A stretch of DNA of 39,939 bases from a virus, in the IMG/VR virus record IMGVR_UViG_3300010885_003709, positions 1-39,939 of that record; one strand, written 5' to 3'. The translations under genes were made by a program, and so were the position numbers. Positions 1 to 39,939 of this stretch are shown in pieces (position 1 is the first letter of the stretch; each line of letters begins with the position of its first letter). The notes under the pieces were generated by a model, which was not told the DNA's origin, did no database searches, and worked only from the letters and a program-made list of their open reading frames with translations.

Positions 1-123
1 AGTGTACCATTTCCTACCAATGCAGAGAAGCTGCTCACTGGTGGACAAACACGTGGTGCTAACGTAGAGCCTCCTTCAGCCAATGAGCAATGGAATGACT
101 TGTTCTCTAAAGCTATTGGTGTG
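1..123. repeat. 123-bp terminal direct repeat (left copy)
   Basis: Bases 1-123 are identical to 39817-39939. Both copies lie inside the same open reading frame and keep it in phase, so the repeat most simply marks where a circular assembly was cut. A true packaged terminal repeat inside a coding gene is possible but less likely. Confidence 0.95.
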
Positions 124-588
124 CTTGGTGCTAAGGGTAGACAACTGCGTGGACGTGGTGAGTTTGGTGGTAGCCTTGAAGGAACAATGAAGGCTGGTGA
201 GAAGGCTGCTGCAAAGATGCAGAGAGAAGAAGGCTCAATAGAAGATTGGGTGTTCAAACAGAATGATGATGGCACATTCCCTAACATAGACAAGAGCTGG
301 AATAGGGCTGAAGTTGAAGCCTTCCGTCCTGTCTACGAAGAGGCAAGAGCCACTCTGTCCTCAAACCTTGCTGAGATTAATCGCTTGCGTGATGCAGGAG
401 AACTTACAGAGAGTGCACTAAACACCCTGACATACAGAAGCCAATTACCAATTGGTATCCTTGGTATCTATCAAGGACAAAGAACAAAAGCTTCTGACAC
501 CCTCAATGCTTTCAAGCTGGCTAAGGCTCAGTTTGAAGCTGGCAAAGAAGTTAAAGGACTATTTCAACCCGGTGTTGATTGTCAATAA
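1..588 (+). CDS. Internal virion protein, C-terminal part (continues from right end)
   Basis: This is the 3' end of the gene that begins at 38326. The frame is open from base 1 and continues in phase across the 123-bp end overlap, giving a joined protein of about 692 residues. The visible part (from SVPFPTNAEK to the stop at 588) is hydrophilic and helix-rich, ending in LFQPGVDCQ, with no catalytic motif that I recognise. It directly precedes another large virion protein whose ATG at 597 follows an AAGGA ribosome site overlapping this stop. Position after the tail genes is where T7-like phages keep the internal core or ejection proteins, and that role is inferred. An ATG at 100 is internal and should not be taken as the gene start. 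Confidence 0.8.
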   Translation, partial: SVPFPTNAEKLLTGGQTRGANVEPPSANEQWNDLFSKAIGVLGAKGRQLRGRGEFGGSLEGTMKAGEKAAAKMQREEGSIEDWVFKQNDDGTFPNIDKSWNRAEVEAFRPVYEEARATLSSNLAEINRLRDAGELTESALNTLTYRSQLPIGILGIYQGQRTKASDTLNAFKLAKAQFEAGKEVKGLFQPGVDCQ

Positions 589-596
589 GGAAACAC

Positions 597-2615
597 ATGA
601 CAGGTAAATTTGATCCAAAGTGTACGCTAAACATCCTTGAGATGGCTGACATGCACAAGCTTGTTGATGACATTGTAAAGAATGGTCAGCTAACACAAGC
701 AGAAGCAAATGCTTTGAAGAGTGAAATGACAGGACGTATCATCAAAGAAGGAGCAAGCTTTAAGAAGATACGAGCAATGACTGCTGAGTATGTAGTCAAT
801 GGCTACCTCACTGCTCCAACAAACATATCAACCAACACAATGTCTGGTGCTGGTCAGGTTCTTCTCAGTCCATTACTGAGGGAAATGGAAGCCATCGTAG
901 GTAAAGTGACAGCTAACAAAGCTGACCAACGTAAGATGGGTGAAGGCCTTGTTATGCTCAAAGGAATTCTTCAAGGATTTGCTGAAGGCATGGACTTTGC
1001 TAAGGCTGGTTGGATTACAGGTAAGCCACTCGACTTGAAGATTGATGCTGCTTCCTTTGGCATGACAGCCAAAGAGTTTAGAGATGCACAAGTTAAATAT
1101 GGCTTCGATGACATTAAGGCTGAAGCTCTTAAAGAAGTATTGTATGACCAATCTACAAAAGCAATTCCCGGTACAATAGGTAAGGTGTTAAGAGTTGGCT
1201 CTAAGGCTGGTGTAGCTATTGATGAATTCTGGAAAGCCACTCTGCGTAGAATGGAATTCAATGCTAAAGCATACAGAGATGCTGACTTGTTAGCTGCAAA
1301 GTTTGGTGTGTCCAAAGAAGAAGCTTATGCCAAAGCAGTGGAACAACGTATGTCTCCAGACAACTGGAATGAACGCATGCGTGAAACATTTGGTGTCAAA
1401 GGAACTACAGAGATTGCAGACTTTGCTAAAGAGAAAGTGTTCCAAGAAAACCTTGGTGGCCTTGCTAGAACAGTGCAAGAAATTAGAGCTAAGAATCCCC
1501 TTGTTGGTGCTTTGATTATTCCCTTTGTTAAAACACCATACAACATTCTTAAAGAAGGTGCAGCATACATGCCCGGCATTGGAGCTTTAGCACGTAAGGA
1601 AATTATTGATCCGTTAATCGGTAAAGGAACAGGGAAGTTTGATTGGGCATTGGCACAACCAGTGCATAGAGAACGTCTGCTTGCTAAGCAAATGTTTGGC
1701 CTTGCTGCCACTCTATATGTCAATGCTTTGGTTGAACAAGGAGCTGTAACAGGCTCAAGTCCTAAAGGTGATCTGCCTAAGTTCTCTGTGAAGATTGGAG
1801 ATTCTTGGTATAGCTATGCTCGTATTGAGCCTATAGCCACTATGTTTGGTTTGGTTGCTGATATGCACCAGACATACAATGATTATAAGAAAGACCCTAA
1901 GTGGAATAAGAAGACAGCAGATCAAATTGCAGGACACTTTGCTGAAGCCACTGCACAAAGTCTTGCTGATAACATATTGAACAAGTCTTTTGTTGAAGGC
2001 ATTGCTAAGGTTGCTTCTGCTGCCTTGAATCCAGAGAGATATGGTAATGCTTTCGTGGAGGCCTATACAACTACAGCTATTCCTGCTGGTGTTGCTGCTG
2101 TTGCACGAGGCTTTGACCCATATGAGAGACAAGTGGTTGGCTTCATTGATAAACTAAAAGGAAGAATTCCCGGCCTTAGAGAAACACTGCCTGTACGTTA
2201 TGACAATATGGGACAACCCATTCAGACAAGCATTAGTGAGGTGCTTGCTGGTGTCAAAGTGTTTACACCTACAGAACTTCAGAAGCGTTTGAATGAAGTG
2301 GATGTAGACATCAAAGGCATAGGTAAGAAGGTTGGTAGAGTGGAACTAACAGCAGAACAATTGTCACGTTATGGACAACTGGCTGGAGGCTACTTCTCTG
2401 CTGGTTTGGAGAAGGGCATGAACAGTCCACAATGGCAGAGGCTTGATCCATTCCAACAAGAACTGTATGTTAAAACAATCTTGGAGAAGAGCAGAGGAGC
2501 TGCTGCAAAGCAATTAACAGGTGAGCTGTACAAGACAGACCCTAAGTTTGCTGCTGATTTCTATAATGAATATCTGATAAGCAAAGGCTTACAGGGAAGA
2601 ATGGAACTTAGGTAA
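597..2615 (+). CDS. Large internal virion / DNA-ejection protein (putative)
   Basis: 672 residues, the last gene of the rightward block. I chose ATG 597 because AAGGA lies 4 nt upstream (588-592). A TTG at 579 is in frame but has no ribosome site. The protein is rich in Ala, Gly and Lys, mostly helical, with a hydrophobic stretch near residues 360-385 (MFGLAATLYVNALVEQG). The segment with FVKTPYNILKEGAAYMPGIG and GFDPYERQVVGF resembles the large internal or polyvalent virion proteins common in podoviruses, but no enzyme motif is evident. The stop codon TAA falls inside a palindrome (2611-2628). The upstream gene ends at 588, so the pair probably forms a translationally coupled ejection-protein unit. 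The function is inferred from position and composition. Confidence 0.75.
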   Translation: MTGKFDPKCTLNILEMADMHKLVDDIVKNGQLTQAEANALKSEMTGRIIKEGASFKKIRAMTAEYVVNGYLTAPTNISTNTMSGAGQVLLSPLLREMEAIVGKVTANKADQRKMGEGLVMLKGILQGFAEGMDFAKAGWITGKPLDLKIDAASFGMTAKEFRDAQVKYGFDDIKAEALKEVLYDQSTKAIPGTIGKVLRVGSKAGVAIDEFWKATLRRMEFNAKAYRDADLLAAKFGVSKEEAYAKAVEQRMSPDNWNERMRETFGVKGTTEIADFAKEKVFQENLGGLARTVQEIRAKNPLVGALIIPFVKTPYNILKEGAAYMPGIGALARKEIIDPLIGKGTGKFDWALAQPVHRERLLAKQMFGLAATLYVNALVEQGAVTGSSPKGDLPKFSVKIGDSWYSYARIEPIATMFGLVADMHQTYNDYKKDPKWNKKTADQIAGHFAEATAQSLADNILNKSFVEGIAKVASAALNPERYGNAFVEAYTTTAIPAGVAAVARGFDPYERQVVGFIDKLKGRIPGLRETLPVRYDNMGQPIQTSISEVLAGVKVFTPTELQKRLNEVDVDIKGIGKKVGRVELTAEQLSRYGQLAGGYFSAGLEKGMNSPQWQRLDPFQQELYVKTILEKSRGAAAKQLTGELYKTDPKFAADFYNEYLISKGLQGRMELR

Positions 2616-2628
2616 CTTCCTAGTTACC
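2611..2628. repeat. Palindrome GGTAACT-N4-AGTTACC at gene end
   Basis: GGTAACTTCCTAGTTACC has perfect 7-bp arms around TTCC-type centre bases. The TAA stop of the preceding gene lies in the left arm. It belongs to the genome-wide family described in the findings, and the copy at 13583-13600 is placed the same way at the 3' end of a gene. Confidence 0.85.
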
Positions 2629-2634
2629 AAAAAG

Positions 2635-2661
2635 AAAGGGGACTTAATAGTCCCCTTTTTT
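2635..2661. terminator. Bidirectional intrinsic terminator between converging blocks
   Basis: The stem AAAGGGGACT / AGTCCCCTTT has a TAAT loop and is followed by a T-run on the plus strand (2656-2661). The A-rich left flank gives a U-run on the minus strand. It sits in the 47-bp gap between the ends of the rightward block (2615) and the leftward block (2663), so it can stop transcription from both sides. Confidence 0.9.
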
Positions 2662-2662
2662 G

Positions 2663-2851
2663 TTATACCTTCACAGGTTCATCCTCTAAGTCGTAGAAGT
2701 CTCCAATGTAGATGGTGATGAATGGAATCTTAATGAGTGCACCAGCAAAAGCTACTACATTCTCATCTGTTCCATTAGTAACAATGTGGCAGATGTCTTC
2801 ATTGTATTCAATATCGAAGCCAATGCCCTGACGGAATTTAAACATAATCAT
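2663..2851 (-). CDS. Small protein of unknown function (62 aa)
   Basis: This is the last gene of the leftward block, just after the ribonucleotide reductase and just before the shared terminator. I do not recognise the family. It is a compact protein of alternating hydrophobic and acidic residues, with segments such as GFDIEYNED, VVAFAGALIKIPFITIYIGDFYDLEDE, suggesting a small beta-rich fold rather than a clear membrane helix. GGAGAG lies 4 nt before ATG 2851; a second ATG at 2845 has 10-nt spacing. The start is therefore uncertain by two codons. Confidence 0.65.
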   Translation of the reverse strand: MIMFKFRQGIGFDIEYNEDICHIVTNGTDENVVAFAGALIKIPFITIYIGDFYDLEDEPVKV

Positions 2852-2860
2852 AATCTCTCC

Positions 2861-4765
2861 TTAAATTTCACAAACACCAGACACACATGCAAGCATCTGT
2901 GTACCTTCTACATTATCTTCCACTTCAATTAAGCTGTCCCAATCAATCTCTTGTGGGGTGATAGCTATCAAAGCTTCGTATTGCTCTTTAGTGCAATCCT
3001 CATAAGGAGCCTGTCGATATGAGCCACCATCATAGGGCAAGAAAGACACACCACTCATCTCATCAAAGTGTTCCCATACAAAAGCTCCAACTTCCATCCA
3101 CTCATGTTCCTTGACAGAGATGGTGACAGAGGGCTTGTGCTCACACCAGTGACGCTGGAAGATGAGCCATAAGCGTAAGTGCTCAAGGGCTGTCAGACCA
3201 TCACGTAACAAGGCTCCCTCTGGTGCTTTCTTAGGGAAGGTGAACACCATTGTCTGGTCAGGCTTCATGACACAAGGCTCTGCCTGTACTCCTGCTGCAA
3301 TCAAATGCTGTGTTAATGGGTCTTTAATATCAGCACGAACTCTGCGGAAGTAATACTCAGCATGACGAGCATGGATACCAGAAGCACTATCGGTAAGCTG
3401 ACTAACAGTACCAGAAGGTTTAACACAAGTGATGGCAGCAGACTGAGGAATGCCAAGCTGTTCTGCTAAGAGTTGGTTTGTTGCAATACAAACATTCTTG
3501 ATTTGATCCAACAGAATACCAACACCCATATCATTGGGGTTGTTAAGCTTTGGATTGTCCATGATGCCTGTCATTGATACACCCAACAGACGCTCTTCCT
3601 CTGTGTTCTTTTGCCACACCTTACGTAGGTATGGGAAGTGTGTCATTGTGCTCTGAAATGTACCTAAGATTGTGGCTAAACGTGCCTTACGTTTTAAGCT
3701 ATCAATGGTGTCATCAGAACGTACAACAATCTCGGACAGGTTACAGAACTGATATGGTCTAAGAATAATCTCAGAGCATGGATTAGTTCCAAAGTCAAAG
3801 TCAGGAGAACGTCTTCCATTTTTCTTTACAATGTTTTTAGCTGCTTCACGATTGAACACTCCTCGCTCACCACTCTTGCTCTCATACAAGCTAGTCCACT
3901 CTTGCATGAAGATGCCCATGTCAGGACGCTCTGTATAGCAAGCACTATTGTTAGCCAATGCACGTTGTCCATTCTTCTCCCACCATGCACCACTCTTAGC
4001 ATGACGCATACGATCATCAGATAGGTTGGACAAGCTAATCATAGCACTACGTCTGACACCACCAACAACTACCACTTCACCAATCTTACACATGATGTCA
4101 TGGCATTCAAGGCTATTGAGCTTACGTCCAGCAGCATTCTTGAAGATGTTACTGACAAAGACAAAGAGTTCTTTTAATGGCTCAGGACCACTAGCACGTC
4201 CACCAAACACCTTCAGACGAGCACCAGCAGGACGCACCTTAGACACATCAAACTTAGGAATCTCACCTGAGTAGAGCAAGGCAATGCATTGACGCAAAGC
4301 TTTAGCCCATCCTTCTTTGCTATCAGCAACTACGATAGTGGTATCACTATTGAAGAGTTGTTCTGGAATCTCAGGTAGCTTTTGTACAAACTGACGTTCA
4401 ACAGAAAAACCAACACCAGTACCACACAGAAGAATATACATCGCTTCATCGAAAGACTTAGGGTCATCCACAGGAAGATAAGAGCAATTATATCCAGCAG
4501 TGTTGTCACGTTCTAAAGCCTTTCCAGCAGTCATGACACTACGCATTGAAGGCATCACCTCCATGTTGTAGATGGCATCATAAAGTTCTTTATACAAAAT
4601 ATCAGAGATGGTATAGCCATGTTCTTTTTCTAAATGCTTGTACATAAAGTCTAAGTACCGAGCCACTGTCTCATCCCAGTTCTCACGTCTTTGTTCGTTG
4701 TCCAAGTAACGAGCATACCTACTCTTAGCAATAAACTGCTCGTAACTTCCCATGTATTTCTTCAT
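2861..4765 (-). CDS. nrdJ: Adenosylcobalamin-dependent (class II) ribonucleotide reductase
   Basis: Reduces ribonucleotides to deoxyribonucleotides for phage DNA synthesis using a B12-derived radical, so it needs no oxygen-dependent partner subunit. 634 residues. Visible active-site features are NCSYLP (Cys94), the NPCSE signature at 328-332 (radical Cys330, Glu332), and the C-terminal redox pair in CVSGVCEI (Cys627 and Cys632). GTGVGFSVE near 114 and CVKPSGT are further conserved nucleotide-binding stretches of monomeric class II enzymes. There is no separate beta-subunit gene nearby, as expected. The start overlaps the stop of the 51-aa gene upstream (ATGA), so translation is coupled. The neighbouring ThyX completes a dNTP-supply unit. 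The family call is strong; whether the substrate is the di- or triphosphate is not visible. Confidence 0.95.
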   Translation of the reverse strand: MKKYMGSYEQFIAKSRYARYLDNEQRRENWDETVARYLDFMYKHLEKEHGYTISDILYKELYDAIYNMEVMPSMRSVMTAGKALERDNTAGYNCSYLPVDDPKSFDEAMYILLCGTGVGFSVERQFVQKLPEIPEQLFNSDTTIVVADSKEGWAKALRQCIALLYSGEIPKFDVSKVRPAGARLKVFGGRASGPEPLKELFVFVSNIFKNAAGRKLNSLECHDIMCKIGEVVVVGGVRRSAMISLSNLSDDRMRHAKSGAWWEKNGQRALANNSACYTERPDMGIFMQEWTSLYESKSGERGVFNREAAKNIVKKNGRRSPDFDFGTNPCSEIILRPYQFCNLSEIVVRSDDTIDSLKRKARLATILGTFQSTMTHFPYLRKVWQKNTEEERLLGVSMTGIMDNPKLNNPNDMGVGILLDQIKNVCIATNQLLAEQLGIPQSAAITCVKPSGTVSQLTDSASGIHARHAEYYFRRVRADIKDPLTQHLIAAGVQAEPCVMKPDQTMVFTFPKKAPEGALLRDGLTALEHLRLWLIFQRHWCEHKPSVTISVKEHEWMEVGAFVWEHFDEMSGVSFLPYDGGSYRQAPYEDCTKEQYEALIAITPQEIDWDSLIEVEDNVEGTQMLACVSGVCEI

Positions 4766-4917
4766 TCAAGTTCCTTTTCTATTTTATCTGCCTTGTCTTC
4801 TATCATATCCATAAACCTATCAACAAGCTCATCACTGCTTATGTCCAACAATTCTAATATTGTAACACAATCTTCCCTTCTTAGCAAGTCAGCAATGTCA
4901 TATAATGTTAGGCTCAT
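4762..4917 (-). CDS. Small acidic helical protein (51 aa)
   Basis: Short frame MSLTLYDIADLLRRED ... ending IEKELE, filling the gap between the phosphoesterase and the ribonucleotide reductase. Its ATG (4917) overlaps the end of the phosphoesterase gene, and its TGA overlaps the reductase ATG, so it is part of the coupled operon. It is predicted almost entirely helical and acidic (ELLDISSDELVDRFMDMIEDKADKIEKELE). It looks like the small conserved phage proteins of the LYDLADxL type, whose role I do not know. A possible internal promoter for the reductase lies inside it. Confidence 0.75.
   Translation of the reverse strand: MSLTLYDIADLLRREDCVTILELLDISSDELVDRFMDMIEDKADKIEKELE
4859..4887 (-). 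promoter_or_regulatory. Possible sigma70 promoter ahead of nrdJ
   Basis: On the minus strand TTGCTA (4882-4887), a 17-bp spacer and TACAAT (4859-4864) preceded by TGTGT, the same extended -10 context as the strong promoters at 17435 and 33000. The -35 box matches only 4 of 6 and the site is inside a coding gene, so it could be chance. Confidence 0.35.
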
Positions 4918-5675
4918 GCGTAAGTCTCACGTAGATAATTAAGACTTACAGGCAGTTCATCGAAGCTACCTTCCACCACCTCATTGAACATCCATACACC
5001 AGCCCATGAGCCATTGGTTTGTGGAGTGAGGTAGCTCTCATCATGTTGATAACAGATACCAGCAAACAAGCCTGTCATACGCTTGCCATCAGCCCTACGA
5101 GCATAGGCAATTCCTCTATCCTGTACATGCCCCATGACACAGCTCATGTGCTTCTTAGAGAGCATTAACGAAGGCGAGCTAACAGGCCTTCCCATGACAC
5201 CAGAAGTAAAGTAGTGACAATAAGCAATGCCGTCCAGCACCACAGGCTGAAGAAAATCATAACACTCCCAACCATAAGAAGCGAGTTTAAGATCATGATA
5301 ACCAATGAGGCCATCCAACTTTCTATCGCTCTCGATAGCTCTTTGAATGCGTTCTTCATGGTTTCCAAGTAGAAAGACAAGACGTGGGTTCCACTGTTTG
5401 TCTTTATTTCTCTTAAGACGCTCTTGTTCAGTTTTAATCGGAGCAAGAAGAAGTTCCATTCCAGCATGCCCTGCTTCAATATCCGCTTGATAAGTTCTAC
5501 CTTCAAAGCTTTTCTTTCCTACATCATAAATTGAAAGGCTTGGCATATCCCAATGATCGCCAAGGTGAATGATTACATCTGGTTTCTTTTCTGCTGCATA
5601 CTTACCAACCCACTTAAGATGTTCTAAAGAAACTCCGGGCTTGCATTGTGTATCAGGAATAACTAAGTGTCTCAT
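4914..5675 (-). CDS. Calcineurin-like metallophosphoesterase
   Basis: 253 residues with the dinuclear-metal phosphoesterase motif series in order: PDTQ near residue 7, GDHWD near 39, GNHEER near 107, and the late GHVQDRG near 185. The tyrosine- and histidine-rich stretch YCHYFTSGVMG lies between. Such phage enzymes hydrolyse phosphoester bonds in nucleotides or nucleic acid ends; the substrate here is not visible. ATG 5675 overlaps the stop of the preceding 85-aa gene (ATGA), and the 3' end overlaps the start of the 51-aa gene. It sits inside the nucleotide-metabolism cluster between ThyX and the ribonucleotide reductase, which suggests a role in nucleotide turnover or DNA processing. Confidence 0.88.
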   Translation of the reverse strand: MRHLVIPDTQCKPGVSLEHLKWVGKYAAEKKPDVIIHLGDHWDMPSLSIYDVGKKSFEGRTYQADIEAGHAGMELLLAPIKTEQERLKRNKDKQWNPRLVFLLGNHEERIQRAIESDRKLDGLIGYHDLKLASYGWECYDFLQPVVLDGIAYCHYFTSGVMGRPVSSPSLMLSKKHMSCVMGHVQDRGIAYARRADGKRMTGLFAGICYQHDESYLTPQTNGSWAGVWMFNEVVEGSFDELPVSLNYLRETYA

Positions 5676-5929
5676 TCGTCTTCTTCATTTTGTTTAATAA
5701 AGTTAACAATTGTGTCATCAAACTTCTCATTAAACTGTCCCTCAATATCATATCCATAGACATTGCCTAGAAAACGAGCAAAGGAACGTAACACATCAGG
5801 CCATCGTGCTCCATCATCGAAGGTAGCATATTCTGTTAAGATGACATCAGGGTATGAGCGATGTTCTGTATCATTATAGTATCCTTTTGTTTCTACATGA
5901 AACATATATCGTGTCTTATCATTGTCCAT
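5672..5929 (-). CDS. Unknown acidic protein (85 aa)
   Basis: I do not recognise this family. It begins MDNDKTRYMFHVETKGYY and ends with an acidic KQNEEDE tail; the middle (WPDVLRSFARFLGNVYGYDIEGQ) looks helical. AAGGA lies 5 nt before ATG 5929. The start overlaps the last codons of thyX and the stop overlaps the phosphoesterase ATG, so expression is coupled to both. No cysteine pairs, membrane segment or nuclease motif is present. Confidence 0.7.
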   Translation of the reverse strand: MDNDKTRYMFHVETKGYYNDTEHRSYPDVILTEYATFDDGARWPDVLRSFARFLGNVYGYDIEGQFNEKFDDTIVNFIKQNEEDE

Positions 5930-6545
5930 ATAAATCCTTAAGCGTTGGAAATTGTTGTTGAATTATATTACGACATTGCTCAGCAATGAGGCGATGTTCT
6001 TTCTGTGTTGTCTTGTCACAACGAATGTCAATGTAATGTAGCCAACTACGTAGTGTGCCATTCATATACATTGTGCTTTCTGTTATTCCTTCTGGTAACA
6101 CCTTACGTGCTGTCTCTTTTGCAATGCCTCTACTTAGAGCAAGATTGTAGATAACTGTTGTATCATTAATCACACGCTCTTGTGCTTGCTTCCACCATCC
6201 TTGTACTAATACATCTGTTGTCTCTAGACTATTCTGTCTATTCTTATCATCTTGAAGACGAGCCTCTGATGTAATGAATGTATTAGCAATGGCATATCTC
6301 TGTGAGAATTCTTGGAAGCTAAAGCTGCGGTGTCTCAATATCTGTCTAGCAATGTCACGTGTTGTGACAATCTCCATACAAACATTGACCATCTCAAAGG
6401 GACTCCAATGCTTATTATCTATCAGATATTTAATAAGCTTAGGAGCAGTGGCTGTGTTATTCTTGTTATCTGGATTGGACACACGAGCCATCTCTGCAAT
6501 GAGAGCTTCACCATTAGGGGTTGCCCATACAAGTCTAGCTCCCAT
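5919..6545 (-). CDS. thyX: Flavin-dependent thymidylate synthase ThyX
   Basis: Makes dTMP from dUMP using FAD and methylene-tetrahydrofolate, supplying thymine nucleotides for phage replication. 208 residues with the ThyX signature RHRSFSFQEFSQRYA at about residues 71-85 (RHR...S..E.S.RY). Upstream SPFEMVNVCMEIVTTRDIARQ matches the FAD/dUMP-binding helix region. I start at ATG 6545 because AGGA lies 5 nt upstream, and the protein then begins MGARLVWATP. An upstream ATG at 6572 lies within the previous small gene. The neighbouring class II reductase provides the deoxyuridine precursors, so the two probably act in the same pathway. Confidence 0.93.
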   Translation of the reverse strand: MGARLVWATPNGEALIAEMARVSNPDNKNNTATAPKLIKYLIDNKHWSPFEMVNVCMEIVTTRDIARQILRHRSFSFQEFSQRYAIANTFITSEARLQDDKNRQNSLETTDVLVQGWWKQAQERVINDTTVIYNLALSRGIAKETARKVLPEGITESTMYMNGTLRSWLHYIDIRCDKTTQKEHRLIAEQCRNIIQQQFPTLKDLYGQ

Positions 6546-6711
6546 TAGATTCCTCTGGCACTGCCAATGCATTCCCTTGAGCAGCAGCTTCTTTCAGAAT
6601 AGCCATCAAGCCAAAGCGTAGAAGAGTTTCTTTGCCTTCTTTGTCTGCCTCAAAAGAACAATCTACTGAGCCATCCTCATTCTCATTAAACATTGTCACT
6701 TCAATCTTCAT
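6535..6711 (-). CDS. Small unknown protein (58 aa)
   Basis: Frame MKIEVTMFNENEDGSVDCSF ... ending PEESNGS. The ATG (6711) overlaps the stop of the 100-aa gene (ATGA), and the stop lies 11 bp inside the thyX start, so it is embedded in the coupled operon. Predicted as a beta N-terminus followed by a helix (LLRFGLMAILKEAAAQ). No function can be assigned from the sequence. Confidence 0.7.
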   Translation of the reverse strand: MKIEVTMFNENEDGSVDCSFEADKEGKETLLRFGLMAILKEAAAQGNALAVPEESNGS

Positions 6712-7010
6712 GTTTCAAAACTCCTTACTACATGTGGTTCATCAAAGCTTCCTATAACAGGAAATACTTCTGCTTTATTTAAGCGTTGTTGAATGCGTTC
6801 ATCTGCATCTTTGAAAGAACCAACCATGAATTCTCCTGATGCCTCCTTAATAGCTTCTTTAGCTTCTTCTATGGTACGTGCAAGCACACATTGCAAGCCA
6901 CCATATTCACTACTAGGAAACGGAACCCAATAGTTAACAAGGTATATATACCATTGCTCATTTGTGCTTGGCTCTACCTGTTCTGTTTGTATCTTCTTTG
7001 GTCTTCCCAT
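6708..7010 (-). CDS. Unknown protein with AT-hook-like N-terminus (100 aa)
   Basis: Begins MGRPKKIQTEQ; GRPKK is the minor-groove-binding core of AT-hook peptides, suggesting DNA contact, but a single copy is weak evidence. The rest (WYIYLVNYWVPFPSSEYGG, then a helix ARTIEEAKEAIKEA) is a small mixed fold I do not recognise. AGGAAAG precedes the ATG at good spacing. Its 5' end overlaps the end of the HNH gene by 53 bp in another frame, and its stop overlaps the next ATG. Confidence 0.7.
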   Translation of the reverse strand: MGRPKKIQTEQVEPSTNEQWYIYLVNYWVPFPSSEYGGLQCVLARTIEEAKEAIKEASGEFMVGSFKDADERIQQRLNKAEVFPVIGSFDEPHVVRSFET

Positions 7011-7431
7011 ATTCTTTCCTCTCTTCTTTCTCTAAAGATGTTTTAACTGAATGGCATGGCTTACATAACACTTGTAGATTTTCTTTCTCACAGAACATCC
7101 TATGTATGTATGTTTCCCAATCAACAAAGCCTGTCTTTGGACTAACAACAGGAAAGATGTGATCAACTTGTACATCAACAGCAACAAAGTGTCTTGAACA
7201 ATGAGCACATGCATAGTGCATTGCCAGTTTATTAGTCTTCTTGTTAGTCTTCCTTCCTACATAAGCAGCCTTCAAAGCTTTAAACTTTGGAGGCCATCTA
7301 CGTGTCGCTGTCCTCAATGCTGAAACAACAAAGCTTCTAAACCTTGCTGCTGTCCACTCTCCATCGTTATACCTTGGTTCTGTACCACTGACAGAGGAGG
7401 TTTGCGAAGCCTTCGACTTCTTGTTCGTCAT
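6958..7431 (-). CDS. HNH endonuclease
   Basis: 157 residues. An HNH nuclease core is clear: a CxxC zinc pair in ACAHCSRHF, the catalytic region VDHIFPV, then ENLQVLCKPCHSVKT with the second Cys pair (CKPCH). The N-terminal 60 residues are very basic (KKSKASQ..., RTATRRWPPKFKALKAAYVGRKTNKKTNK), suitable for DNA binding. It may act in phage DNA processing or recombination; a free-standing homing role is also possible. ATG 7431 has GGAG 9 nt upstream. The gene overlaps the upstream zincin gene by 65 bp and the downstream gene by 53 bp, unusually long overlaps for this genome. Confidence 0.88.
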   Translation of the reverse strand: MTNKKSKASQTSSVSGTEPRYNDGEWTAARFRSFVVSALRTATRRWPPKFKALKAAYVGRKTNKKTNKLAMHYACAHCSRHFVAVDVQVDHIFPVVSPKTGFVDWETYIHRMFCEKENLQVLCKPCHSVKTSLEKEERKEYGKTKEDTNRTGRAKHK

Positions 7432-7654
7432 GGCCTACTTCTCCCATTGTAAATTTAATTGCATGCACAAGCTCGTGAAAGAATGTAGCTCTCGTTGCTT
7501 GTTCGTTCATGTTAGAGCGTATTAATATTTCATACTTACCCGGGTCACATGTACCAAAGTCTTGAAACTCATCGACATAAACTACTGTCCATTCACAACC
7601 TCCAAGCCAGAAACTGGAGGGAACCACATCTGTCTTGGGAATCTTCTTAGCCAT
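7367..7654 (-). CDS. Small HExxH zinc-metalloprotease-like protein
   Basis: 95 residues with FFHELVHAIKF, an HExxH zincin motif at His60-Glu61-His64, followed by acidic residues in GHDEQEVEGFANLL (Glu79 or Glu81 as possible third ligand). This arrangement resembles the ImmA/IrrE-type or small phage zincins, without the N-terminal HTH of repressor-coupled forms. The target is unknown; cleavage of a host regulator is a reasonable guess but only inference. ATG 7654 lies 72 bp inside the end of the exonuclease gene in another frame, and the 3' end overlaps the HNH gene by 65 bp. Confidence 0.72.
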   Translation of the reverse strand: MAKKIPKTDVVPSSFWLGGCEWTVVYVDEFQDFGTCDPGKYEILIRSNMNEQATRATFFHELVHAIKFTMGEVGHDEQEVEGFANLLCQWYRTKV

Positions 7655-8277
7655 AATAAAAGTCCATTCTCTTTAACTCTCTCTTCGCCCAGAGCCTCCA
7701 AGCAAACGGCAAGCATCTCGCTTTCTGTCTTCGCTTTGGCAAGCATCTTTGCTGCTTTTACATCCCCCACTCCCTTGATACCCACAATGTTGTCTGCTCT
7801 GTCTCCCATCAACATCTGCTTGTAAAAGAAGCGGAGTCCTTGTTCTTCTGAGACATAATACTTGTCTTGCTTCACAAAATTGTAATGCCATCCTGCCACC
7901 TGATTGAAGTCTTTATCAACTGAAACAATGATGCAATCATCTTTAAGTTCTGTTGCTCTTATTGCTATGAGGTCATCGGCTTCTTCATCAATGCTCATCT
8001 CTGCACCCCATGCGGTAACTAGGTAGTTACGTAGCATCTCTAAATGTGCTGGCTTCTCTTGTGTTCTATTCCCTTTGTAAGGAGCAGTGACAGCTATGTC
8101 TTTTCTGAAGTTGGTCTTTCCTGTTAAGAAGATTTCCCAGTTCTCAAGACCTAGCTGATTCATAAGGATGTCCTCAAGAAAGTTAGCCATCGTTGTAATG
8201 GCTTGGCTTTCTGAGTCATCCTTACAAGAGAAGGCAATGCGATAGCACATCACATCACCATCTACGAGAGCAATCAT
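7582..8277 (-). CDS. 5'-3' exonuclease, FEN/RNase H type
   Basis: 231 residues of the flap-endonuclease family. Metal-binding acidic motifs are visible: MIALVDGDVMCYR at the N-terminus, DEEADDLIA near residue 97, VSVDKDFNQ near 119, and GDRADNIVGIKGVGDVKAAKML, the helix-hairpin-helix with the last aspartates, near 159-180. It would remove RNA primers and 5' flaps and degrade host DNA, the job done by gp6 in T7. The start overlaps the stop of the ssDNA-binding protein gene (TAATG), and the 3' end runs 72 bp into the zincin gene. A palindrome of the GTAACT/AGTTAC family lies inside the coding region at 8015-8030. Confidence 0.9.
   Translation of the reverse strand: MIALVDGDVMCYRIAFSCKDDSESQAITTMANFLEDILMNQLGLENWEIFLTGKTNFRKDIAVTAPYKGNRTQEKPAHLEMLRNYLVTAWGAEMSIDEEADDLIAIRATELKDDCIIVSVDKDFNQVAGWHYNFVKQDKYYVSEEQGLRFFYKQMLMGDRADNIVGIKGVGDVKAAKMLAKAKTESEMLAVCLEALGEERVKENGLLLWLRRFPRQMWFPPVSGLEVVNGQ
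8015..8030. repeat. Palindrome GTAACT-N4-AGTTAC inside exonuclease gene
   Basis: GTAACTAGGTAGTTAC, with perfect 6-bp arms. It is the only copy of the family that I found wholly within coding sequence, encoding part of RNYLVTAWG. Confidence 0.75.
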
Positions 8278-8717
8278 TATAGGACTACTTCTGCTTCTTC
8301 TTCCTGTTGGACAGGAGGGGTTACCAACTCTTTGATACGAAGAGCAGGGTTGGTCTGACTATGCAGCAGAGAAGGAGCGTTGCCATGCATAGCTGACATC
8401 TTGTGTGTATAGCTACTGATGGTTGCTTCTGCAACAGTACCATTACCAATCAAGTCAGGAGAGACAATACGATTGTTCTCATCAGCAGCCTTGATTGTGT
8501 AGTTGCTCTTGACGATGATGTATTTACCACGTCCATACTTGTCATCTGCTTTCTCTTTCACCTTAACACCAAGCTCTGATGTAAGGCGTGATGCAATGGA
8601 ATCACTCAAGCCACCGATACAAATCTCAAACCGATTGTTATCTGCATTGAACTCACGATTAGGTGTTTCCATATGCTTAGCCCAAAACAATTTACCCACT
8701 ACTTTAACTTGGTTCAT
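8277..8717 (-). CDS. Single-stranded DNA-binding protein (T7 gp2.5-like)
   Basis: 146 residues starting MNQVKVVGKLFWAKHM, with a strongly acidic tail ending QQEEEAEVVL, the typical shape of a phage ssDNA-binding protein whose tail contacts polymerase and helicase. The middle (FEICIGGLSDSIASRLTSELGVKVKEKADDKYGRGKYIIVKS) fits a gp2.5-type OB fold. ATG 8717 is preferred over an upstream in-frame start because AAGGA lies upstream at good spacing and a promoter -10 box (8743-8748) would place the transcript start near 8736, inside the longer frame. It lies between the DNA polymerase and exonuclease genes. Family assignment is moderate, since it rests on context, size and tail. Confidence 0.8.
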   Translation of the reverse strand: MNQVKVVGKLFWAKHMETPNREFNADNNRFEICIGGLSDSIASRLTSELGVKVKEKADDKYGRGKYIIVKSNYTIKAADENNRIVSPDLIGNGTVAEATISSYTHKMSAMHGNAPSLLHSQTNPALRIKELVTPPVQQEEEAEVVL

Positions 8718-8742
8718 ACTTTTTCCTTTGTCTAAAAACAAT

Positions 8743-8771
8743 ATTATAACACATTTTTCAATGTGTGTCAC
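8743..8771 (-). promoter_or_regulatory. Sigma70-type promoter for ssb-exonuclease genes
   Basis: On the minus strand GTGACA (8766-8771), a 17-bp spacer, and a perfect TATAAT (8743-8748) with an extended TGT just upstream. The spacer is almost filled by a perfect inverted repeat ACACATT-N4-AATGTGT (8749-8766), a possible operator. It lies at the 3' end of the DNA polymerase gene and about 26 bp before the ssDNA-binding gene ATG. Confidence 0.8.
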
Positions 8772-10461
8772 GCCATGTCTTACCTGTACTAAACTCTCCA
8801 GATACAGGGCAACGTAAGCCAAGAAGAATTCCTGCCTCTTGTATGCTCTGCACTGCGAGTTGTCCTACAAGCTCGCCATCTTTTTCTTTTGTTTCAATCT
8901 GCCACTCATCATGGACATTGACACAAAAGCCATACCAAACCTTAGCCTTCCTTAGCTTCTCATCTAACAAGACGAGAGCCTGTTTCATTACGATTGCTCC
9001 AGCTCCTTGCAATAGGCTATTGACCGCTGAGTGTTCGGAACGTACCCAAATCTTCCTACCATCCAGCCCCGGTACAAAGCCCTTGCTTGCATACTTGGAT
9101 ACGTTATTGCGTAGAATCTTGAGTGCGGGAGTATTGGAAAGAAAACTTTCGATAAGCTTCTGTCCATCACGAGCATTACCACCGACAATTTTACCAATCT
9201 TCTCTGCCCCTGCACCATAGAGAAAGGCGTAGATGAACGTCTTCGCTTCATCCCTTGTCGCAAGACCCGCTGCTTTTTGATTCTGCGTGTGTACATCCGT
9301 ACCATCTTTTGAACTTCCTTCACAAACAGTTTTGATATAGGCATCATCCTTCATGTAGTGAGCCAGCATTCGTAGCTCAAGGCCACTGGCATCAGCACCA
9401 ACAAGGACATTGCCTTCATCTACAACCCACAACTCACGACAGTCCTCACCATAGGGGCTTCCCTTGTTGGGAATCTGTGCCATGTTGGGGCTGCTGTGTG
9501 TCATCCTACCAGTGACAGCACCATTGGTTATCACACTGCCATGCACCCTACCTGTGTCCTTCACCTCCTCAAGCCAGCTACCAACCTGAGCCACACGCTT
9601 TTGCAGCATGAGATATTCAGAGAGAAGCTTAGCCTCTGGCAGAGCAATAGAAGCAAGCACTGCCTCATCAACAATCACTGCTCCTTTGTCTGTCTTCTTG
9701 GTAAACTTAACACCAAGATTTTCAAGACGCTCAGCTATTTGTTGTCTACTTCCGGGATTGAAAGGGGTGACAATATCTTTCAGAGGAGCACCTGTTCGTT
9801 TGTTCTTCCTACCTGTCTCAACATGTGGAGGAAACACAAGTTGCATGGTGTTCTCTATGCCAACCATCCTACCTTGAAGCATAGCCAGCAAGCCCATAGC
9901 TTTCTGTACATCAAGTTTGAAGCCATGTTCTTTTTGTTTCTGAATGATGATTGCAACGTCATGCTCAAGCTTAATGCTTTGTTCAGAGAACTGTTCTTTC
10001 TCTAGCATCTTAGTAACCATGTCGTATGTAGCAACCAAAGCAGCTACATCATCCTTACAATATTCAAACAACAACTCAAGGTCTGGATTGTCCCATCGGA
10101 GGTCGGCAGACCTCCCTGTCTTATCTACATATGCTTGGGCATAGTCAGTTTTCTTTTGACCTGTCCTCTCTCCCCACGCTGCTAAGCTGTGGCCTCCTTC
10201 TAAATTTGGATTGTATAGTCTGGATAGTATCAATGTATCTATCGCTTTCTTCGCTGGTATCTTCACTCCCCAACACCTCTTCAACACTCCAGCATCGAAG
10301 CCTATCAAGTTGTGTCCTATCACTTTGTCTGAGTTTTCTATTAAGGGAATGAGTGTAGTTGCTTCTGTGTGACATACATATCCATCTTCGTTATACGTGT
10401 AACAGCACCATATGTGATCATGTGTGCTATTAGTTTCTGTATCTAGAAAGAGCCTCCGCAT
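8758..10461 (-). CDS. Family-A DNA polymerase with 3'-5' exonuclease
   Basis: 567 residues, shorter than T7 gp5. Proofreading exonuclease motifs: LDTET at 6-10, GHNLIGFD at 49-56, YCKDDVAAL at 134-142. Polymerase motif A DASGLELRMLAHY at 357-369, motif B RDEAKTFIYAFLYGAG at 403-418, motif C VNVHDEWQ at 514-521 (His517, Asp518, Glu519). The motif B position equivalent to E. coli Phe762 and T7 Tyr526 is Tyr411. In the PolA family Tyr lowers discrimination against dideoxynucleotides and is common in virulent phages. AAGGA precedes ATG 10461. It works with the primase-helicase and ssDNA-binding protein of the same operon. No separate thioredoxin-binding insert is obvious. Confidence 0.97.
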   Translation of the reverse strand: MRRLFLDTETNSTHDHIWCCYTYNEDGYVCHTEATTLIPLIENSDKVIGHNLIGFDAGVLKRCWGVKIPAKKAIDTLILSRLYNPNLEGGHSLAAWGERTGQKKTDYAQAYVDKTGRSADLRWDNPDLELLFEYCKDDVAALVATYDMVTKMLEKEQFSEQSIKLEHDVAIIIQKQKEHGFKLDVQKAMGLLAMLQGRMVGIENTMQLVFPPHVETGRKNKRTGAPLKDIVTPFNPGSRQQIAERLENLGVKFTKKTDKGAVIVDEAVLASIALPEAKLLSEYLMLQKRVAQVGSWLEEVKDTGRVHGSVITNGAVTGRMTHSSPNMAQIPNKGSPYGEDCRELWVVDEGNVLVGADASGLELRMLAHYMKDDAYIKTVCEGSSKDGTDVHTQNQKAAGLATRDEAKTFIYAFLYGAGAEKIGKIVGGNARDGQKLIESFLSNTPALKILRNNVSKYASKGFVPGLDGRKIWVRSEHSAVNSLLQGAGAIVMKQALVLLDEKLRKAKVWYGFCVNVHDEWQIETKEKDGELVGQLAVQSIQEAGILLGLRCPVSGEFSTGKTWRDTH

Positions 10462-10470
10462 TTGGTTTCC

Positions 10471-10737
10471 TTATTCATATCCAAGTTCCTTAACTACAAG
10501 TGTAGCATATCCTGAGATGTCATGCCAACTGTCTGCATAGTATGGGTTGCCGTTTATGATACGAGCCATCTTGTTGCAAATCATGTCCATACTTTCTTGC
10601 ATTGGAGGAGACATGTCATGCCACCCTCCACGTGTACGCACAATTTGTTTTAAGTCTTGTGCTGTTCGTGCAACGTCTCTGTAGTCACCATAGGTGTCTT
10701 GACGTTGTGCTAATGTACCTTCAATTGTTAATGTCAT
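10471..10737 (-). CDS. DUF6378-like small protein (88 aa)
   Basis: Contains RQDTYGDYRDVARTAQDLK, then PPMQESMDMICNKMARIINGNPYYADSWHDISGYATL, the pattern (YG...; M..K.ARI..G.....DSWHD..GYA) of a small helical protein widespread in phages and annotated as DUF6378. It resembles a MazG-like all-helical fold, but no pyrophosphatase activity can be claimed. ATG 10737 overlaps the stop of the 54-aa gene (ATGA). It sits directly upstream of DNA polymerase, so a link to nucleotide metabolism is plausible. Confidence 0.78.
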   Translation of the reverse strand: MTLTIEGTLAQRQDTYGDYRDVARTAQDLKQIVRTRGGWHDMSPPMQESMDMICNKMARIINGNPYYADSWHDISGYATLVVKELGYE

Positions 10738-10898
10738 TTGTCTTCCTTAATTGTTACTTCTGTCCAAACTACTAAGTGTACGATGCTTCCACTATCAGTA
10801 TAACACACGCTGTACATTCCATCAAGGTGATCGAATATAAGTTCTGTATCATCTTCAAGAACTATTCGTGTGTTCTTTGGTACTTCATAAAGCTTCAT
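10734..10898 (-). CDS. Small unknown protein (54 aa)
   Basis: Frame MKLYEVPKNTRIVLEDDTEL ... ending TIKEDK. Both ends overlap neighbouring genes by ATGA (start 10898, stop 10734-10736), which supports a real coupled gene. Predicted all-beta: two hairpins around LIFDHLDGMYSVCYTDSGSIVHLVVWTEVT. No function recognised. A weak internal promoter candidate lies inside it. Confidence 0.75.
   Translation of the reverse strand: MKLYEVPKNTRIVLEDDTELIFDHLDGMYSVCYTDSGSIVHLVVWTEVTIKEDK
10797..10825 (-). promoter_or_regulatory. Possible promoter ahead of DNA polymerase
   Basis: Minus strand TTGATG (10820-10825), 17-bp spacer, TATACT (10797-10802) preceded by TGTGT as an extended -10. The -35 match is only 4 of 6 and the site is intragenic, so this is tentative. 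Confidence 0.35.
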
Positions 10899-11083
10899 GT
10901 GTTGCGTTCCTTGAGTTTGGCTTCAATGGCTTTGACTAAATCTTTCAGGTTGCCGCCTTCTTCCCAGTCAATGTCATCCTCATCCGTCAATCCTACCCAT
11001 TCACGCTGTGGTCTGTGAAAAATTTCAGGAAGTCGTTTATACAGCATTTCAATCAATGCCTTGGTTGTTGGTTGCGCTCTCAT
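10895..11083 (-). CDS. Small unknown protein (62 aa)
   Basis: Begins MRAQPTTKALIEMLYKRLPEIF and ends KAIEAKLKERNT, helix-acidic loop-helix with the central acidic stretch LTDEDDIDWEEGG. ATG 11083 overlaps the stop of the 50-aa membrane protein; its own stop overlaps the next ATG. No family recognised. Confidence 0.72.
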   Translation of the reverse strand: MRAQPTTKALIEMLYKRLPEIFHRPQREWVGLTDEDDIDWEEGGNLKDLVKAIEAKLKERNT

Positions 11084-11232
11084 GTCTGTACCTTTGCTGC
11101 TAGATAAAGCCCCACATTACCTAAGCTATAACCAACAAAGGCTATACCTAGTCCTATATTTCCTTTTAGTAATAGGTCTACAGCCACCACTAAGTATACC
11201 ACACCAATGAAGGCTATCAACCATGCACTCAT
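11080..11232 (-). CDS. Small two-segment membrane protein (50 aa)
   Basis: Frame MSAWLIAFIGVVYLVVAVDL, then LLKGNIGLGIAFVGYSLGNVGLYLAAKVQT: two hydrophobic helices (about 3-20 and 26-46) joined by a short charged turn, so a small inner-membrane hairpin protein. Both ends overlap neighbours by ATGA. Similar tiny proteins are common between replication genes of T7-like phages; the function is unknown. Confidence 0.78.
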   Translation of the reverse strand: MSAWLIAFIGVVYLVVAVDLLLKGNIGLGIAFVGYSLGNVGLYLAAKVQT

Positions 11233-11483
11233 GGATACACCTCATTGTATGAATGCAAGGCATCATCAACAAACTTGGTGTCTTTGTAAGACATGAAGTG
11301 TGTAATGTCTTCACCCTTAATGAAAGCATTCCAGAAGTAGCCACCAATAAACCCAACAGAATAGTCAGGCTCTTCCCAATGAAACTCAATTAGAACGTCA
11401 GTGGCATCTGGATGTTCATCAAAGAAGTCCTCACGAGTAGACAGTGATGGGAAGTCACAAACACCTAGCAATATATTGTCCAT
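11229..11483 (-). CDS. Unknown acidic protein (84 aa)
   Basis: I start at ATG 11483 (MDNILLGVCDF), 5 nt after AAGGA. A GTG at 11513 that touches the helicase stop is an alternative adding ten residues. The protein is acidic and aromatic-rich (EFHWEEPDYSVGFIGGYFWNAFIKGED), suggesting a small globular fold. I do not recognise a family. It follows the primase-helicase and overlaps the following membrane protein by ATGA. Confidence 0.68.
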   Translation of the reverse strand: MDNILLGVCDFPSLSTREDFFDEHPDATDVLIEFHWEEPDYSVGFIGGYFWNAFIKGEDITHFMSYKDTKFVDDALHSYNEVYP

Positions 11484-11509
11484 CATGTTCCTTAAAATTT
11501 GTCGTTTTC

Positions 11510-13123
11510 TCACAGCTTCTCATCCTCTGTCTCAACCATGCGTCCTGTGTACTTGCTATATACAAGGTTACATGCATGTCCTGTCAGGCCAGAGAATCTA
11601 TTCTTCAACACACGCACCTTTGTGGTGTTACGTTCCTTCTCATCATCTGCCTGACCATTACGCTCAAGGCCAAGCACCATGTCAGAGAGCTGAGCAATGG
11701 AGCCAGAGCCACGTAGTTGAGCCAATGTGGTAGCTACCCCTTCCTCGTGTCCTTTGCCACCATCAGGCCTCTTTAAATGGCTCACAAGAACTAGGCTAAC
11801 TCCTGTCCTCTGCACCAATGTGCGAAGCTCAGTCATTATACTATCCAATGCCTTACGCTCGTCACCATTCTGTTGTGAACTTACAACAATGGATACGTGG
11901 TCAAGGAAGATGTAGCCACAGCCAAAGGCATTAGCAAACTCTTCTGTCCTATTCACAATGTTCTGAATGTCTGTACTACCGAAGTGGTCAAACATATACA
12001 GCCTATCTGTACCTAACGTGGCATCAAAAGCTGCCTTCTTCTCCTCCATTGTAGCATCACAATCAGGTAAATGCAAGGGCTTGTTTGCAGCCAATGACAT
12101 GATGGATGTACCTGTCTTACGCACACTCTCCTCTAAGAACATCAGGCCAATGTTGTCCTGTGTCTTACAGAGGATGTGCCATATGAGTTCACGCAAGAAC
12201 TGACTTTTGCCAAGGCCTGAGCCAGCAGTGACAGTGACAAGTTCTCCCTTACGTATGCCATAGGTGAGCTTGTTAAGGCCATCAAATGGGTAGGCAACCT
12301 CTGCCTTCTCCAAAGGCTTAGACACCTGTTCCCATAATGTGGAGCCAGCAACAATGCCATCAGGCATGTGCTTCTCAGCAGCCCACCAGCGGTCAATAAA
12401 CTCCTTCTCCTTCCCTGCCAAGAGCCAATCGCACCCATCCTTGAGGCCATCAACTCCCTTCATTACCTTCACCTTAGAGCCAAGGATGGAGCACAATTGG
12501 TTTGCTCCTTGTTTTCCCTGCTCATCGTTATCAAAGCAGACAACAATGTTCTCAAAGCTATTGAGCCACTCGTAATGTTCCTTTGCATCCTTTGCTGCAC
12601 CTCCTGCACCATTACGCACAGAGACAACAGGCCACTTGGAGCCAAGCATTTGGAAGACAGCAAGGGCATCATACTCCCCTTCAACAATGGTTAAATACTT
12701 TCCTCCCTTGGTAAAGAGCTGTTGTCCAAACAAACATGTGGCTTTCCAATCACCCTCAATAGCAAACTTCTTTTCCTTGATGCTTCGCTTCTTTGTTGCA
12801 AACAACTTCCCACTCTCATCGTAGTAGGGAAACCAAACATGTGTTGTATCAGAGACAACACCATACTTCTCAACAGTGTTCCTGCTAATGCGTCTACTTC
12901 CAATGGCTGGTGTAGCCAATGTCTGAAAGGCTGTTCTTATAGCTGTTATAGCCTCATCCACAGGCTTTGCTGTGGTTGTTGGTGTGTGCATACGTCCTTC
13001 TTCTTTTGTTGGCTTAGTGTGTGTGTTACACACGAAGCAATATGTTGAACCATCTTCATTAACTGACATGCCATCACTGCTGTCACATGACAAACAGGGC
13101 TGGTGTGTTTTAACAAAAGCCAT
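11510..13123 (-). CDS. DNA primase-helicase (T7 gp4-like)
   Basis: 537 residues combining primer synthesis with 5'-3' replicative helicase activity. N-terminal zinc-binding domain CLSC...YCFVC (Cys10, 13, 29, 32). Toprim catalytic motifs EGEYDAL near 148 and CFDNDEQG near 196-203. RecA-like helicase with Walker A AGSGLGKSQ at about 300-308, FLDHVSIVV as Walker B/H2 region, and late LVSHLKRP and RGSGSIAQLSD motifs. The ATG at 13123 overlaps the TAA of the preceding gene (TAATG), with GGAAG upstream. An in-frame TTG at 13135 is less likely. It forms the T7-style replisome with the PolA enzyme and ssDNA-binding protein downstream. Confidence 0.96.
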   Translation of the reverse strand: MAFVKTHQPCLSCDSSDGMSVNEDGSTYCFVCNTHTKPTKEEGRMHTPTTTAKPVDEAITAIRTAFQTLATPAIGSRRISRNTVEKYGVVSDTTHVWFPYYDESGKLFATKKRSIKEKKFAIEGDWKATCLFGQQLFTKGGKYLTIVEGEYDALAVFQMLGSKWPVVSVRNGAGGAAKDAKEHYEWLNSFENIVVCFDNDEQGKQGANQLCSILGSKVKVMKGVDGLKDGCDWLLAGKEKEFIDRWWAAEKHMPDGIVAGSTLWEQVSKPLEKAEVAYPFDGLNKLTYGIRKGELVTVTAGSGLGKSQFLRELIWHILCKTQDNIGLMFLEESVRKTGTSIMSLAANKPLHLPDCDATMEEKKAAFDATLGTDRLYMFDHFGSTDIQNIVNRTEEFANAFGCGYIFLDHVSIVVSSQQNGDERKALDSIMTELRTLVQRTGVSLVLVSHLKRPDGGKGHEEGVATTLAQLRGSGSIAQLSDMVLGLERNGQADDEKERNTTKVRVLKNRFSGLTGHACNLVYSKYTGRMVETEDEKL

Positions 13124-13326
13124 TAATACTTCCAATCATTCCAAAGTTGTTGTTGTCTTTCTTGAAGTTCTTCTTGTGTCAAAGGGAGTGATTGTTTCTT
13201 TGTTAAGAGAGCATTCTGGAAAGCTTCCATAAATTTAACATAACCTACAAGAGATACAAGCTCAACACAATCTGCAACTGTGAAGGACATAAACCTCTCT
13301 ATCTTTTCATCACTGTTCATCATCAT
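13123..13326 (-). CDS. Small unknown protein (67 aa)
   Basis: Starts MMMNSDEKIERF; AGGA lies 5 nt before ATG 13326. ATGs at 13323 and 13320 are alternatives. The protein is helical with a Gln-rich C-terminus (LTQEELQERQQQLWNDWKY). It overlaps the end of the 61-aa zinc-ribbon gene and, by TAATG, the primase-helicase. No family recognised. Confidence 0.65.
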   Translation of the reverse strand: MMMNSDEKIERFMSFTVADCVELVSLVGYVKFMEAFQNALLTKKQSLPLTQEELQERQQQLWNDWKY

Positions 13327-13495
13327 CAATTTCCTCATCATCTGCATGTTGCAAGTCTTGTCTCTCTACAACATCAATGTCTTCTTTGACATGAGAGAAA
13401 CAACTATTACACATATCTATAAAGTCACCACTTTGTACACTCTTACGTGTAGCTTCGAAGTCAGACAACACAGCATTACAACAATAACATCTCAT
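13310..13495 (-). CDS. Small zinc-ribbon protein with acidic tail (61 aa)
   Basis: MRCYCCNAVLSDFE...DMCNSCF gives two Cys-x2-Cys pairs, a typical single zinc ribbon, followed by a very acidic tail (DADDEEIDDDEQ-like, residues 50-61). Such small phage proteins may bind nucleic acid or a host protein, but this is inference. AAGGA precedes ATG 13495. It is the first gene after the strong minus-strand promoter at 13544-13572, so it heads the replication transcript. Confidence 0.82.
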   Translation of the reverse strand: MRCYCCNAVLSDFEATRKSVQSGDFIDMCNSCFSHVKEDIDVVERQDLQHADDEEIDDDEQ

Positions 13496-13530
13496 TATGT
13501 TTTCCTTATGTATTATTAATTAGAAGCTTT

Positions 13531-13562
13531 CTTATATGTCTTTATTGTACAAGACATATAAG
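13531..13562. repeat. 10-bp inverted repeat around a promoter -10 box
   Basis: Perfect arms CTTATATGTC (13531-13540) and GACATATAAG (13553-13562) flank a 12-nt centre that holds the -10 box of the minus-strand promoter. Each arm contains the 9-mer ACATATAAG in opposite orientation. This is an operator-like geometry; a leader hairpin is excluded because the right arm lies upstream of the expected transcript start. Confidence 0.85.
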
Positions 13563-13572
13563 AAGCTGTCAA
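13544..13572 (-). promoter_or_regulatory. Strong sigma70-type promoter for replication operon
   Basis: Minus strand TTGACA (13567-13572), 17-bp spacer, TACAAT (13544-13549). ACATATAAG follows after exactly 4 nt, as in the promoters at 17435 and 33000. It drives the zinc-ribbon, primase-helicase and downstream replication genes. Confidence 0.88.
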
Positions 13573-13582
13573 TAGCATCATA

Positions 13583-13600
13583 GGTAACTGGCTAGTTACC
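13583..13600. repeat. Palindrome GGTAACT-N4-AGTTACC
   Basis: GGTAACTGGCTAGTTACC overlaps the stop codon of the 147-aa gene ending at 13596 and lies 11 bp upstream of the -35 box of the 13544-13572 promoter. It could be a terminator stem for the upstream genes or a regulator site. Confidence 0.85.
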
Positions 13601-14039
13601 ATGAAGAACTGTAGTAGAAATCATACAACCCGATGTCAGGTATTGACAAGACATTCTCTATGATTGCCTTTGTCTGTATCAAGTCTTCGTAATAACCTTC
13701 ATCATACAAGTCACTACCAAAGAAGAAACCATTGGTAGTTGGTAACAATTCTTTTGCCTTCTGTGAATGAGTTAGCACTTCATTAACTAAAGCAAGAAGC
13801 TTCTCTAAGTCTTTGACAGACACAAGATATTCACCGCAATCATCCACCTCGTGTTGAACATTATCAACAAACCACTTGTGAATATGGTTAGCCTTTCTCC
13901 AGTAGCCAGCCTCATATGAAATTTCTTTGACTCGCATCTCATTAACCTTCAAGTCTTCAAGATGGTCACGCAAAGCTTTGCCCCCGTCACCGAAGTCATA
14001 GATGTACCGCTTAGCGGTCAAGTACATGTCTAGTCCCAT
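13596..14039 (-). CDS. Conserved phage protein of MGLDMYL type, unknown function (147 aa)
   Basis: The start MGLDMYLTAKRYIYDF matches a widespread phage and bacterial family recognisable by its MGLDMYL N-terminus; I know of no function. The body is helical and aromatic-rich with HIHKWFVDNVQHEVDDCGEYLVS and a conserved-looking NGFFFGSDLYDEGYYEDL segment. ATG 14039 is chosen over an upstream frame extension because GGGG lies 7 nt upstream and the 33-aa gene ends just before it. The stop codon is within the palindrome at 13583-13600, and the next gene is separated by a new promoter. Confidence 0.75.
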   Translation of the reverse strand: MGLDMYLTAKRYIYDFGDGGKALRDHLEDLKVNEMRVKEISYEAGYWRKANHIHKWFVDNVQHEVDDCGEYLVSVKDLEKLLALVNEVLTHSQKAKELLPTTNGFFFGSDLYDEGYYEDLIQTKAIIENVLSIPDIGLYDFYYSSSW

Positions 14040-14040
14040 T

Positions 14041-14142
14041 TCATTTCCCCTTTTGTTTAAAGAATCTAATAACACACAAACCAATTATAAACCCAAGAAT
14101 ATACACAAGCAACACACCAAGTGCACTAACACTGTTCCGCAT
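14041..14142 (-). CDS. Tiny single-pass membrane protein (33 aa)
   Basis: Frame MRNSVSALGVLLVYILGFII then GLCVIRFFKQKGK: one hydrophobic helix of about 20 residues with a basic C-terminus, probably anchored in the inner membrane with the tail in the cytoplasm. GGAGG lies exactly 6 nt before ATG 14142, one of the best ribosome sites in the window. It starts within the end of the 126-aa gene, and its stop is next to the ATG of the 147-aa gene. Function unknown; such peptides can be host-membrane effectors. Confidence 0.72.
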   Translation of the reverse strand: MRNSVSALGVLLVYILGFIIGLCVIRFFKQKGK

Positions 14143-14506
14143 TACCAGCCTCCACAAACGGAATACCATTATGAATTGCCATTCTAGCAAACCTAGCATT
14201 ATGCACAGGCTTACCTAGCATTGTAACAAACGAAGAGAACACGTATGGATTATACAACACAGAAGTCCATGACACGTCCTCCTTAGTCCAATCATAAGAG
14301 GAAGTTAGATAGCCGACAACCCCTGCATGTACGTTCTTACGTCTCTCACGTATGACACGCTGTCTTCCAGCCTCTGACACTTTAAAGACAGGACTGTCTA
14401 TAGCCAACATTGTTCTGTGGCCTATAACCCTGCCCTTGTCCTTACCTTCCAATGCCTTCACAGAGAAGACACGCTTGTGCAAATTGAAATATACAAACAC
14501 CTTCAT
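14126..14506 (-). CDS. Unknown protein (126 aa)
   Basis: Begins MKVFVYFNLHKRVFSVKALEGKDKGRVIGHR; the consensus AAGGAGG is just upstream of ATG 14506. The pattern KxRVxxERRKNVHAGVVGYL and GKPVHNARFARM suggests a basic, possibly nucleic-acid-binding protein; it resembles a conserved phage family of unknown function that I cannot name. It follows the 80-aa gene with a 4-bp overlap. Confidence 0.75.
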   Translation of the reverse strand: MKVFVYFNLHKRVFSVKALEGKDKGRVIGHRTMLAIDSPVFKVSEAGRQRVIRERRKNVHAGVVGYLTSSYDWTKEDVSWTSVLYNPYVFSSFVTMLGKPVHNARFARMAIHNGIPFVEAGNAEQC

Positions 14507-14745
14507 TCTACCTCCTTATAAAGAAGACTACTAGCTATATCATACCAATTGACATTAGCCAAATAATTCAAAGCATAGTCAACTGCAATATTTCCTTCAC
14601 CACCTCCACTTTCATAGATTAGGTTTTGTGCATAGTCCTGTACAACATCACGCAGTTGTGTGATTGGTAAAGACAAGTCAAACAAATTAGTTTGTTCTTT
14701 ACCTTTGAAGATGTCGTTGTAAACACGCAAAGTTATGTAGTTCAT
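14503..14745 (-). CDS. Unknown protein (80 aa)
   Basis: MNYITLRVYNDIFKGKEQTN ... YKEVE. Mixed beta/helical, no cysteine, no membrane segment, family not recognised. GAGGAA precedes ATG 14745. It overlaps both neighbours by 4 bp. Confidence 0.68.
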   Translation of the reverse strand: MNYITLRVYNDIFKGKEQTNLFDLSLPITQLRDVVQDYAQNLIYESGGGEGNIAVDYALNYLANVNWYDIASSLLYKEVE

Positions 14746-15020
14746 GCTGCTTTCCTCATCAAAAGTTCTAGGAAATTCTCTCCAATGTATGGGAGTTTAA
14801 CCCAAACCTTACCATATGGCTTCTCGTCTAAGTCATAGATGGTTTGCTGATACCCAACAATATCGTGGGCATAAATGCTACCCATCTCAGTGTATGTGCC
14901 AAACACTGTTGCCAAACGAATGCTGCCCCTCTTGTTGTCTTCAAGCACAGCTTCCCACCCATTACGAAGGACAACACGTGTCCCCTTCTTAAGCTTGTTT
15001 GTCTCTGCAAATTTACTCAT
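14742..15020 (-). CDS. Unknown small beta-barrel-like protein (92 aa)
   Basis: MSKFAETNKLKKGTRVVLRN then GWEAVLEDNKRGSIRLATVFG: the KKGTRVVLRNGWEAVLEDN...IRLATV pattern is like an SH3/KOW-type small barrel found in many phage hypothetical proteins. AAGGAGG lies 4 nt before ATG 15020. The role is unknown, though RNA- or protein-binding would be usual for this fold. Confidence 0.7.
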   Translation of the reverse strand: MSKFAETNKLKKGTRVVLRNGWEAVLEDNKRGSIRLATVFGTYTEMGSIYAHDIVGYQQTIYDLDEKPYGKVWVKLPYIGENFLELLMRKAA

Positions 15021-15649
15021 ACTGCCTCCTTGATTTTAAACACCTTAGCCATCTTACGTGAATGTGCCACATATGCAACAACCTTCACGTCCTTATTCCA
15101 ACAGGCAGTGCATGTGTCACACTTGCCAGCTTGCAAACTACTAGGGCATACGTGCACACCCTGTCTATGCTCATGTGTTTTGATAACCATTGATGTGGTT
15201 GTCCCTGCTATCTGCTCTTCTACATTGTCAGCACTGAGACGAACAACAACATTTGGCAAACAATCCAAAGCCCCTAAGACATTGGAATATTTGTCAAACT
15301 TATGCATGCGTGTGGGAATCCAGTGCTTGACATGTGGTGTAGCCCTACAAATGTCATAGATTTTCCATGCTAGGTCAACAGAATAAATATCTCCGCTGTC
15401 AAACCATCTGAATTTCTTCTGCTTTGACAAGGCTTTGACCATACGTTCTACCCAATCATCAGTTTGCCAATCTTCCTTGTTGCTTTTACGCAACGAAATG
15501 GCATCTGGCATATGATAAAACCCCTGTGTGGCATAACAGCCTTGACAAACCTCGACAAGCTTGCCGTCTTTGCCAACACTGCCTTGACAAGTTTCAAGGG
15601 CTTGAAGACTCCAGCTATAACAGCCGAGTTTTGACGTTCTACTAAGCAT
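15017..15649 (-). CDS. GP88-like cysteine-rich protein
   Basis: 210 residues. Cys-rich N-terminal half (LGCYSWSLQALETCQG, VCQGCYATQGFY), then FRWFDSGDIYSVDLAWKIYDIC, VKHWIPTRMHKFD and NVVVRLSAD, and a late cluster VCPSSLQAGKCDTCTACW. This order (Cys cluster, SGD, WIPTR, RLSAD, CDxCxxCW) matches the phage gene 88 family (GP88, Pfam 17338), which may hold an Fe-S cluster; activity is not established. I start at ATG 15649 since GGAG lies 7 nt upstream. The longer frame begins with TTG 15727 and covers a leader hairpin. It is one of the first larger genes expressed leftward. Confidence 0.82.
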   Translation of the reverse strand: MLSRTSKLGCYSWSLQALETCQGSVGKDGKLVEVCQGCYATQGFYHMPDAISLRKSNKEDWQTDDWVERMVKALSKQKKFRWFDSGDIYSVDLAWKIYDICRATPHVKHWIPTRMHKFDKYSNVLGALDCLPNVVVRLSADNVEEQIAGTTTSMVIKTHEHRQGVHVCPSSLQAGKCDTCTACWNKDVKVVAYVAHSRKMAKVFKIKEAV

Positions 15650-15678
15650 TTTATTCTCCAACAAGGCAGGATTGCCAC

Positions 15679-15705
15679 ATATAAGCCCACTATGTAGGCT
15701 TATAT
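15679..15705. repeat. Inverted repeat in the leader of the GP88-like gene
   Basis: Perfect arms ATATAAGCC (15679-15687) and GGCTTATAT (15697-15705) with a 9-nt loop, located 30-56 bp before the ATG at 15649. As RNA on the minus strand it forms a hairpin. The 9-mer ACATATAAG begins at 15677 on the plus strand. Confidence 0.75.
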
Positions 15706-15716
15706 ATAACTCCCTA

Positions 15717-15962
15717 TCAAATTGCAATTGCTTGCTTCTGCACTGCTAAACGCTTTTTGTCACGATGGACACGAACAACAGCAGAAGGGGAAACTCTAAC
15801 AATTTGTCCACCATGTGCAAGCTTGACGGACACCTTGAAAAACCCACGTTCTACAATTTGACCATTAAACCGCTTTTCTCCGACATAAACTGTCAGAAAA
15901 CGATTGCCATGATTAGCGACAAACTGCTTCGCTACAAAAAAAGCCTTCAAAGAATCAAACAT
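15717..15962 (-). CDS. Unknown basic protein (81 aa)
   Basis: MFDSLKAFFVAKQFVANHGN ... VQKQAIAI. A short N-terminal helix is followed by a beta-rich basic half (YVGEKRFNGQIVERGFFKVSVKLAHGGQIVRVSPSAVVRVHRDKKR), which could be a small RNA- or DNA-binding barrel. AGAGG lies 5 nt before ATG 15962. It is the first gene downstream of the promoter at 16061-16088, so it is an early gene; the palindrome at 15979-15994 lies in its leader. Confidence 0.72.
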   Translation of the reverse strand: MFDSLKAFFVAKQFVANHGNRFLTVYVGEKRFNGQIVERGFFKVSVKLAHGGQIVRVSPSAVVRVHRDKKRLAVQKQAIAI

Positions 15963-15978
15963 AAAAACCTCTTACAAA

Positions 15979-15994
15979 GTTACTTGCTAGTAAC
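15979..15994. repeat. Palindrome GTTACTTGCTAGTAAC (copy a)
   Basis: Identical over 16 bp to the copy at 16685-16700. It lies between the promoter at 16061 and the ATG at 15962, in the untranslated leader of an early leftward gene. Confidence 0.88.
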
Positions 15995-16060
15995 GCTAGC
16001 ACGTTTTCCTACAAAGCGTAGGGAAAAACCTTCTAGGCTTTTCTCTCTGCTCTGAAGCCC

Positions 16061-16088
16061 ATTATAGAGAGTCCGGAGGGTTTGTCAA
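16061..16088 (-). promoter_or_regulatory. Consensus sigma70 promoter, leftward
   Basis: Minus strand TTGACA (16083-16088), 16-bp spacer, TATAAT (16061-16066). The -35 box sits in the loop of an inverted repeat CCGGAGG (16073-16079) / CCTCCGG (16091-16097). Transcription would start near 16054 and reach the 81-aa and GP88-like genes. Confidence 0.85.
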
Positions 16089-16108
16089 GTCCTCCGGTTT
16101 GTCCCTCA

Positions 16109-16666
16109 TTATGCCTTCTCGTTGATTTTGGCCATTGCTTGAAGAATTAATTCACTTGCGATTTTATATCCCTTATCGTAGCATAATTGCTGAATTATCT
16201 CTAAGTTATTCAGCATTTTATCATCTTCGGAGAATGTAATTTCTTCGGTCTCTTCGATTGTCTCTTCGCTGTCCTCTTTCGGTGCTTTGACTACGTTACC
16301 CTCTTCATCAATTGTCTTACTGCCTGATTCTAAGCCCCTTAAATCTTTAACAAGGCTTTGCACTGATTCGTAATTGTCAATAATATTGAAGAGGGTTTGC
16401 CTTGTCTCTGTTTGGCTAGCATGGTCGCATATCTTTTTGAATTCACTTTTGCGAACCTTAGCAGTGTTTGCATTGTATAGCGATTTTGCCTGAGTGCCAT
16501 ATCCCTCAATCATAGCTTCATATTCTGCCTTGTTTTCTACTGTGAAAACCCCGATTGTCTCTTTTAAGGTTTTCAGTAGTTTCCCGTTTACGTTAGCTTG
16601 TTCGCATGCGAATGCCGCTCCCAGTGCTTCGGGTGTTGCCCCTTCGGTTTTCTTTGCTTTGCTCAT
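16109..16666 (-). CDS. First leftward early gene, unknown acidic protein (185 aa)
   Basis: Starts MSKAKKTEGATPEALGAAFA; AAGGAAACGACA precedes ATG 16666. An in-frame ATG at 16783 would add 39 residues but spans the palindrome at 16685-16700 and has no good ribosome site. The protein is helical with a coiled appearance, and a highly acidic stretch near residues 145-165 (EDSEETIEETEEITFSEDDK). No enzymatic motif. As the gene nearest the divergent region it should be transcribed first, so a host-takeover or regulatory role is possible but unproven. By eye its coding sequence is richer in TTCG/CGG words than neighbouring genes, which may hint at separate acquisition. Confidence 0.75.
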   Translation of the reverse strand: MSKAKKTEGATPEALGAAFACEQANVNGKLLKTLKETIGVFTVENKAEYEAMIEGYGTQAKSLYNANTAKVRKSEFKKICDHASQTETRQTLFNIIDNYESVQSLVKDLRGLESGSKTIDEEGNVVKAPKEDSEETIEETEEITFSEDDKMLNNLEIIQQLCYDKGYKIASELILQAMAKINEKA

Positions 16667-16684
16667 TGTCGTTTCCTTGTTTAG

Positions 16685-16700
16685 GTTACTTGCTAGTAAC
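16685..16700. repeat. Palindrome GTTACTTGCTAGTAAC (copy b)
   Basis: Perfect 16-bp match to copy a at 15979-15994. It lies 19 bp before the ATG of the first leftward gene, in its leader. Confidence 0.88.
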
Positions 16701-16724
16701 AACCCCTTGTTGTTACATGCCTTC

Positions 16725-16756
16725 ATTCTAACATTCATTCTAGGTTTTTGTGTCAA
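16725..16756 (-). promoter_or_regulatory. Possible early leftward promoter with dyad around -35
   Basis: Minus strand TTGACA (16751-16756) lies in the spacer of a perfect 8-bp inverted repeat ATTCTAGG (16737-16744) / CCTAGAAT (16761-16768). An extended -10, TGT-TAGAAT (16725-16733), lies downstream, but the spacer of 20 bp is too long for a standard promoter. Position fits the first leftward gene. Confidence 0.45.
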
Positions 16757-16785
16757 TATCCCTAGAATACCTGAGTGACTCATGG

Positions 16786-16803
16786 GGTTACTTGTTAGTA
16801 ACC
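16786..16803. repeat. Palindrome GGTTACTTGTTAGTAACC
   Basis: Perfect 7-bp arms GGTTACT / AGTAACC with a 4-nt centre. It marks the left edge of the gene-free divergent region, 103 bp from copy b. Confidence 0.88.
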
Positions 16804-17434
16804 TTCTTTGCCATTCCCTATATACTATGCAAGTACTGTGCCATGTATACTTTAGTAGTCATGTCGCTAGTACCTTTGTTTGCAGAAATAGTTGGCATGT
16901 ACTACTTTAGGTTTAACATTCTGTAATTGAATACTTAATACTTACAGAATATCTGCACCAATATGGTGCTTTTCTCTTATCATTATTATATATTGCACCA
17001 TCTCTGTGCTTCATGTGCGAGTTTTGCACCTTAATGGGGCATATTGTGTGACAGTAACCCATAGGTGGTATACTAGGGACTTTCCCTGTAACACTTAAGT
17101 TCTAGTTACTAGCTAGTTACCTAGCATTGTAGTACTTTGTGTTGTAGGTGGCTTAAGAGGTTGCCACATTAGTACTCATACCTCTAAAGTTTACATATCC
17201 CCTATCAAAAGGCTCTTTTGTAACACTAAAGCACTACCGGGGAGGGGGACAACTTGAGCCAATATATGCGGAACCCTATAGCATACAAAAAAGGGCTAAA
17301 ATAGGGGGTAATTATCATATACTAAAATGTACATAAGTGTTTGATTTATATAACTAAAAGTATTAATGACCAATGAGTTAGTAAAGGAAATTAGAGTGCC
17401 CAGTCTAAAGAGACATTAAAGCAACAGAAAGAGC
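16804..17434. other. Gene-free divergent control region, candidate replication origin
   Basis: About 630 bp with no supported gene between the leftward early block and the rightward promoter. It holds a perfect 9-bp inverted repeat ATTCTGTAA / TTACAGAAT (16918-16950), a hairpin GCACCA-ATA-TGGTGC followed by TTTTCTC (16955-16969), a half-symmetric GTTACT-AGCT-AGTTAC element (17105-17120), an extended -10 TGG-TATACT (17066-17074) and AT-rich tracts. The tract TACTTTAGTAG and close variants recur (16845, 16898, 17130 areas). Together with divergent transcription this suggests regulation and perhaps an origin; I see no known origin consensus. Confidence 0.5.
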
Positions 17435-17463
17435 TTGACAATTAACATAATCTGTGTTATAAT
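17435..17463 (+). promoter_or_regulatory. Consensus sigma70 promoter for the rightward virion block
   Basis: Perfect TTGACA (17435-17440), 17-bp spacer, perfect TATAAT (17458-17463) with extended TGT. ACATATAAG follows after exactly 4 nt (17468-17476). TAACA-N7-TGTTA forms a weak dyad over the spacer and -10. Confidence 0.92.
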
Positions 17464-17467
17464 AAAT

Positions 17468-17643
17468 ACATATAAGAAATTAAGGAAGCTTATTAAATAA
17501 TTAAATAAGCCTAGACATATAAGTAACTATGTAGTTACTTAGAAGTTAAACAATCTTAGTTGTTTACTTATAAGCTTAACTATTAAAAATAATTCAAACA
17601 TATAAGCTGTACAGAGAGGCATAGAAGCCGCACAGAAGGACTT
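17468..17643 (+). promoter_or_regulatory. Structured 5' leader of the rightward operon
   Basis: About 175 nt of untranslated leader with several potential stem-loops: GCTTATT/AATAAGC (17488-17510), AAGTAACT-ATGT-AGTTACTT (17521-17540), TAAACAA-N6-TTGTTTA (17547-17566) and the palindrome CTTATAAG (17567-17574). The 9-mer ACATATAAG occurs three times (17468, 17515, 17598). GAAGGA precedes the ATG at 17644. This looks like a regulatory leader; the mechanism is unknown. Confidence 0.6.
17521..17540. repeat. Palindrome AAGTAACT-N4-AGTTACTT
   Basis: Perfect 8-bp arms, the longest of the GTAACT/AGTTAC family, overlapping the second ACATATAAG copy in the leader of the rightward operon. Confidence 0.88.
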
Positions 17644-18024
17644 ATGGACATAGATATTCCTGTTAAAAAAAGAGGGCGACCTAAGAAAACAGACCTTGTT
17701 TCCAAAACACCGGGCAAGAGAAATGCTGTTGGAAGACCCAAGGGTGAACAGGCAATCATAAACGAATATCGCTCTAGGATGTTGAACAGCCCCAGAAGTC
17801 AGAAGGTTGTTGAAGCCATCTATGGGGCAGCTTTGGATGATAATCACAAGAATCAAGCAGCAGCTTGGAAGCTCATTATGGATAGACTCTTGCCTCTCAG
17901 TCATTTCGAGAAGGACAAGAATGGCGGTGGTAGGGCTGCTGTATCTATCACTATCACTGGTGTTGGTGGGGAGCAAACCATCATCTCAGGTGGAGAAGCT
18001 GAAGACGTGGAATACAGGGAATAA
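17644..18024 (+). CDS. Putative small terminase subunit with AT-hooks (126 aa)
   Basis: Two AT-hook-like motifs lie in the N-terminus: KKRGRPKK near residue 8 and VGRPKGE near 32, so DNA binding is likely. The helical middle (INEYRSRMLNSPRSQKVVEAIYGAALDDNHKNQAAAWKLIMDRLLP) is followed by a glycine-rich tail ending AEDVEYRE. Size, DNA-binding motifs and location two genes before the large terminase fit a packaging recognition subunit, but no terminase small-subunit signature is diagnostic. It is the first gene after the rightward promoter and its leader. An alternative is a DNA-binding regulator of the late block. Confidence 0.65.
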   Translation: MDIDIPVKKRGRPKKTDLVSKTPGKRNAVGRPKGEQAIINEYRSRMLNSPRSQKVVEAIYGAALDDNHKNQAAAWKLIMDRLLPLSHFEKDKNGGGRAAVSITITGVGGEQTIISGGEAEDVEYRE

Positions 18025-18025
18025 G

Positions 18026-18739
18026 ATGCCAAAGACATACCAAGTTGAGGGAGGCTACCTTCCTCCAGATAAGTATACACAGGGATGGCTTGCCCAGACA
18101 CAGGCAATTCAAAAGACCAATCCATCTTTGTATAAGGGAAACCCTGTAACTTCTTGGTGGGGACAGCCTAAGTATAAGGAAGTTCCAGAAGAGAATGTTT
18201 TGTTTGGACGTAGGCCAGACGTAAAGACAGGGAAGATGGAAAGTCTTACCAAACCCTATGATATGGAAACAATGGGAAACCTGTTAGACGCTTATCGGAA
18301 TGCACAAGCCCTTGACCCTAAGTTTCCTAAGCTGACAGCAGAGCAGCTTACACGTCTTGCTTTGGAAGAAGGACGTAGCAACTTTGGTTATAATGAATGG
18401 GATGTTAATAACAAAAAGCTCCAAGGAGTTGTTAAGGATTTAACAAGCATTGGGCATGATGAATATTCTGCTGGCTTTGCTGCTGCCATTAAAGAGAAGT
18501 ATGACACAGCTAAAAGACTAGGCAAACCTTTTGAGGAAGTATGGAATGGTGGTGGAAAGAAAGCCAAGGAATACTACCAGCGCATTCAAAAGGGAATGTA
18601 TAGTGTTGAACACCCAGATAATAAGCAGCTTAGGGAATACATCCGTAACCGCATCACTCCACAGAAGATGAGTGAAGCAGATGTCTATGATGGTCTGGAC
18701 AATCCTCTAATGCCTTCTACTGATGTCTTTGCAGCTTGA
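18026..18739 (+). CDS. Lysozyme/transglycosylase-like protein (237 aa)
   Basis: Begins MPKTYQVEGGYLPPDKYTQG; ATG 18026 is 1 nt after the previous stop. Residues 104-180 carry LTAEQLTRLALEEGRSNFGYNEWD, then AAIKEKYDTAKRLGKPFEEVWNGGGKKAKEYYQRI. A Glu followed by ...FG and a downstream YNG/WNGGG...A..Y..R stretch resembles the lysozyme-like superfamily seen in phage cell-wall hydrolases. Glu114 or Glu115 would be the catalytic residue. It probably cuts peptidoglycan during entry, or is a virion-associated muralytic protein. Lying between terminase genes is unusual, since a separate M15 endolysin is in the lysis cassette. Moderate confidence. Confidence 0.6.
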   Translation: MPKTYQVEGGYLPPDKYTQGWLAQTQAIQKTNPSLYKGNPVTSWWGQPKYKEVPEENVLFGRRPDVKTGKMESLTKPYDMETMGNLLDAYRNAQALDPKFPKLTAEQLTRLALEEGRSNFGYNEWDVNNKKLQGVVKDLTSIGHDEYSAGFAAAIKEKYDTAKRLGKPFEEVWNGGGKKAKEYYQRIQKGMYSVEHPDNKQLREYIRNRITPQKMSEADVYDGLDNPLMPSTDVFAA

Positions 18740-19983
18740 CTAGTTTAGACATTAAACTCCTTCCGTGGCAGCAAACTGTATGGAGCGATAAGAGTCGTTT
18801 CAAGGTTGTAGCTGCTGGACGAAGAACAGGCAAGAGTCGCTTAGCTGCCTACTTGTTGTTGTTCAATGCCTTACAGACAGAGAAAGGCCATGTGTTCTAT
18901 GTTGCTCCTACACAGGGACAGGCAAGGGACATTATGTGGCAAACCCTCCTTGAGGTGGGACATGCTGTTATAGCAGGAAGCCATGTTAATAACTTACAGG
19001 TTAAGCTTGTTAACGGAGCTACCATCAGCCTTAAAGGGGCTGACAGACCAGAGACAATGCGAGGAGTATCCTTGAAATTTCTGGTGATGGACGAATATGC
19101 AGATATGAAGCCAGAGGTGTGGGAACAGATTTTACGTCCTGCTTTGGCTGACCAAAAGGGTCATGCCTTGTTCATTGGAACACCAATGGGCAGAAATCAT
19201 TTCTATGAGCTTTACCAATATGGGCTAGCTGGAGATGATGTTACATTTAAAAGCTGGCATTTCACCAGCTATGACAACCCTCTGATTGATCCAGATGAGA
19301 TTGAAGCTGCTAAGAAGAATATGAGCAGCTTTGCTTTTAGACAAGAGTTTATGGCCTCCTTTGAAGCACAGGGTGGAGAACTCTTTAAAGAAGAATGGAT
19401 TAAGTTTGATGAAGAAGAACCTGATGGGGACTACTTCATTGCCATTGACTTGGCTGGCTTTGCAGATGAGAGCAAGGGTAGCAAGAGCAAGAAACTAGAT
19501 GATAGTGCCATAGCCATTGTTAAGACTAGCGGCTCAGGCTGGTATGTCAAAGACATTATATATGGACGATGGACAGTAGAAGATACGGCAAAGAAGATAT
19601 TTGCTGCTGTTAAGAAGTATGAGCCAGTGTCTATAGGAATTGAGAAGGGCATTGCTAAGCAAGCAGTGATGCCTTATCTGTCAGACATAATGAGAAGAAC
19701 ACAGACATTCTTCAGAGTGGAAGAACTTAGTCATGGAAACAAAAAGAAAACAGACAGGATTGTTTGGGCATTACAAGGACGTTTTGAACATGGTCAAATT
19801 GTCCTCAATAAGGGAGAATGGAACATACAGTTTCTTGATCAACTCTTCCAATTTCCAAATACTCTTGTGCATGATGATTTGATTGACGCTCTAAGTTACA
19901 TAGAACAACTAAGCAAGCAAAGCTATGTAACAGAATATGAAGAAGAACCCTATGAACCAATGGACGCTCTAAGCGGATACTAA
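18736..19983 (+). CDS. Terminase large subunit
   Basis: The ATP-driven packaging motor and nuclease. Walker A AAGRRTGKS at residues 26-34, Walker B LKFLVMDEYAD near 113-123, coupling region FIGTPMGRNHFY near 150. Nuclease acidic residues lie in FIAIDLAGFAD near 228, and late HDDLIDALSYIE near 386. 415 residues, somewhat short but complete. The only usable start is TTG 18736, which overlaps the TGA of the preceding gene; no in-frame ATG lies before Walker A, so translation is probably coupled. It is followed directly by the portal gene. Confidence 0.95.
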   Translation: MTSLDIKLLPWQQTVWSDKSRFKVVAAGRRTGKSRLAAYLLLFNALQTEKGHVFYVAPTQGQARDIMWQTLLEVGHAVIAGSHVNNLQVKLVNGATISLKGADRPETMRGVSLKFLVMDEYADMKPEVWEQILRPALADQKGHALFIGTPMGRNHFYELYQYGLAGDDVTFKSWHFTSYDNPLIDPDEIEAAKKNMSSFAFRQEFMASFEAQGGELFKEEWIKFDEEEPDGDYFIAIDLAGFADESKGSKSKKLDDSAIAIVKTSGSGWYVKDIIYGRWTVEDTAKKIFAAVKKYEPVSIGIEKGIAKQAVMPYLSDIMRRTQTFFRVEELSHGNKKKTDRIVWALQGRFEHGQIVLNKGEWNIQFLDQLFQFPNTLVHDDLIDALSYIEQLSKQSYVTEYEEEPYEPMDALSGY

Positions 19984-19991
19984 GGAAATAT

Positions 19992-22019
19992 ATGAAATTT
20001 GATACTGAAGAAACTTATAAAGGCAGTGACTTAGCTGGTTGGGTTATTGAAAAAGCTGATAGATGGCGTGACCATTATGTTGGAAACCATCAAGAAAAGT
20101 TTGATGAGTATTATCGTTTATGGCGTGGTCAGTGGAGTGCCTCTGATAAGACACGAGACAGTGAGCGCAGCAAGCTTATTAGTCCTGCCCTTCAACAGGC
20201 AGTAGAGAGCAGCGTTGCTGAAGTTGAGGAAGCCACGTTTGGTCGTGGTAAATGGTTTGACATTCACGATGACATGCGTGATAAAGAACGTCAAGACATT
20301 GAATTCATTAAGAACGCTTTAGACGAAGAGTTTAAATATACCAAGACACGTAAGGCCGTGGCTGAATGTTTGTTAAACGCTGCTGTGTTTGGCACTGGTA
20401 TGGCTGAGCTTGTCCTTGATGAAGTGCAAGACTTTACACCAGCTACACAACCCATCCTTGATGGAGCTATGCAAGCTGTCGGAGTGACAGTGAAGCCTCG
20501 TACAGTGGTTAAGGTTCGTCCTATTCTACCACAGAACTTCCTTATTGACCCTGTTGCCTCCTCTATTGAGGAAGCTTTGGGTGTAGCCATTGATGAATTT
20601 GTCCCTCGTCATCAGGTTGAAATGCTCATTGAGAAGGGCATCTATCGTGATGTAGACATTTCAGAAGCTGCTCCTGACCAAGACCTTGAGCCTGACCAAG
20701 ACTTAGTTATGTATCAAGACGACAAGGTGCGTCTCACTAAGTATTATGGTCTTGTCCCTCGTAAAGAATTTAATGATGCTATGGACTTGCCTCCTCCTAA
20801 AGAGGAAAGCAAGAAAAAAGAAGGCACAAAAGAACATGAACTTGATGAGCCAAGTGAATATGTAGAAGCCATTGTCATCGTTGCCAATGGTGGTGTGCTC
20901 TTGAAGGTGGAAGAAAACCCCTACATGATGCAAGATAGGCCTCTCATTGCCTTCCCTTGGGATGTAGTTCCCGGACGCTTCTGGGGACGTGGTATTTGTG
21001 AGAAGGGTTATAACAGTCAAAAGGCTTTAGATGCTGAGCTTCGTGCTCGTATTGATGCGTTGGCTCTCACTGTCCATCCAATGATGGCTATGGATGGTAC
21101 ACGTATGCCTCGTGGCTCCAAGTTTGAGATACGTCCGGGTAAGACAATCATAACCAATGGTAATCCTGCTGAGATTATGATGCCATTTAAGTTTGGTAGT
21201 CTTGACCAAGTGAGCTTTACACAGGCAGAAAGCCTACAACGCATGGTGCAGATGGCTACTGGAGCCATAGATGCAGCAGGAATCCCCGGAAGTATCAATG
21301 GAGAGGCGGCAGCAGGGGCTGTAAGTATGTCTCTGGGAGCCATTATCAAGCGTCATAAGCGCACATTGATTAATTTCCAAGACTCTTTCCTTATTCCTCT
21401 GGTTAGCAAGGTTGCATGGCGTTATATGCAATATGATCCAGACAATTTCCCTGCACAAGACTACAAGTTTGTAGCTTCTAGCAGCCTTGGTGTCATTGCA
21501 CGTGAGTATGAAGTGACACAATTGGTACAACTCCTGCAAACCTTGGGACAAGACAGCCCAATGTACCCCATGTTAGTGGAAGCTGTCATTGAGAACATGA
21601 GTTTGTCTAACAGAGAAACCATGATTAACCAACTTCGTGAACTGAATAAGCCAAATCCACAGGCACAGCAGATGCAACAAGTCCAGATGGAGATGCAGAT
21701 GGCAGCAGCACAGGCTCAGACAGCCCTCTATCAGGCACAAGCTGCTGAAAGCCAGAGTCGAGCATCCAAGTTACAAGCAGAAACACAAGCTGTCCCTATT
21801 AAGCTGGAGAATGATCGCATTCGTGCCATCTCTTCCAACCTACAGGTGGGCAGTCAGGATGATAAAGAGTTTGAGAAACGTGCTAAGCTGGCAGAACTTG
21901 TTCTTAAGGAACGAGAGATAGCCAGTAAAGAAGCTATTGTTTCTAAACAAATGGCTGATAAAGAAATGCAGAATCAAAAAGATACAAACTTACTGAAAAC
22001 AATAACTAACACACAATGA
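19992..22019 (+). CDS. Portal protein (head-tail connector)
   Basis: 675 residues, forming the dodecameric DNA channel at the capsid vertex. Recognisable features are the N-terminal region with YRLWRGQWSASDKTRDSERSKLISP, the FNxxQ-like core LIAFPWDVVPGRFWGRGICEKGYNSQKALDAELRARIDAL, and the glutamine-rich coiled C-terminus (QAQQMQQVQMEMQMAAAQAQTALYQAQAAESQSRASKL), typical of portals of podoviruses that lack the T7 type. AAGGAAATAT precedes ATG 19992. Position directly after the terminase supports the call, and its stop overlaps the next ATG. Confidence 0.92.
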   Translation: MKFDTEETYKGSDLAGWVIEKADRWRDHYVGNHQEKFDEYYRLWRGQWSASDKTRDSERSKLISPALQQAVESSVAEVEEATFGRGKWFDIHDDMRDKERQDIEFIKNALDEEFKYTKTRKAVAECLLNAAVFGTGMAELVLDEVQDFTPATQPILDGAMQAVGVTVKPRTVVKVRPILPQNFLIDPVASSIEEALGVAIDEFVPRHQVEMLIEKGIYRDVDISEAAPDQDLEPDQDLVMYQDDKVRLTKYYGLVPRKEFNDAMDLPPPKEESKKKEGTKEHELDEPSEYVEAIVIVANGGVLLKVEENPYMMQDRPLIAFPWDVVPGRFWGRGICEKGYNSQKALDAELRARIDALALTVHPMMAMDGTRMPRGSKFEIRPGKTIITNGNPAEIMMPFKFGSLDQVSFTQAESLQRMVQMATGAIDAAGIPGSINGEAAAGAVSMSLGAIIKRHKRTLINFQDSFLIPLVSKVAWRYMQYDPDNFPAQDYKFVASSSLGVIAREYEVTQLVQLLQTLGQDSPMYPMLVEAVIENMSLSNRETMINQLRELNKPNPQAQQMQQVQMEMQMAAAQAQTALYQAQAAESQSRASKLQAETQAVPIKLENDRIRAISSNLQVGSQDDKEFEKRAKLAELVLKEREIASKEAIVSKQMADKEMQNQKDTNLLKTITNTQ

Positions 22020-24394
22020 ACTTAAAACAAGTTATTCTTTCTGATGCCTCATTACAGGCAAAGGTTTCTGCGCTCGCCATTCTTCTGGATAAAGAACTTC
22101 CTTTGTTAACTGAAAAAGTTAATGAAGTGAAGAAGCTTCAAGGAGAACAAGGAGAGCGTGGTTTAAAGGGTGATGTTGGAGAACAGGGTGTTGCTGGTAA
22201 AGATGGTAAGGATGGTAGAGACGGAAAAGATGGCAAGGATGGCAAGGATGGGCAAGACGGACAGGATGGAGTTTCTGTTGTAGATGCTCGTCTTGAGTTT
22301 GACGGAAGCCTTAGCTTTATTTTTTCCGATGGTAAAGAAATAAATGTTGGTGACATTCTTCCTCAGAATACAGTAGAGAAGTTTCAAGTTATTGCTAGAA
22401 GCGGTGGTGTCTCACAATCTGTAACAGATGCTTTAGTTGATTTACAGAATCAAATAGATGCATTAGGCGGAGGTGGAGGTGGTATTACTTCTGTTACATC
22501 TACTGATGGTTCAGTAGATGTAACTACAACTAGTGGTATAGTAGATTTATCTGTTGCAGTAGCCGCATCTACTACAAATGTTGTGTGTTTAGTTAGAAAT
22601 AACACTGGTGCAACTCTTACTAAAGGCACTGTTGTTTATATCAATGGCACAATTGGTCAAAACCCAACTGTTACTAAAGCCATTGCTACATCAGATACAA
22701 CATCTGCTCAAACATTGGGTGTAATGTCTGCTAATCTGGCTAATAACTCTAATGGTTATGTGACTATTATTGGTTTGGTTACAAACATTGATACATCTGC
22801 ATATACAGATGGTGAACAATTATATTTAAGTGGCACTGTTGCTGGTGGATATACAGCTACAAAACCTCATGCACCTACTCACTTGGTTTATGTAGCCGTT
22901 GTTGAACACGCACACCCGACTCAAGGTAAATTGTTTGTTAAAGTGCAAAATGGCTATGAGATGGATGAGTTGCACAATGTGTCTGCTCAGTCTCCTAGCA
23001 ATGGTGACATTCTTATTTATAATACCAGTACATCCTTGTGGGAAAAGAACACTCCTACCAATGCCAGAACTGCACTGAGTCTTGCTAAAAGTGGTGCAAA
23101 TACAGATTTGACTTCAGTAGCATTAACCACTGGAACAATTACGACTGCACCAAGTTCCAGTAGTGACATTGTCAATAAGTCTTATGCTGATTCAGTTGCT
23201 GCTGGTGTTAACTTTCATGCTGCGGTGCAATATGCAACAACTGCTGCATTGCCAGCAAATACCTACAACAATGGTACTTCTGGAGTTGGTGCAACTCTGA
23301 CTGCTGTAGCTGTTGGAACTTTAACAATTGATGGATATACTTTTGTTATTGGAGATGTTGGTAAAAGAATATTAATTAAGAACGAAGTAACTCAAGCTAA
23401 TAATGGTGTATATACATTAACTCAGGCTGGCACAGCTTTATTACCATATATTTTAACTAGAGCAACTGACTATGACTCAAGCGGCTCAGGCACAAATGAA
23501 GTAGATGAAGGAGATTACATTCTTGTAATCAATGGTACAGTTAATGCTAATACATCATGGGTACAGCAGACACCACTACCAATTACAATTGGGTCAACTT
23601 CTATTGTTTTTATTGAGTTTGCTGCAAGTCAGACATATACTGCTGGCACTGGTTTAACCCTTACAACCAATCAGTTTTCAATTACTAATACAGGAACAGC
23701 AGGAACTTATGGATCGGCATCAACAGTTCCAGTTATTACAACAAATACTAAAGGGCAAATTACATCAGTTACACCTACTAACATAGCTATTAGTGGTAGT
23801 GCTGTCTCTGGTAATATTGCTGGCTCTGCTAACTCGGTGGCTAATGCATTAACGGCTGGTACAGGTATCACCTTTAGTTCTGGTACAACTTATGATGGAT
23901 CATCAGCTATTACAATTAATGCTACAGGTGGAGGATATACACCAAGCATTGATAGACTAACTACCACACAGCAATCAACATCCACTGCGCTGGCAAACGT
24001 CACACAGTTAGTTAAAGCCTTGGTAGCAAATGCCACATACAGAATTGATTGCTTTGTAACCTTCCAATCGGCAGCAACTACCACAGGTTTAAACCTTGGT
24101 TTTACATCTCCTACAGGCTGTGTCTGCTCCGTTGAGGTGGTTGTTCCAATTACCAGTACGGCAGCAGCAACCCAGTTAAGAACCACATTCCCTAACGCAG
24201 CAGCAACCAATACGGGTAACGTCTTGGGTACTGGCGTAACGGCAATTAATAGTAACCACACTGCAAGAATCTCAGGAATTATTACAAATGGAGCAAATGC
24301 TGGTAACTTCCAAGTCCAGTTTGCCACTGAGGTGAACGCTTCTGCAATCACCCTACAAACCTCAAGTGTAATGATTTTAGAAAGAATTGCTTGA
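22016..24394 (+). CDS. Collagen-like tail fibre / virion decoration protein
   Basis: 792 residues. An N-terminal helix (about 1-40) is followed by about 15 Gly-X-Y triplets (residues 43-88, with GKDGKDGRDGKDGKD), which form a collagen-type trimer stalk. After that come Ser/Thr/Gly-rich repeats and beta segments including NKSYADSVAAGVNFHAAVQY and YTFVIGDVGKRILIKNEVTQANNGVYTL, both common in phage fibre proteins. The C-terminal part (about 640-792) looks like a compact beta knob. It lies unusually between portal and scaffold genes. ATG 22016 overlaps the portal stop. Host recognition is likely, but a capsid-surface fibre is also possible. Confidence 0.85.
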   Translation: MNLKQVILSDASLQAKVSALAILLDKELPLLTEKVNEVKKLQGEQGERGLKGDVGEQGVAGKDGKDGRDGKDGKDGKDGQDGQDGVSVVDARLEFDGSLSFIFSDGKEINVGDILPQNTVEKFQVIARSGGVSQSVTDALVDLQNQIDALGGGGGGITSVTSTDGSVDVTTTSGIVDLSVAVAASTTNVVCLVRNNTGATLTKGTVVYINGTIGQNPTVTKAIATSDTTSAQTLGVMSANLANNSNGYVTIIGLVTNIDTSAYTDGEQLYLSGTVAGGYTATKPHAPTHLVYVAVVEHAHPTQGKLFVKVQNGYEMDELHNVSAQSPSNGDILIYNTSTSLWEKNTPTNARTALSLAKSGANTDLTSVALTTGTITTAPSSSSDIVNKSYADSVAAGVNFHAAVQYATTAALPANTYNNGTSGVGATLTAVAVGTLTIDGYTFVIGDVGKRILIKNEVTQANNGVYTLTQAGTALLPYILTRATDYDSSGSGTNEVDEGDYILVINGTVNANTSWVQQTPLPITIGSTSIVFIEFAASQTYTAGTGLTLTTNQFSITNTGTAGTYGSASTVPVITTNTKGQITSVTPTNIAISGSAVSGNIAGSANSVANALTAGTGITFSSGTTYDGSSAITINATGGGYTPSIDRLTTTQQSTSTALANVTQLVKALVANATYRIDCFVTFQSAATTTGLNLGFTSPTGCVCSVEVVVPITSTAAATQLRTTFPNAAATNTGNVLGTGVTAINSNHTARISGIITNGANAGNFQVQFATEVNASAITLQTSSVMILERIA

Positions 24395-24419
24395 CAAATT
24401 AAAACTTTTGTGGTATAAT
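24391..24419 (+). promoter_or_regulatory. Perfect-consensus sigma70 promoter for head genes
   Basis: TTGACA (24391-24396), 17-bp spacer, TATAAT (24414-24419) with extended TGG. The -35 box overlaps the stop of the fibre gene. ACAT begins 4 nt after the -10, as in the ACATATAAG promoters, but the rest of that word differs. It drives scaffold and capsid genes. Confidence 0.92.
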
Positions 24420-24453
24420 AGAGACATCAGCATCCACTATAGGAGAAATGCTA

Positions 24454-24696
24454 ATGGATAAAGAACTTCAAGATTATTATGAATCTCTTCTGGACTTATT
24501 TGTACATAAGGGTTGGGAAGTTTATCAGGAAGACCTTAAGCGTAGCTTAGACAATCTTTCAGATATACGGAATGCCTCAGACGCAAATATGTTCTGGTTC
24601 AGAAAAGGACAAGTAGAAGTATTAGAAACTCTTATTGGTTATCGTAATGCTATCGAAGCATCATATGCGGAGCTTACTAATGATACGAGTATTTGA
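24454..24696 (+). CDS. Small conserved head-region protein (80 aa)
   Basis: Helical protein MDKELQDYYESLLDLFVHKG ... ELTNDTSI. The start is ATG 24454 because AGGAGA is 7 nt upstream; ATG 24448 is only 1-2 nt away from it. The LSDIRNASDANMFWFRKGQVEVLETLI segment is like a small family found beside podovirus scaffold genes, with function unknown. First gene after the promoter at 24391. Confidence 0.75.
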   Translation: MDKELQDYYESLLDLFVHKGWEVYQEDLKRSLDNLSDIRNASDANMFWFRKGQVEVLETLIGYRNAIEASYAELTNDTSI

Positions 24697-24913
24697 TTTC
24701 ACTTGTCAAGAAGGTCACACACAGGAACGATTTACTTCTGTAGAAACAGAAACAATAAGTTGTAATGTTTGTGGCAAAGAAGCCTTTCGTCAGGTGAGTG
24801 CTCCTCAAGTAAAGCTTGAAGGAGTTACTGGTAGCTTCCCCGGGGCTGCAATGAAATGGGATAAAAAGCACCGAGAACAATTGGCGAAAGAACAAAAACG
24901 GAATGCCTCGTAA
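24680..24913 (+). CDS. FmdB-type zinc-ribbon protein (77 aa)
   Basis: MIRVFDFTCQEGHTQERFTS, then ISCNVCGKEAFRQVSAPQVKLEG: C-x3-H and C-x2-C make a zinc ribbon of the FmdB type, with basic C-terminus KKHREQLAKEQKRNAS. Such proteins often sit next to capsid genes in podoviruses; the role is unknown. GGAG lies 7 nt before ATG 24680, overlapping the end of the 80-aa gene. Confidence 0.8.
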   Translation: MIRVFDFTCQEGHTQERFTSVETETISCNVCGKEAFRQVSAPQVKLEGVTGSFPGAAMKWDKKHREQLAKEQKRNAS

Positions 24914-24958
24914 GAGGGAACATTCATCTTCCATAATGCTATTAAGCACGGAGACTAT

Positions 24959-25735
24959 ATGGCAACATTTATTGACGACAGCGTACAAGACACACAAGAG
25001 GAAATCTCTCAAGTAGACCAAGGCCAAGACCAAAGTCACGAGGAGCCCACACAGGATACCCCTCAAGAGCAAGTTCCAGAACGATACAAAGGTAAAAGCG
25101 CAACTGATTTGATTCGTATGCATCAAGAAGCTGAGAAGCTGATGGGCAGACATTCACAAGAAGTTGGAGAGCTTCGACGTATTGTTGATGATTTTGTAAA
25201 AGCACAAGTTGTTACCAAAGAAGCCCCACAGGACGAAGAAGTAGATTTCTTCTCAAATCCTCAGAAGGCTGTTGAACAGGCTGTTTCACGACACCCTAAG
25301 ATAAAAGAAGCAGAAGCTTTAAATGCACAGATGTTGAAGGCTCAGGCCTTGAACGCTTTACAGACGGCTCACCCTGACTATGCGGATATTATTAATGACG
25401 ATGGTTTCAAGGAGTGGGTAGCAAAGAGCAAAGTGCGAAGTGAGCTTCTTTCAAGAGCAGACCAGCGGTATGACTTTGACGCAGCAGACGATCTTTTGAC
25501 TACATGGAAAGAACGTCAGCAAATGTTAAGCAACACTGTTGAGATGCAGAAGGCTGATCGTAAACAACAACTTCGACAGGCATCAACTGGTTCTGTTAAA
25601 GGAACTGGTGAGGCACAGAGCAAGAAGATATATCGTCGTGCTGACATTGTAGACCTCATGCGTAAAGACCCTGACCGATATATGTCATTGCAGCCAGAGA
25701 TTATGGCAGCATATGCAGAAGGTAGGGTTCGTTAA
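24959..25735 (+). CDS. Capsid scaffolding protein
   Basis: 258 residues, strongly acidic and Gln-rich at the N-terminus (DDSVQDTQEEISQVDQGQDQS), with a long helical middle and a basic C-terminus (RRADIVDLMRKDPDRYM). This charge and helix pattern, and location just before the major capsid gene, are classic for an internal scaffold that is expelled or cleaved during head assembly. GGAG precedes ATG 24959. Confidence 0.85.
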   Translation: MATFIDDSVQDTQEEISQVDQGQDQSHEEPTQDTPQEQVPERYKGKSATDLIRMHQEAEKLMGRHSQEVGELRRIVDDFVKAQVVTKEAPQDEEVDFFSNPQKAVEQAVSRHPKIKEAEALNAQMLKAQALNALQTAHPDYADIINDDGFKEWVAKSKVRSELLSRADQRYDFDAADDLLTTWKERQQMLSNTVEMQKADRKQQLRQASTGSVKGTGEAQSKKIYRRADIVDLMRKDPDRYMSLQPEIMAAYAEGRVR

Positions 25736-25755
25736 TAACCTTATGAAAGATTGAA

Positions 25756-26703
25756 ATGGCAACAAGTACCTTCCCAACACAAACAGGCGCAGTAGGCCTG
25801 ACCGAAGCTTCGAACTTCCTCCCCGACTTATGGAGCGATGAGATTATCGCTGCCTATAAGAAGAACCTCGTCCTTGCACAGTTTGTGCGTAAGATGAGTT
25901 TCAAGGGTAAGAAGGGTGATGCTCTTATTATCCCTAATCCAGCACGTGGTTTAGCTGCTCAGACTAAAGCTGAGAATACAGCGGTTACCATGCAGAACTT
26001 GTCACAGAGTTCTATCACTGTTAACTTGAACCAACACAAAGAAGTGTCTTACTTGATTGAAGACATTGTTGAAGTTCAAGCTCTCCCCTCTTTGCGTAAG
26101 CACTACACTGATGACGCTGGCTATGCTATGGCAAAGCAAGTTGATGATGACCTGTGGGCTTTGGTGAAGAGCTTGGGTGATGGTGATGGCAGTGACTACA
26201 CTCACAGCCGTTCTTTCCAATTTAACACCTCTACAGGTGCTTTGGAAGCTTATGACGTTGATGGCACTGGTGACATCGGTGCATTCTCTGACCTTGGCTT
26301 CCGTCGTGCCATCCAGTATTTGGATGACGCTGATCACCCAATGGATGGCCGTGTGTTGGTTATTCCTCCTTCTACTCGTAACACCTTGATGGGTATTGCT
26401 CGTTATACTGAGCAAGGCTTTGTTGGTGAAGTGGGTAATGCTAACACCATCCGTAATGGTGAAGTTGGTAACCTGTATGGTATCCCTGTTGTTGTGTCTA
26501 GCAACTGCCCCACTCTGGAAACAGGTGTGAAGGGTGCTGCTTTGTTGCACAAAGACTGGGCTGTTCATATTGAGCAAATGTCTGTACGTTCACAGCAGCA
26601 GTATAAACAAGAGTATTTGGCTACTCTGTTTACTTCTGACATGCTGTATGGCACTAAAGTGCTCCGTGCAGACGGCGGTGTTTTGATGGCTGTCGCAGCT
26701 TAA
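25756..26703 (+). CDS. Major capsid protein
   Basis: 315 residues. Features are the N-arm then LPDLWSDEIIAAYKKNLVLAQFVRKMSFKGKKGDALIIPNP, the VSYLIEDIVEVQALPSLRKHYTDDAGYAMAKQVDDDLWAL spine-helix region, and the C-terminal beta segment YLATLFTSDMLYGTKVLRADGGVLMAV. This order is that of HK97-fold coat proteins of marine and freshwater podoviruses (no protease gene, scaffold present). It is followed by two tandem terminator-like hairpins, consistent with high expression from the promoter at 24391. Confidence 0.93.
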   Translation: MATSTFPTQTGAVGLTEASNFLPDLWSDEIIAAYKKNLVLAQFVRKMSFKGKKGDALIIPNPARGLAAQTKAENTAVTMQNLSQSSITVNLNQHKEVSYLIEDIVEVQALPSLRKHYTDDAGYAMAKQVDDDLWALVKSLGDGDGSDYTHSRSFQFNTSTGALEAYDVDGTGDIGAFSDLGFRRAIQYLDDADHPMDGRVLVIPPSTRNTLMGIARYTEQGFVGEVGNANTIRNGEVGNLYGIPVVVSSNCPTLETGVKGAALLHKDWAVHIEQMSVRSQQQYKQEYLATLFTSDMLYGTKVLRADGGVLMAVAA

Positions 26704-26713
26704 GAAACCTACA

Positions 26714-26776
26714 TGGGAGCCCTCACAAGGGGCTTCCTTGTTTTGAAAGGGGCTTGTTTACATACAAGCCTTTTCC
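26714..26776 (+). terminator. Two tandem terminator-like hairpins after the capsid gene
   Basis: The first stem GGAGCCC/GGGCTTCC has one bulge and is followed by TTGTTTT (26714-26744). The second, AAAGGGGCTTGT / ACAAGCCTTTT (26746-26774), is a stronger stem ending in T residues. They would cut down transcription from capsid into the fibre genes. Confidence 0.75.
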
Positions 26777-26792
26777 ATAACAAGGAGCGTAT

Positions 26793-27836
26793 ATGGGAAT
26801 ATTTCGTGGTGTTGGAGGCACAGGAGAATCCTCTAGCGACTCAACAATTAATCTTACAACTGCTTTAGTTTTACAAGCTGAAGCAGCCGCAGCCGCAGCT
26901 CTTGTCTCAGAGAATGCTGCTGCCTCTTCAGAATCAAATGCCTCTTCTTCTGCTTCAGATGCTGCCTCTTCTGCCAGCGATGCCTCTGCTGCACAGACAG
27001 CCGCAGAAGCAGCAAGAGATGCTGCCTTAGTTGCTTATGATAGTTTTGATGATAGATATTTAGGTGGCAAAACTAGTGACCCTTCTTTAGATAATGATGG
27101 CAATGCTTTAGTTGGTGGTGCTCTTTATTATAATACAACCACTTCAGCAATGAAGGTTTACACAGGTAGTATCTGGGTTGCTGCTTATGTTAATAGTAAT
27201 GATTTTTTAGCTAAGGCTAATAACTTATCAGACCTTACTAATGCTACCACTGCACGTACCAATTTAGGGCTTGGCACTGCTGCTACAACAAACAGCACAG
27301 CTTATGCCACGGCTGCTCAAGGAACTAAAGCTGATAGTGCTTTACAAGCAGCAGACATTGGCACAACAATACAAGCATATGACGCTGATCTCACTACATT
27401 AGGTGCTGGTGGCTCTGCTGCTCGTTCGTTCTTAGGCCTAGCAATTGGTACTAACGTACAAGCTTACGATGCAAACACTGCTAAAACAAACGCAGTACAG
27501 AGCTTTACAGTGGCACAGCGTGGCACAGCTACAGCATTAACATCTACTGCTGCCTCTATTGCTGTTGACTTAGCTTTGGCTAACAACTTTACCCACACTC
27601 TTACAGAGAACACAACACTAGCAAACCCTTCCAACATCACTGCTGGTCAGTCAGGTGTCATTGTATTTACACAACATGCTAGTGCCCCTAAAACTTTAGC
27701 CTTTGCTAGTTACTGGAAGTTCCCTTCTGGCACTGCTCCTTCTTTGACAGCTACTAATAGTGCAGTGGATGTATTGGCTTACTATGTTGAAAGCACTACC
27801 CGCATCACAGCACGTATGTTATCGAATGTTAAATAA
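26793..27836 (+). CDS. Tail fibre protein 1 (N-terminal attachment type)
   Basis: 347 residues. An Ala/Ser-rich coiled region (about 35-85) is followed by the widespread fibre segment DDRYLGGKTSDPSLDNDGNALVGGALYYNTTTSAMKVYTGSIWV (about 80-125), then Thr/Ala repeats. The C-terminus (SGVIVFTQHASAPKTLAFASYWKFP) is beta-rich. AAGGAG precedes ATG 26793. It probably connects fibre trimers to the tail, with the 844-aa gene next to it as the distal part. The stop overlaps the next ATG (TAATG), so the two are co-translated. Confidence 0.85.
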   Translation: MGIFRGVGGTGESSSDSTINLTTALVLQAEAAAAAALVSENAAASSESNASSSASDAASSASDASAAQTAAEAARDAALVAYDSFDDRYLGGKTSDPSLDNDGNALVGGALYYNTTTSAMKVYTGSIWVAAYVNSNDFLAKANNLSDLTNATTARTNLGLGTAATTNSTAYATAAQGTKADSALQAADIGTTIQAYDADLTTLGAGGSAARSFLGLAIGTNVQAYDANTAKTNAVQSFTVAQRGTATALTSTAASIAVDLALANNFTHTLTENTTLANPSNITAGQSGVIVFTQHASAPKTLAFASYWKFPSGTAPSLTATNSAVDVLAYYVESTTRITARMLSNVK

Positions 27837-30370
27837 TGATTAATAACGGATTATTATTAGGGGCTGGTGATGATGGCTATCAGATTAGCCGTAGTGTGCG
27901 TCTACGTGCAAATGCAACTGCTTATTTTAATAGAACTCCTGCAAGTGCTGGCAATAGAACAACATGGACTTGGAGTGGTTGGGTTAAGCGTGGGGCTTTA
28001 GGAGCAGCACTTCAATACCCCAACTTATTTTCTGCCACTACAAATGATCAGTTATTTATATATTCTGCTACTCAAATTGATACACTAGGTTTTACACTTA
28101 ATGGTGGAACTGGTGCAAATTTTTATACTACTCAAGTCTTTCGTGATCCTAGTGCATGGTATCATATTGTACTTGCAGTTGATACTACACAAGCAACAGC
28201 ATCTAATAGAGTTAAGATTTATGTCAATGGCTCACAGATAACAGCTTTTGGACTAGCAACTTATCCTGCACAAAACTATCAAACATTCTTCAATAGCAAT
28301 GTCCTGCATAGAATAGGTAATGATTCTGATGGTGGTAATAGATATTGGGATGGCTATCTCACTGACATCAACTTCATTGATGGGCAGCAACTTACACCAT
28401 CATCCTTTGGCGAAACCAATGCCATTACAGGTGTATGGCAACCTAAGGCCTACACAGGAACATATGGCACTAACGGCTTCTATCTGAACTTCTCAGACAA
28501 TAGTGCAGCTACAGCAGCAGCCATTGGTAAAGACTATTCTGGTAATAGTAACAACTGGACACCTAACAACATCAGTGTAACTGCTGGTACAACATATGAT
28601 TCTATGTTGGATGTGCCTACTTCATATGCTGATGGAAGCACTGGACGTGGTAACTATTGCACATTAAATCCTTTAGCTAAGCCTCCACAGTTTCCAGCAA
28701 TGGCAGAAGGTAATCTTAGAACTGGGGATACTAACGTTGGTAATTTTCACCAAACTGTTGGAAGTACCATTGCAGCTTCAAGTGGTAAGTGGTATTGGGA
28801 AATTGCTTTAAATGGAACTACATATAATTCTAGATCATTAGGAATTGCTTTTGCTAGTCAGTTGTGTGCCTATGCTCCAACTGCTCAAAATGCAATGTGG
28901 AACACAACTTCCGATTTAAAAGATTATAGAGCAATCTTAATTGCAAATTCCACAACAGTAACTCCCTGTAGGTCTATTGCTGGTACAGTTACAACAGCAA
29001 CAAATATTACATTACCTAGCACACTAACTAGCACTAGTGTCTTTATGGTTGCTATGGATATAACCACTGGAGCTATTTGGTTTGGTCTTAATGGCACATG
29101 GTTAAAAGGTGCAACAACAGCAGAAATTATTGCTGGCACAACAACAAATGCTGTGTATACAGATATAGGTTCTCCTTCAGATTCTTGGACTCCTGCTGTA
29201 TATAATTATATCGGTCCTGCTGGTTATGGTTGGATTGCTAACTTTGGTCAACGTCCATTCAGCTATACTCCTCCTACAGGATTCTCTGCGCTTAACACAC
29301 AAAATCTACCTGATGCAACAATCAAGAAAGGTAGTGAGTATTTTGATATTGTCACTTCTACAGCAACAGTTTCAACAGGAACAACTGTATCTAGTCTTTC
29401 TTTTTCTCCGGGACTAATGTGGCGTAAAAATAGAAACAACGTAGAACAACATTATTTAGTAGATGCTATACGAGGCACAAGCACTGGTGGATTTTTATCC
29501 TCTAATTCTACAGCAGCGGCAACAGGCTACCCCAATTCAGATGGTACTCTTACGTTCAATTCCAATGGCTACACTATAACTGATACCAACTGGAATGCTG
29601 GTGAGTTTTATTTTAATTCTCGTACATATGTTGATTGGATGTGGAACGCTGGCGATACAACAGTAACCAACACCAGTGGTTCTATTACATCTCAAGTAAG
29701 AGCAAACCCTGCTGCTGGCTTTAGCATTGTAACATACACAGGTAATGGTACAGCTACAGCAACAATTGGTCATGGTCTTAATGCTATTCCAAATATGATT
29801 ATTACTTTTGGTAGAACAGGAGGAGCTACTGATCATGCTGTATATCATTCTTCATTAACAAATGCATCAAGTTCAATGTTATGGCTTAATTCAACTGGTG
29901 GAGCTACAATAAACGCAGCTTATTGGAATTCTACAGCACCCACATCCACTGTATTTACAGGAGGTGCAACAGGTAATTATGTAAATAATACTGGGTGGAC
30001 AATGGTTGCTTATTGTTTTTCCGCAGTAGCTGGCTATTCCAAATTTGGTAGTTATACAGGCAACGGAAGTGCAGATGGTCCTTTTGTGTATTGTGGATTT
30101 AGGCCTAAGTTTGTATTGATTAGATCAACAACAGCCGCAAGAGATTGGTTGATGTATGACACAGCACGAGGTACATACAATGTACTTTCAGAAGGACCCC
30201 TTCAGCCCAATACAACAGGTACTCCCTATGGTGCTGGATATTTAGGTCTTGATATTGTTTCCAATGGTTTTAAATTACGTGAGTCTACTACCAATATGAA
30301 TGCTAGTGGTGAGACACATATCTTCATGGCATTTGCTGAAAACCCATTTAAGAATTCTTTAGCGAGGTAA
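27836..30370 (+). CDS. Large tail fibre / receptor-binding protein with lectin-like domains
   Basis: 844 residues. An N-terminal concanavalin-like LamG domain (about 20-200, with WTWSGWVKRG, WYHIVLAVDTTQATASNRVKIYVNG, YWDGYLTDINFIDGQ) is followed by a SPRY-like section (SGKWYWEIALN..., about 315-470). The C-terminal module has two related units (DWMWNAGDTTVTN... and YSKFGSYTGNGSADGPFVYCGFRPKFVLIR). These sugar-binding folds suggest recognition of host surface glycans. Similar proteins are common in metagenomic phages. It lies between fibre 1 and the fibre chaperone. Confidence 0.85.
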   Translation: MINNGLLLGAGDDGYQISRSVRLRANATAYFNRTPASAGNRTTWTWSGWVKRGALGAALQYPNLFSATTNDQLFIYSATQIDTLGFTLNGGTGANFYTTQVFRDPSAWYHIVLAVDTTQATASNRVKIYVNGSQITAFGLATYPAQNYQTFFNSNVLHRIGNDSDGGNRYWDGYLTDINFIDGQQLTPSSFGETNAITGVWQPKAYTGTYGTNGFYLNFSDNSAATAAAIGKDYSGNSNNWTPNNISVTAGTTYDSMLDVPTSYADGSTGRGNYCTLNPLAKPPQFPAMAEGNLRTGDTNVGNFHQTVGSTIAASSGKWYWEIALNGTTYNSRSLGIAFASQLCAYAPTAQNAMWNTTSDLKDYRAILIANSTTVTPCRSIAGTVTTATNITLPSTLTSTSVFMVAMDITTGAIWFGLNGTWLKGATTAEIIAGTTTNAVYTDIGSPSDSWTPAVYNYIGPAGYGWIANFGQRPFSYTPPTGFSALNTQNLPDATIKKGSEYFDIVTSTATVSTGTTVSSLSFSPGLMWRKNRNNVEQHYLVDAIRGTSTGGFLSSNSTAAATGYPNSDGTLTFNSNGYTITDTNWNAGEFYFNSRTYVDWMWNAGDTTVTNTSGSITSQVRANPAAGFSIVTYTGNGTATATIGHGLNAIPNMIITFGRTGGATDHAVYHSSLTNASSSMLWLNSTGGATINAAYWNSTAPTSTVFTGGATGNYVNNTGWTMVAYCFSAVAGYSKFGSYTGNGSADGPFVYCGFRPKFVLIRSTTAARDWLMYDTARGTYNVLSEGPLQPNTTGTPYGAGYLGLDIVSNGFKLRESTTNMNASGETHIFMAFAENPFKNSLAR

Positions 30371-30373
30371 TAC

Positions 30374-30808
30374 ATGTTTTTACTCCACGGCAATCCTTTA
30401 CCGATTGACCTTCCATTCACTTCAAATGACATAAGTTATCCAGCTAATTGGTTGCGTCTAACTTCCCTTGAAGAAAAGAATGCCATTGGTATTGTCGAAG
30501 TTTCTGATGTGTCAGTTACATATGATGATAGGTTTTATTGGGATGTAAACTTGCCTAAAGACTTAGATGTTCTCAAGACTAACTGGACATCACAGGTTAA
30601 AGAAACTGCCAATAGACTATTGTCTAATTCTGATTGGATGGTTATTCGTAAAGTAGAACGTAGCATAGATGTTCCTACTTCTATAACTACCTATCGTGCA
30701 GCAGTTATTGCTGAATGCTCTAGGCTAGTTGCTGCCATTGTTGCTTGTGCAGATGTACCAGAATTAATCACTATTGTAACTACACAAGGATGGCCTGTAA
30801 ATGAGTGA
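30374..30808 (+). CDS. Tail fibre assembly chaperone (Phage_tail_APC-like)
   Basis: 144 residues. The C-terminal part LKTNWTSQVKETANRLLSNSDWMVIRKVERSIDVPTSITTYRAAVIAECSRLV matches the R..R..LL..SDW......D.......YR..L pattern of phage tail assembly chaperones. It should help fold or attach the fibre encoded immediately upstream. The N-terminal half is probably a fibre-tip binding segment. The stop overlaps the following ATG. Confidence 0.8.
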   Translation: MFLLHGNPLPIDLPFTSNDISYPANWLRLTSLEEKNAIGIVEVSDVSVTYDDRFYWDVNLPKDLDVLKTNWTSQVKETANRLLSNSDWMVIRKVERSIDVPTSITTYRAAVIAECSRLVAAIVACADVPELITIVTTQGWPVNE

Positions 30809-30989
30809 CGAACTAATTACCAAAACAGAATCACGTCTTAACAGCCATGAACAAGTGTGTGCTGAACGCTATGCTTCTATCAACACACGAATAACTAAGA
30901 TTGAATATTTGTTATATGGTGTTATGTTGTGTGTTCTTCTAGGACCCGGACAAGCAGCAGAGTTCTTTAAGAAAATTTTAGGAGTATGA
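30801..30989 (+). CDS. Small membrane-anchored protein, possible holin-type (62 aa)
   Basis: Hydrophilic helix (TESRLNSHEQVCAERYASINTRITKIEY), then a single hydrophobic segment LLYGVMLCVLLGPG and a basic end KKILGV. This resembles XhlA-like small lysis-associated proteins. It starts the lysis cassette, overlapping the chaperone stop. Function inferred from topology and context. Confidence 0.65.
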   Translation: MSDELITKTESRLNSHEQVCAERYASINTRITKIEYLLYGVMLCVLLGPGQAAEFFKKILGV

Positions 30990-31005
30990 CATTGATCCAT
31001 TCACA

Positions 31006-31524
31006 TTGGCCTTCAGTGCTTTGGCAGCCATTAAACAAGGCGTTGCTTTTTATAAAGATGCAAAAGCAGCGGGCAATGATGTCTCAAAAATCGCAAGGGA
31101 AATCTCTGGGTACATAGGAAGTTTCTTTGATGCACAGGAACAAGTTAAACAAGTAATACAAGAAGAAAAGAAGAAGCCTTCAAAGAGTTTAAAAGCACAA
31201 GCTTTAGATAATATATTAAACCAGATAGAGCTTGAAAGACAAGCAGTAGAGCTTAGAGAGTTTCTTATATATCAAGTAGACCCAGAACTGGGTGCAGTTT
31301 GGAGTAGGTTTGAAGAAGAATATGAAAGACTACAAGAAGAACAGCTACAAGAAAGGCTTATAGCAGAACAGAAAGCAAGGGTAGCAGCATCGCAACGAAG
31401 ACAACTAATAAGCTCCCTGCAAGACAAGGCTCTACAGATAGGGGCAGTGAGTCTAGTTACTATATACCTCCTCCTCCTGTTCTGGTTAATAACAATAGAC
31501 AGGAAACTTCGATGGGGTTTTTAA
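31006..31524 (+). CDS. Coiled-coil membrane protein in lysis cassette (172 aa)
   Basis: Long amphipathic helices (about 20-140, many Glu, Gln, Lys), then one C-terminal membrane helix (SLVTIYLLLLFWLITI) and a basic tail RKLRWGF, so it is tail-anchored. The start is unclear. TTG 31006 is the conservative choice, but ATT 30991 has GGAG 6 nt upstream and would begin IDPFTLAFSALAAIKQG, resembling the DPFT-type N-terminus of related phage proteins. ATG 30986 is out of frame. Function unknown; between membrane proteins and holin it may act in lysis or superinfection exclusion. Confidence 0.65.
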   Translation: MAFSALAAIKQGVAFYKDAKAAGNDVSKIAREISGYIGSFFDAQEQVKQVIQEEKKKPSKSLKAQALDNILNQIELERQAVELREFLIYQVDPELGAVWSRFEEEYERLQEEQLQERLIAEQKARVAASQRRQLISSLQDKALQIGAVSLVTIYLLLLFWLITIDRKLRWGF

Positions 31525-31676
31525 TTAGTTTAGTTGCCTTGGTGTTTGTGTTTGTATTAATACTTCCCATCTTAGGATTTATGTTAATTGATATAAATAC
31601 AGCTAAACAAGAATGTCGTTATGAACGTCAAAAGATGGAACAAATTGTAAAACAAATTCAGAAAGATAAAGAATGA
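31512..31676 (+). CDS. Small membrane protein, candidate i-spanin-like (54 aa)
   Basis: Frame MGFLISLVALVFVFVLILPI, then LGFMLIDINTAKQECRYERQ: one N-terminal transmembrane helix (about 3-26) and a charged helical C-terminus ending KQIQKDKE. ATG 31512 lies in the end of the previous gene, and the stop overlaps the holin-like ATG (ATGA). Topology resembles a short inner-membrane spanin, but the periplasmic part is very short, so this is only a suggestion. Confidence 0.65.
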   Translation: MGFLISLVALVFVFVLILPILGFMLIDINTAKQECRYERQKMEQIVKQIQKDKE

Positions 31677-32185
31677 TTCCAATTATAGGTGCATTACTAG
31701 GAACACTTGCTGAGAATGGTCTAGGCCTTTTGTCCTCTGCCATTCAAGCTAAGGGAAAAGAAGTTGTAGAAAAAACTCTTGGTGTTAAGATTGCTGACAA
31801 TCCTACACCAGAAGAGGTTGCTAAGCTTAGACAACTTCAGTATGACCATGAAGAGCGTCTCTTAGAGCTTGGCATTGAGAAGGCCAAAATGGAACTTGCT
31901 GAGCTTGAGCTGTTTGCTAAGGTGGCACAGAACGAAGAAGACAACGTGTCCTCTCGTTGGAATGCAGACATGTCCTCTGACTCTTGGCTGTCCAAGAACA
32001 TACGTCCTATGAGTCTTATAGCCATCTTCATGGGCTACTTCTTGTTTGCCATGATGAGTGCCTATGGATATAACGCTAATGAAAGCTATGTCACTTTGTT
32101 AGGCAACTGGGGAATGCTCATTATGGGAGCCTACTTCGGTGGTAGAACAGTTGAGAAACTAGCTGACTTAAGGAGCAAGAAATGA
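31673..32185 (+). CDS. Holin-like membrane protein (GTA_holin_3TM type)
   Basis: 170 residues. An N-terminal hydrophobic stretch (MIPIIGALLGTLAENGLGLL), a charged helical middle, then SSRWNADMSSDSWLSKNIRPMSLIAIFMGYFLFAMM and LLGNWGMLIMGAYFGGRTVEKLADL. The RWxADMxSDSWLSKxIRPxxLI pattern is characteristic of 3-TM holins of the gene-transfer-agent family, which open the inner membrane for the endolysin encoded just downstream. The start and stop overlap their neighbours by 4 bp. Confidence 0.82.
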   Translation: MIPIIGALLGTLAENGLGLLSSAIQAKGKEVVEKTLGVKIADNPTPEEVAKLRQLQYDHEERLLELGIEKAKMELAELELFAKVAQNEEDNVSSRWNADMSSDSWLSKNIRPMSLIAIFMGYFLFAMMSAYGYNANESYVTLLGNWGMLIMGAYFGGRTVEKLADLRSKK

Positions 32186-32520
32186 ATCTATCAGACGAAC
32201 AAGCAGCTTTCTTGTTAGACATGTGTGAGCTTATTCAATATGCCACAAAGCAAGGCTTTAAGGTGACAGGTGGAGAGCTTGCACGTACACCAGAACAACA
32301 GGCCATCTATTTCAAGACAGGCCGTAGCAAGACAATGAACTCCATCCACTTGAAGAGATGTGCAATGGACTTAAACTTCTTCAAAGATGGTAAGATTATT
32401 TGGGATAAAGAAACCCTTGCACCAATAGGGACTTATTGGGAAAACCTTAATAAGAAGAATAGATGGGGAGGCAACTTTAGTAACCTCCTAGATTGTCCAC
32501 ATTTTGAACGTAACATTTAA
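32182..32520 (+). CDS. Endolysin, M15-type peptidase
   Basis: 112 residues, cutting peptide cross-bridges of peptidoglycan. Zinc ligands are visible: His56 and Asp63 in SIHLKRCAMDLNFF and His107 in LDCPHFE. GELARTPEQQAIYFKTGRSKT is the conserved substrate loop of VanY/L-Ala-D-Glu peptidase endolysins. No signal peptide, so release depends on the holin upstream. The start overlaps the holin stop. Confidence 0.9.
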   Translation: MNLSDEQAAFLLDMCELIQYATKQGFKVTGGELARTPEQQAIYFKTGRSKTMNSIHLKRCAMDLNFFKDGKIIWDKETLAPIGTYWENLNKKNRWGGNFSNLLDCPHFERNI

Positions 32521-32528
32521 GGAAGCAT

Positions 32529-32720
32529 ATGAAAGAAACTAAGAAACAAACAGCCAAAATTGGTAAGGTGATGCATGAATACAAGATGGGTTCTTTGCAC
32601 TCTGGCAAGGGTGGCAAGGTTGTAACCAATCCAAAGCAAGCTGTAGCCATTGCCATGAGCCAAGCAAAGATGCCCATGAGAGGCCAGAGAACAGCCACTA
32701 ACAAGGCTAAAAAGAAATGA
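32529..32720 (+). CDS. DUF6496-like small basic protein (63 aa)
   Basis: MKETKKQTAKIGKVMHEYKM, then GSLHSGKGGKVVTNPKQAVAIAMSQA, the K..M.E...G.L.SG.G..V.....A.AIA.S.A pattern of a small phage family annotated DUF6496. Highly basic with a KAKKK end, so a nucleic-acid- or head-associated role is possible; the function is unknown. GGAAG precedes ATG 32529. Confidence 0.78.
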   Translation: MKETKKQTAKIGKVMHEYKMGSLHSGKGGKVVTNPKQAVAIAMSQAKMPMRGQRTATNKAKKK

Positions 32721-32995
32721 AGGATAGTAGACTAGCCAAGGTAGGCGTAAGCGGCTATAACAAGCCTAAGGCAACGCCTAGTCACCCCACTAAAAGCCAT
32801 GTCGTTGTAGCTAAAGAAGGCGATAAGGTTAAGACAATACGCTTTGGACAACAGGGCGTGTCAGGAAGCCCTAAGAAAGCAGGGGAGTCTGAGGCCTATA
32901 AGAACAGACGAGAGAGCTTTAAAGCCAGACATGCTGATAACATAGCCAAAGGTAAGATGAGTGCTGCTTATTGGGCTGATAAAGTTAAGTGGTAA
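32717..32995 (+). CDS. Small basic conserved phage protein (92 aa)
   Basis: C-terminal VKTIRFGQQGVSGSP then ESFKARHADNIAKGKMSAAYWADKVKW: the RRxSFxARHxxNIxKGKMSxAYWADKVKW ending is a signature shared by many marine and freshwater phage proteins (DUF5872-like), function unknown. The protein is basic with several Lys/Gly-rich loops. It overlaps the previous gene by 4 bp and is the last gene before the promoter at 33000. Confidence 0.78.
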   Translation: MKDSRLAKVGVSGYNKPKATPSHPTKSHVVVAKEGDKVKTIRFGQQGVSGSPKKAGESEAYKNRRESFKARHADNIAKGKMSAAYWADKVKW

Positions 32996-32999
32996 ACTC

Positions 33000-33028
33000 T
33001 TGACAAAAGTAACAAATTGTGTTACAAT
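33000..33028 (+). promoter_or_regulatory. Strong sigma70-type promoter for tail module
   Basis: TTGACA (33000-33005), 17-bp spacer, TACAAT (33023-33028) with extended TGT; ACATATAAG (33033-33041) follows after exactly 4 nt. A perfect inverted repeat GTAACA-N5-TGTTAC (33009-33025) overlaps the -10. Confidence 0.9.
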
Positions 33029-33049
33029 AGAAACATATAAGGAAAGATT

Positions 33050-33697
33050 ATGACATATTTAGAAGCTGTCAATAGTGTACTACGAAGGCTCAGAGAACGA
33101 GAAGTTACCTCTGTGTCTGAGAGTTCCTATAGCAAGCTGATTGGTGACTTTGTTAATGATGCCACTAATGAGGTGGAGAATGCTTGGAGCTGGTCTGCTC
33201 TGAGAACTACATTAACATTGACAACCTCAGCTAACATCTTCAATTATGAGCTGAATGGTAGTCAAAACAACTTTACAATTCTTGACGTTATCAACGATAC
33301 AAACAATCAGTTCATGAGCTATCGTGATGGTGCTTGGTTTGATAATGCTTATCTAAATCAAGATGCTCCTACAGGTTCTCCAATCTATTACAACTTCAAT
33401 GGTGTTGCCAATGATGGTGATACACAGGTTGACATCTATCCCATTCCTGATGGTGTGTACACAGTTCGCTTCAATGTCATCTTACGTAATCCAGACATGA
33501 CATCAGATGGTTCTGACATTGTTGTTCCTACACGTCCTGTGGTTCTTTTAGCCCTTGCTAAGGCCATTGAAGAGCGTGGTGAGGATGGTGGTAATGCCAG
33601 CATGAATGCATATGCTGCTGGTCGTTCTAGCTTGGCTGATGAGATTGCTCTTGATGCTGCTCGTAGGCCAGAAGACACTCTTTGGTATACAGTATGA
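33050..33697 (+). CDS. Head-tail adaptor / tail tubular protein A-like
   Basis: 215 residues. Starts MTYLEAVNSVLRRLREREVTS, the typical helical N-terminus of T7 gp11-type adaptors, then FVNDATNEVENAWSWSALRTTLTL and the beta half with VDIYPIPDGVYTVRFNVILRNPDM and PVVLLALAKAIEERGEDGG. It forms a ring below the portal. AAGGAAAG precedes the ATG; it is first after the promoter at 33000. The stop overlaps the following ATG. Confidence 0.88.
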   Translation: MTYLEAVNSVLRRLREREVTSVSESSYSKLIGDFVNDATNEVENAWSWSALRTTLTLTTSANIFNYELNGSQNNFTILDVINDTNNQFMSYRDGAWFDNAYLNQDAPTGSPIYYNFNGVANDGDTQVDIYPIPDGVYTVRFNVILRNPDMTSDGSDIVVPTRPVVLLALAKAIEERGEDGGNASMNAYAAGRSSLADEIALDAARRPEDTLWYTV

Positions 33698-35280
33698 AAC
33701 AACTCTCTAGTGCTGCCGTTGCTGCTCCCGGTTTCTTTGGGCTTAACACTCAAGAAAGTGGAGCAGTGTTGTCAGATGGTTTTGCACTTGTTGCTTCCAA
33801 TTGTGTCATTGATAAGTATGGACGATTAGGAGCACGTAAAGGGTGGATTCAAAAGACCACAACCACTGCTGGTCTTAGTGGTGCAAACATCTATAGCATC
33901 TTTGAATACTTGAATGCTGATGGTACATTTGATTACATCAGTGCTGGTAATAATAAAATCTGGAGAGGTGGCATTGGTGCTACTCTTACAGACATGACAC
34001 CAACAATGACCATCACAGATAACCACTGGCAGATGGCTTCATTAAAAGACCATTGCTTGATGACACAAGCAACTCATTTACCTGTATTGTTTACAAGAGA
34101 AAGCGGAAGTCCTGTAGCTTCAACTCTCGTAGGACACACAGGACATACCGGTGCAGACTTTACTACTCCAGTGTTTGGCACAGGTACATCTAATGCTCCT
34201 AATGCTTGCTTAGCTGCTTATGGACGCTTTTGGGTGGCAGGGAGTACAGCAAGTCCAACTACAGTGTTCTGGTCTACAGATATTGCTGATGCTTATTTCC
34301 CTACATTTAATACTGGTGGTGCTCGTACCTCTGGTAGTATTAACATAGCTTCTAAACTTCCTAATAATACAGATGAAATTGTAGCTCTTGCTGCACATAA
34401 TGGTTTCTTAATTGTTTTCTGTAAACAAAACATTGTTATTCTTAATGGTGCTGAGAATCCAGCAACAGCAATGACTATCTCCGATGTTATTCCCGGTGTA
34501 GGTTGCATTGCTAGAGACAGCGTACAAAAGACAGGCAATGACTTGTTGTTCTTAAGTGCATCAGGTGTGCGTAGTCTTGGTCGTACCATTCAAGAGAAGA
34601 GTATGCCCATGCGTGACATCTCTAAGAATGTACGTGATGACTTGTTTGATAATATATCAAGCACTGAAGCTAAGCTTATTAAGAGTTGCTATTCAGAGAA
34701 GTATGGCTTCTATCTATTAAGCTTTCCATCCACTGCTTCTCCTATTGTTTATTGTTTTGATTTAAAACAAACTCTACCAGATGGAGCAGCTAGAGTTACT
34801 ACATGGAACTCTTATTCTGCTTATGCCTTCTCTGCTAATAGAGATGGTTCTTTATACATAGGAAAGCCAGCAGGAATTGGTGAATATTTTGGCTATCAAG
34901 ATAATGGCTCCTCTTATACATTCATCTATTATACAAACTACTTTGACTTTGGTCAACCAACAATTAATAAGATTGCTAAGAAACTAGGTTTTGTTCTTAT
35001 TGGTGGTGGTGGTCAACGCTTTGTTGCTAAGCTTGGTTTTGATTATTCAAATCAGTATAGTAGCTACCCTGTCATTATGGATACAGGAACATATGCTGAG
35101 TATAACATAGCTGAATATAACATAGCAGAATATTCATCTGGCATTGTTATTGATGATGCTTATGTTTCTGTTGGTGGACAAGGTAAGATTATTCAAATGG
35201 GCTTTGAAGCTGAAGTGTCTGGTTCTCCTTTGAGCGTACAGAAGATGGATATATTTATTAAACAAGGAAAGATTTACTAA
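33694..35280 (+). CDS. Tail tubular protein B-like / tail tube protein
   Basis: 528 residues starting MKQLSSAAVAAPGFFGLNTQ; ATG 33694 overlaps the previous TGA. The APGFFGLNTQESG...ALVASNCVIDKYGRLGARKGW start is characteristic of podovirus tail nozzle proteins of the T7 gp12 or P22 gp10 position. The body is beta-propeller-like with repeated W, G and N-rich strands (ISDVIPGVGCIARDSVQKTGNDLLFLSASGVRSLG). A 15-bp unit encoding AEYNI is tandemly repeated near residues 468-482. It would form the tail nozzle below the adaptor. Confidence 0.85.
   Translation: MKQLSSAAVAAPGFFGLNTQESGAVLSDGFALVASNCVIDKYGRLGARKGWIQKTTTTAGLSGANIYSIFEYLNADGTFDYISAGNNKIWRGGIGATLTDMTPTMTITDNHWQMASLKDHCLMTQATHLPVLFTRESGSPVASTLVGHTGHTGADFTTPVFGTGTSNAPNACLAAYGRFWVAGSTASPTTVFWSTDIADAYFPTFNTGGARTSGSINIASKLPNNTDEIVALAAHNGFLIVFCKQNIVILNGAENPATAMTISDVIPGVGCIARDSVQKTGNDLLFLSASGVRSLGRTIQEKSMPMRDISKNVRDDLFDNISSTEAKLIKSCYSEKYGFYLLSFPSTASPIVYCFDLKQTLPDGAARVTTWNSYSAYAFSANRDGSLYIGKPAGIGEYFGYQDNGSSYTFIYYTNYFDFGQPTINKIAKKLGFVLIGGGGQRFVAKLGFDYSNQYSSYPVIMDTGTYAEYNIAEYNIAEYSSGIVIDDAYVSVGGQGKIIQMGFEAEVSGSPLSVQKMDIFIKQGKIY
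35095..35139 (+). repeat. Tandem 15-bp coding repeat (AEYNI)
   Basis: Three units of 15 bp, GCTGAGTATAACATA and variants, encode AEYNI-AEYNI-AEYSS in the nozzle-like protein. The third unit has diverged. A short in-frame slippage expansion. Confidence 0.8.
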
Positions 35281-35942
35281 TGAGTGATTATATCAAACTA
35301 ACGGCATACGATACAAAGGATAGTTTAACAACTGGCAATCCTTTGAAGCGTGTTAAAGGCACTGAACTTGATGATGAGTTTGATGCCATTGCAACTGCCA
35401 TTGCAACTAAGGCTAATCTAGCAAGCCCTGCTTTCACTGGTTCACCTACTACAACTACAGCAGCCGTTGGAACAAATACAACTCAAATAGCTTCCACTGC
35501 TTTTGTACAAGCAGCAGTTGCTTTGTTATATCCAGTTGGCTCTATTTATATTAATGCAACAAGTGCTGTCAATCCATCAACCTTGTTAGGCTTTGGTACA
35601 TGGACAGCCTTTGGTGCTGGTCGTGTCATGGTTGGCCTTGATGCAAGCAATGCCTTGTTTGACACTGCTGAAGAAACTGGTGGTAGTGCAGATGCTGTTG
35701 TTGTAAGCCACACGCACACTGCAACAGTGACAGATACAGGACACACACATACACAAACAGTATATGACCAACCCGGCATTGGTAACGCTGGTGGTGGTGG
35801 TGCACGAGTTAATGGGTCTTCAGCAAGCACTGGTAGTGCCACTACAGGCATCTCTGTTTCAAACAGCACCACTGGTGTAAGCGGTACAAATGCAAACTAT
35901 CAGCCATACGTCACTGTCTACATGTGGAAACGTACAGCATGA
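35280..35942 (+). CDS. Collar-like tail fibre/tip protein (220 aa)
   Basis: Helical N-terminus (GTELDDEFDAIATAIATKANL), then LYPVGSIYINATSAVNPSTLLGFGTWTAFGAGRVMVGLDA, the well-known tail-collar/tip module of many fibres. A His/Thr-rich section follows (VVSHTHTATVTDTGHTHTQTV), a metal-chelating pattern seen in fibre tips, then a C-terminal YQPYVTVYMWKRTA. The start overlaps the previous stop (TAATG). It is probably a small receptor-contacting fibre. Confidence 0.85.
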   Translation: MSDYIKLTAYDTKDSLTTGNPLKRVKGTELDDEFDAIATAIATKANLASPAFTGSPTTTTAAVGTNTTQIASTAFVQAAVALLYPVGSIYINATSAVNPSTLLGFGTWTAFGAGRVMVGLDASNALFDTAEETGGSADAVVVSHTHTATVTDTGHTHTQTVYDQPGIGNAGGGGARVNGSSASTGSATTGISVSNSTTGVSGTNANYQPYVTVYMWKRTA

Positions 35943-36244
35943 TGCCAGCAATCATACACCATTTTAGTGATGGCTTATATGCTAAGGAAACATTTATTCC
36001 AGCAAACACAGAACTTGTACAGCATAAGCACAACTATGCACATCTCTCTGTTCTTGCACAAGGAAGTGTCATAGTTACAAGTAATGATGGGATGAAGATT
36101 GTCCATGCTCCTGCATGTATTGAAATTAAAGCAGGAGAACATCATAGTGTTGAAGCCCTTACAAATGTTGTATGGTATTGTATTCATGCCACAGATGAGA
36201 AAGACTCATCTAAAGTGGATGAAGTTTTAATTAAAGGAGTATAA
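35939..36244 (+). CDS. Cupin-fold protein (101 aa)
   Basis: ATG 35939 overlaps the stop of the collar gene; a GTG at 35924 would be an alternative. The HKHNYAHLSVLAQGSVIV motif gives the HxHxxxH...G metal site of the first cupin motif, and IEIKAGEHHSVEALTNVVWYCIHA the second with its two His. A lone cupin in a tail module could bind or modify a sugar or metal, or be a structural adaptor; the function is unknown. Confidence 0.82.
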   Translation: MMPAIIHHFSDGLYAKETFIPANTELVQHKHNYAHLSVLAQGSVIVTSNDGMKIVHAPACIEIKAGEHHSVEALTNVVWYCIHATDEKDSSKVDEVLIKGV

Positions 36245-36245
36245 T

Positions 36246-37205
36246 ATGGCTTGGATGCCTATAGCAGCTTCAGTTGCTGGTAATGTTTTCGGTGGAATGA
36301 TGGCATCAGATGCTGCTAGTAATGCAGCCAATGCTCAACTACAAGTAGGACGAGAGGCTAATGCAGCCAATCTTGAAGCAGCACGTATAGCTGCTGAAGC
36401 TGCAAAGTTTAAACCATATAGTATAACTTCTGGTTTTGGTAAAGGCTTCTTTGATACAGAGAAGGGCACTGCTGGTTATACCATTGATCCACGTTTAGCA
36501 GCCTTTAGAGACACCCTCTATGGACAAGCTGAACAAACAATGGGAGCCATTGGTACACCTGAGCAAGAAGCTCGGAAGTATTACCAACAGCAGATGGGCT
36601 TGCTTGCTCCTCAAAGAACACAAGAAGACATCATGGCACGTGAGCGTGGCCTACAAACAGGACGCATAGGTCTTGGTGTCTCTGCTGGCTATGGTGGTGC
36701 AGGAGATGTCTCTGGTATGTTAAACCCAGATGACTTTGCACGTATGCGAGCACGTGAACTTTCTAATGCTCAGATTGCTAATGAGAGTACAACATATGGA
36801 CAAAGCTTAATTGATAAGCTCATTGCTCGTGGAACAGGTTTGTTCACTGCTGGCACTGGTGTTGAACAACTTGGCATGACTCCTCTAACAATGGGTGCTG
36901 ATATTGGTAATAAGGCTTCAATCTCTCAAGGCCAACAAGCTCAGGCTTTGTTGCAAGGCGGTAGAGCAGGAGCTGATGCTTTGTTAGGTGCAGGAACAAG
37001 TGCTGCACAATACAACCTTGCTGGTCAGTTAGGCACAGCAGGAGGTCTTATGAATGCTGGTAAGACTATTGGTGGTATGGATTTCAGTAAGTTTAGTAAT
37101 CCATTCAGTGGCCTGTTTACGCAAGCACAACAGCCAGCCAGTTCTTACTTCTCAAATCCTAGTTCATTTAATCCAAGTCCCTTTGGTAATCGTGGAGGTC
37201 TATAA
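36246..37205 (+). CDS. Internal virion / ejection protein A (putative, 319 aa)
   Basis: Ala/Gly-rich protein with an N-terminal helical segment (PIAASVAGNVFGGMMASDAASNAANAQLQVGREANAANLEAARIAAEAAK) resembling ejection proteins that form a channel through the envelope. A central region (QEDIMARERGLQTGRIGLGVSAGYGGAG) is followed by a Ser/Phe/Asn-rich tail. GGAG precedes ATG 36246. It is first of four consecutive proteins of this kind. Confidence 0.75.
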   Translation: MAWMPIAASVAGNVFGGMMASDAASNAANAQLQVGREANAANLEAARIAAEAAKFKPYSITSGFGKGFFDTEKGTAGYTIDPRLAAFRDTLYGQAEQTMGAIGTPEQEARKYYQQQMGLLAPQRTQEDIMARERGLQTGRIGLGVSAGYGGAGDVSGMLNPDDFARMRARELSNAQIANESTTYGQSLIDKLIARGTGLFTAGTGVEQLGMTPLTMGADIGNKASISQGQQAQALLQGGRAGADALLGAGTSAAQYNLAGQLGTAGGLMNAGKTIGGMDFSKFSNPFSGLFTQAQQPASSYFSNPSSFNPSPFGNRGGL

Positions 37206-37207
37206 AA

Positions 37208-38326
37208 ATGGCAACAACAGTTGAAGGACTCTTTAATTTACCAACGGCACAACAGGCTGGTCAGCAATACCTTGAGGGTATGATGTCCTCTCCGGGTCAA
37301 ATGAACCAACTTAGTTTGTTACAACAGATAACAGCAATGGGTCGTGATGCTGGTGCTGGTATAGGGTATGGTGCTGGTAGGCTTTTGGGTGGCAGAGCCC
37401 CTGATGAAGTTCGCATTCAAGGTGTGAATGAAGCAATGGCAGAAGCTACAAAGCTTGGTGGTACAGATGCAGATATGTATGCCAACCTTGCTAAAGGCTT
37501 AGCTGCTCGTGGGCTCACACAAGACGCTATGGCTGCTACAGAAAAAGCTCGTGCTGCAAAGCGTGATGAACAAGCAATGACTATTGCTGCAAGTCAAGAG
37601 GCTCGTGCTGTATCAGGCGAAGAACGTGCTATGTTAGAAGAAAAACGTAGAGTGATTGCTGCTCAACAAGCAGAAGCAGAATATAAACAACGTATGGCAA
37701 TGTATCCTCTTGAAGTTCAAGCTAAAGGGTTGGCTATCCAGAAAGCTGAGCAAGACCTTAATGGTGCTATGGGTGAACTAACCATGACTCAAGAAGCTTT
37801 GACCAAGGGAATCAATCCAAAGACAGGTCAGCCATTAACACCAGAAGAGGAAAGAGGCTTAAGAGCACGTCTTGCACAGGCAACTCTGGCAATCAATAAT
37901 GAAGCTACTAAGATTGCTAATGATAAAGCAGAGCATGCCCTTAAGATGAAGCAATATGAAGCTTCAATAGCATCAAGCAATGCTTCAGCAGCAGCAGCCA
38001 ATGCTAGAGGTGGTGGTGCTTTTAGTAAGCAAGCCTTTGTTCAAGTTCCTTCTGAGTTCCCCGGAGCACCTCCAACTAAGATTTATGTTGGAGATAAAAA
38101 TCCTAAGACAGGTGAAATATTAGGAAAGGATGGTAATGTGTATCAGAACGAGAATGCAGCAGCACAAGCACAACGTCTTGTTAATGCTCCTATTGCTGCT
38201 CCTGCTGCGCCAGCTCCCACTGCTCCAGCAGCAGCAGACAATCGTGGCTTATGGGATAGACTGTGGAATAACCCACAGCAATCAGCCACTCCTAAAACAC
38301 CACAGAAACCTTTGAGTGCATTTTAA
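37208..38326 (+). CDS. Internal virion protein B, coiled-coil (372 aa)
   Basis: A long Ala/Glu/Gln-rich coiled coil from about residue 110 to 250 (ATEKARAAKRDEQAMTIAASQEARAVSGEERAMLEEKRRVIAAQQAEAEYKQRMA...). An Ala/Pro-rich linker (APAAPAPTAPAAADNR) and a Trp-rich end (GLWDRLWNNPQQSATPKTP) follow. No enzyme motif. It lies between two other ejection-type genes; ATG 37208 is 2 nt after the previous stop, and its stop overlaps the next ATG. Confidence 0.75.
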   Translation: MATTVEGLFNLPTAQQAGQQYLEGMMSSPGQMNQLSLLQQITAMGRDAGAGIGYGAGRLLGGRAPDEVRIQGVNEAMAEATKLGGTDADMYANLAKGLAARGLTQDAMAATEKARAAKRDEQAMTIAASQEARAVSGEERAMLEEKRRVIAAQQAEAEYKQRMAMYPLEVQAKGLAIQKAEQDLNGAMGELTMTQEALTKGINPKTGQPLTPEEERGLRARLAQATLAINNEATKIANDKAEHALKMKQYEASIASSNASAAAANARGGGAFSKQAFVQVPSEFPGAPPTKIYVGDKNPKTGEILGKDGNVYQNENAAAQAQRLVNAPIAAPAAPAPTAPAAADNRGLWDRLWNNPQQSATPKTPQKPLSAF

Positions 38327-39939
38327 TGGCAACATTCTTAAGTCCAGAAGAACAAATGATGAGCTCCGTTGGAGCCTCTGGAGTACAGCCGTCTGGTGCT
38401 TTTGATTTAACTGGTGCATTACAAGAGGGCTACACTTTTTCACAAATTGCTGATGAACTAGCAAGACGTAAGGGGTTTAATATTACAGGAGCCAGACAAG
38501 AAGGCTACAAAGATGACCAGATTATCTCTCATTTGATGGGAGAGACAGCCTTCACTGGAGCTATGCAGCGTTTGATTAATGCTGGTGGTAGCAGTATCAA
38601 GGGAGGCTTAGACCTTGTTGGTGGTCTTGATAAAGAGAGAGCTTTAGCTGAACGTACAGCAGCAAGCATTGCCTCTGCTAATGCTCCTATTGCTGGTATG
38701 GTTGGAGAGTTTGCTGGTGCTATTGCTGATCCAATTACAGCTCCTGCCTTTGCTCTTAAAGGCTTGAAGGCTGCAACTCTTGCTGGCACTATGGCTAAAC
38801 AAGGAGCAGCACAGGGAGCCTTTGGTGGTTTCTTAGAGCCTGTCCTTACACCAGAAGAGAGTCGATTGTTTAACACTGTAGCTGGCACTGCTGTTGGCAC
38901 TGTCTTTGGTGCTGGTCTTGGTAAGGCTAGTGAGGGAGTTATTAACTTCCTTGAGAAGAGAGCAATCAAAGCAGCAGGAGAAGACACTGCTAAAGCTGCC
39001 ATTGATGATGTGGCTAAAGCTATTGACAATCCTCCAAGCAAACAAGCAGCAGAGCTACAAGCACAGGCTGTTAATTATGACGTTCCTGCCTACTTACGTA
39101 AAGCTGAAGGAGCACCTCCTCCTGTTGCACGTGAGCTTGACCCTGTACAACTTAAGCTTGTTGAAGAACGCATTGCTAAGACAGAAGCTGAAATTGCTAA
39201 GCATGAATCAGACCTTGCAAATGTACAGAAGCAACAACCAGAGAAAGAAGTGGGAGACTTGCTTGGTTTAAAAGAACCAACCAAAGTTCCAACAGAGAAG
39301 CAAGTGGCTGCTTTGTTCAAAGCTCCAGAAGGACAGAACCTTCCTGCTAAGTTTGGCCTTGTTGCTCCTACACCAGAAGCTCCTGCCAAACAGGTGGCTG
39401 CTTTGTTTAAGAGTGCAACACCAGAAGAAGTTCCTGTTATCAAACAACAGATTGTTGAAGCTGCTAAGCAAGGTACAGCACAGCAATATTTAATCAAACA
39501 AATTGAAACAAAGAAGGCTGAGGTTGAACAGCTCAAAGCTGCTATAGCTCCTCCTACCAAAGAGTTTCCAATACAGGTTGAGACAAGACAAGGAGCCACT
39601 CCACAGCAAGTGGCTGCACGTGATGCTCGTTTGCAACAAGTGATGGAGCGTACAGGCAGGGCAGAACCAATGCCTCAAGAAGCCCCTAGAATGGCTCAGG
39701 AAGCCCCTGTTCAAGGAGCTCCTATACCAACCCCTATGCCAGCTCCTGCTGCCCCTACAAGAGGCTTCCAGAGTGGTGGTGCTGCTGCCACTCCTAGAGA
39801 ACTTCTGTATGCTGAAAGTGTACCATTTCCTACCAATGCAGAGAAGCTGCTCACTGGTGGACAAACACGTGGTGCTAACGTAGAGCCTCCTTCAGCCAAT
39901 GAGCAATGGAATGACTTGTTCTCTAAAGCTATTGGTGTG
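38326..39939 (+). CDS. Internal virion protein C, N-terminal part (continues at base 124)
   Basis: Starts MATFLSPEEQMMSSVGASGV, its ATG overlapping the previous stop. Two copies of an (A)xQEGYxxxQIxxxL motif (about residues 32-43 and 55-66) are followed by an Ala/Gly-rich possibly membrane-active section (ANAPIAGMVGEFAGAIADPITAPAFALKGLKAATLAGTMAKQGAAQG), then a coiled coil and a Pro-rich linker. The frame runs off the end of the window and continues in phase at 124-588, giving about 692 residues in all. Role as an ejection protein is inferred from position and composition. Confidence 0.8.
   Translation, partial: MATFLSPEEQMMSSVGASGVQPSGAFDLTGALQEGYTFSQIADELARRKGFNITGARQEGYKDDQIISHLMGETAFTGAMQRLINAGGSSIKGGLDLVGGLDKERALAERTAASIASANAPIAGMVGEFAGAIADPITAPAFALKGLKAATLAGTMAKQGAAQGAFGGFLEPVLTPEESRLFNTVAGTAVGTVFGAGLGKASEGVINFLEKRAIKAAGEDTAKAAIDDVAKAIDNPPSKQAAELQAQAVNYDVPAYLRKAEGAPPPVARELDPVQLKLVEERIAKTEAEIAKHESDLANVQKQQPEKEVGDLLGLKEPTKVPTEKQVAALFKAPEGQNLPAKFGLVAPTPEAPAKQVAALFKSATPEEVPVIKQQIVEAAKQGTAQQYLIKQIETKKAEVEQLKAAIAPPTKEFPIQVETRQGATPQQVAARDARLQQVMERTGRAEPMPQEAPRMAQEAPVQGAPIPTPMPAPAAPTRGFQSGGAAATPRELLYAESVPFPTNAEKLLTGGQTRGANVEPPSANEQWNDLFSKAIGV
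39817..39939. repeat. 123-bp terminal direct repeat (right copy)
   Basis: Identical to bases 1-123; the circular unique sequence is 1-39816. Confidence 0.95.

Follow-up and report, generated by a model that had tools for sequence, protein, structure and literature searches.

Exact copies of a palindromic word in the early region of an uncultured aquatic phage group and their possible role as operators

A single palindromic word, GTWACT-N4-AGTWAC, is dispersed in about ten copies per genome (7-13) through a group of uncultured aquatic phages. It is described here from the window, meaning the whole 39,939-bp stretch of DNA analysed, and from relatives of this phage. The sites are exact, syntenic among relatives and concentrated in the early region, and matches to the 18-bp consensus in IMG/VR are confined to the phage group, for which the palindrome would serve as a signature. 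It is near certain that the motif is real and selected. Judging from the sequences, we lean towards the sites being dyad operators of a phage-encoded dimeric protein, which would exert a stoperator-like control of early transcription.

Eight exact copies were found in the window, compared with 0.02 expected, and none of 100 shuffles of the window reached eight. All eight sites of the original prediction were recovered (Table 1). The outer arms at 2611-2628, 13583-13600, 16786-16803 and 17521-17540 are perfect palindromes, the sites at 15979 and 16685 are the same 16-mer, and the half-symmetric copy is that at 17105, with T-T as its third pair. When two mismatches were allowed, the window gave 11 matches (three added) against 6.1 expected. 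Across nine genomes there were 78 exact copies, while copies with one mismatch (5 against 4.0 expected) or two (49 against 48.8 expected, both under a first-order Markov model) were at background. The motif is therefore all-or-none, being either exact or absent. Repressor operators are seldom so strict, with no degenerate copies alongside, and this counts against our preferred explanation. Moreover, it raises the question of why weakened sites are not tolerated.

In the word, ten bases are fixed, two positions are W and the centre is loose; with its flanks the full consensus is GGTWACTAGCWAGTWACC. A or T vary independently at positions 3 and 14, which pair in 106 of 194 distinct contexts (p = 0.16; the contexts include five from loci outside the group, three in L134 and one each in L146 and L147), and A-A and T-T are common there. 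The two mirror types that had been proposed are consequently one motif. The half-sites are not equivalent: A occupies position 7 in 80% and T position 10 in 45%, and for several classes of site, though not without exceptions, this asymmetry is aligned with early transcription. The word had been said to have no known name, and neither a literature search, whose coverage was without most subscription journals, nor an Rfam scan returned a description or match.

The window carries a 123-bp direct terminal repeat and is therefore a complete or nearly complete phage contig. Its leftward arm (17 to 2.6 kb) encodes RNR, a metallophosphoesterase, thymidylate synthase, HNH, an exonuclease (EXO), DNA polymerase (POL), primase/helicase, GP88 and an L5 gp82-like protein; the rightward arm encodes terminase, portal, capsid, tail and lysis genes. 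Among named phages, pelagiphage HTVC115P has the nearest replication genes (primase 51%), followed by cobavirus SIO1. Model searches of the window and nine related records found no match to integrase or to HTH_3, the HTH family searched genome-wide, in any of the ten, and positive controls gave matches in all 14 genomes. A general scan of the window proteins revealed no recognisable RNA polymerase gene, so transcription is presumably by the host RNA polymerase. Two further features were observed in passing. The HNH-exonuclease interval (7367-7654, minus strand) encodes a 95-aa protein that is weakly metallopeptidase-like (DUF6782, E 2e-5, under Pfam's cut-off), and in one close relative a tRNA-Trp gene lies beside the divergent control region (L057 5827-5900).

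Table 1. Positions of the palindromic sites, the best promoters and the candidate binders in the window.
Feature	Position	Strand	Description
Site A, GTAACTTCCTAGTTAC	2612..2627		Supplies the TAA stop (2613-2615) of the 579-2615 virion gene
Site B	8015..8030		Inside the exonuclease gene (7582-8277), codons CGT AAC TAC CTA GTT AC
Site D	13584..13599		Gene end (13596-14084); 11 bp separate it from the -35 of the primase-operon promoter, which lies downstream
Promoter, sigma-70 type	13544..13572	(-)	11/12 consensus; primase operon
g81	15717..15962	(-)	81-aa basic protein; predicted small beta barrel; second candidate binder
Site E	15979..15994		g81 5' leader, about 17 bp before the start codon, downstream of a promoter
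Promoter, sigma-70 type	16061..16088	(-)	12/12 consensus; upstream of g81
g185	16109..16666	(-)	185-aa all-helical protein; no recognised family; best candidate binder
Site F	16685..16700		g185 5' leader, 18 bp before the start codon; most conserved position
Leader hairpin	16696..16716	(-)	Near the g185 mRNA 5' end; 3' strand contains half of site F
Site G	16787..16802		About 100 bp upstream of site F, across the g185 promoter region
Site H	17105..17120		Non-coding, between divergent transcription units; third pair T-T
Promoter, sigma-70 type	17435..17463	(+)	12/12 consensus; rightward unit
Site I	17523..17538		In the rightward late unit's 5' leader; the -10 box is 60 bp upstream

None of the palindromes overlaps the three best promoters, and for sites E and I the -10 box is some 60 to 70 bp upstream. 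Since sites are found beside or downstream of promoters, at gene ends and in genes, their placement appears to fit interference with elongation better than promoter occlusion. At the gene ends, GGTAAC provides the TAA stop codon, and site A precedes a terminator hairpin at 2635-2658. The distance between sites F and G varies from 93 to 107 bp in relatives, with no clear helical phase by eye. As originally predicted, all sites of the window but one belong to leaders, gene ends or the divergent region, the intragenic exception being 8015-8030. In relatives the palindromes are not restricted to control regions, and copies also occur inside POL, EXO, the portal gene and g185. Separately, two promoters (13528-13549, minus strand, and 17458-17479, plus strand) are 91% alike over the -10 box and first transcribed bases (TAYAATAAAKACATATAAGAAA), and a shared promoter class is possible.

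Relatives were gathered by searches with the primase (49 loci) and the terminase (80 loci). The motif was present in 14 of 20 records searched whole, and a reversed control pattern in none of them. Recurrent positions are the end of the 579-2615 gene by the terminator (site A, with syntenic copies at the g62>IVP junction), the interiors of EXO and POL, the 13596-14084 gene end that immediately precedes the primase-operon promoter (site D, with syntenic copies at the g162>g61 junction), the divergent gap, and three leaders, those of g81, of g185 and of the late unit. This synteny extends across clades about 70-75% identical in protein, so that the conservation of position in related phages on which the original prediction depended is observed. 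More distant members have extra sites at the primase and ThyX gene ends, and elsewhere.

Sites inside genes were inspected at the codon level. In EXO the codons CGT AAC TAY CTA GTW ACY are fixed in the distinct alleles compared from phages with g185, and L037 and L038, which lack that gene, have other codons here. Taken within EXO alone, conservation of the codons is unexceptional, as 20 of 87 windows were conserved as much as the site. The POL site is at corresponding codons in close relatives of the window, as well as in L042 and in L186, and elsewhere in the gene in the clade of G006, G008 and G009. It has been lost from the window, L027, L006/L007 and L019, in which all five codons are changed and the flanks intact. 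At the relatives' POL position the window itself has a different perfect palindrome in single copy, GGAGGTC-N4-GACCTCC (10098-10115), which could be due to chance.

The several copies per genome, and POL alleles that differ over just the five codons of the site, are what might be seen if mobile mini-palindromes were spreading without function, as had also been suggested. We regard this as extremely unlikely: the same positions are occupied across clades, the exact sequence is held in frame inside the EXO and POL genes, and there are no degenerate remnants.

The distribution of sites along the genomes is strongly skewed. Of 65 sites in eight genomes, 61 are in the early region, which totals 129 kb, and the other four are in the late region, which totals 188 kb (binomial p about 1e-19 when each orthologous site is counted). 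Density is very uneven, at 0.47 per kb early vs 0.02 per kb late, and so does not refute the original prediction. This skew bears on a structural role for the palindromes in partition, replication, condensation or packaging of DNA, instead of gene control. The all-or-none exactness would suit such a role, as would a spacing of roughly 2 kb between sites in G010. However, the early concentration argues against it, as does the location of sites next to leaders and gene junctions, and none of the scanned proteins of the window was recognised as the product of a partition gene. A structural role is accordingly rated very unlikely.

Very probably, the palindrome is a site for a protein at the level of DNA. 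It is read in this way, and not as an RNA stem, because its third pair does not pair; the sequences suggest binding by a symmetric protein that would be blind to A-T vs T-A at one step in each half. No covariation that would keep a stem was seen at pairs 3/14, G-U wobble or compensated copies were not above background in nine genomes, and the predicted RNA folds of all 24 g185 leaders place the left half or the centre of the palindrome in another, upstream hairpin. On these grounds an RNA stem formed by the palindrome itself is rejected, and the suggestion of stems at processing sites is disfavoured.

The upstream hairpin is probably a real element, distinct from the palindrome. It is present in some form in 24 of 24 g185 leaders folded, and its stem covaries among relatives (GTAACAAC/GTTGTTAC, GTAACGAC/GTCGTTAC and GTAACGGC/GCTGTTAC). 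Such covarying hairpins beside the site lend something to the broader idea of action at the RNA level, in which the palindromes, as hairpins or exact words, would be recognised by an RNA-binding protein of the phage or cleaved by a ribonuclease. So do the many sites that are in leaders, near Shine-Dalgarno sequences or between genes, and the resemblance of g81 to Sm/Hfq folds (see below). In addition to the broken hairpin of the palindrome and its lack of covarying or compensated pairs, sites G and H are located between divergent promoters, in a stretch with no evident transcript, and we consider action in RNA quite unlikely.

If the sites are bound as DNA, the protein could come from the phage or from its host. 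A scan of IMG/VR with the 18-bp consensus returned 37 stretches, each of which has two or more genes of this phage group. Moreover, L037 and L038 (primase about 69% identical) are without any sites and without g185 and g81. Both results argue against a host-encoded regulator exploited by the phage, even though CtrA sites have reportedly been found in phages of Alphaproteobacteria (PMC9437464). That no recognised regulator is encoded by the phage speaks for the host, as do the outside contigs L134 and L135, which have clustered sites (three and two, respectively) and neither g185 nor g81. On balance a host regulator seems unlikely. Given L134 and L135, another protein may read the same word.

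Within L134 (4032-4317; phage contig G017), three exact sites and a GTTAC-N6-GTAAC variant occur in 380 bp, and the contig also has 14 copies of TGATT-N4-AATCA, another dispersed palindrome system. In L135 (4049-4100) the two exact sites are intergenic and 36 bp apart, and no homologue of the window genes was detected. Single 16-mer matches in further outside contigs (L138-L140, L142, L143, L146 and L147) are probably chance. No palindrome of comparable enrichment replaces the motif in the motif-less G011, G012, G018, G019 and G020, nor in SIO1 or 50 kb of HTVC115P.

Candidate phage-encoded binders were sought from co-occurrence. Five ORFs are present in 9 of 9 genomes with the motif and in none of 12 motif-less records, six of which are partial loci: g185, g81, gp82 and two that are antisense in the primase gene. 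The gp82 protein was excluded as the binder, being present in the motif-less L061 and L064. Every contig encoding g185, down to 47-48% identity, carries the motif (29 of 29, counted per contig as several loci are overlapping pieces of one contig). The g185-positive phages are probably one clade, and the co-occurrence of g185 with the sites therefore amounts to few, perhaps one, independent events.

Among loci with enough upstream sequence, a site ends 6-26 bp before g185 in 43 of 52. The others are three loci of one contig, with a site at 109 bp, and six without a site within 200 bp; two of these six (L014 and L168) have an inserted stretch and a new ORF between site and gene. For g81, a site is within 60 bp upstream in 44 of 51 loci, and this leader site is absent from L028, L042, L185 and L186, which belong to distant clades. 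These leader-site counts favour g185 rather than g81 as the gene that would be autoregulated.

We tentatively name g185 as the protein that could well bind the sites. It has an invariant basic stretch (N67-T68, K70, R72-K78). The predicted structure is of low confidence (pLDDT 69) and has no recognised DNA-binding fold and no fold match of weight, the VIA rows being nearly all to C-terminal helices. No Pfam, PDB or convincing PHROG match was obtained; searches of NCBIfam, PHROGs and Pfam gave weak matches only, the best PHROG being phrog_4648 (E 0.0023), with a weak match in 11 of 18 members. There was likewise no match in INPHARED phage records or in a scan of genome contigs.

The second candidate, g81, is predicted to form a helix and a five-strand small barrel, and may possibly be a phage Sm-like protein. 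It resembles Hfq/Sm in that Hfq chains are matched by its model (Foldseek E 1.3e-3, prob 1.00; VIA Z up to 7.4). On the other side, that model has a pLDDT of 60, and the sequence gives little support: a profile comparison with four Hfq sequences gave a weak match (15%), and there is no Pfam Hfq match. In INPHARED phage records, g81 found one phage only (two records, E 0.4).

Returning to operators of a phage-encoded protein, the part of the original prediction that named a phage regulator is supported by the early-region bias, the co-occurrence with g185, the independence of the W positions and the confinement within IMG/VR. A dimeric protein made by the phage would bind the palindromes with high specificity, and the sites would control the early region, for replication and nucleotide genes, of a phage without integrase. 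We infer that the bound protein would throttle transcription mainly by blocking or pausing the elongating RNA polymerase, also in the leader of its own gene and in that of the late unit, and that this feedback would limit early expression. The binder would be g185, possibly with g81, a step of which we are less confident.

More speculatively, g185 might found a new family of sequence-specific DNA-binding proteins, and the system might be a separately evolved, stoperator-like one in a non-temperate phage. In that case, g185 would silence or meter early genes by stopping the host RNA polymerase inside transcribed regions, including at the in-frame sites in the DNA polymerase and exonuclease genes. 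If true, this would be a first role for an unannotated protein family.

Several known systems can be set beside these sites. The operators of lambda, bound by CI and Cro, are degenerate dyad sites that overlap promoters near the divergent early region. The present sites are also dyads near divergent early promoters, but all copies agree at ten fixed positions and are found next to promoters or within genes. The replication genes are like those of Zobellviridae / Cobavirinae such as SIO1 (primase about 45% identical, with RNR and thymidylate synthase), as is the genome size of about 40 kb; SIO1, however, has no copy of the motif. Cobaviruses are reported to be without an RNA polymerase (PMC6918029).

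The nearest known system appears to be the stoperators of Cluster A mycobacteriophages (L5, Bxb1). They are reported as dispersed repressor sites at which elongation is halted; most are found at a distance from promoters, in short intergenic gaps, and one is upstream of the repressor gene (PMC6550527, PMC9283540). Those of L5 type are asymmetric, 13-14 bp long and bound by a monomeric HTH repressor (PMC6550527), and number 20-30 per genome in temperate phages. Here too there are multiple near-identical, dispersed sites mostly outside promoters, with one upstream of the candidate binder g185. In contrast, the sites are dyads of 16-18 bp and number 7-13 per genome, and no integrase, no HTH_3 match and no recognised fold in the candidate protein were found in the searches above. 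The palindromes would work in a similar way but are not assigned to the stoperator class, because the site is a dyad and neither an integrase nor a homologous repressor was found. Control by dispersed, elongation-blocking sites has been described in temperate mycobacteriophages; if true, a strictly exact dyad form of it in aquatic phages that lack an integrase would mean that such control has arisen more than once, and outside lysogeny.

What the first reader, a model, noticed from the sequence alone, without database searches (positions are those of the whole stretch)
17435..17476. Three promoters share TTGACA-N17-TATAAT/TACAAT plus ACATATAAG exactly 4 nt after the -10
Promoters at 17435 (+), 33000 (+) and 13572 (-) each have TTGACA, a 17-bp spacer and TATAAT or TACAAT. 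All three have ACATATAAG starting exactly 4 nt after the -10, that is about -2 to +7 of the transcript. The 9-mer also occurs at 17515, 17598, 15677 and 13554, always in intergenic or leader regions. That is seven copies that I located, against well under one expected by chance. A fixed position at the start site implies selection on transcript initiation, the 5' mRNA end or a regulator site. It may be the phage's signal for a co-regulated promoter class.
Basis: seen in the sequence. Interest (0 to 1): 0.8.

Follow-up and report, generated by a model that had tools for sequence, protein, structure and literature searches.

The report
Conserved start-site block on phage promoters
Three of the strongest promoters of an uncultured virus of bacteria carry the same nine letters exactly where transcription should begin, and related viruses keep those letters as strictly as the known promoter boxes; they most likely help the host's RNA polymerase start and leave the promoter, although a regulator-binding site has not been excluded.

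Summary
ACATATAAG occurs 7 times (0.52 expected), all in the roughly 5% of the window that is intergenic. Three copies sit exactly 4 nt after the -10 of TTGACA-N17-TAYAAT promoters: A (13572-, replication operon), B (17435+, packaging/structural operon) and C (33000+, late virion genes). The window is a probably complete uncultured phage genome; no RNA polymerase or sigma factor was found. In close relatives fetched without using the motif, all three promoters recur at the same genes. The 9-mer is nearly invariant (1 deviating cell in 261), against 4/174 for the -10 and 18/116 for the four bases between. The other four copies are no promoter class: 13554 is the other arm of a hairpin at promoter A, 15677 lies in another hairpin, 17515 and 17598 are poorly conserved. 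Promoter D shares only ACAT there; the early promoter E lacks it. Distant relatives keep a TA-rich start region but not the word. Best reading: a lineage-specific start-site and initial-transcribed-sequence block of host-polymerase promoters (0.5). Rivals: regulator site (0.27), RNA-level function (0.15). Follow-up also uncovered a sharper motif, the palindrome GTWACTNNNNAGTWAC (8 exact copies, about 0.03 expected), positionally conserved in relatives.

The parts
13531..13572 (-). Promoter A: TTGACA-N17-TACAAT-N4-ACATATAAG, in front of the leftward replication operon (small gene 13310, primase/helicase, DNA polymerase, exonuclease, ThyX, RNR). Predicted +1 at about 13537
13529..13564 (.). Inverted repeat TTCTTATATGTCTT/AAGACATATAAGAA around the -10 of promoter A; accounts for the copies at 13531 and 13554. 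In read-through RNA from the early operon it folds as a strong hairpin (z -5.1)
17435..17476 (+). Promoter B: TTGACA-N17-TATAAT-N4-ACATATAAG, in front of a ~170-nt leader and the AT-hook (terminase small-like)/terminase/portal operon. Predicted +1 at about 17470
33000..33041 (+). Promoter C: TTGACA-N17-TACAAT-N4-ACATATAAG, overlapping the ribosome-binding site of gene 33050 (tail/virion block). Predicted +1 at about 33035
17515..17523 (+). Extra 9-mer copy in the B leader, abutting the palindrome GTAACTATGTAGTTAC; weakly conserved (relatives have GCATATAAG, GCTTATAAG and others)
17598..17606 (+). Extra 9-mer copy in the B leader; not conserved
15677..15685 (+). Extra 9-mer copy in an intergenic inverted repeat (15679-15705) upstream of the GP88-like gene; one relative (G001) has a copy at the matching distance
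24391..24427 (+). Promoter D: TTGACA-N17-TATAAT-N4-ACAT; shares only ACAT, then a leader hairpin sequence (AGCATCC..GGAGAAATGCT)
16061..16088 (-). Promoter E (early, leftward): TTGACA-N16-TATAAT, no 9-mer; -35 inside a covarying GC-rich inverted repeat

Best explanation
ACATATAAG is the start-site and initial-transcribed-sequence block (about -2 to +7) of three strong promoters read by the host's sigma70-type RNA polymerase. SHOWN: it is at a fixed distance from near-consensus -35/-10 boxes, present at three non-homologous promoters, and constrained in close relatives about as strictly as the -35 box. INFERRED: C(-1)A(+1) fixes the start seven bases below the -10; the TA-rich ATATA stretch eases melting and the first translocation steps; AAG at +5 to +7 helps the polymerase leave these tight promoters instead of recycling abortive RNAs. 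The three transcripts would share the 5' end AUAUAAG. They serve the replication, packaging/structural and late virion genes. Promoter D keeps only the ACAT part because its next bases form a leader RNA hairpin; the early promoter E has its own architecture. The strictness in this lineage suggests that something beyond plain polymerase preference may read the block as well.
For: Fixed spacing and no coding copies. In loci fetched without the motif, deviating cells across 29 haplotypes: 9-mer 1/261, -35 0/174, -10 4/174, spacer 53/493, four bases between -10 and 9-mer 18/116. Three close relatives carry the word at all three promoters; two of them nowhere else. D promoters keep N4-ACAT down to about 45% protein identity. 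Promoters of 60+ deeper lineages are W-only (90-94%) 7-8 nt after the -10 and TA-alternating there; the apparent palindromes come from the central TATA, not from outer arms, which suits melting better than a dimer operator. No sigma factor matched in the genome and no RNA polymerase was found; the genome is probably complete. Precedent: the initial transcribed sequence of the strong T5 N25 promoter changes productive output about tenfold (PMC12464699).
Against: The 9-mer varies less than the -10 box, which is stricter than plain host-polymerase preference should demand. No start site was mapped; the host is unknown.
Confidence: 0.5

Rival explanations
1. Operator: a phage-encoded (or host) DNA-binding protein reads ACATATAAG over the start site and represses or times the replication and late promoters together, leaving the early promoter E untouched.
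For: Exact word at three promoters but not at the early one. At promoter A it is one arm of a conserved inverted repeat around the -10, and promoter B has a shorter one (ATGTRT..AYACAT) with the same centre. Some sister lineages have perfect palindromes at the same spot (GTACTTATAAGTAC, GTACATATATGTAC).
Against: Promoter C has no such dyad (by inspection of the haplotypes). Within sister genomes A, B and C do not share one word. Outer arms of the palindromes are not enriched across the wider group. No HTH or RHH regulator was recognised among the ORFs scanned in PHROGs or Pfam.
Confidence: 0.27
2. RNA-level function: selection acts on the 5' end AUAUAAG of the mRNA (stability, ribosome loading) or on hairpins that contain it.
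For: In C the word runs into the Shine-Dalgarno sequence (ACATATAAGGA), and sister lineages keep ACATATAAGGA at that RBS although their promoter sits ~60 nt upstream. In A it forms a strong hairpin in read-through RNA (z -5.1) whose variable pair 20-33 is C-G, A-U or G-U in all haplotypes.
Against: The transcripts predicted to start at A and C fold no better than shuffles; B is marginal (z -1.75). The three leaders share no structure, and the spacing is fixed to the -10, not to the start codon.
Confidence: 0.15
3. Shared descent without function: the promoters are duplicated cassettes and the 9-mer is a leftover.
For: Three promoter copies in one genome.
Against: Spacers and the four bases next to the 9-mer have diverged while the 9-mer has not.
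Confidence: 0.04
4. Promoters of a phage single-subunit RNA polymerase, with the sigma70 boxes incidental.
For: The start region resembles initiation regions of T7-like promoters in being TA-rich (from memory; a lead only).
Against: No polymerase in the PHROGs scans or the PF00940 search (that search had no ringing control); near-consensus -35/-10 boxes conserved.
Confidence: 0.02

Closest known systems
Phage T5 N25-type early promoters and their initial transcribed sequence (PMC12464699)
   Same: Strong sigma70 promoter of a phage read by host polymerase; sequence downstream of +1 controls promoter escape and output.
   Different: Here one exact 9-mer is shared by three promoters and nearly invariant across relatives; the function is inferred, not measured.
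Cluster A mycobacteriophage stoperators (PMC6550527, PMC9283540)
   Same: Short, asymmetric, repeated sites in a set shared within related genomes.
   Different: Stoperators are 13-bp repressor sites spread across the genome of temperate phages; here close relatives carry the word at three promoters and almost nowhere else, and no repressor was found.
Phage-specific promoters of T7-like phages
   Same: Shared extended consensus reaching past +1 (from general knowledge).
   Different: No phage RNA polymerase found; sigma70 boxes present and conserved.

Membership tests
Host sigma70-type promoter | -35 TTGACA and -10 TATAAT-like boxes at 16-18 nt | tested here: met
   11-12 of 12 matches, spacer 17, conserved in relatives
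Host sigma70-type promoter | RNA 5' end about 7 nt below the -10 | not testable with these tools
   no transcript data
Escape-controlling initial transcribed sequence (T5 N25 kind) | constrained sequence within +1 to +20 | tested here: met
Escape-controlling initial transcribed sequence (T5 N25 kind) | altering it changes productive RNA output | not testable with these tools
   needs in vitro transcription
Phage single-subunit RNAP promoter class | genome encodes the cognate polymerase | tested here: inconclusive
   none in the PHROGs scans of 30 ORFs or the PF00940 six-frame search, but the PF00940 control did not ring; the genome is probably complete
Stoperator-type repressor sites | many copies dispersed over the genome | tested here: not met
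   2-4 copies per close relative, nearly all at promoters
Stoperator-type repressor sites | cognate repressor binds the site | not testable with these tools
   no candidate regulator recognised
Dyad operator of a dimeric repressor | two-fold symmetric site at each regulated promoter | tested here: not met
   present at A, short at B, absent at C; outer arms not enriched group-wide

The most novel reading that the evidence does not exclude
A lineage-specific phage factor reads the -2 to +7 sequence of host-polymerase promoters (a downstream promoter element) and so switches the replication and late operons together without a phage polymerase or sigma factor.
Probability: 0.2. Interest if true: 0.65.

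Novelty: new variant of a known kind. Interest (0 to 1): 0.42.

Why it matters
Phages without their own polymerase or sigma factor must time their genes with host promoters, and how this is done in such uncultured phages is unknown. A block downstream of the -10 that is as constrained as the -35 box gives a testable entry: either initial transcribed sequence is under much stronger selection in nature than assumed, or there is an unrecognised reader of the start site. The architecture (promoters A to E, their hairpins and the GTWACT palindromes) is conserved at the same genes in relatives known only from metagenomes.

Tried and rejected
Dyad operator as a group-wide rule: even-centred palindromes around +1 looked significant (and with column shuffles), but only the central two pairs carry the signal (alternating TA); outer arms do not, so rejected for the wide group. 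Seven independent copies: rejected, 13554 is the other arm of the A hairpin, and close relatives have 2-4 copies. Spacing 4 as a general feature of viral promoters: other phages show a separate cluster at spacing 2; the spacing-4 set is mostly this lineage, and was partly collected by the pattern itself. Phage polymerase or sigma: none found. Known RNA family: no Rfam match. Cultured relatives: only distant ones (DNA polymerase 48%, portal at most about 27%, capsid 28%), too far to compare promoters. Literature on promoters of related groups gave nothing usable.

Full report
WHAT IS THERE. ACATATAAG occurs seven times in the window (0.52 expected). Three copies belong to TTGACA-N17-TAYAAT-N4-ACATATAAG at 13572(-), 17435(+) and 33000(+). 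All seven lie in the 4.7% of the window that is intergenic on a corrected gene map, where 0.06 would be expected. The window is an IMG/VR virus record with an exact 123-bp direct repeat at its ends, so the genome is probably complete. It encodes terminase, portal, capsid and tail proteins to the right, and primase/helicase, DNA polymerase, exonuclease, ThyX and ribonucleotide reductase to the left. Cultured phages are only distantly related.

THE PROMOTERS. Five strong sigma70-type promoters stand out: A 13572(-) before the replication genes, B 17435(+) before the packaging operon, C 33000(+) before gene 33050, D 24391(+) before gene 24448, and E 16088(-) before the early leftward genes ('early', 'late' and the like are inferred from gene content and position). 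A, B and C have the 9-mer. D has N4-ACAT followed by other sequence. E has neither.

RELATIVES. Loci were fetched with neighbouring proteins, not with the motif. In the close family the promoters recur at the same genes. Over 11 A, 7 B and 11 C haplotypes the deviating cells are: -35 0/174, spacer 53/493, -10 4/174, the four bases before the 9-mer 18/116, 9-mer 1/261. Relatives G001-G003 carry the word at all three promoters; G002 and G003 have no other copy, and G001 has one more, at the distance matching 15677. The fixed spacing therefore reflects selection. Outside this family (55-85% protein identity) the same promoters exist, but the start region reads ACATATATGT, ACTTATAAGT, ACATAGTAAG, ACTATAGAGG and so on. 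In still deeper lineages only a TA-rich stretch 7-12 nt after the -10 remains.

THE OTHER COPIES. 13554 is the opposite arm of an inverted repeat that contains promoter A. In read-through RNA this folds into a 17-bp hairpin with z -5.1. In relatives the arms stay pairable, and the variable pair 20-33 is C-G, A-T or G-T in every haplotype. 15677 is in another inverted repeat between two early genes. 17515 and 17598, in the B leader, are replaced in most relatives by similar but different words.

TESTS OF MECHANISM. A dimer operator predicts outer-arm symmetry. Around +1 in 66 diverse promoters only the inner two pairs are enriched; outer arms are not. An inverted repeat with the same centre is long in A, short in B (ATGTRT..AYACAT) and absent in C. 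No recognisable regulator domain was found. No sigma factor matched and no phage polymerase was found; the polymerase search had no ringing control. Predicted 5' transcripts of A and C have no special fold, B is marginal. In bacterial genomes the word shows no preference for spacing 4. The T5 N25 promoter is a measured precedent for control of escape by the initial transcribed sequence, with about tenfold change of output (PMC12464699).

INTERPRETATION. The evidence shows a constrained block from about -2 to +7. That it sets the start and eases escape is inferred from its position, its TA-rich make-up, the deep retention of N4-ACAT in promoter D and of TA-rich start regions elsewhere, and the N25 precedent. 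Its near-invariance, stricter than the -10 box, leaves room for an additional reader; this is the main argument for the operator rival. Counts of haplotypes are not independent events, the B set is small, and spacing statistics in viral contigs are biased because the pattern was used to collect them.

SIDE RESULT. The same genomes carry a 16-bp palindrome GTWACTNNNNAGTWAC, 8 exact copies in the window against about 0.03 expected and almost no one-mismatch copies. Sites recur in the B leader, the large intergenic region, the E leader, just upstream of promoter A, inside the exonuclease gene and between RNR and the virion gene. The third and fourteenth positions are A or T independently, which argues for a DNA-binding protein rather than an RNA hairpin. 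This looks more like a regulatory site class than the 9-mer does.

Noticed in passing
2612, 8015, 13584, 15979, 16685, 16787, 17105, 17523 (16 bp each): Palindrome GTWACTNNNNAGTWAC (centre mostly AGCT): 8 exact copies against about 0.03 expected, hardly any near-misses, positions conserved in relatives (even inside the exonuclease gene). Probably the site of a phage DNA-binding protein; 69 exact sites over 11 genomes examined, none in two of them.
   Followed up: partly
16073-16097: The -35 box of the early promoter E lies in the loop of a GC-rich inverted repeat whose arms covary strongly in relatives (CCGGAGG/CCTCCGG, TCGGAGAGG/CCTCTCCGA, CCTAGGGG/CCCCTAGG); right after the stop codon of the upstream gene, no U-tract.
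   Followed up: partly
24424-24453: Leader of promoter D can form AGCAUCC..GGAGAAAUGCU, pairing the Shine-Dalgarno GGA; relatives have compensatory versions (AACAU/AUGUU, CAUCUCUCC/GGA..GAGAUG, CUGUCC/GGAGAAACAG). No Rfam match; the single-sequence minimum-energy fold of the window differs.
   Followed up: partly
17540-17650 and relatives: B leader holds direct repeats of the kind GCACAGAnnGRCATAGAAGC just before the first gene.
   Followed up: no
L171:3472-3545(-), L209:3781-3854(-): In two relatives a tRNA-Trp gene lies in the B leader; the window has none.
   Followed up: no
1-123 and 39817-39939: Exact 123-bp direct terminal repeat: genome complete or assembly of a circular map.
   Followed up: no
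L222-L290 (several loci): Unrelated-looking viral contigs share TTGACA-N17-TATAAT-N2-ACATATAAG, some apparently orthologous to each other: a second group with the word at another spacing.
   Followed up: no
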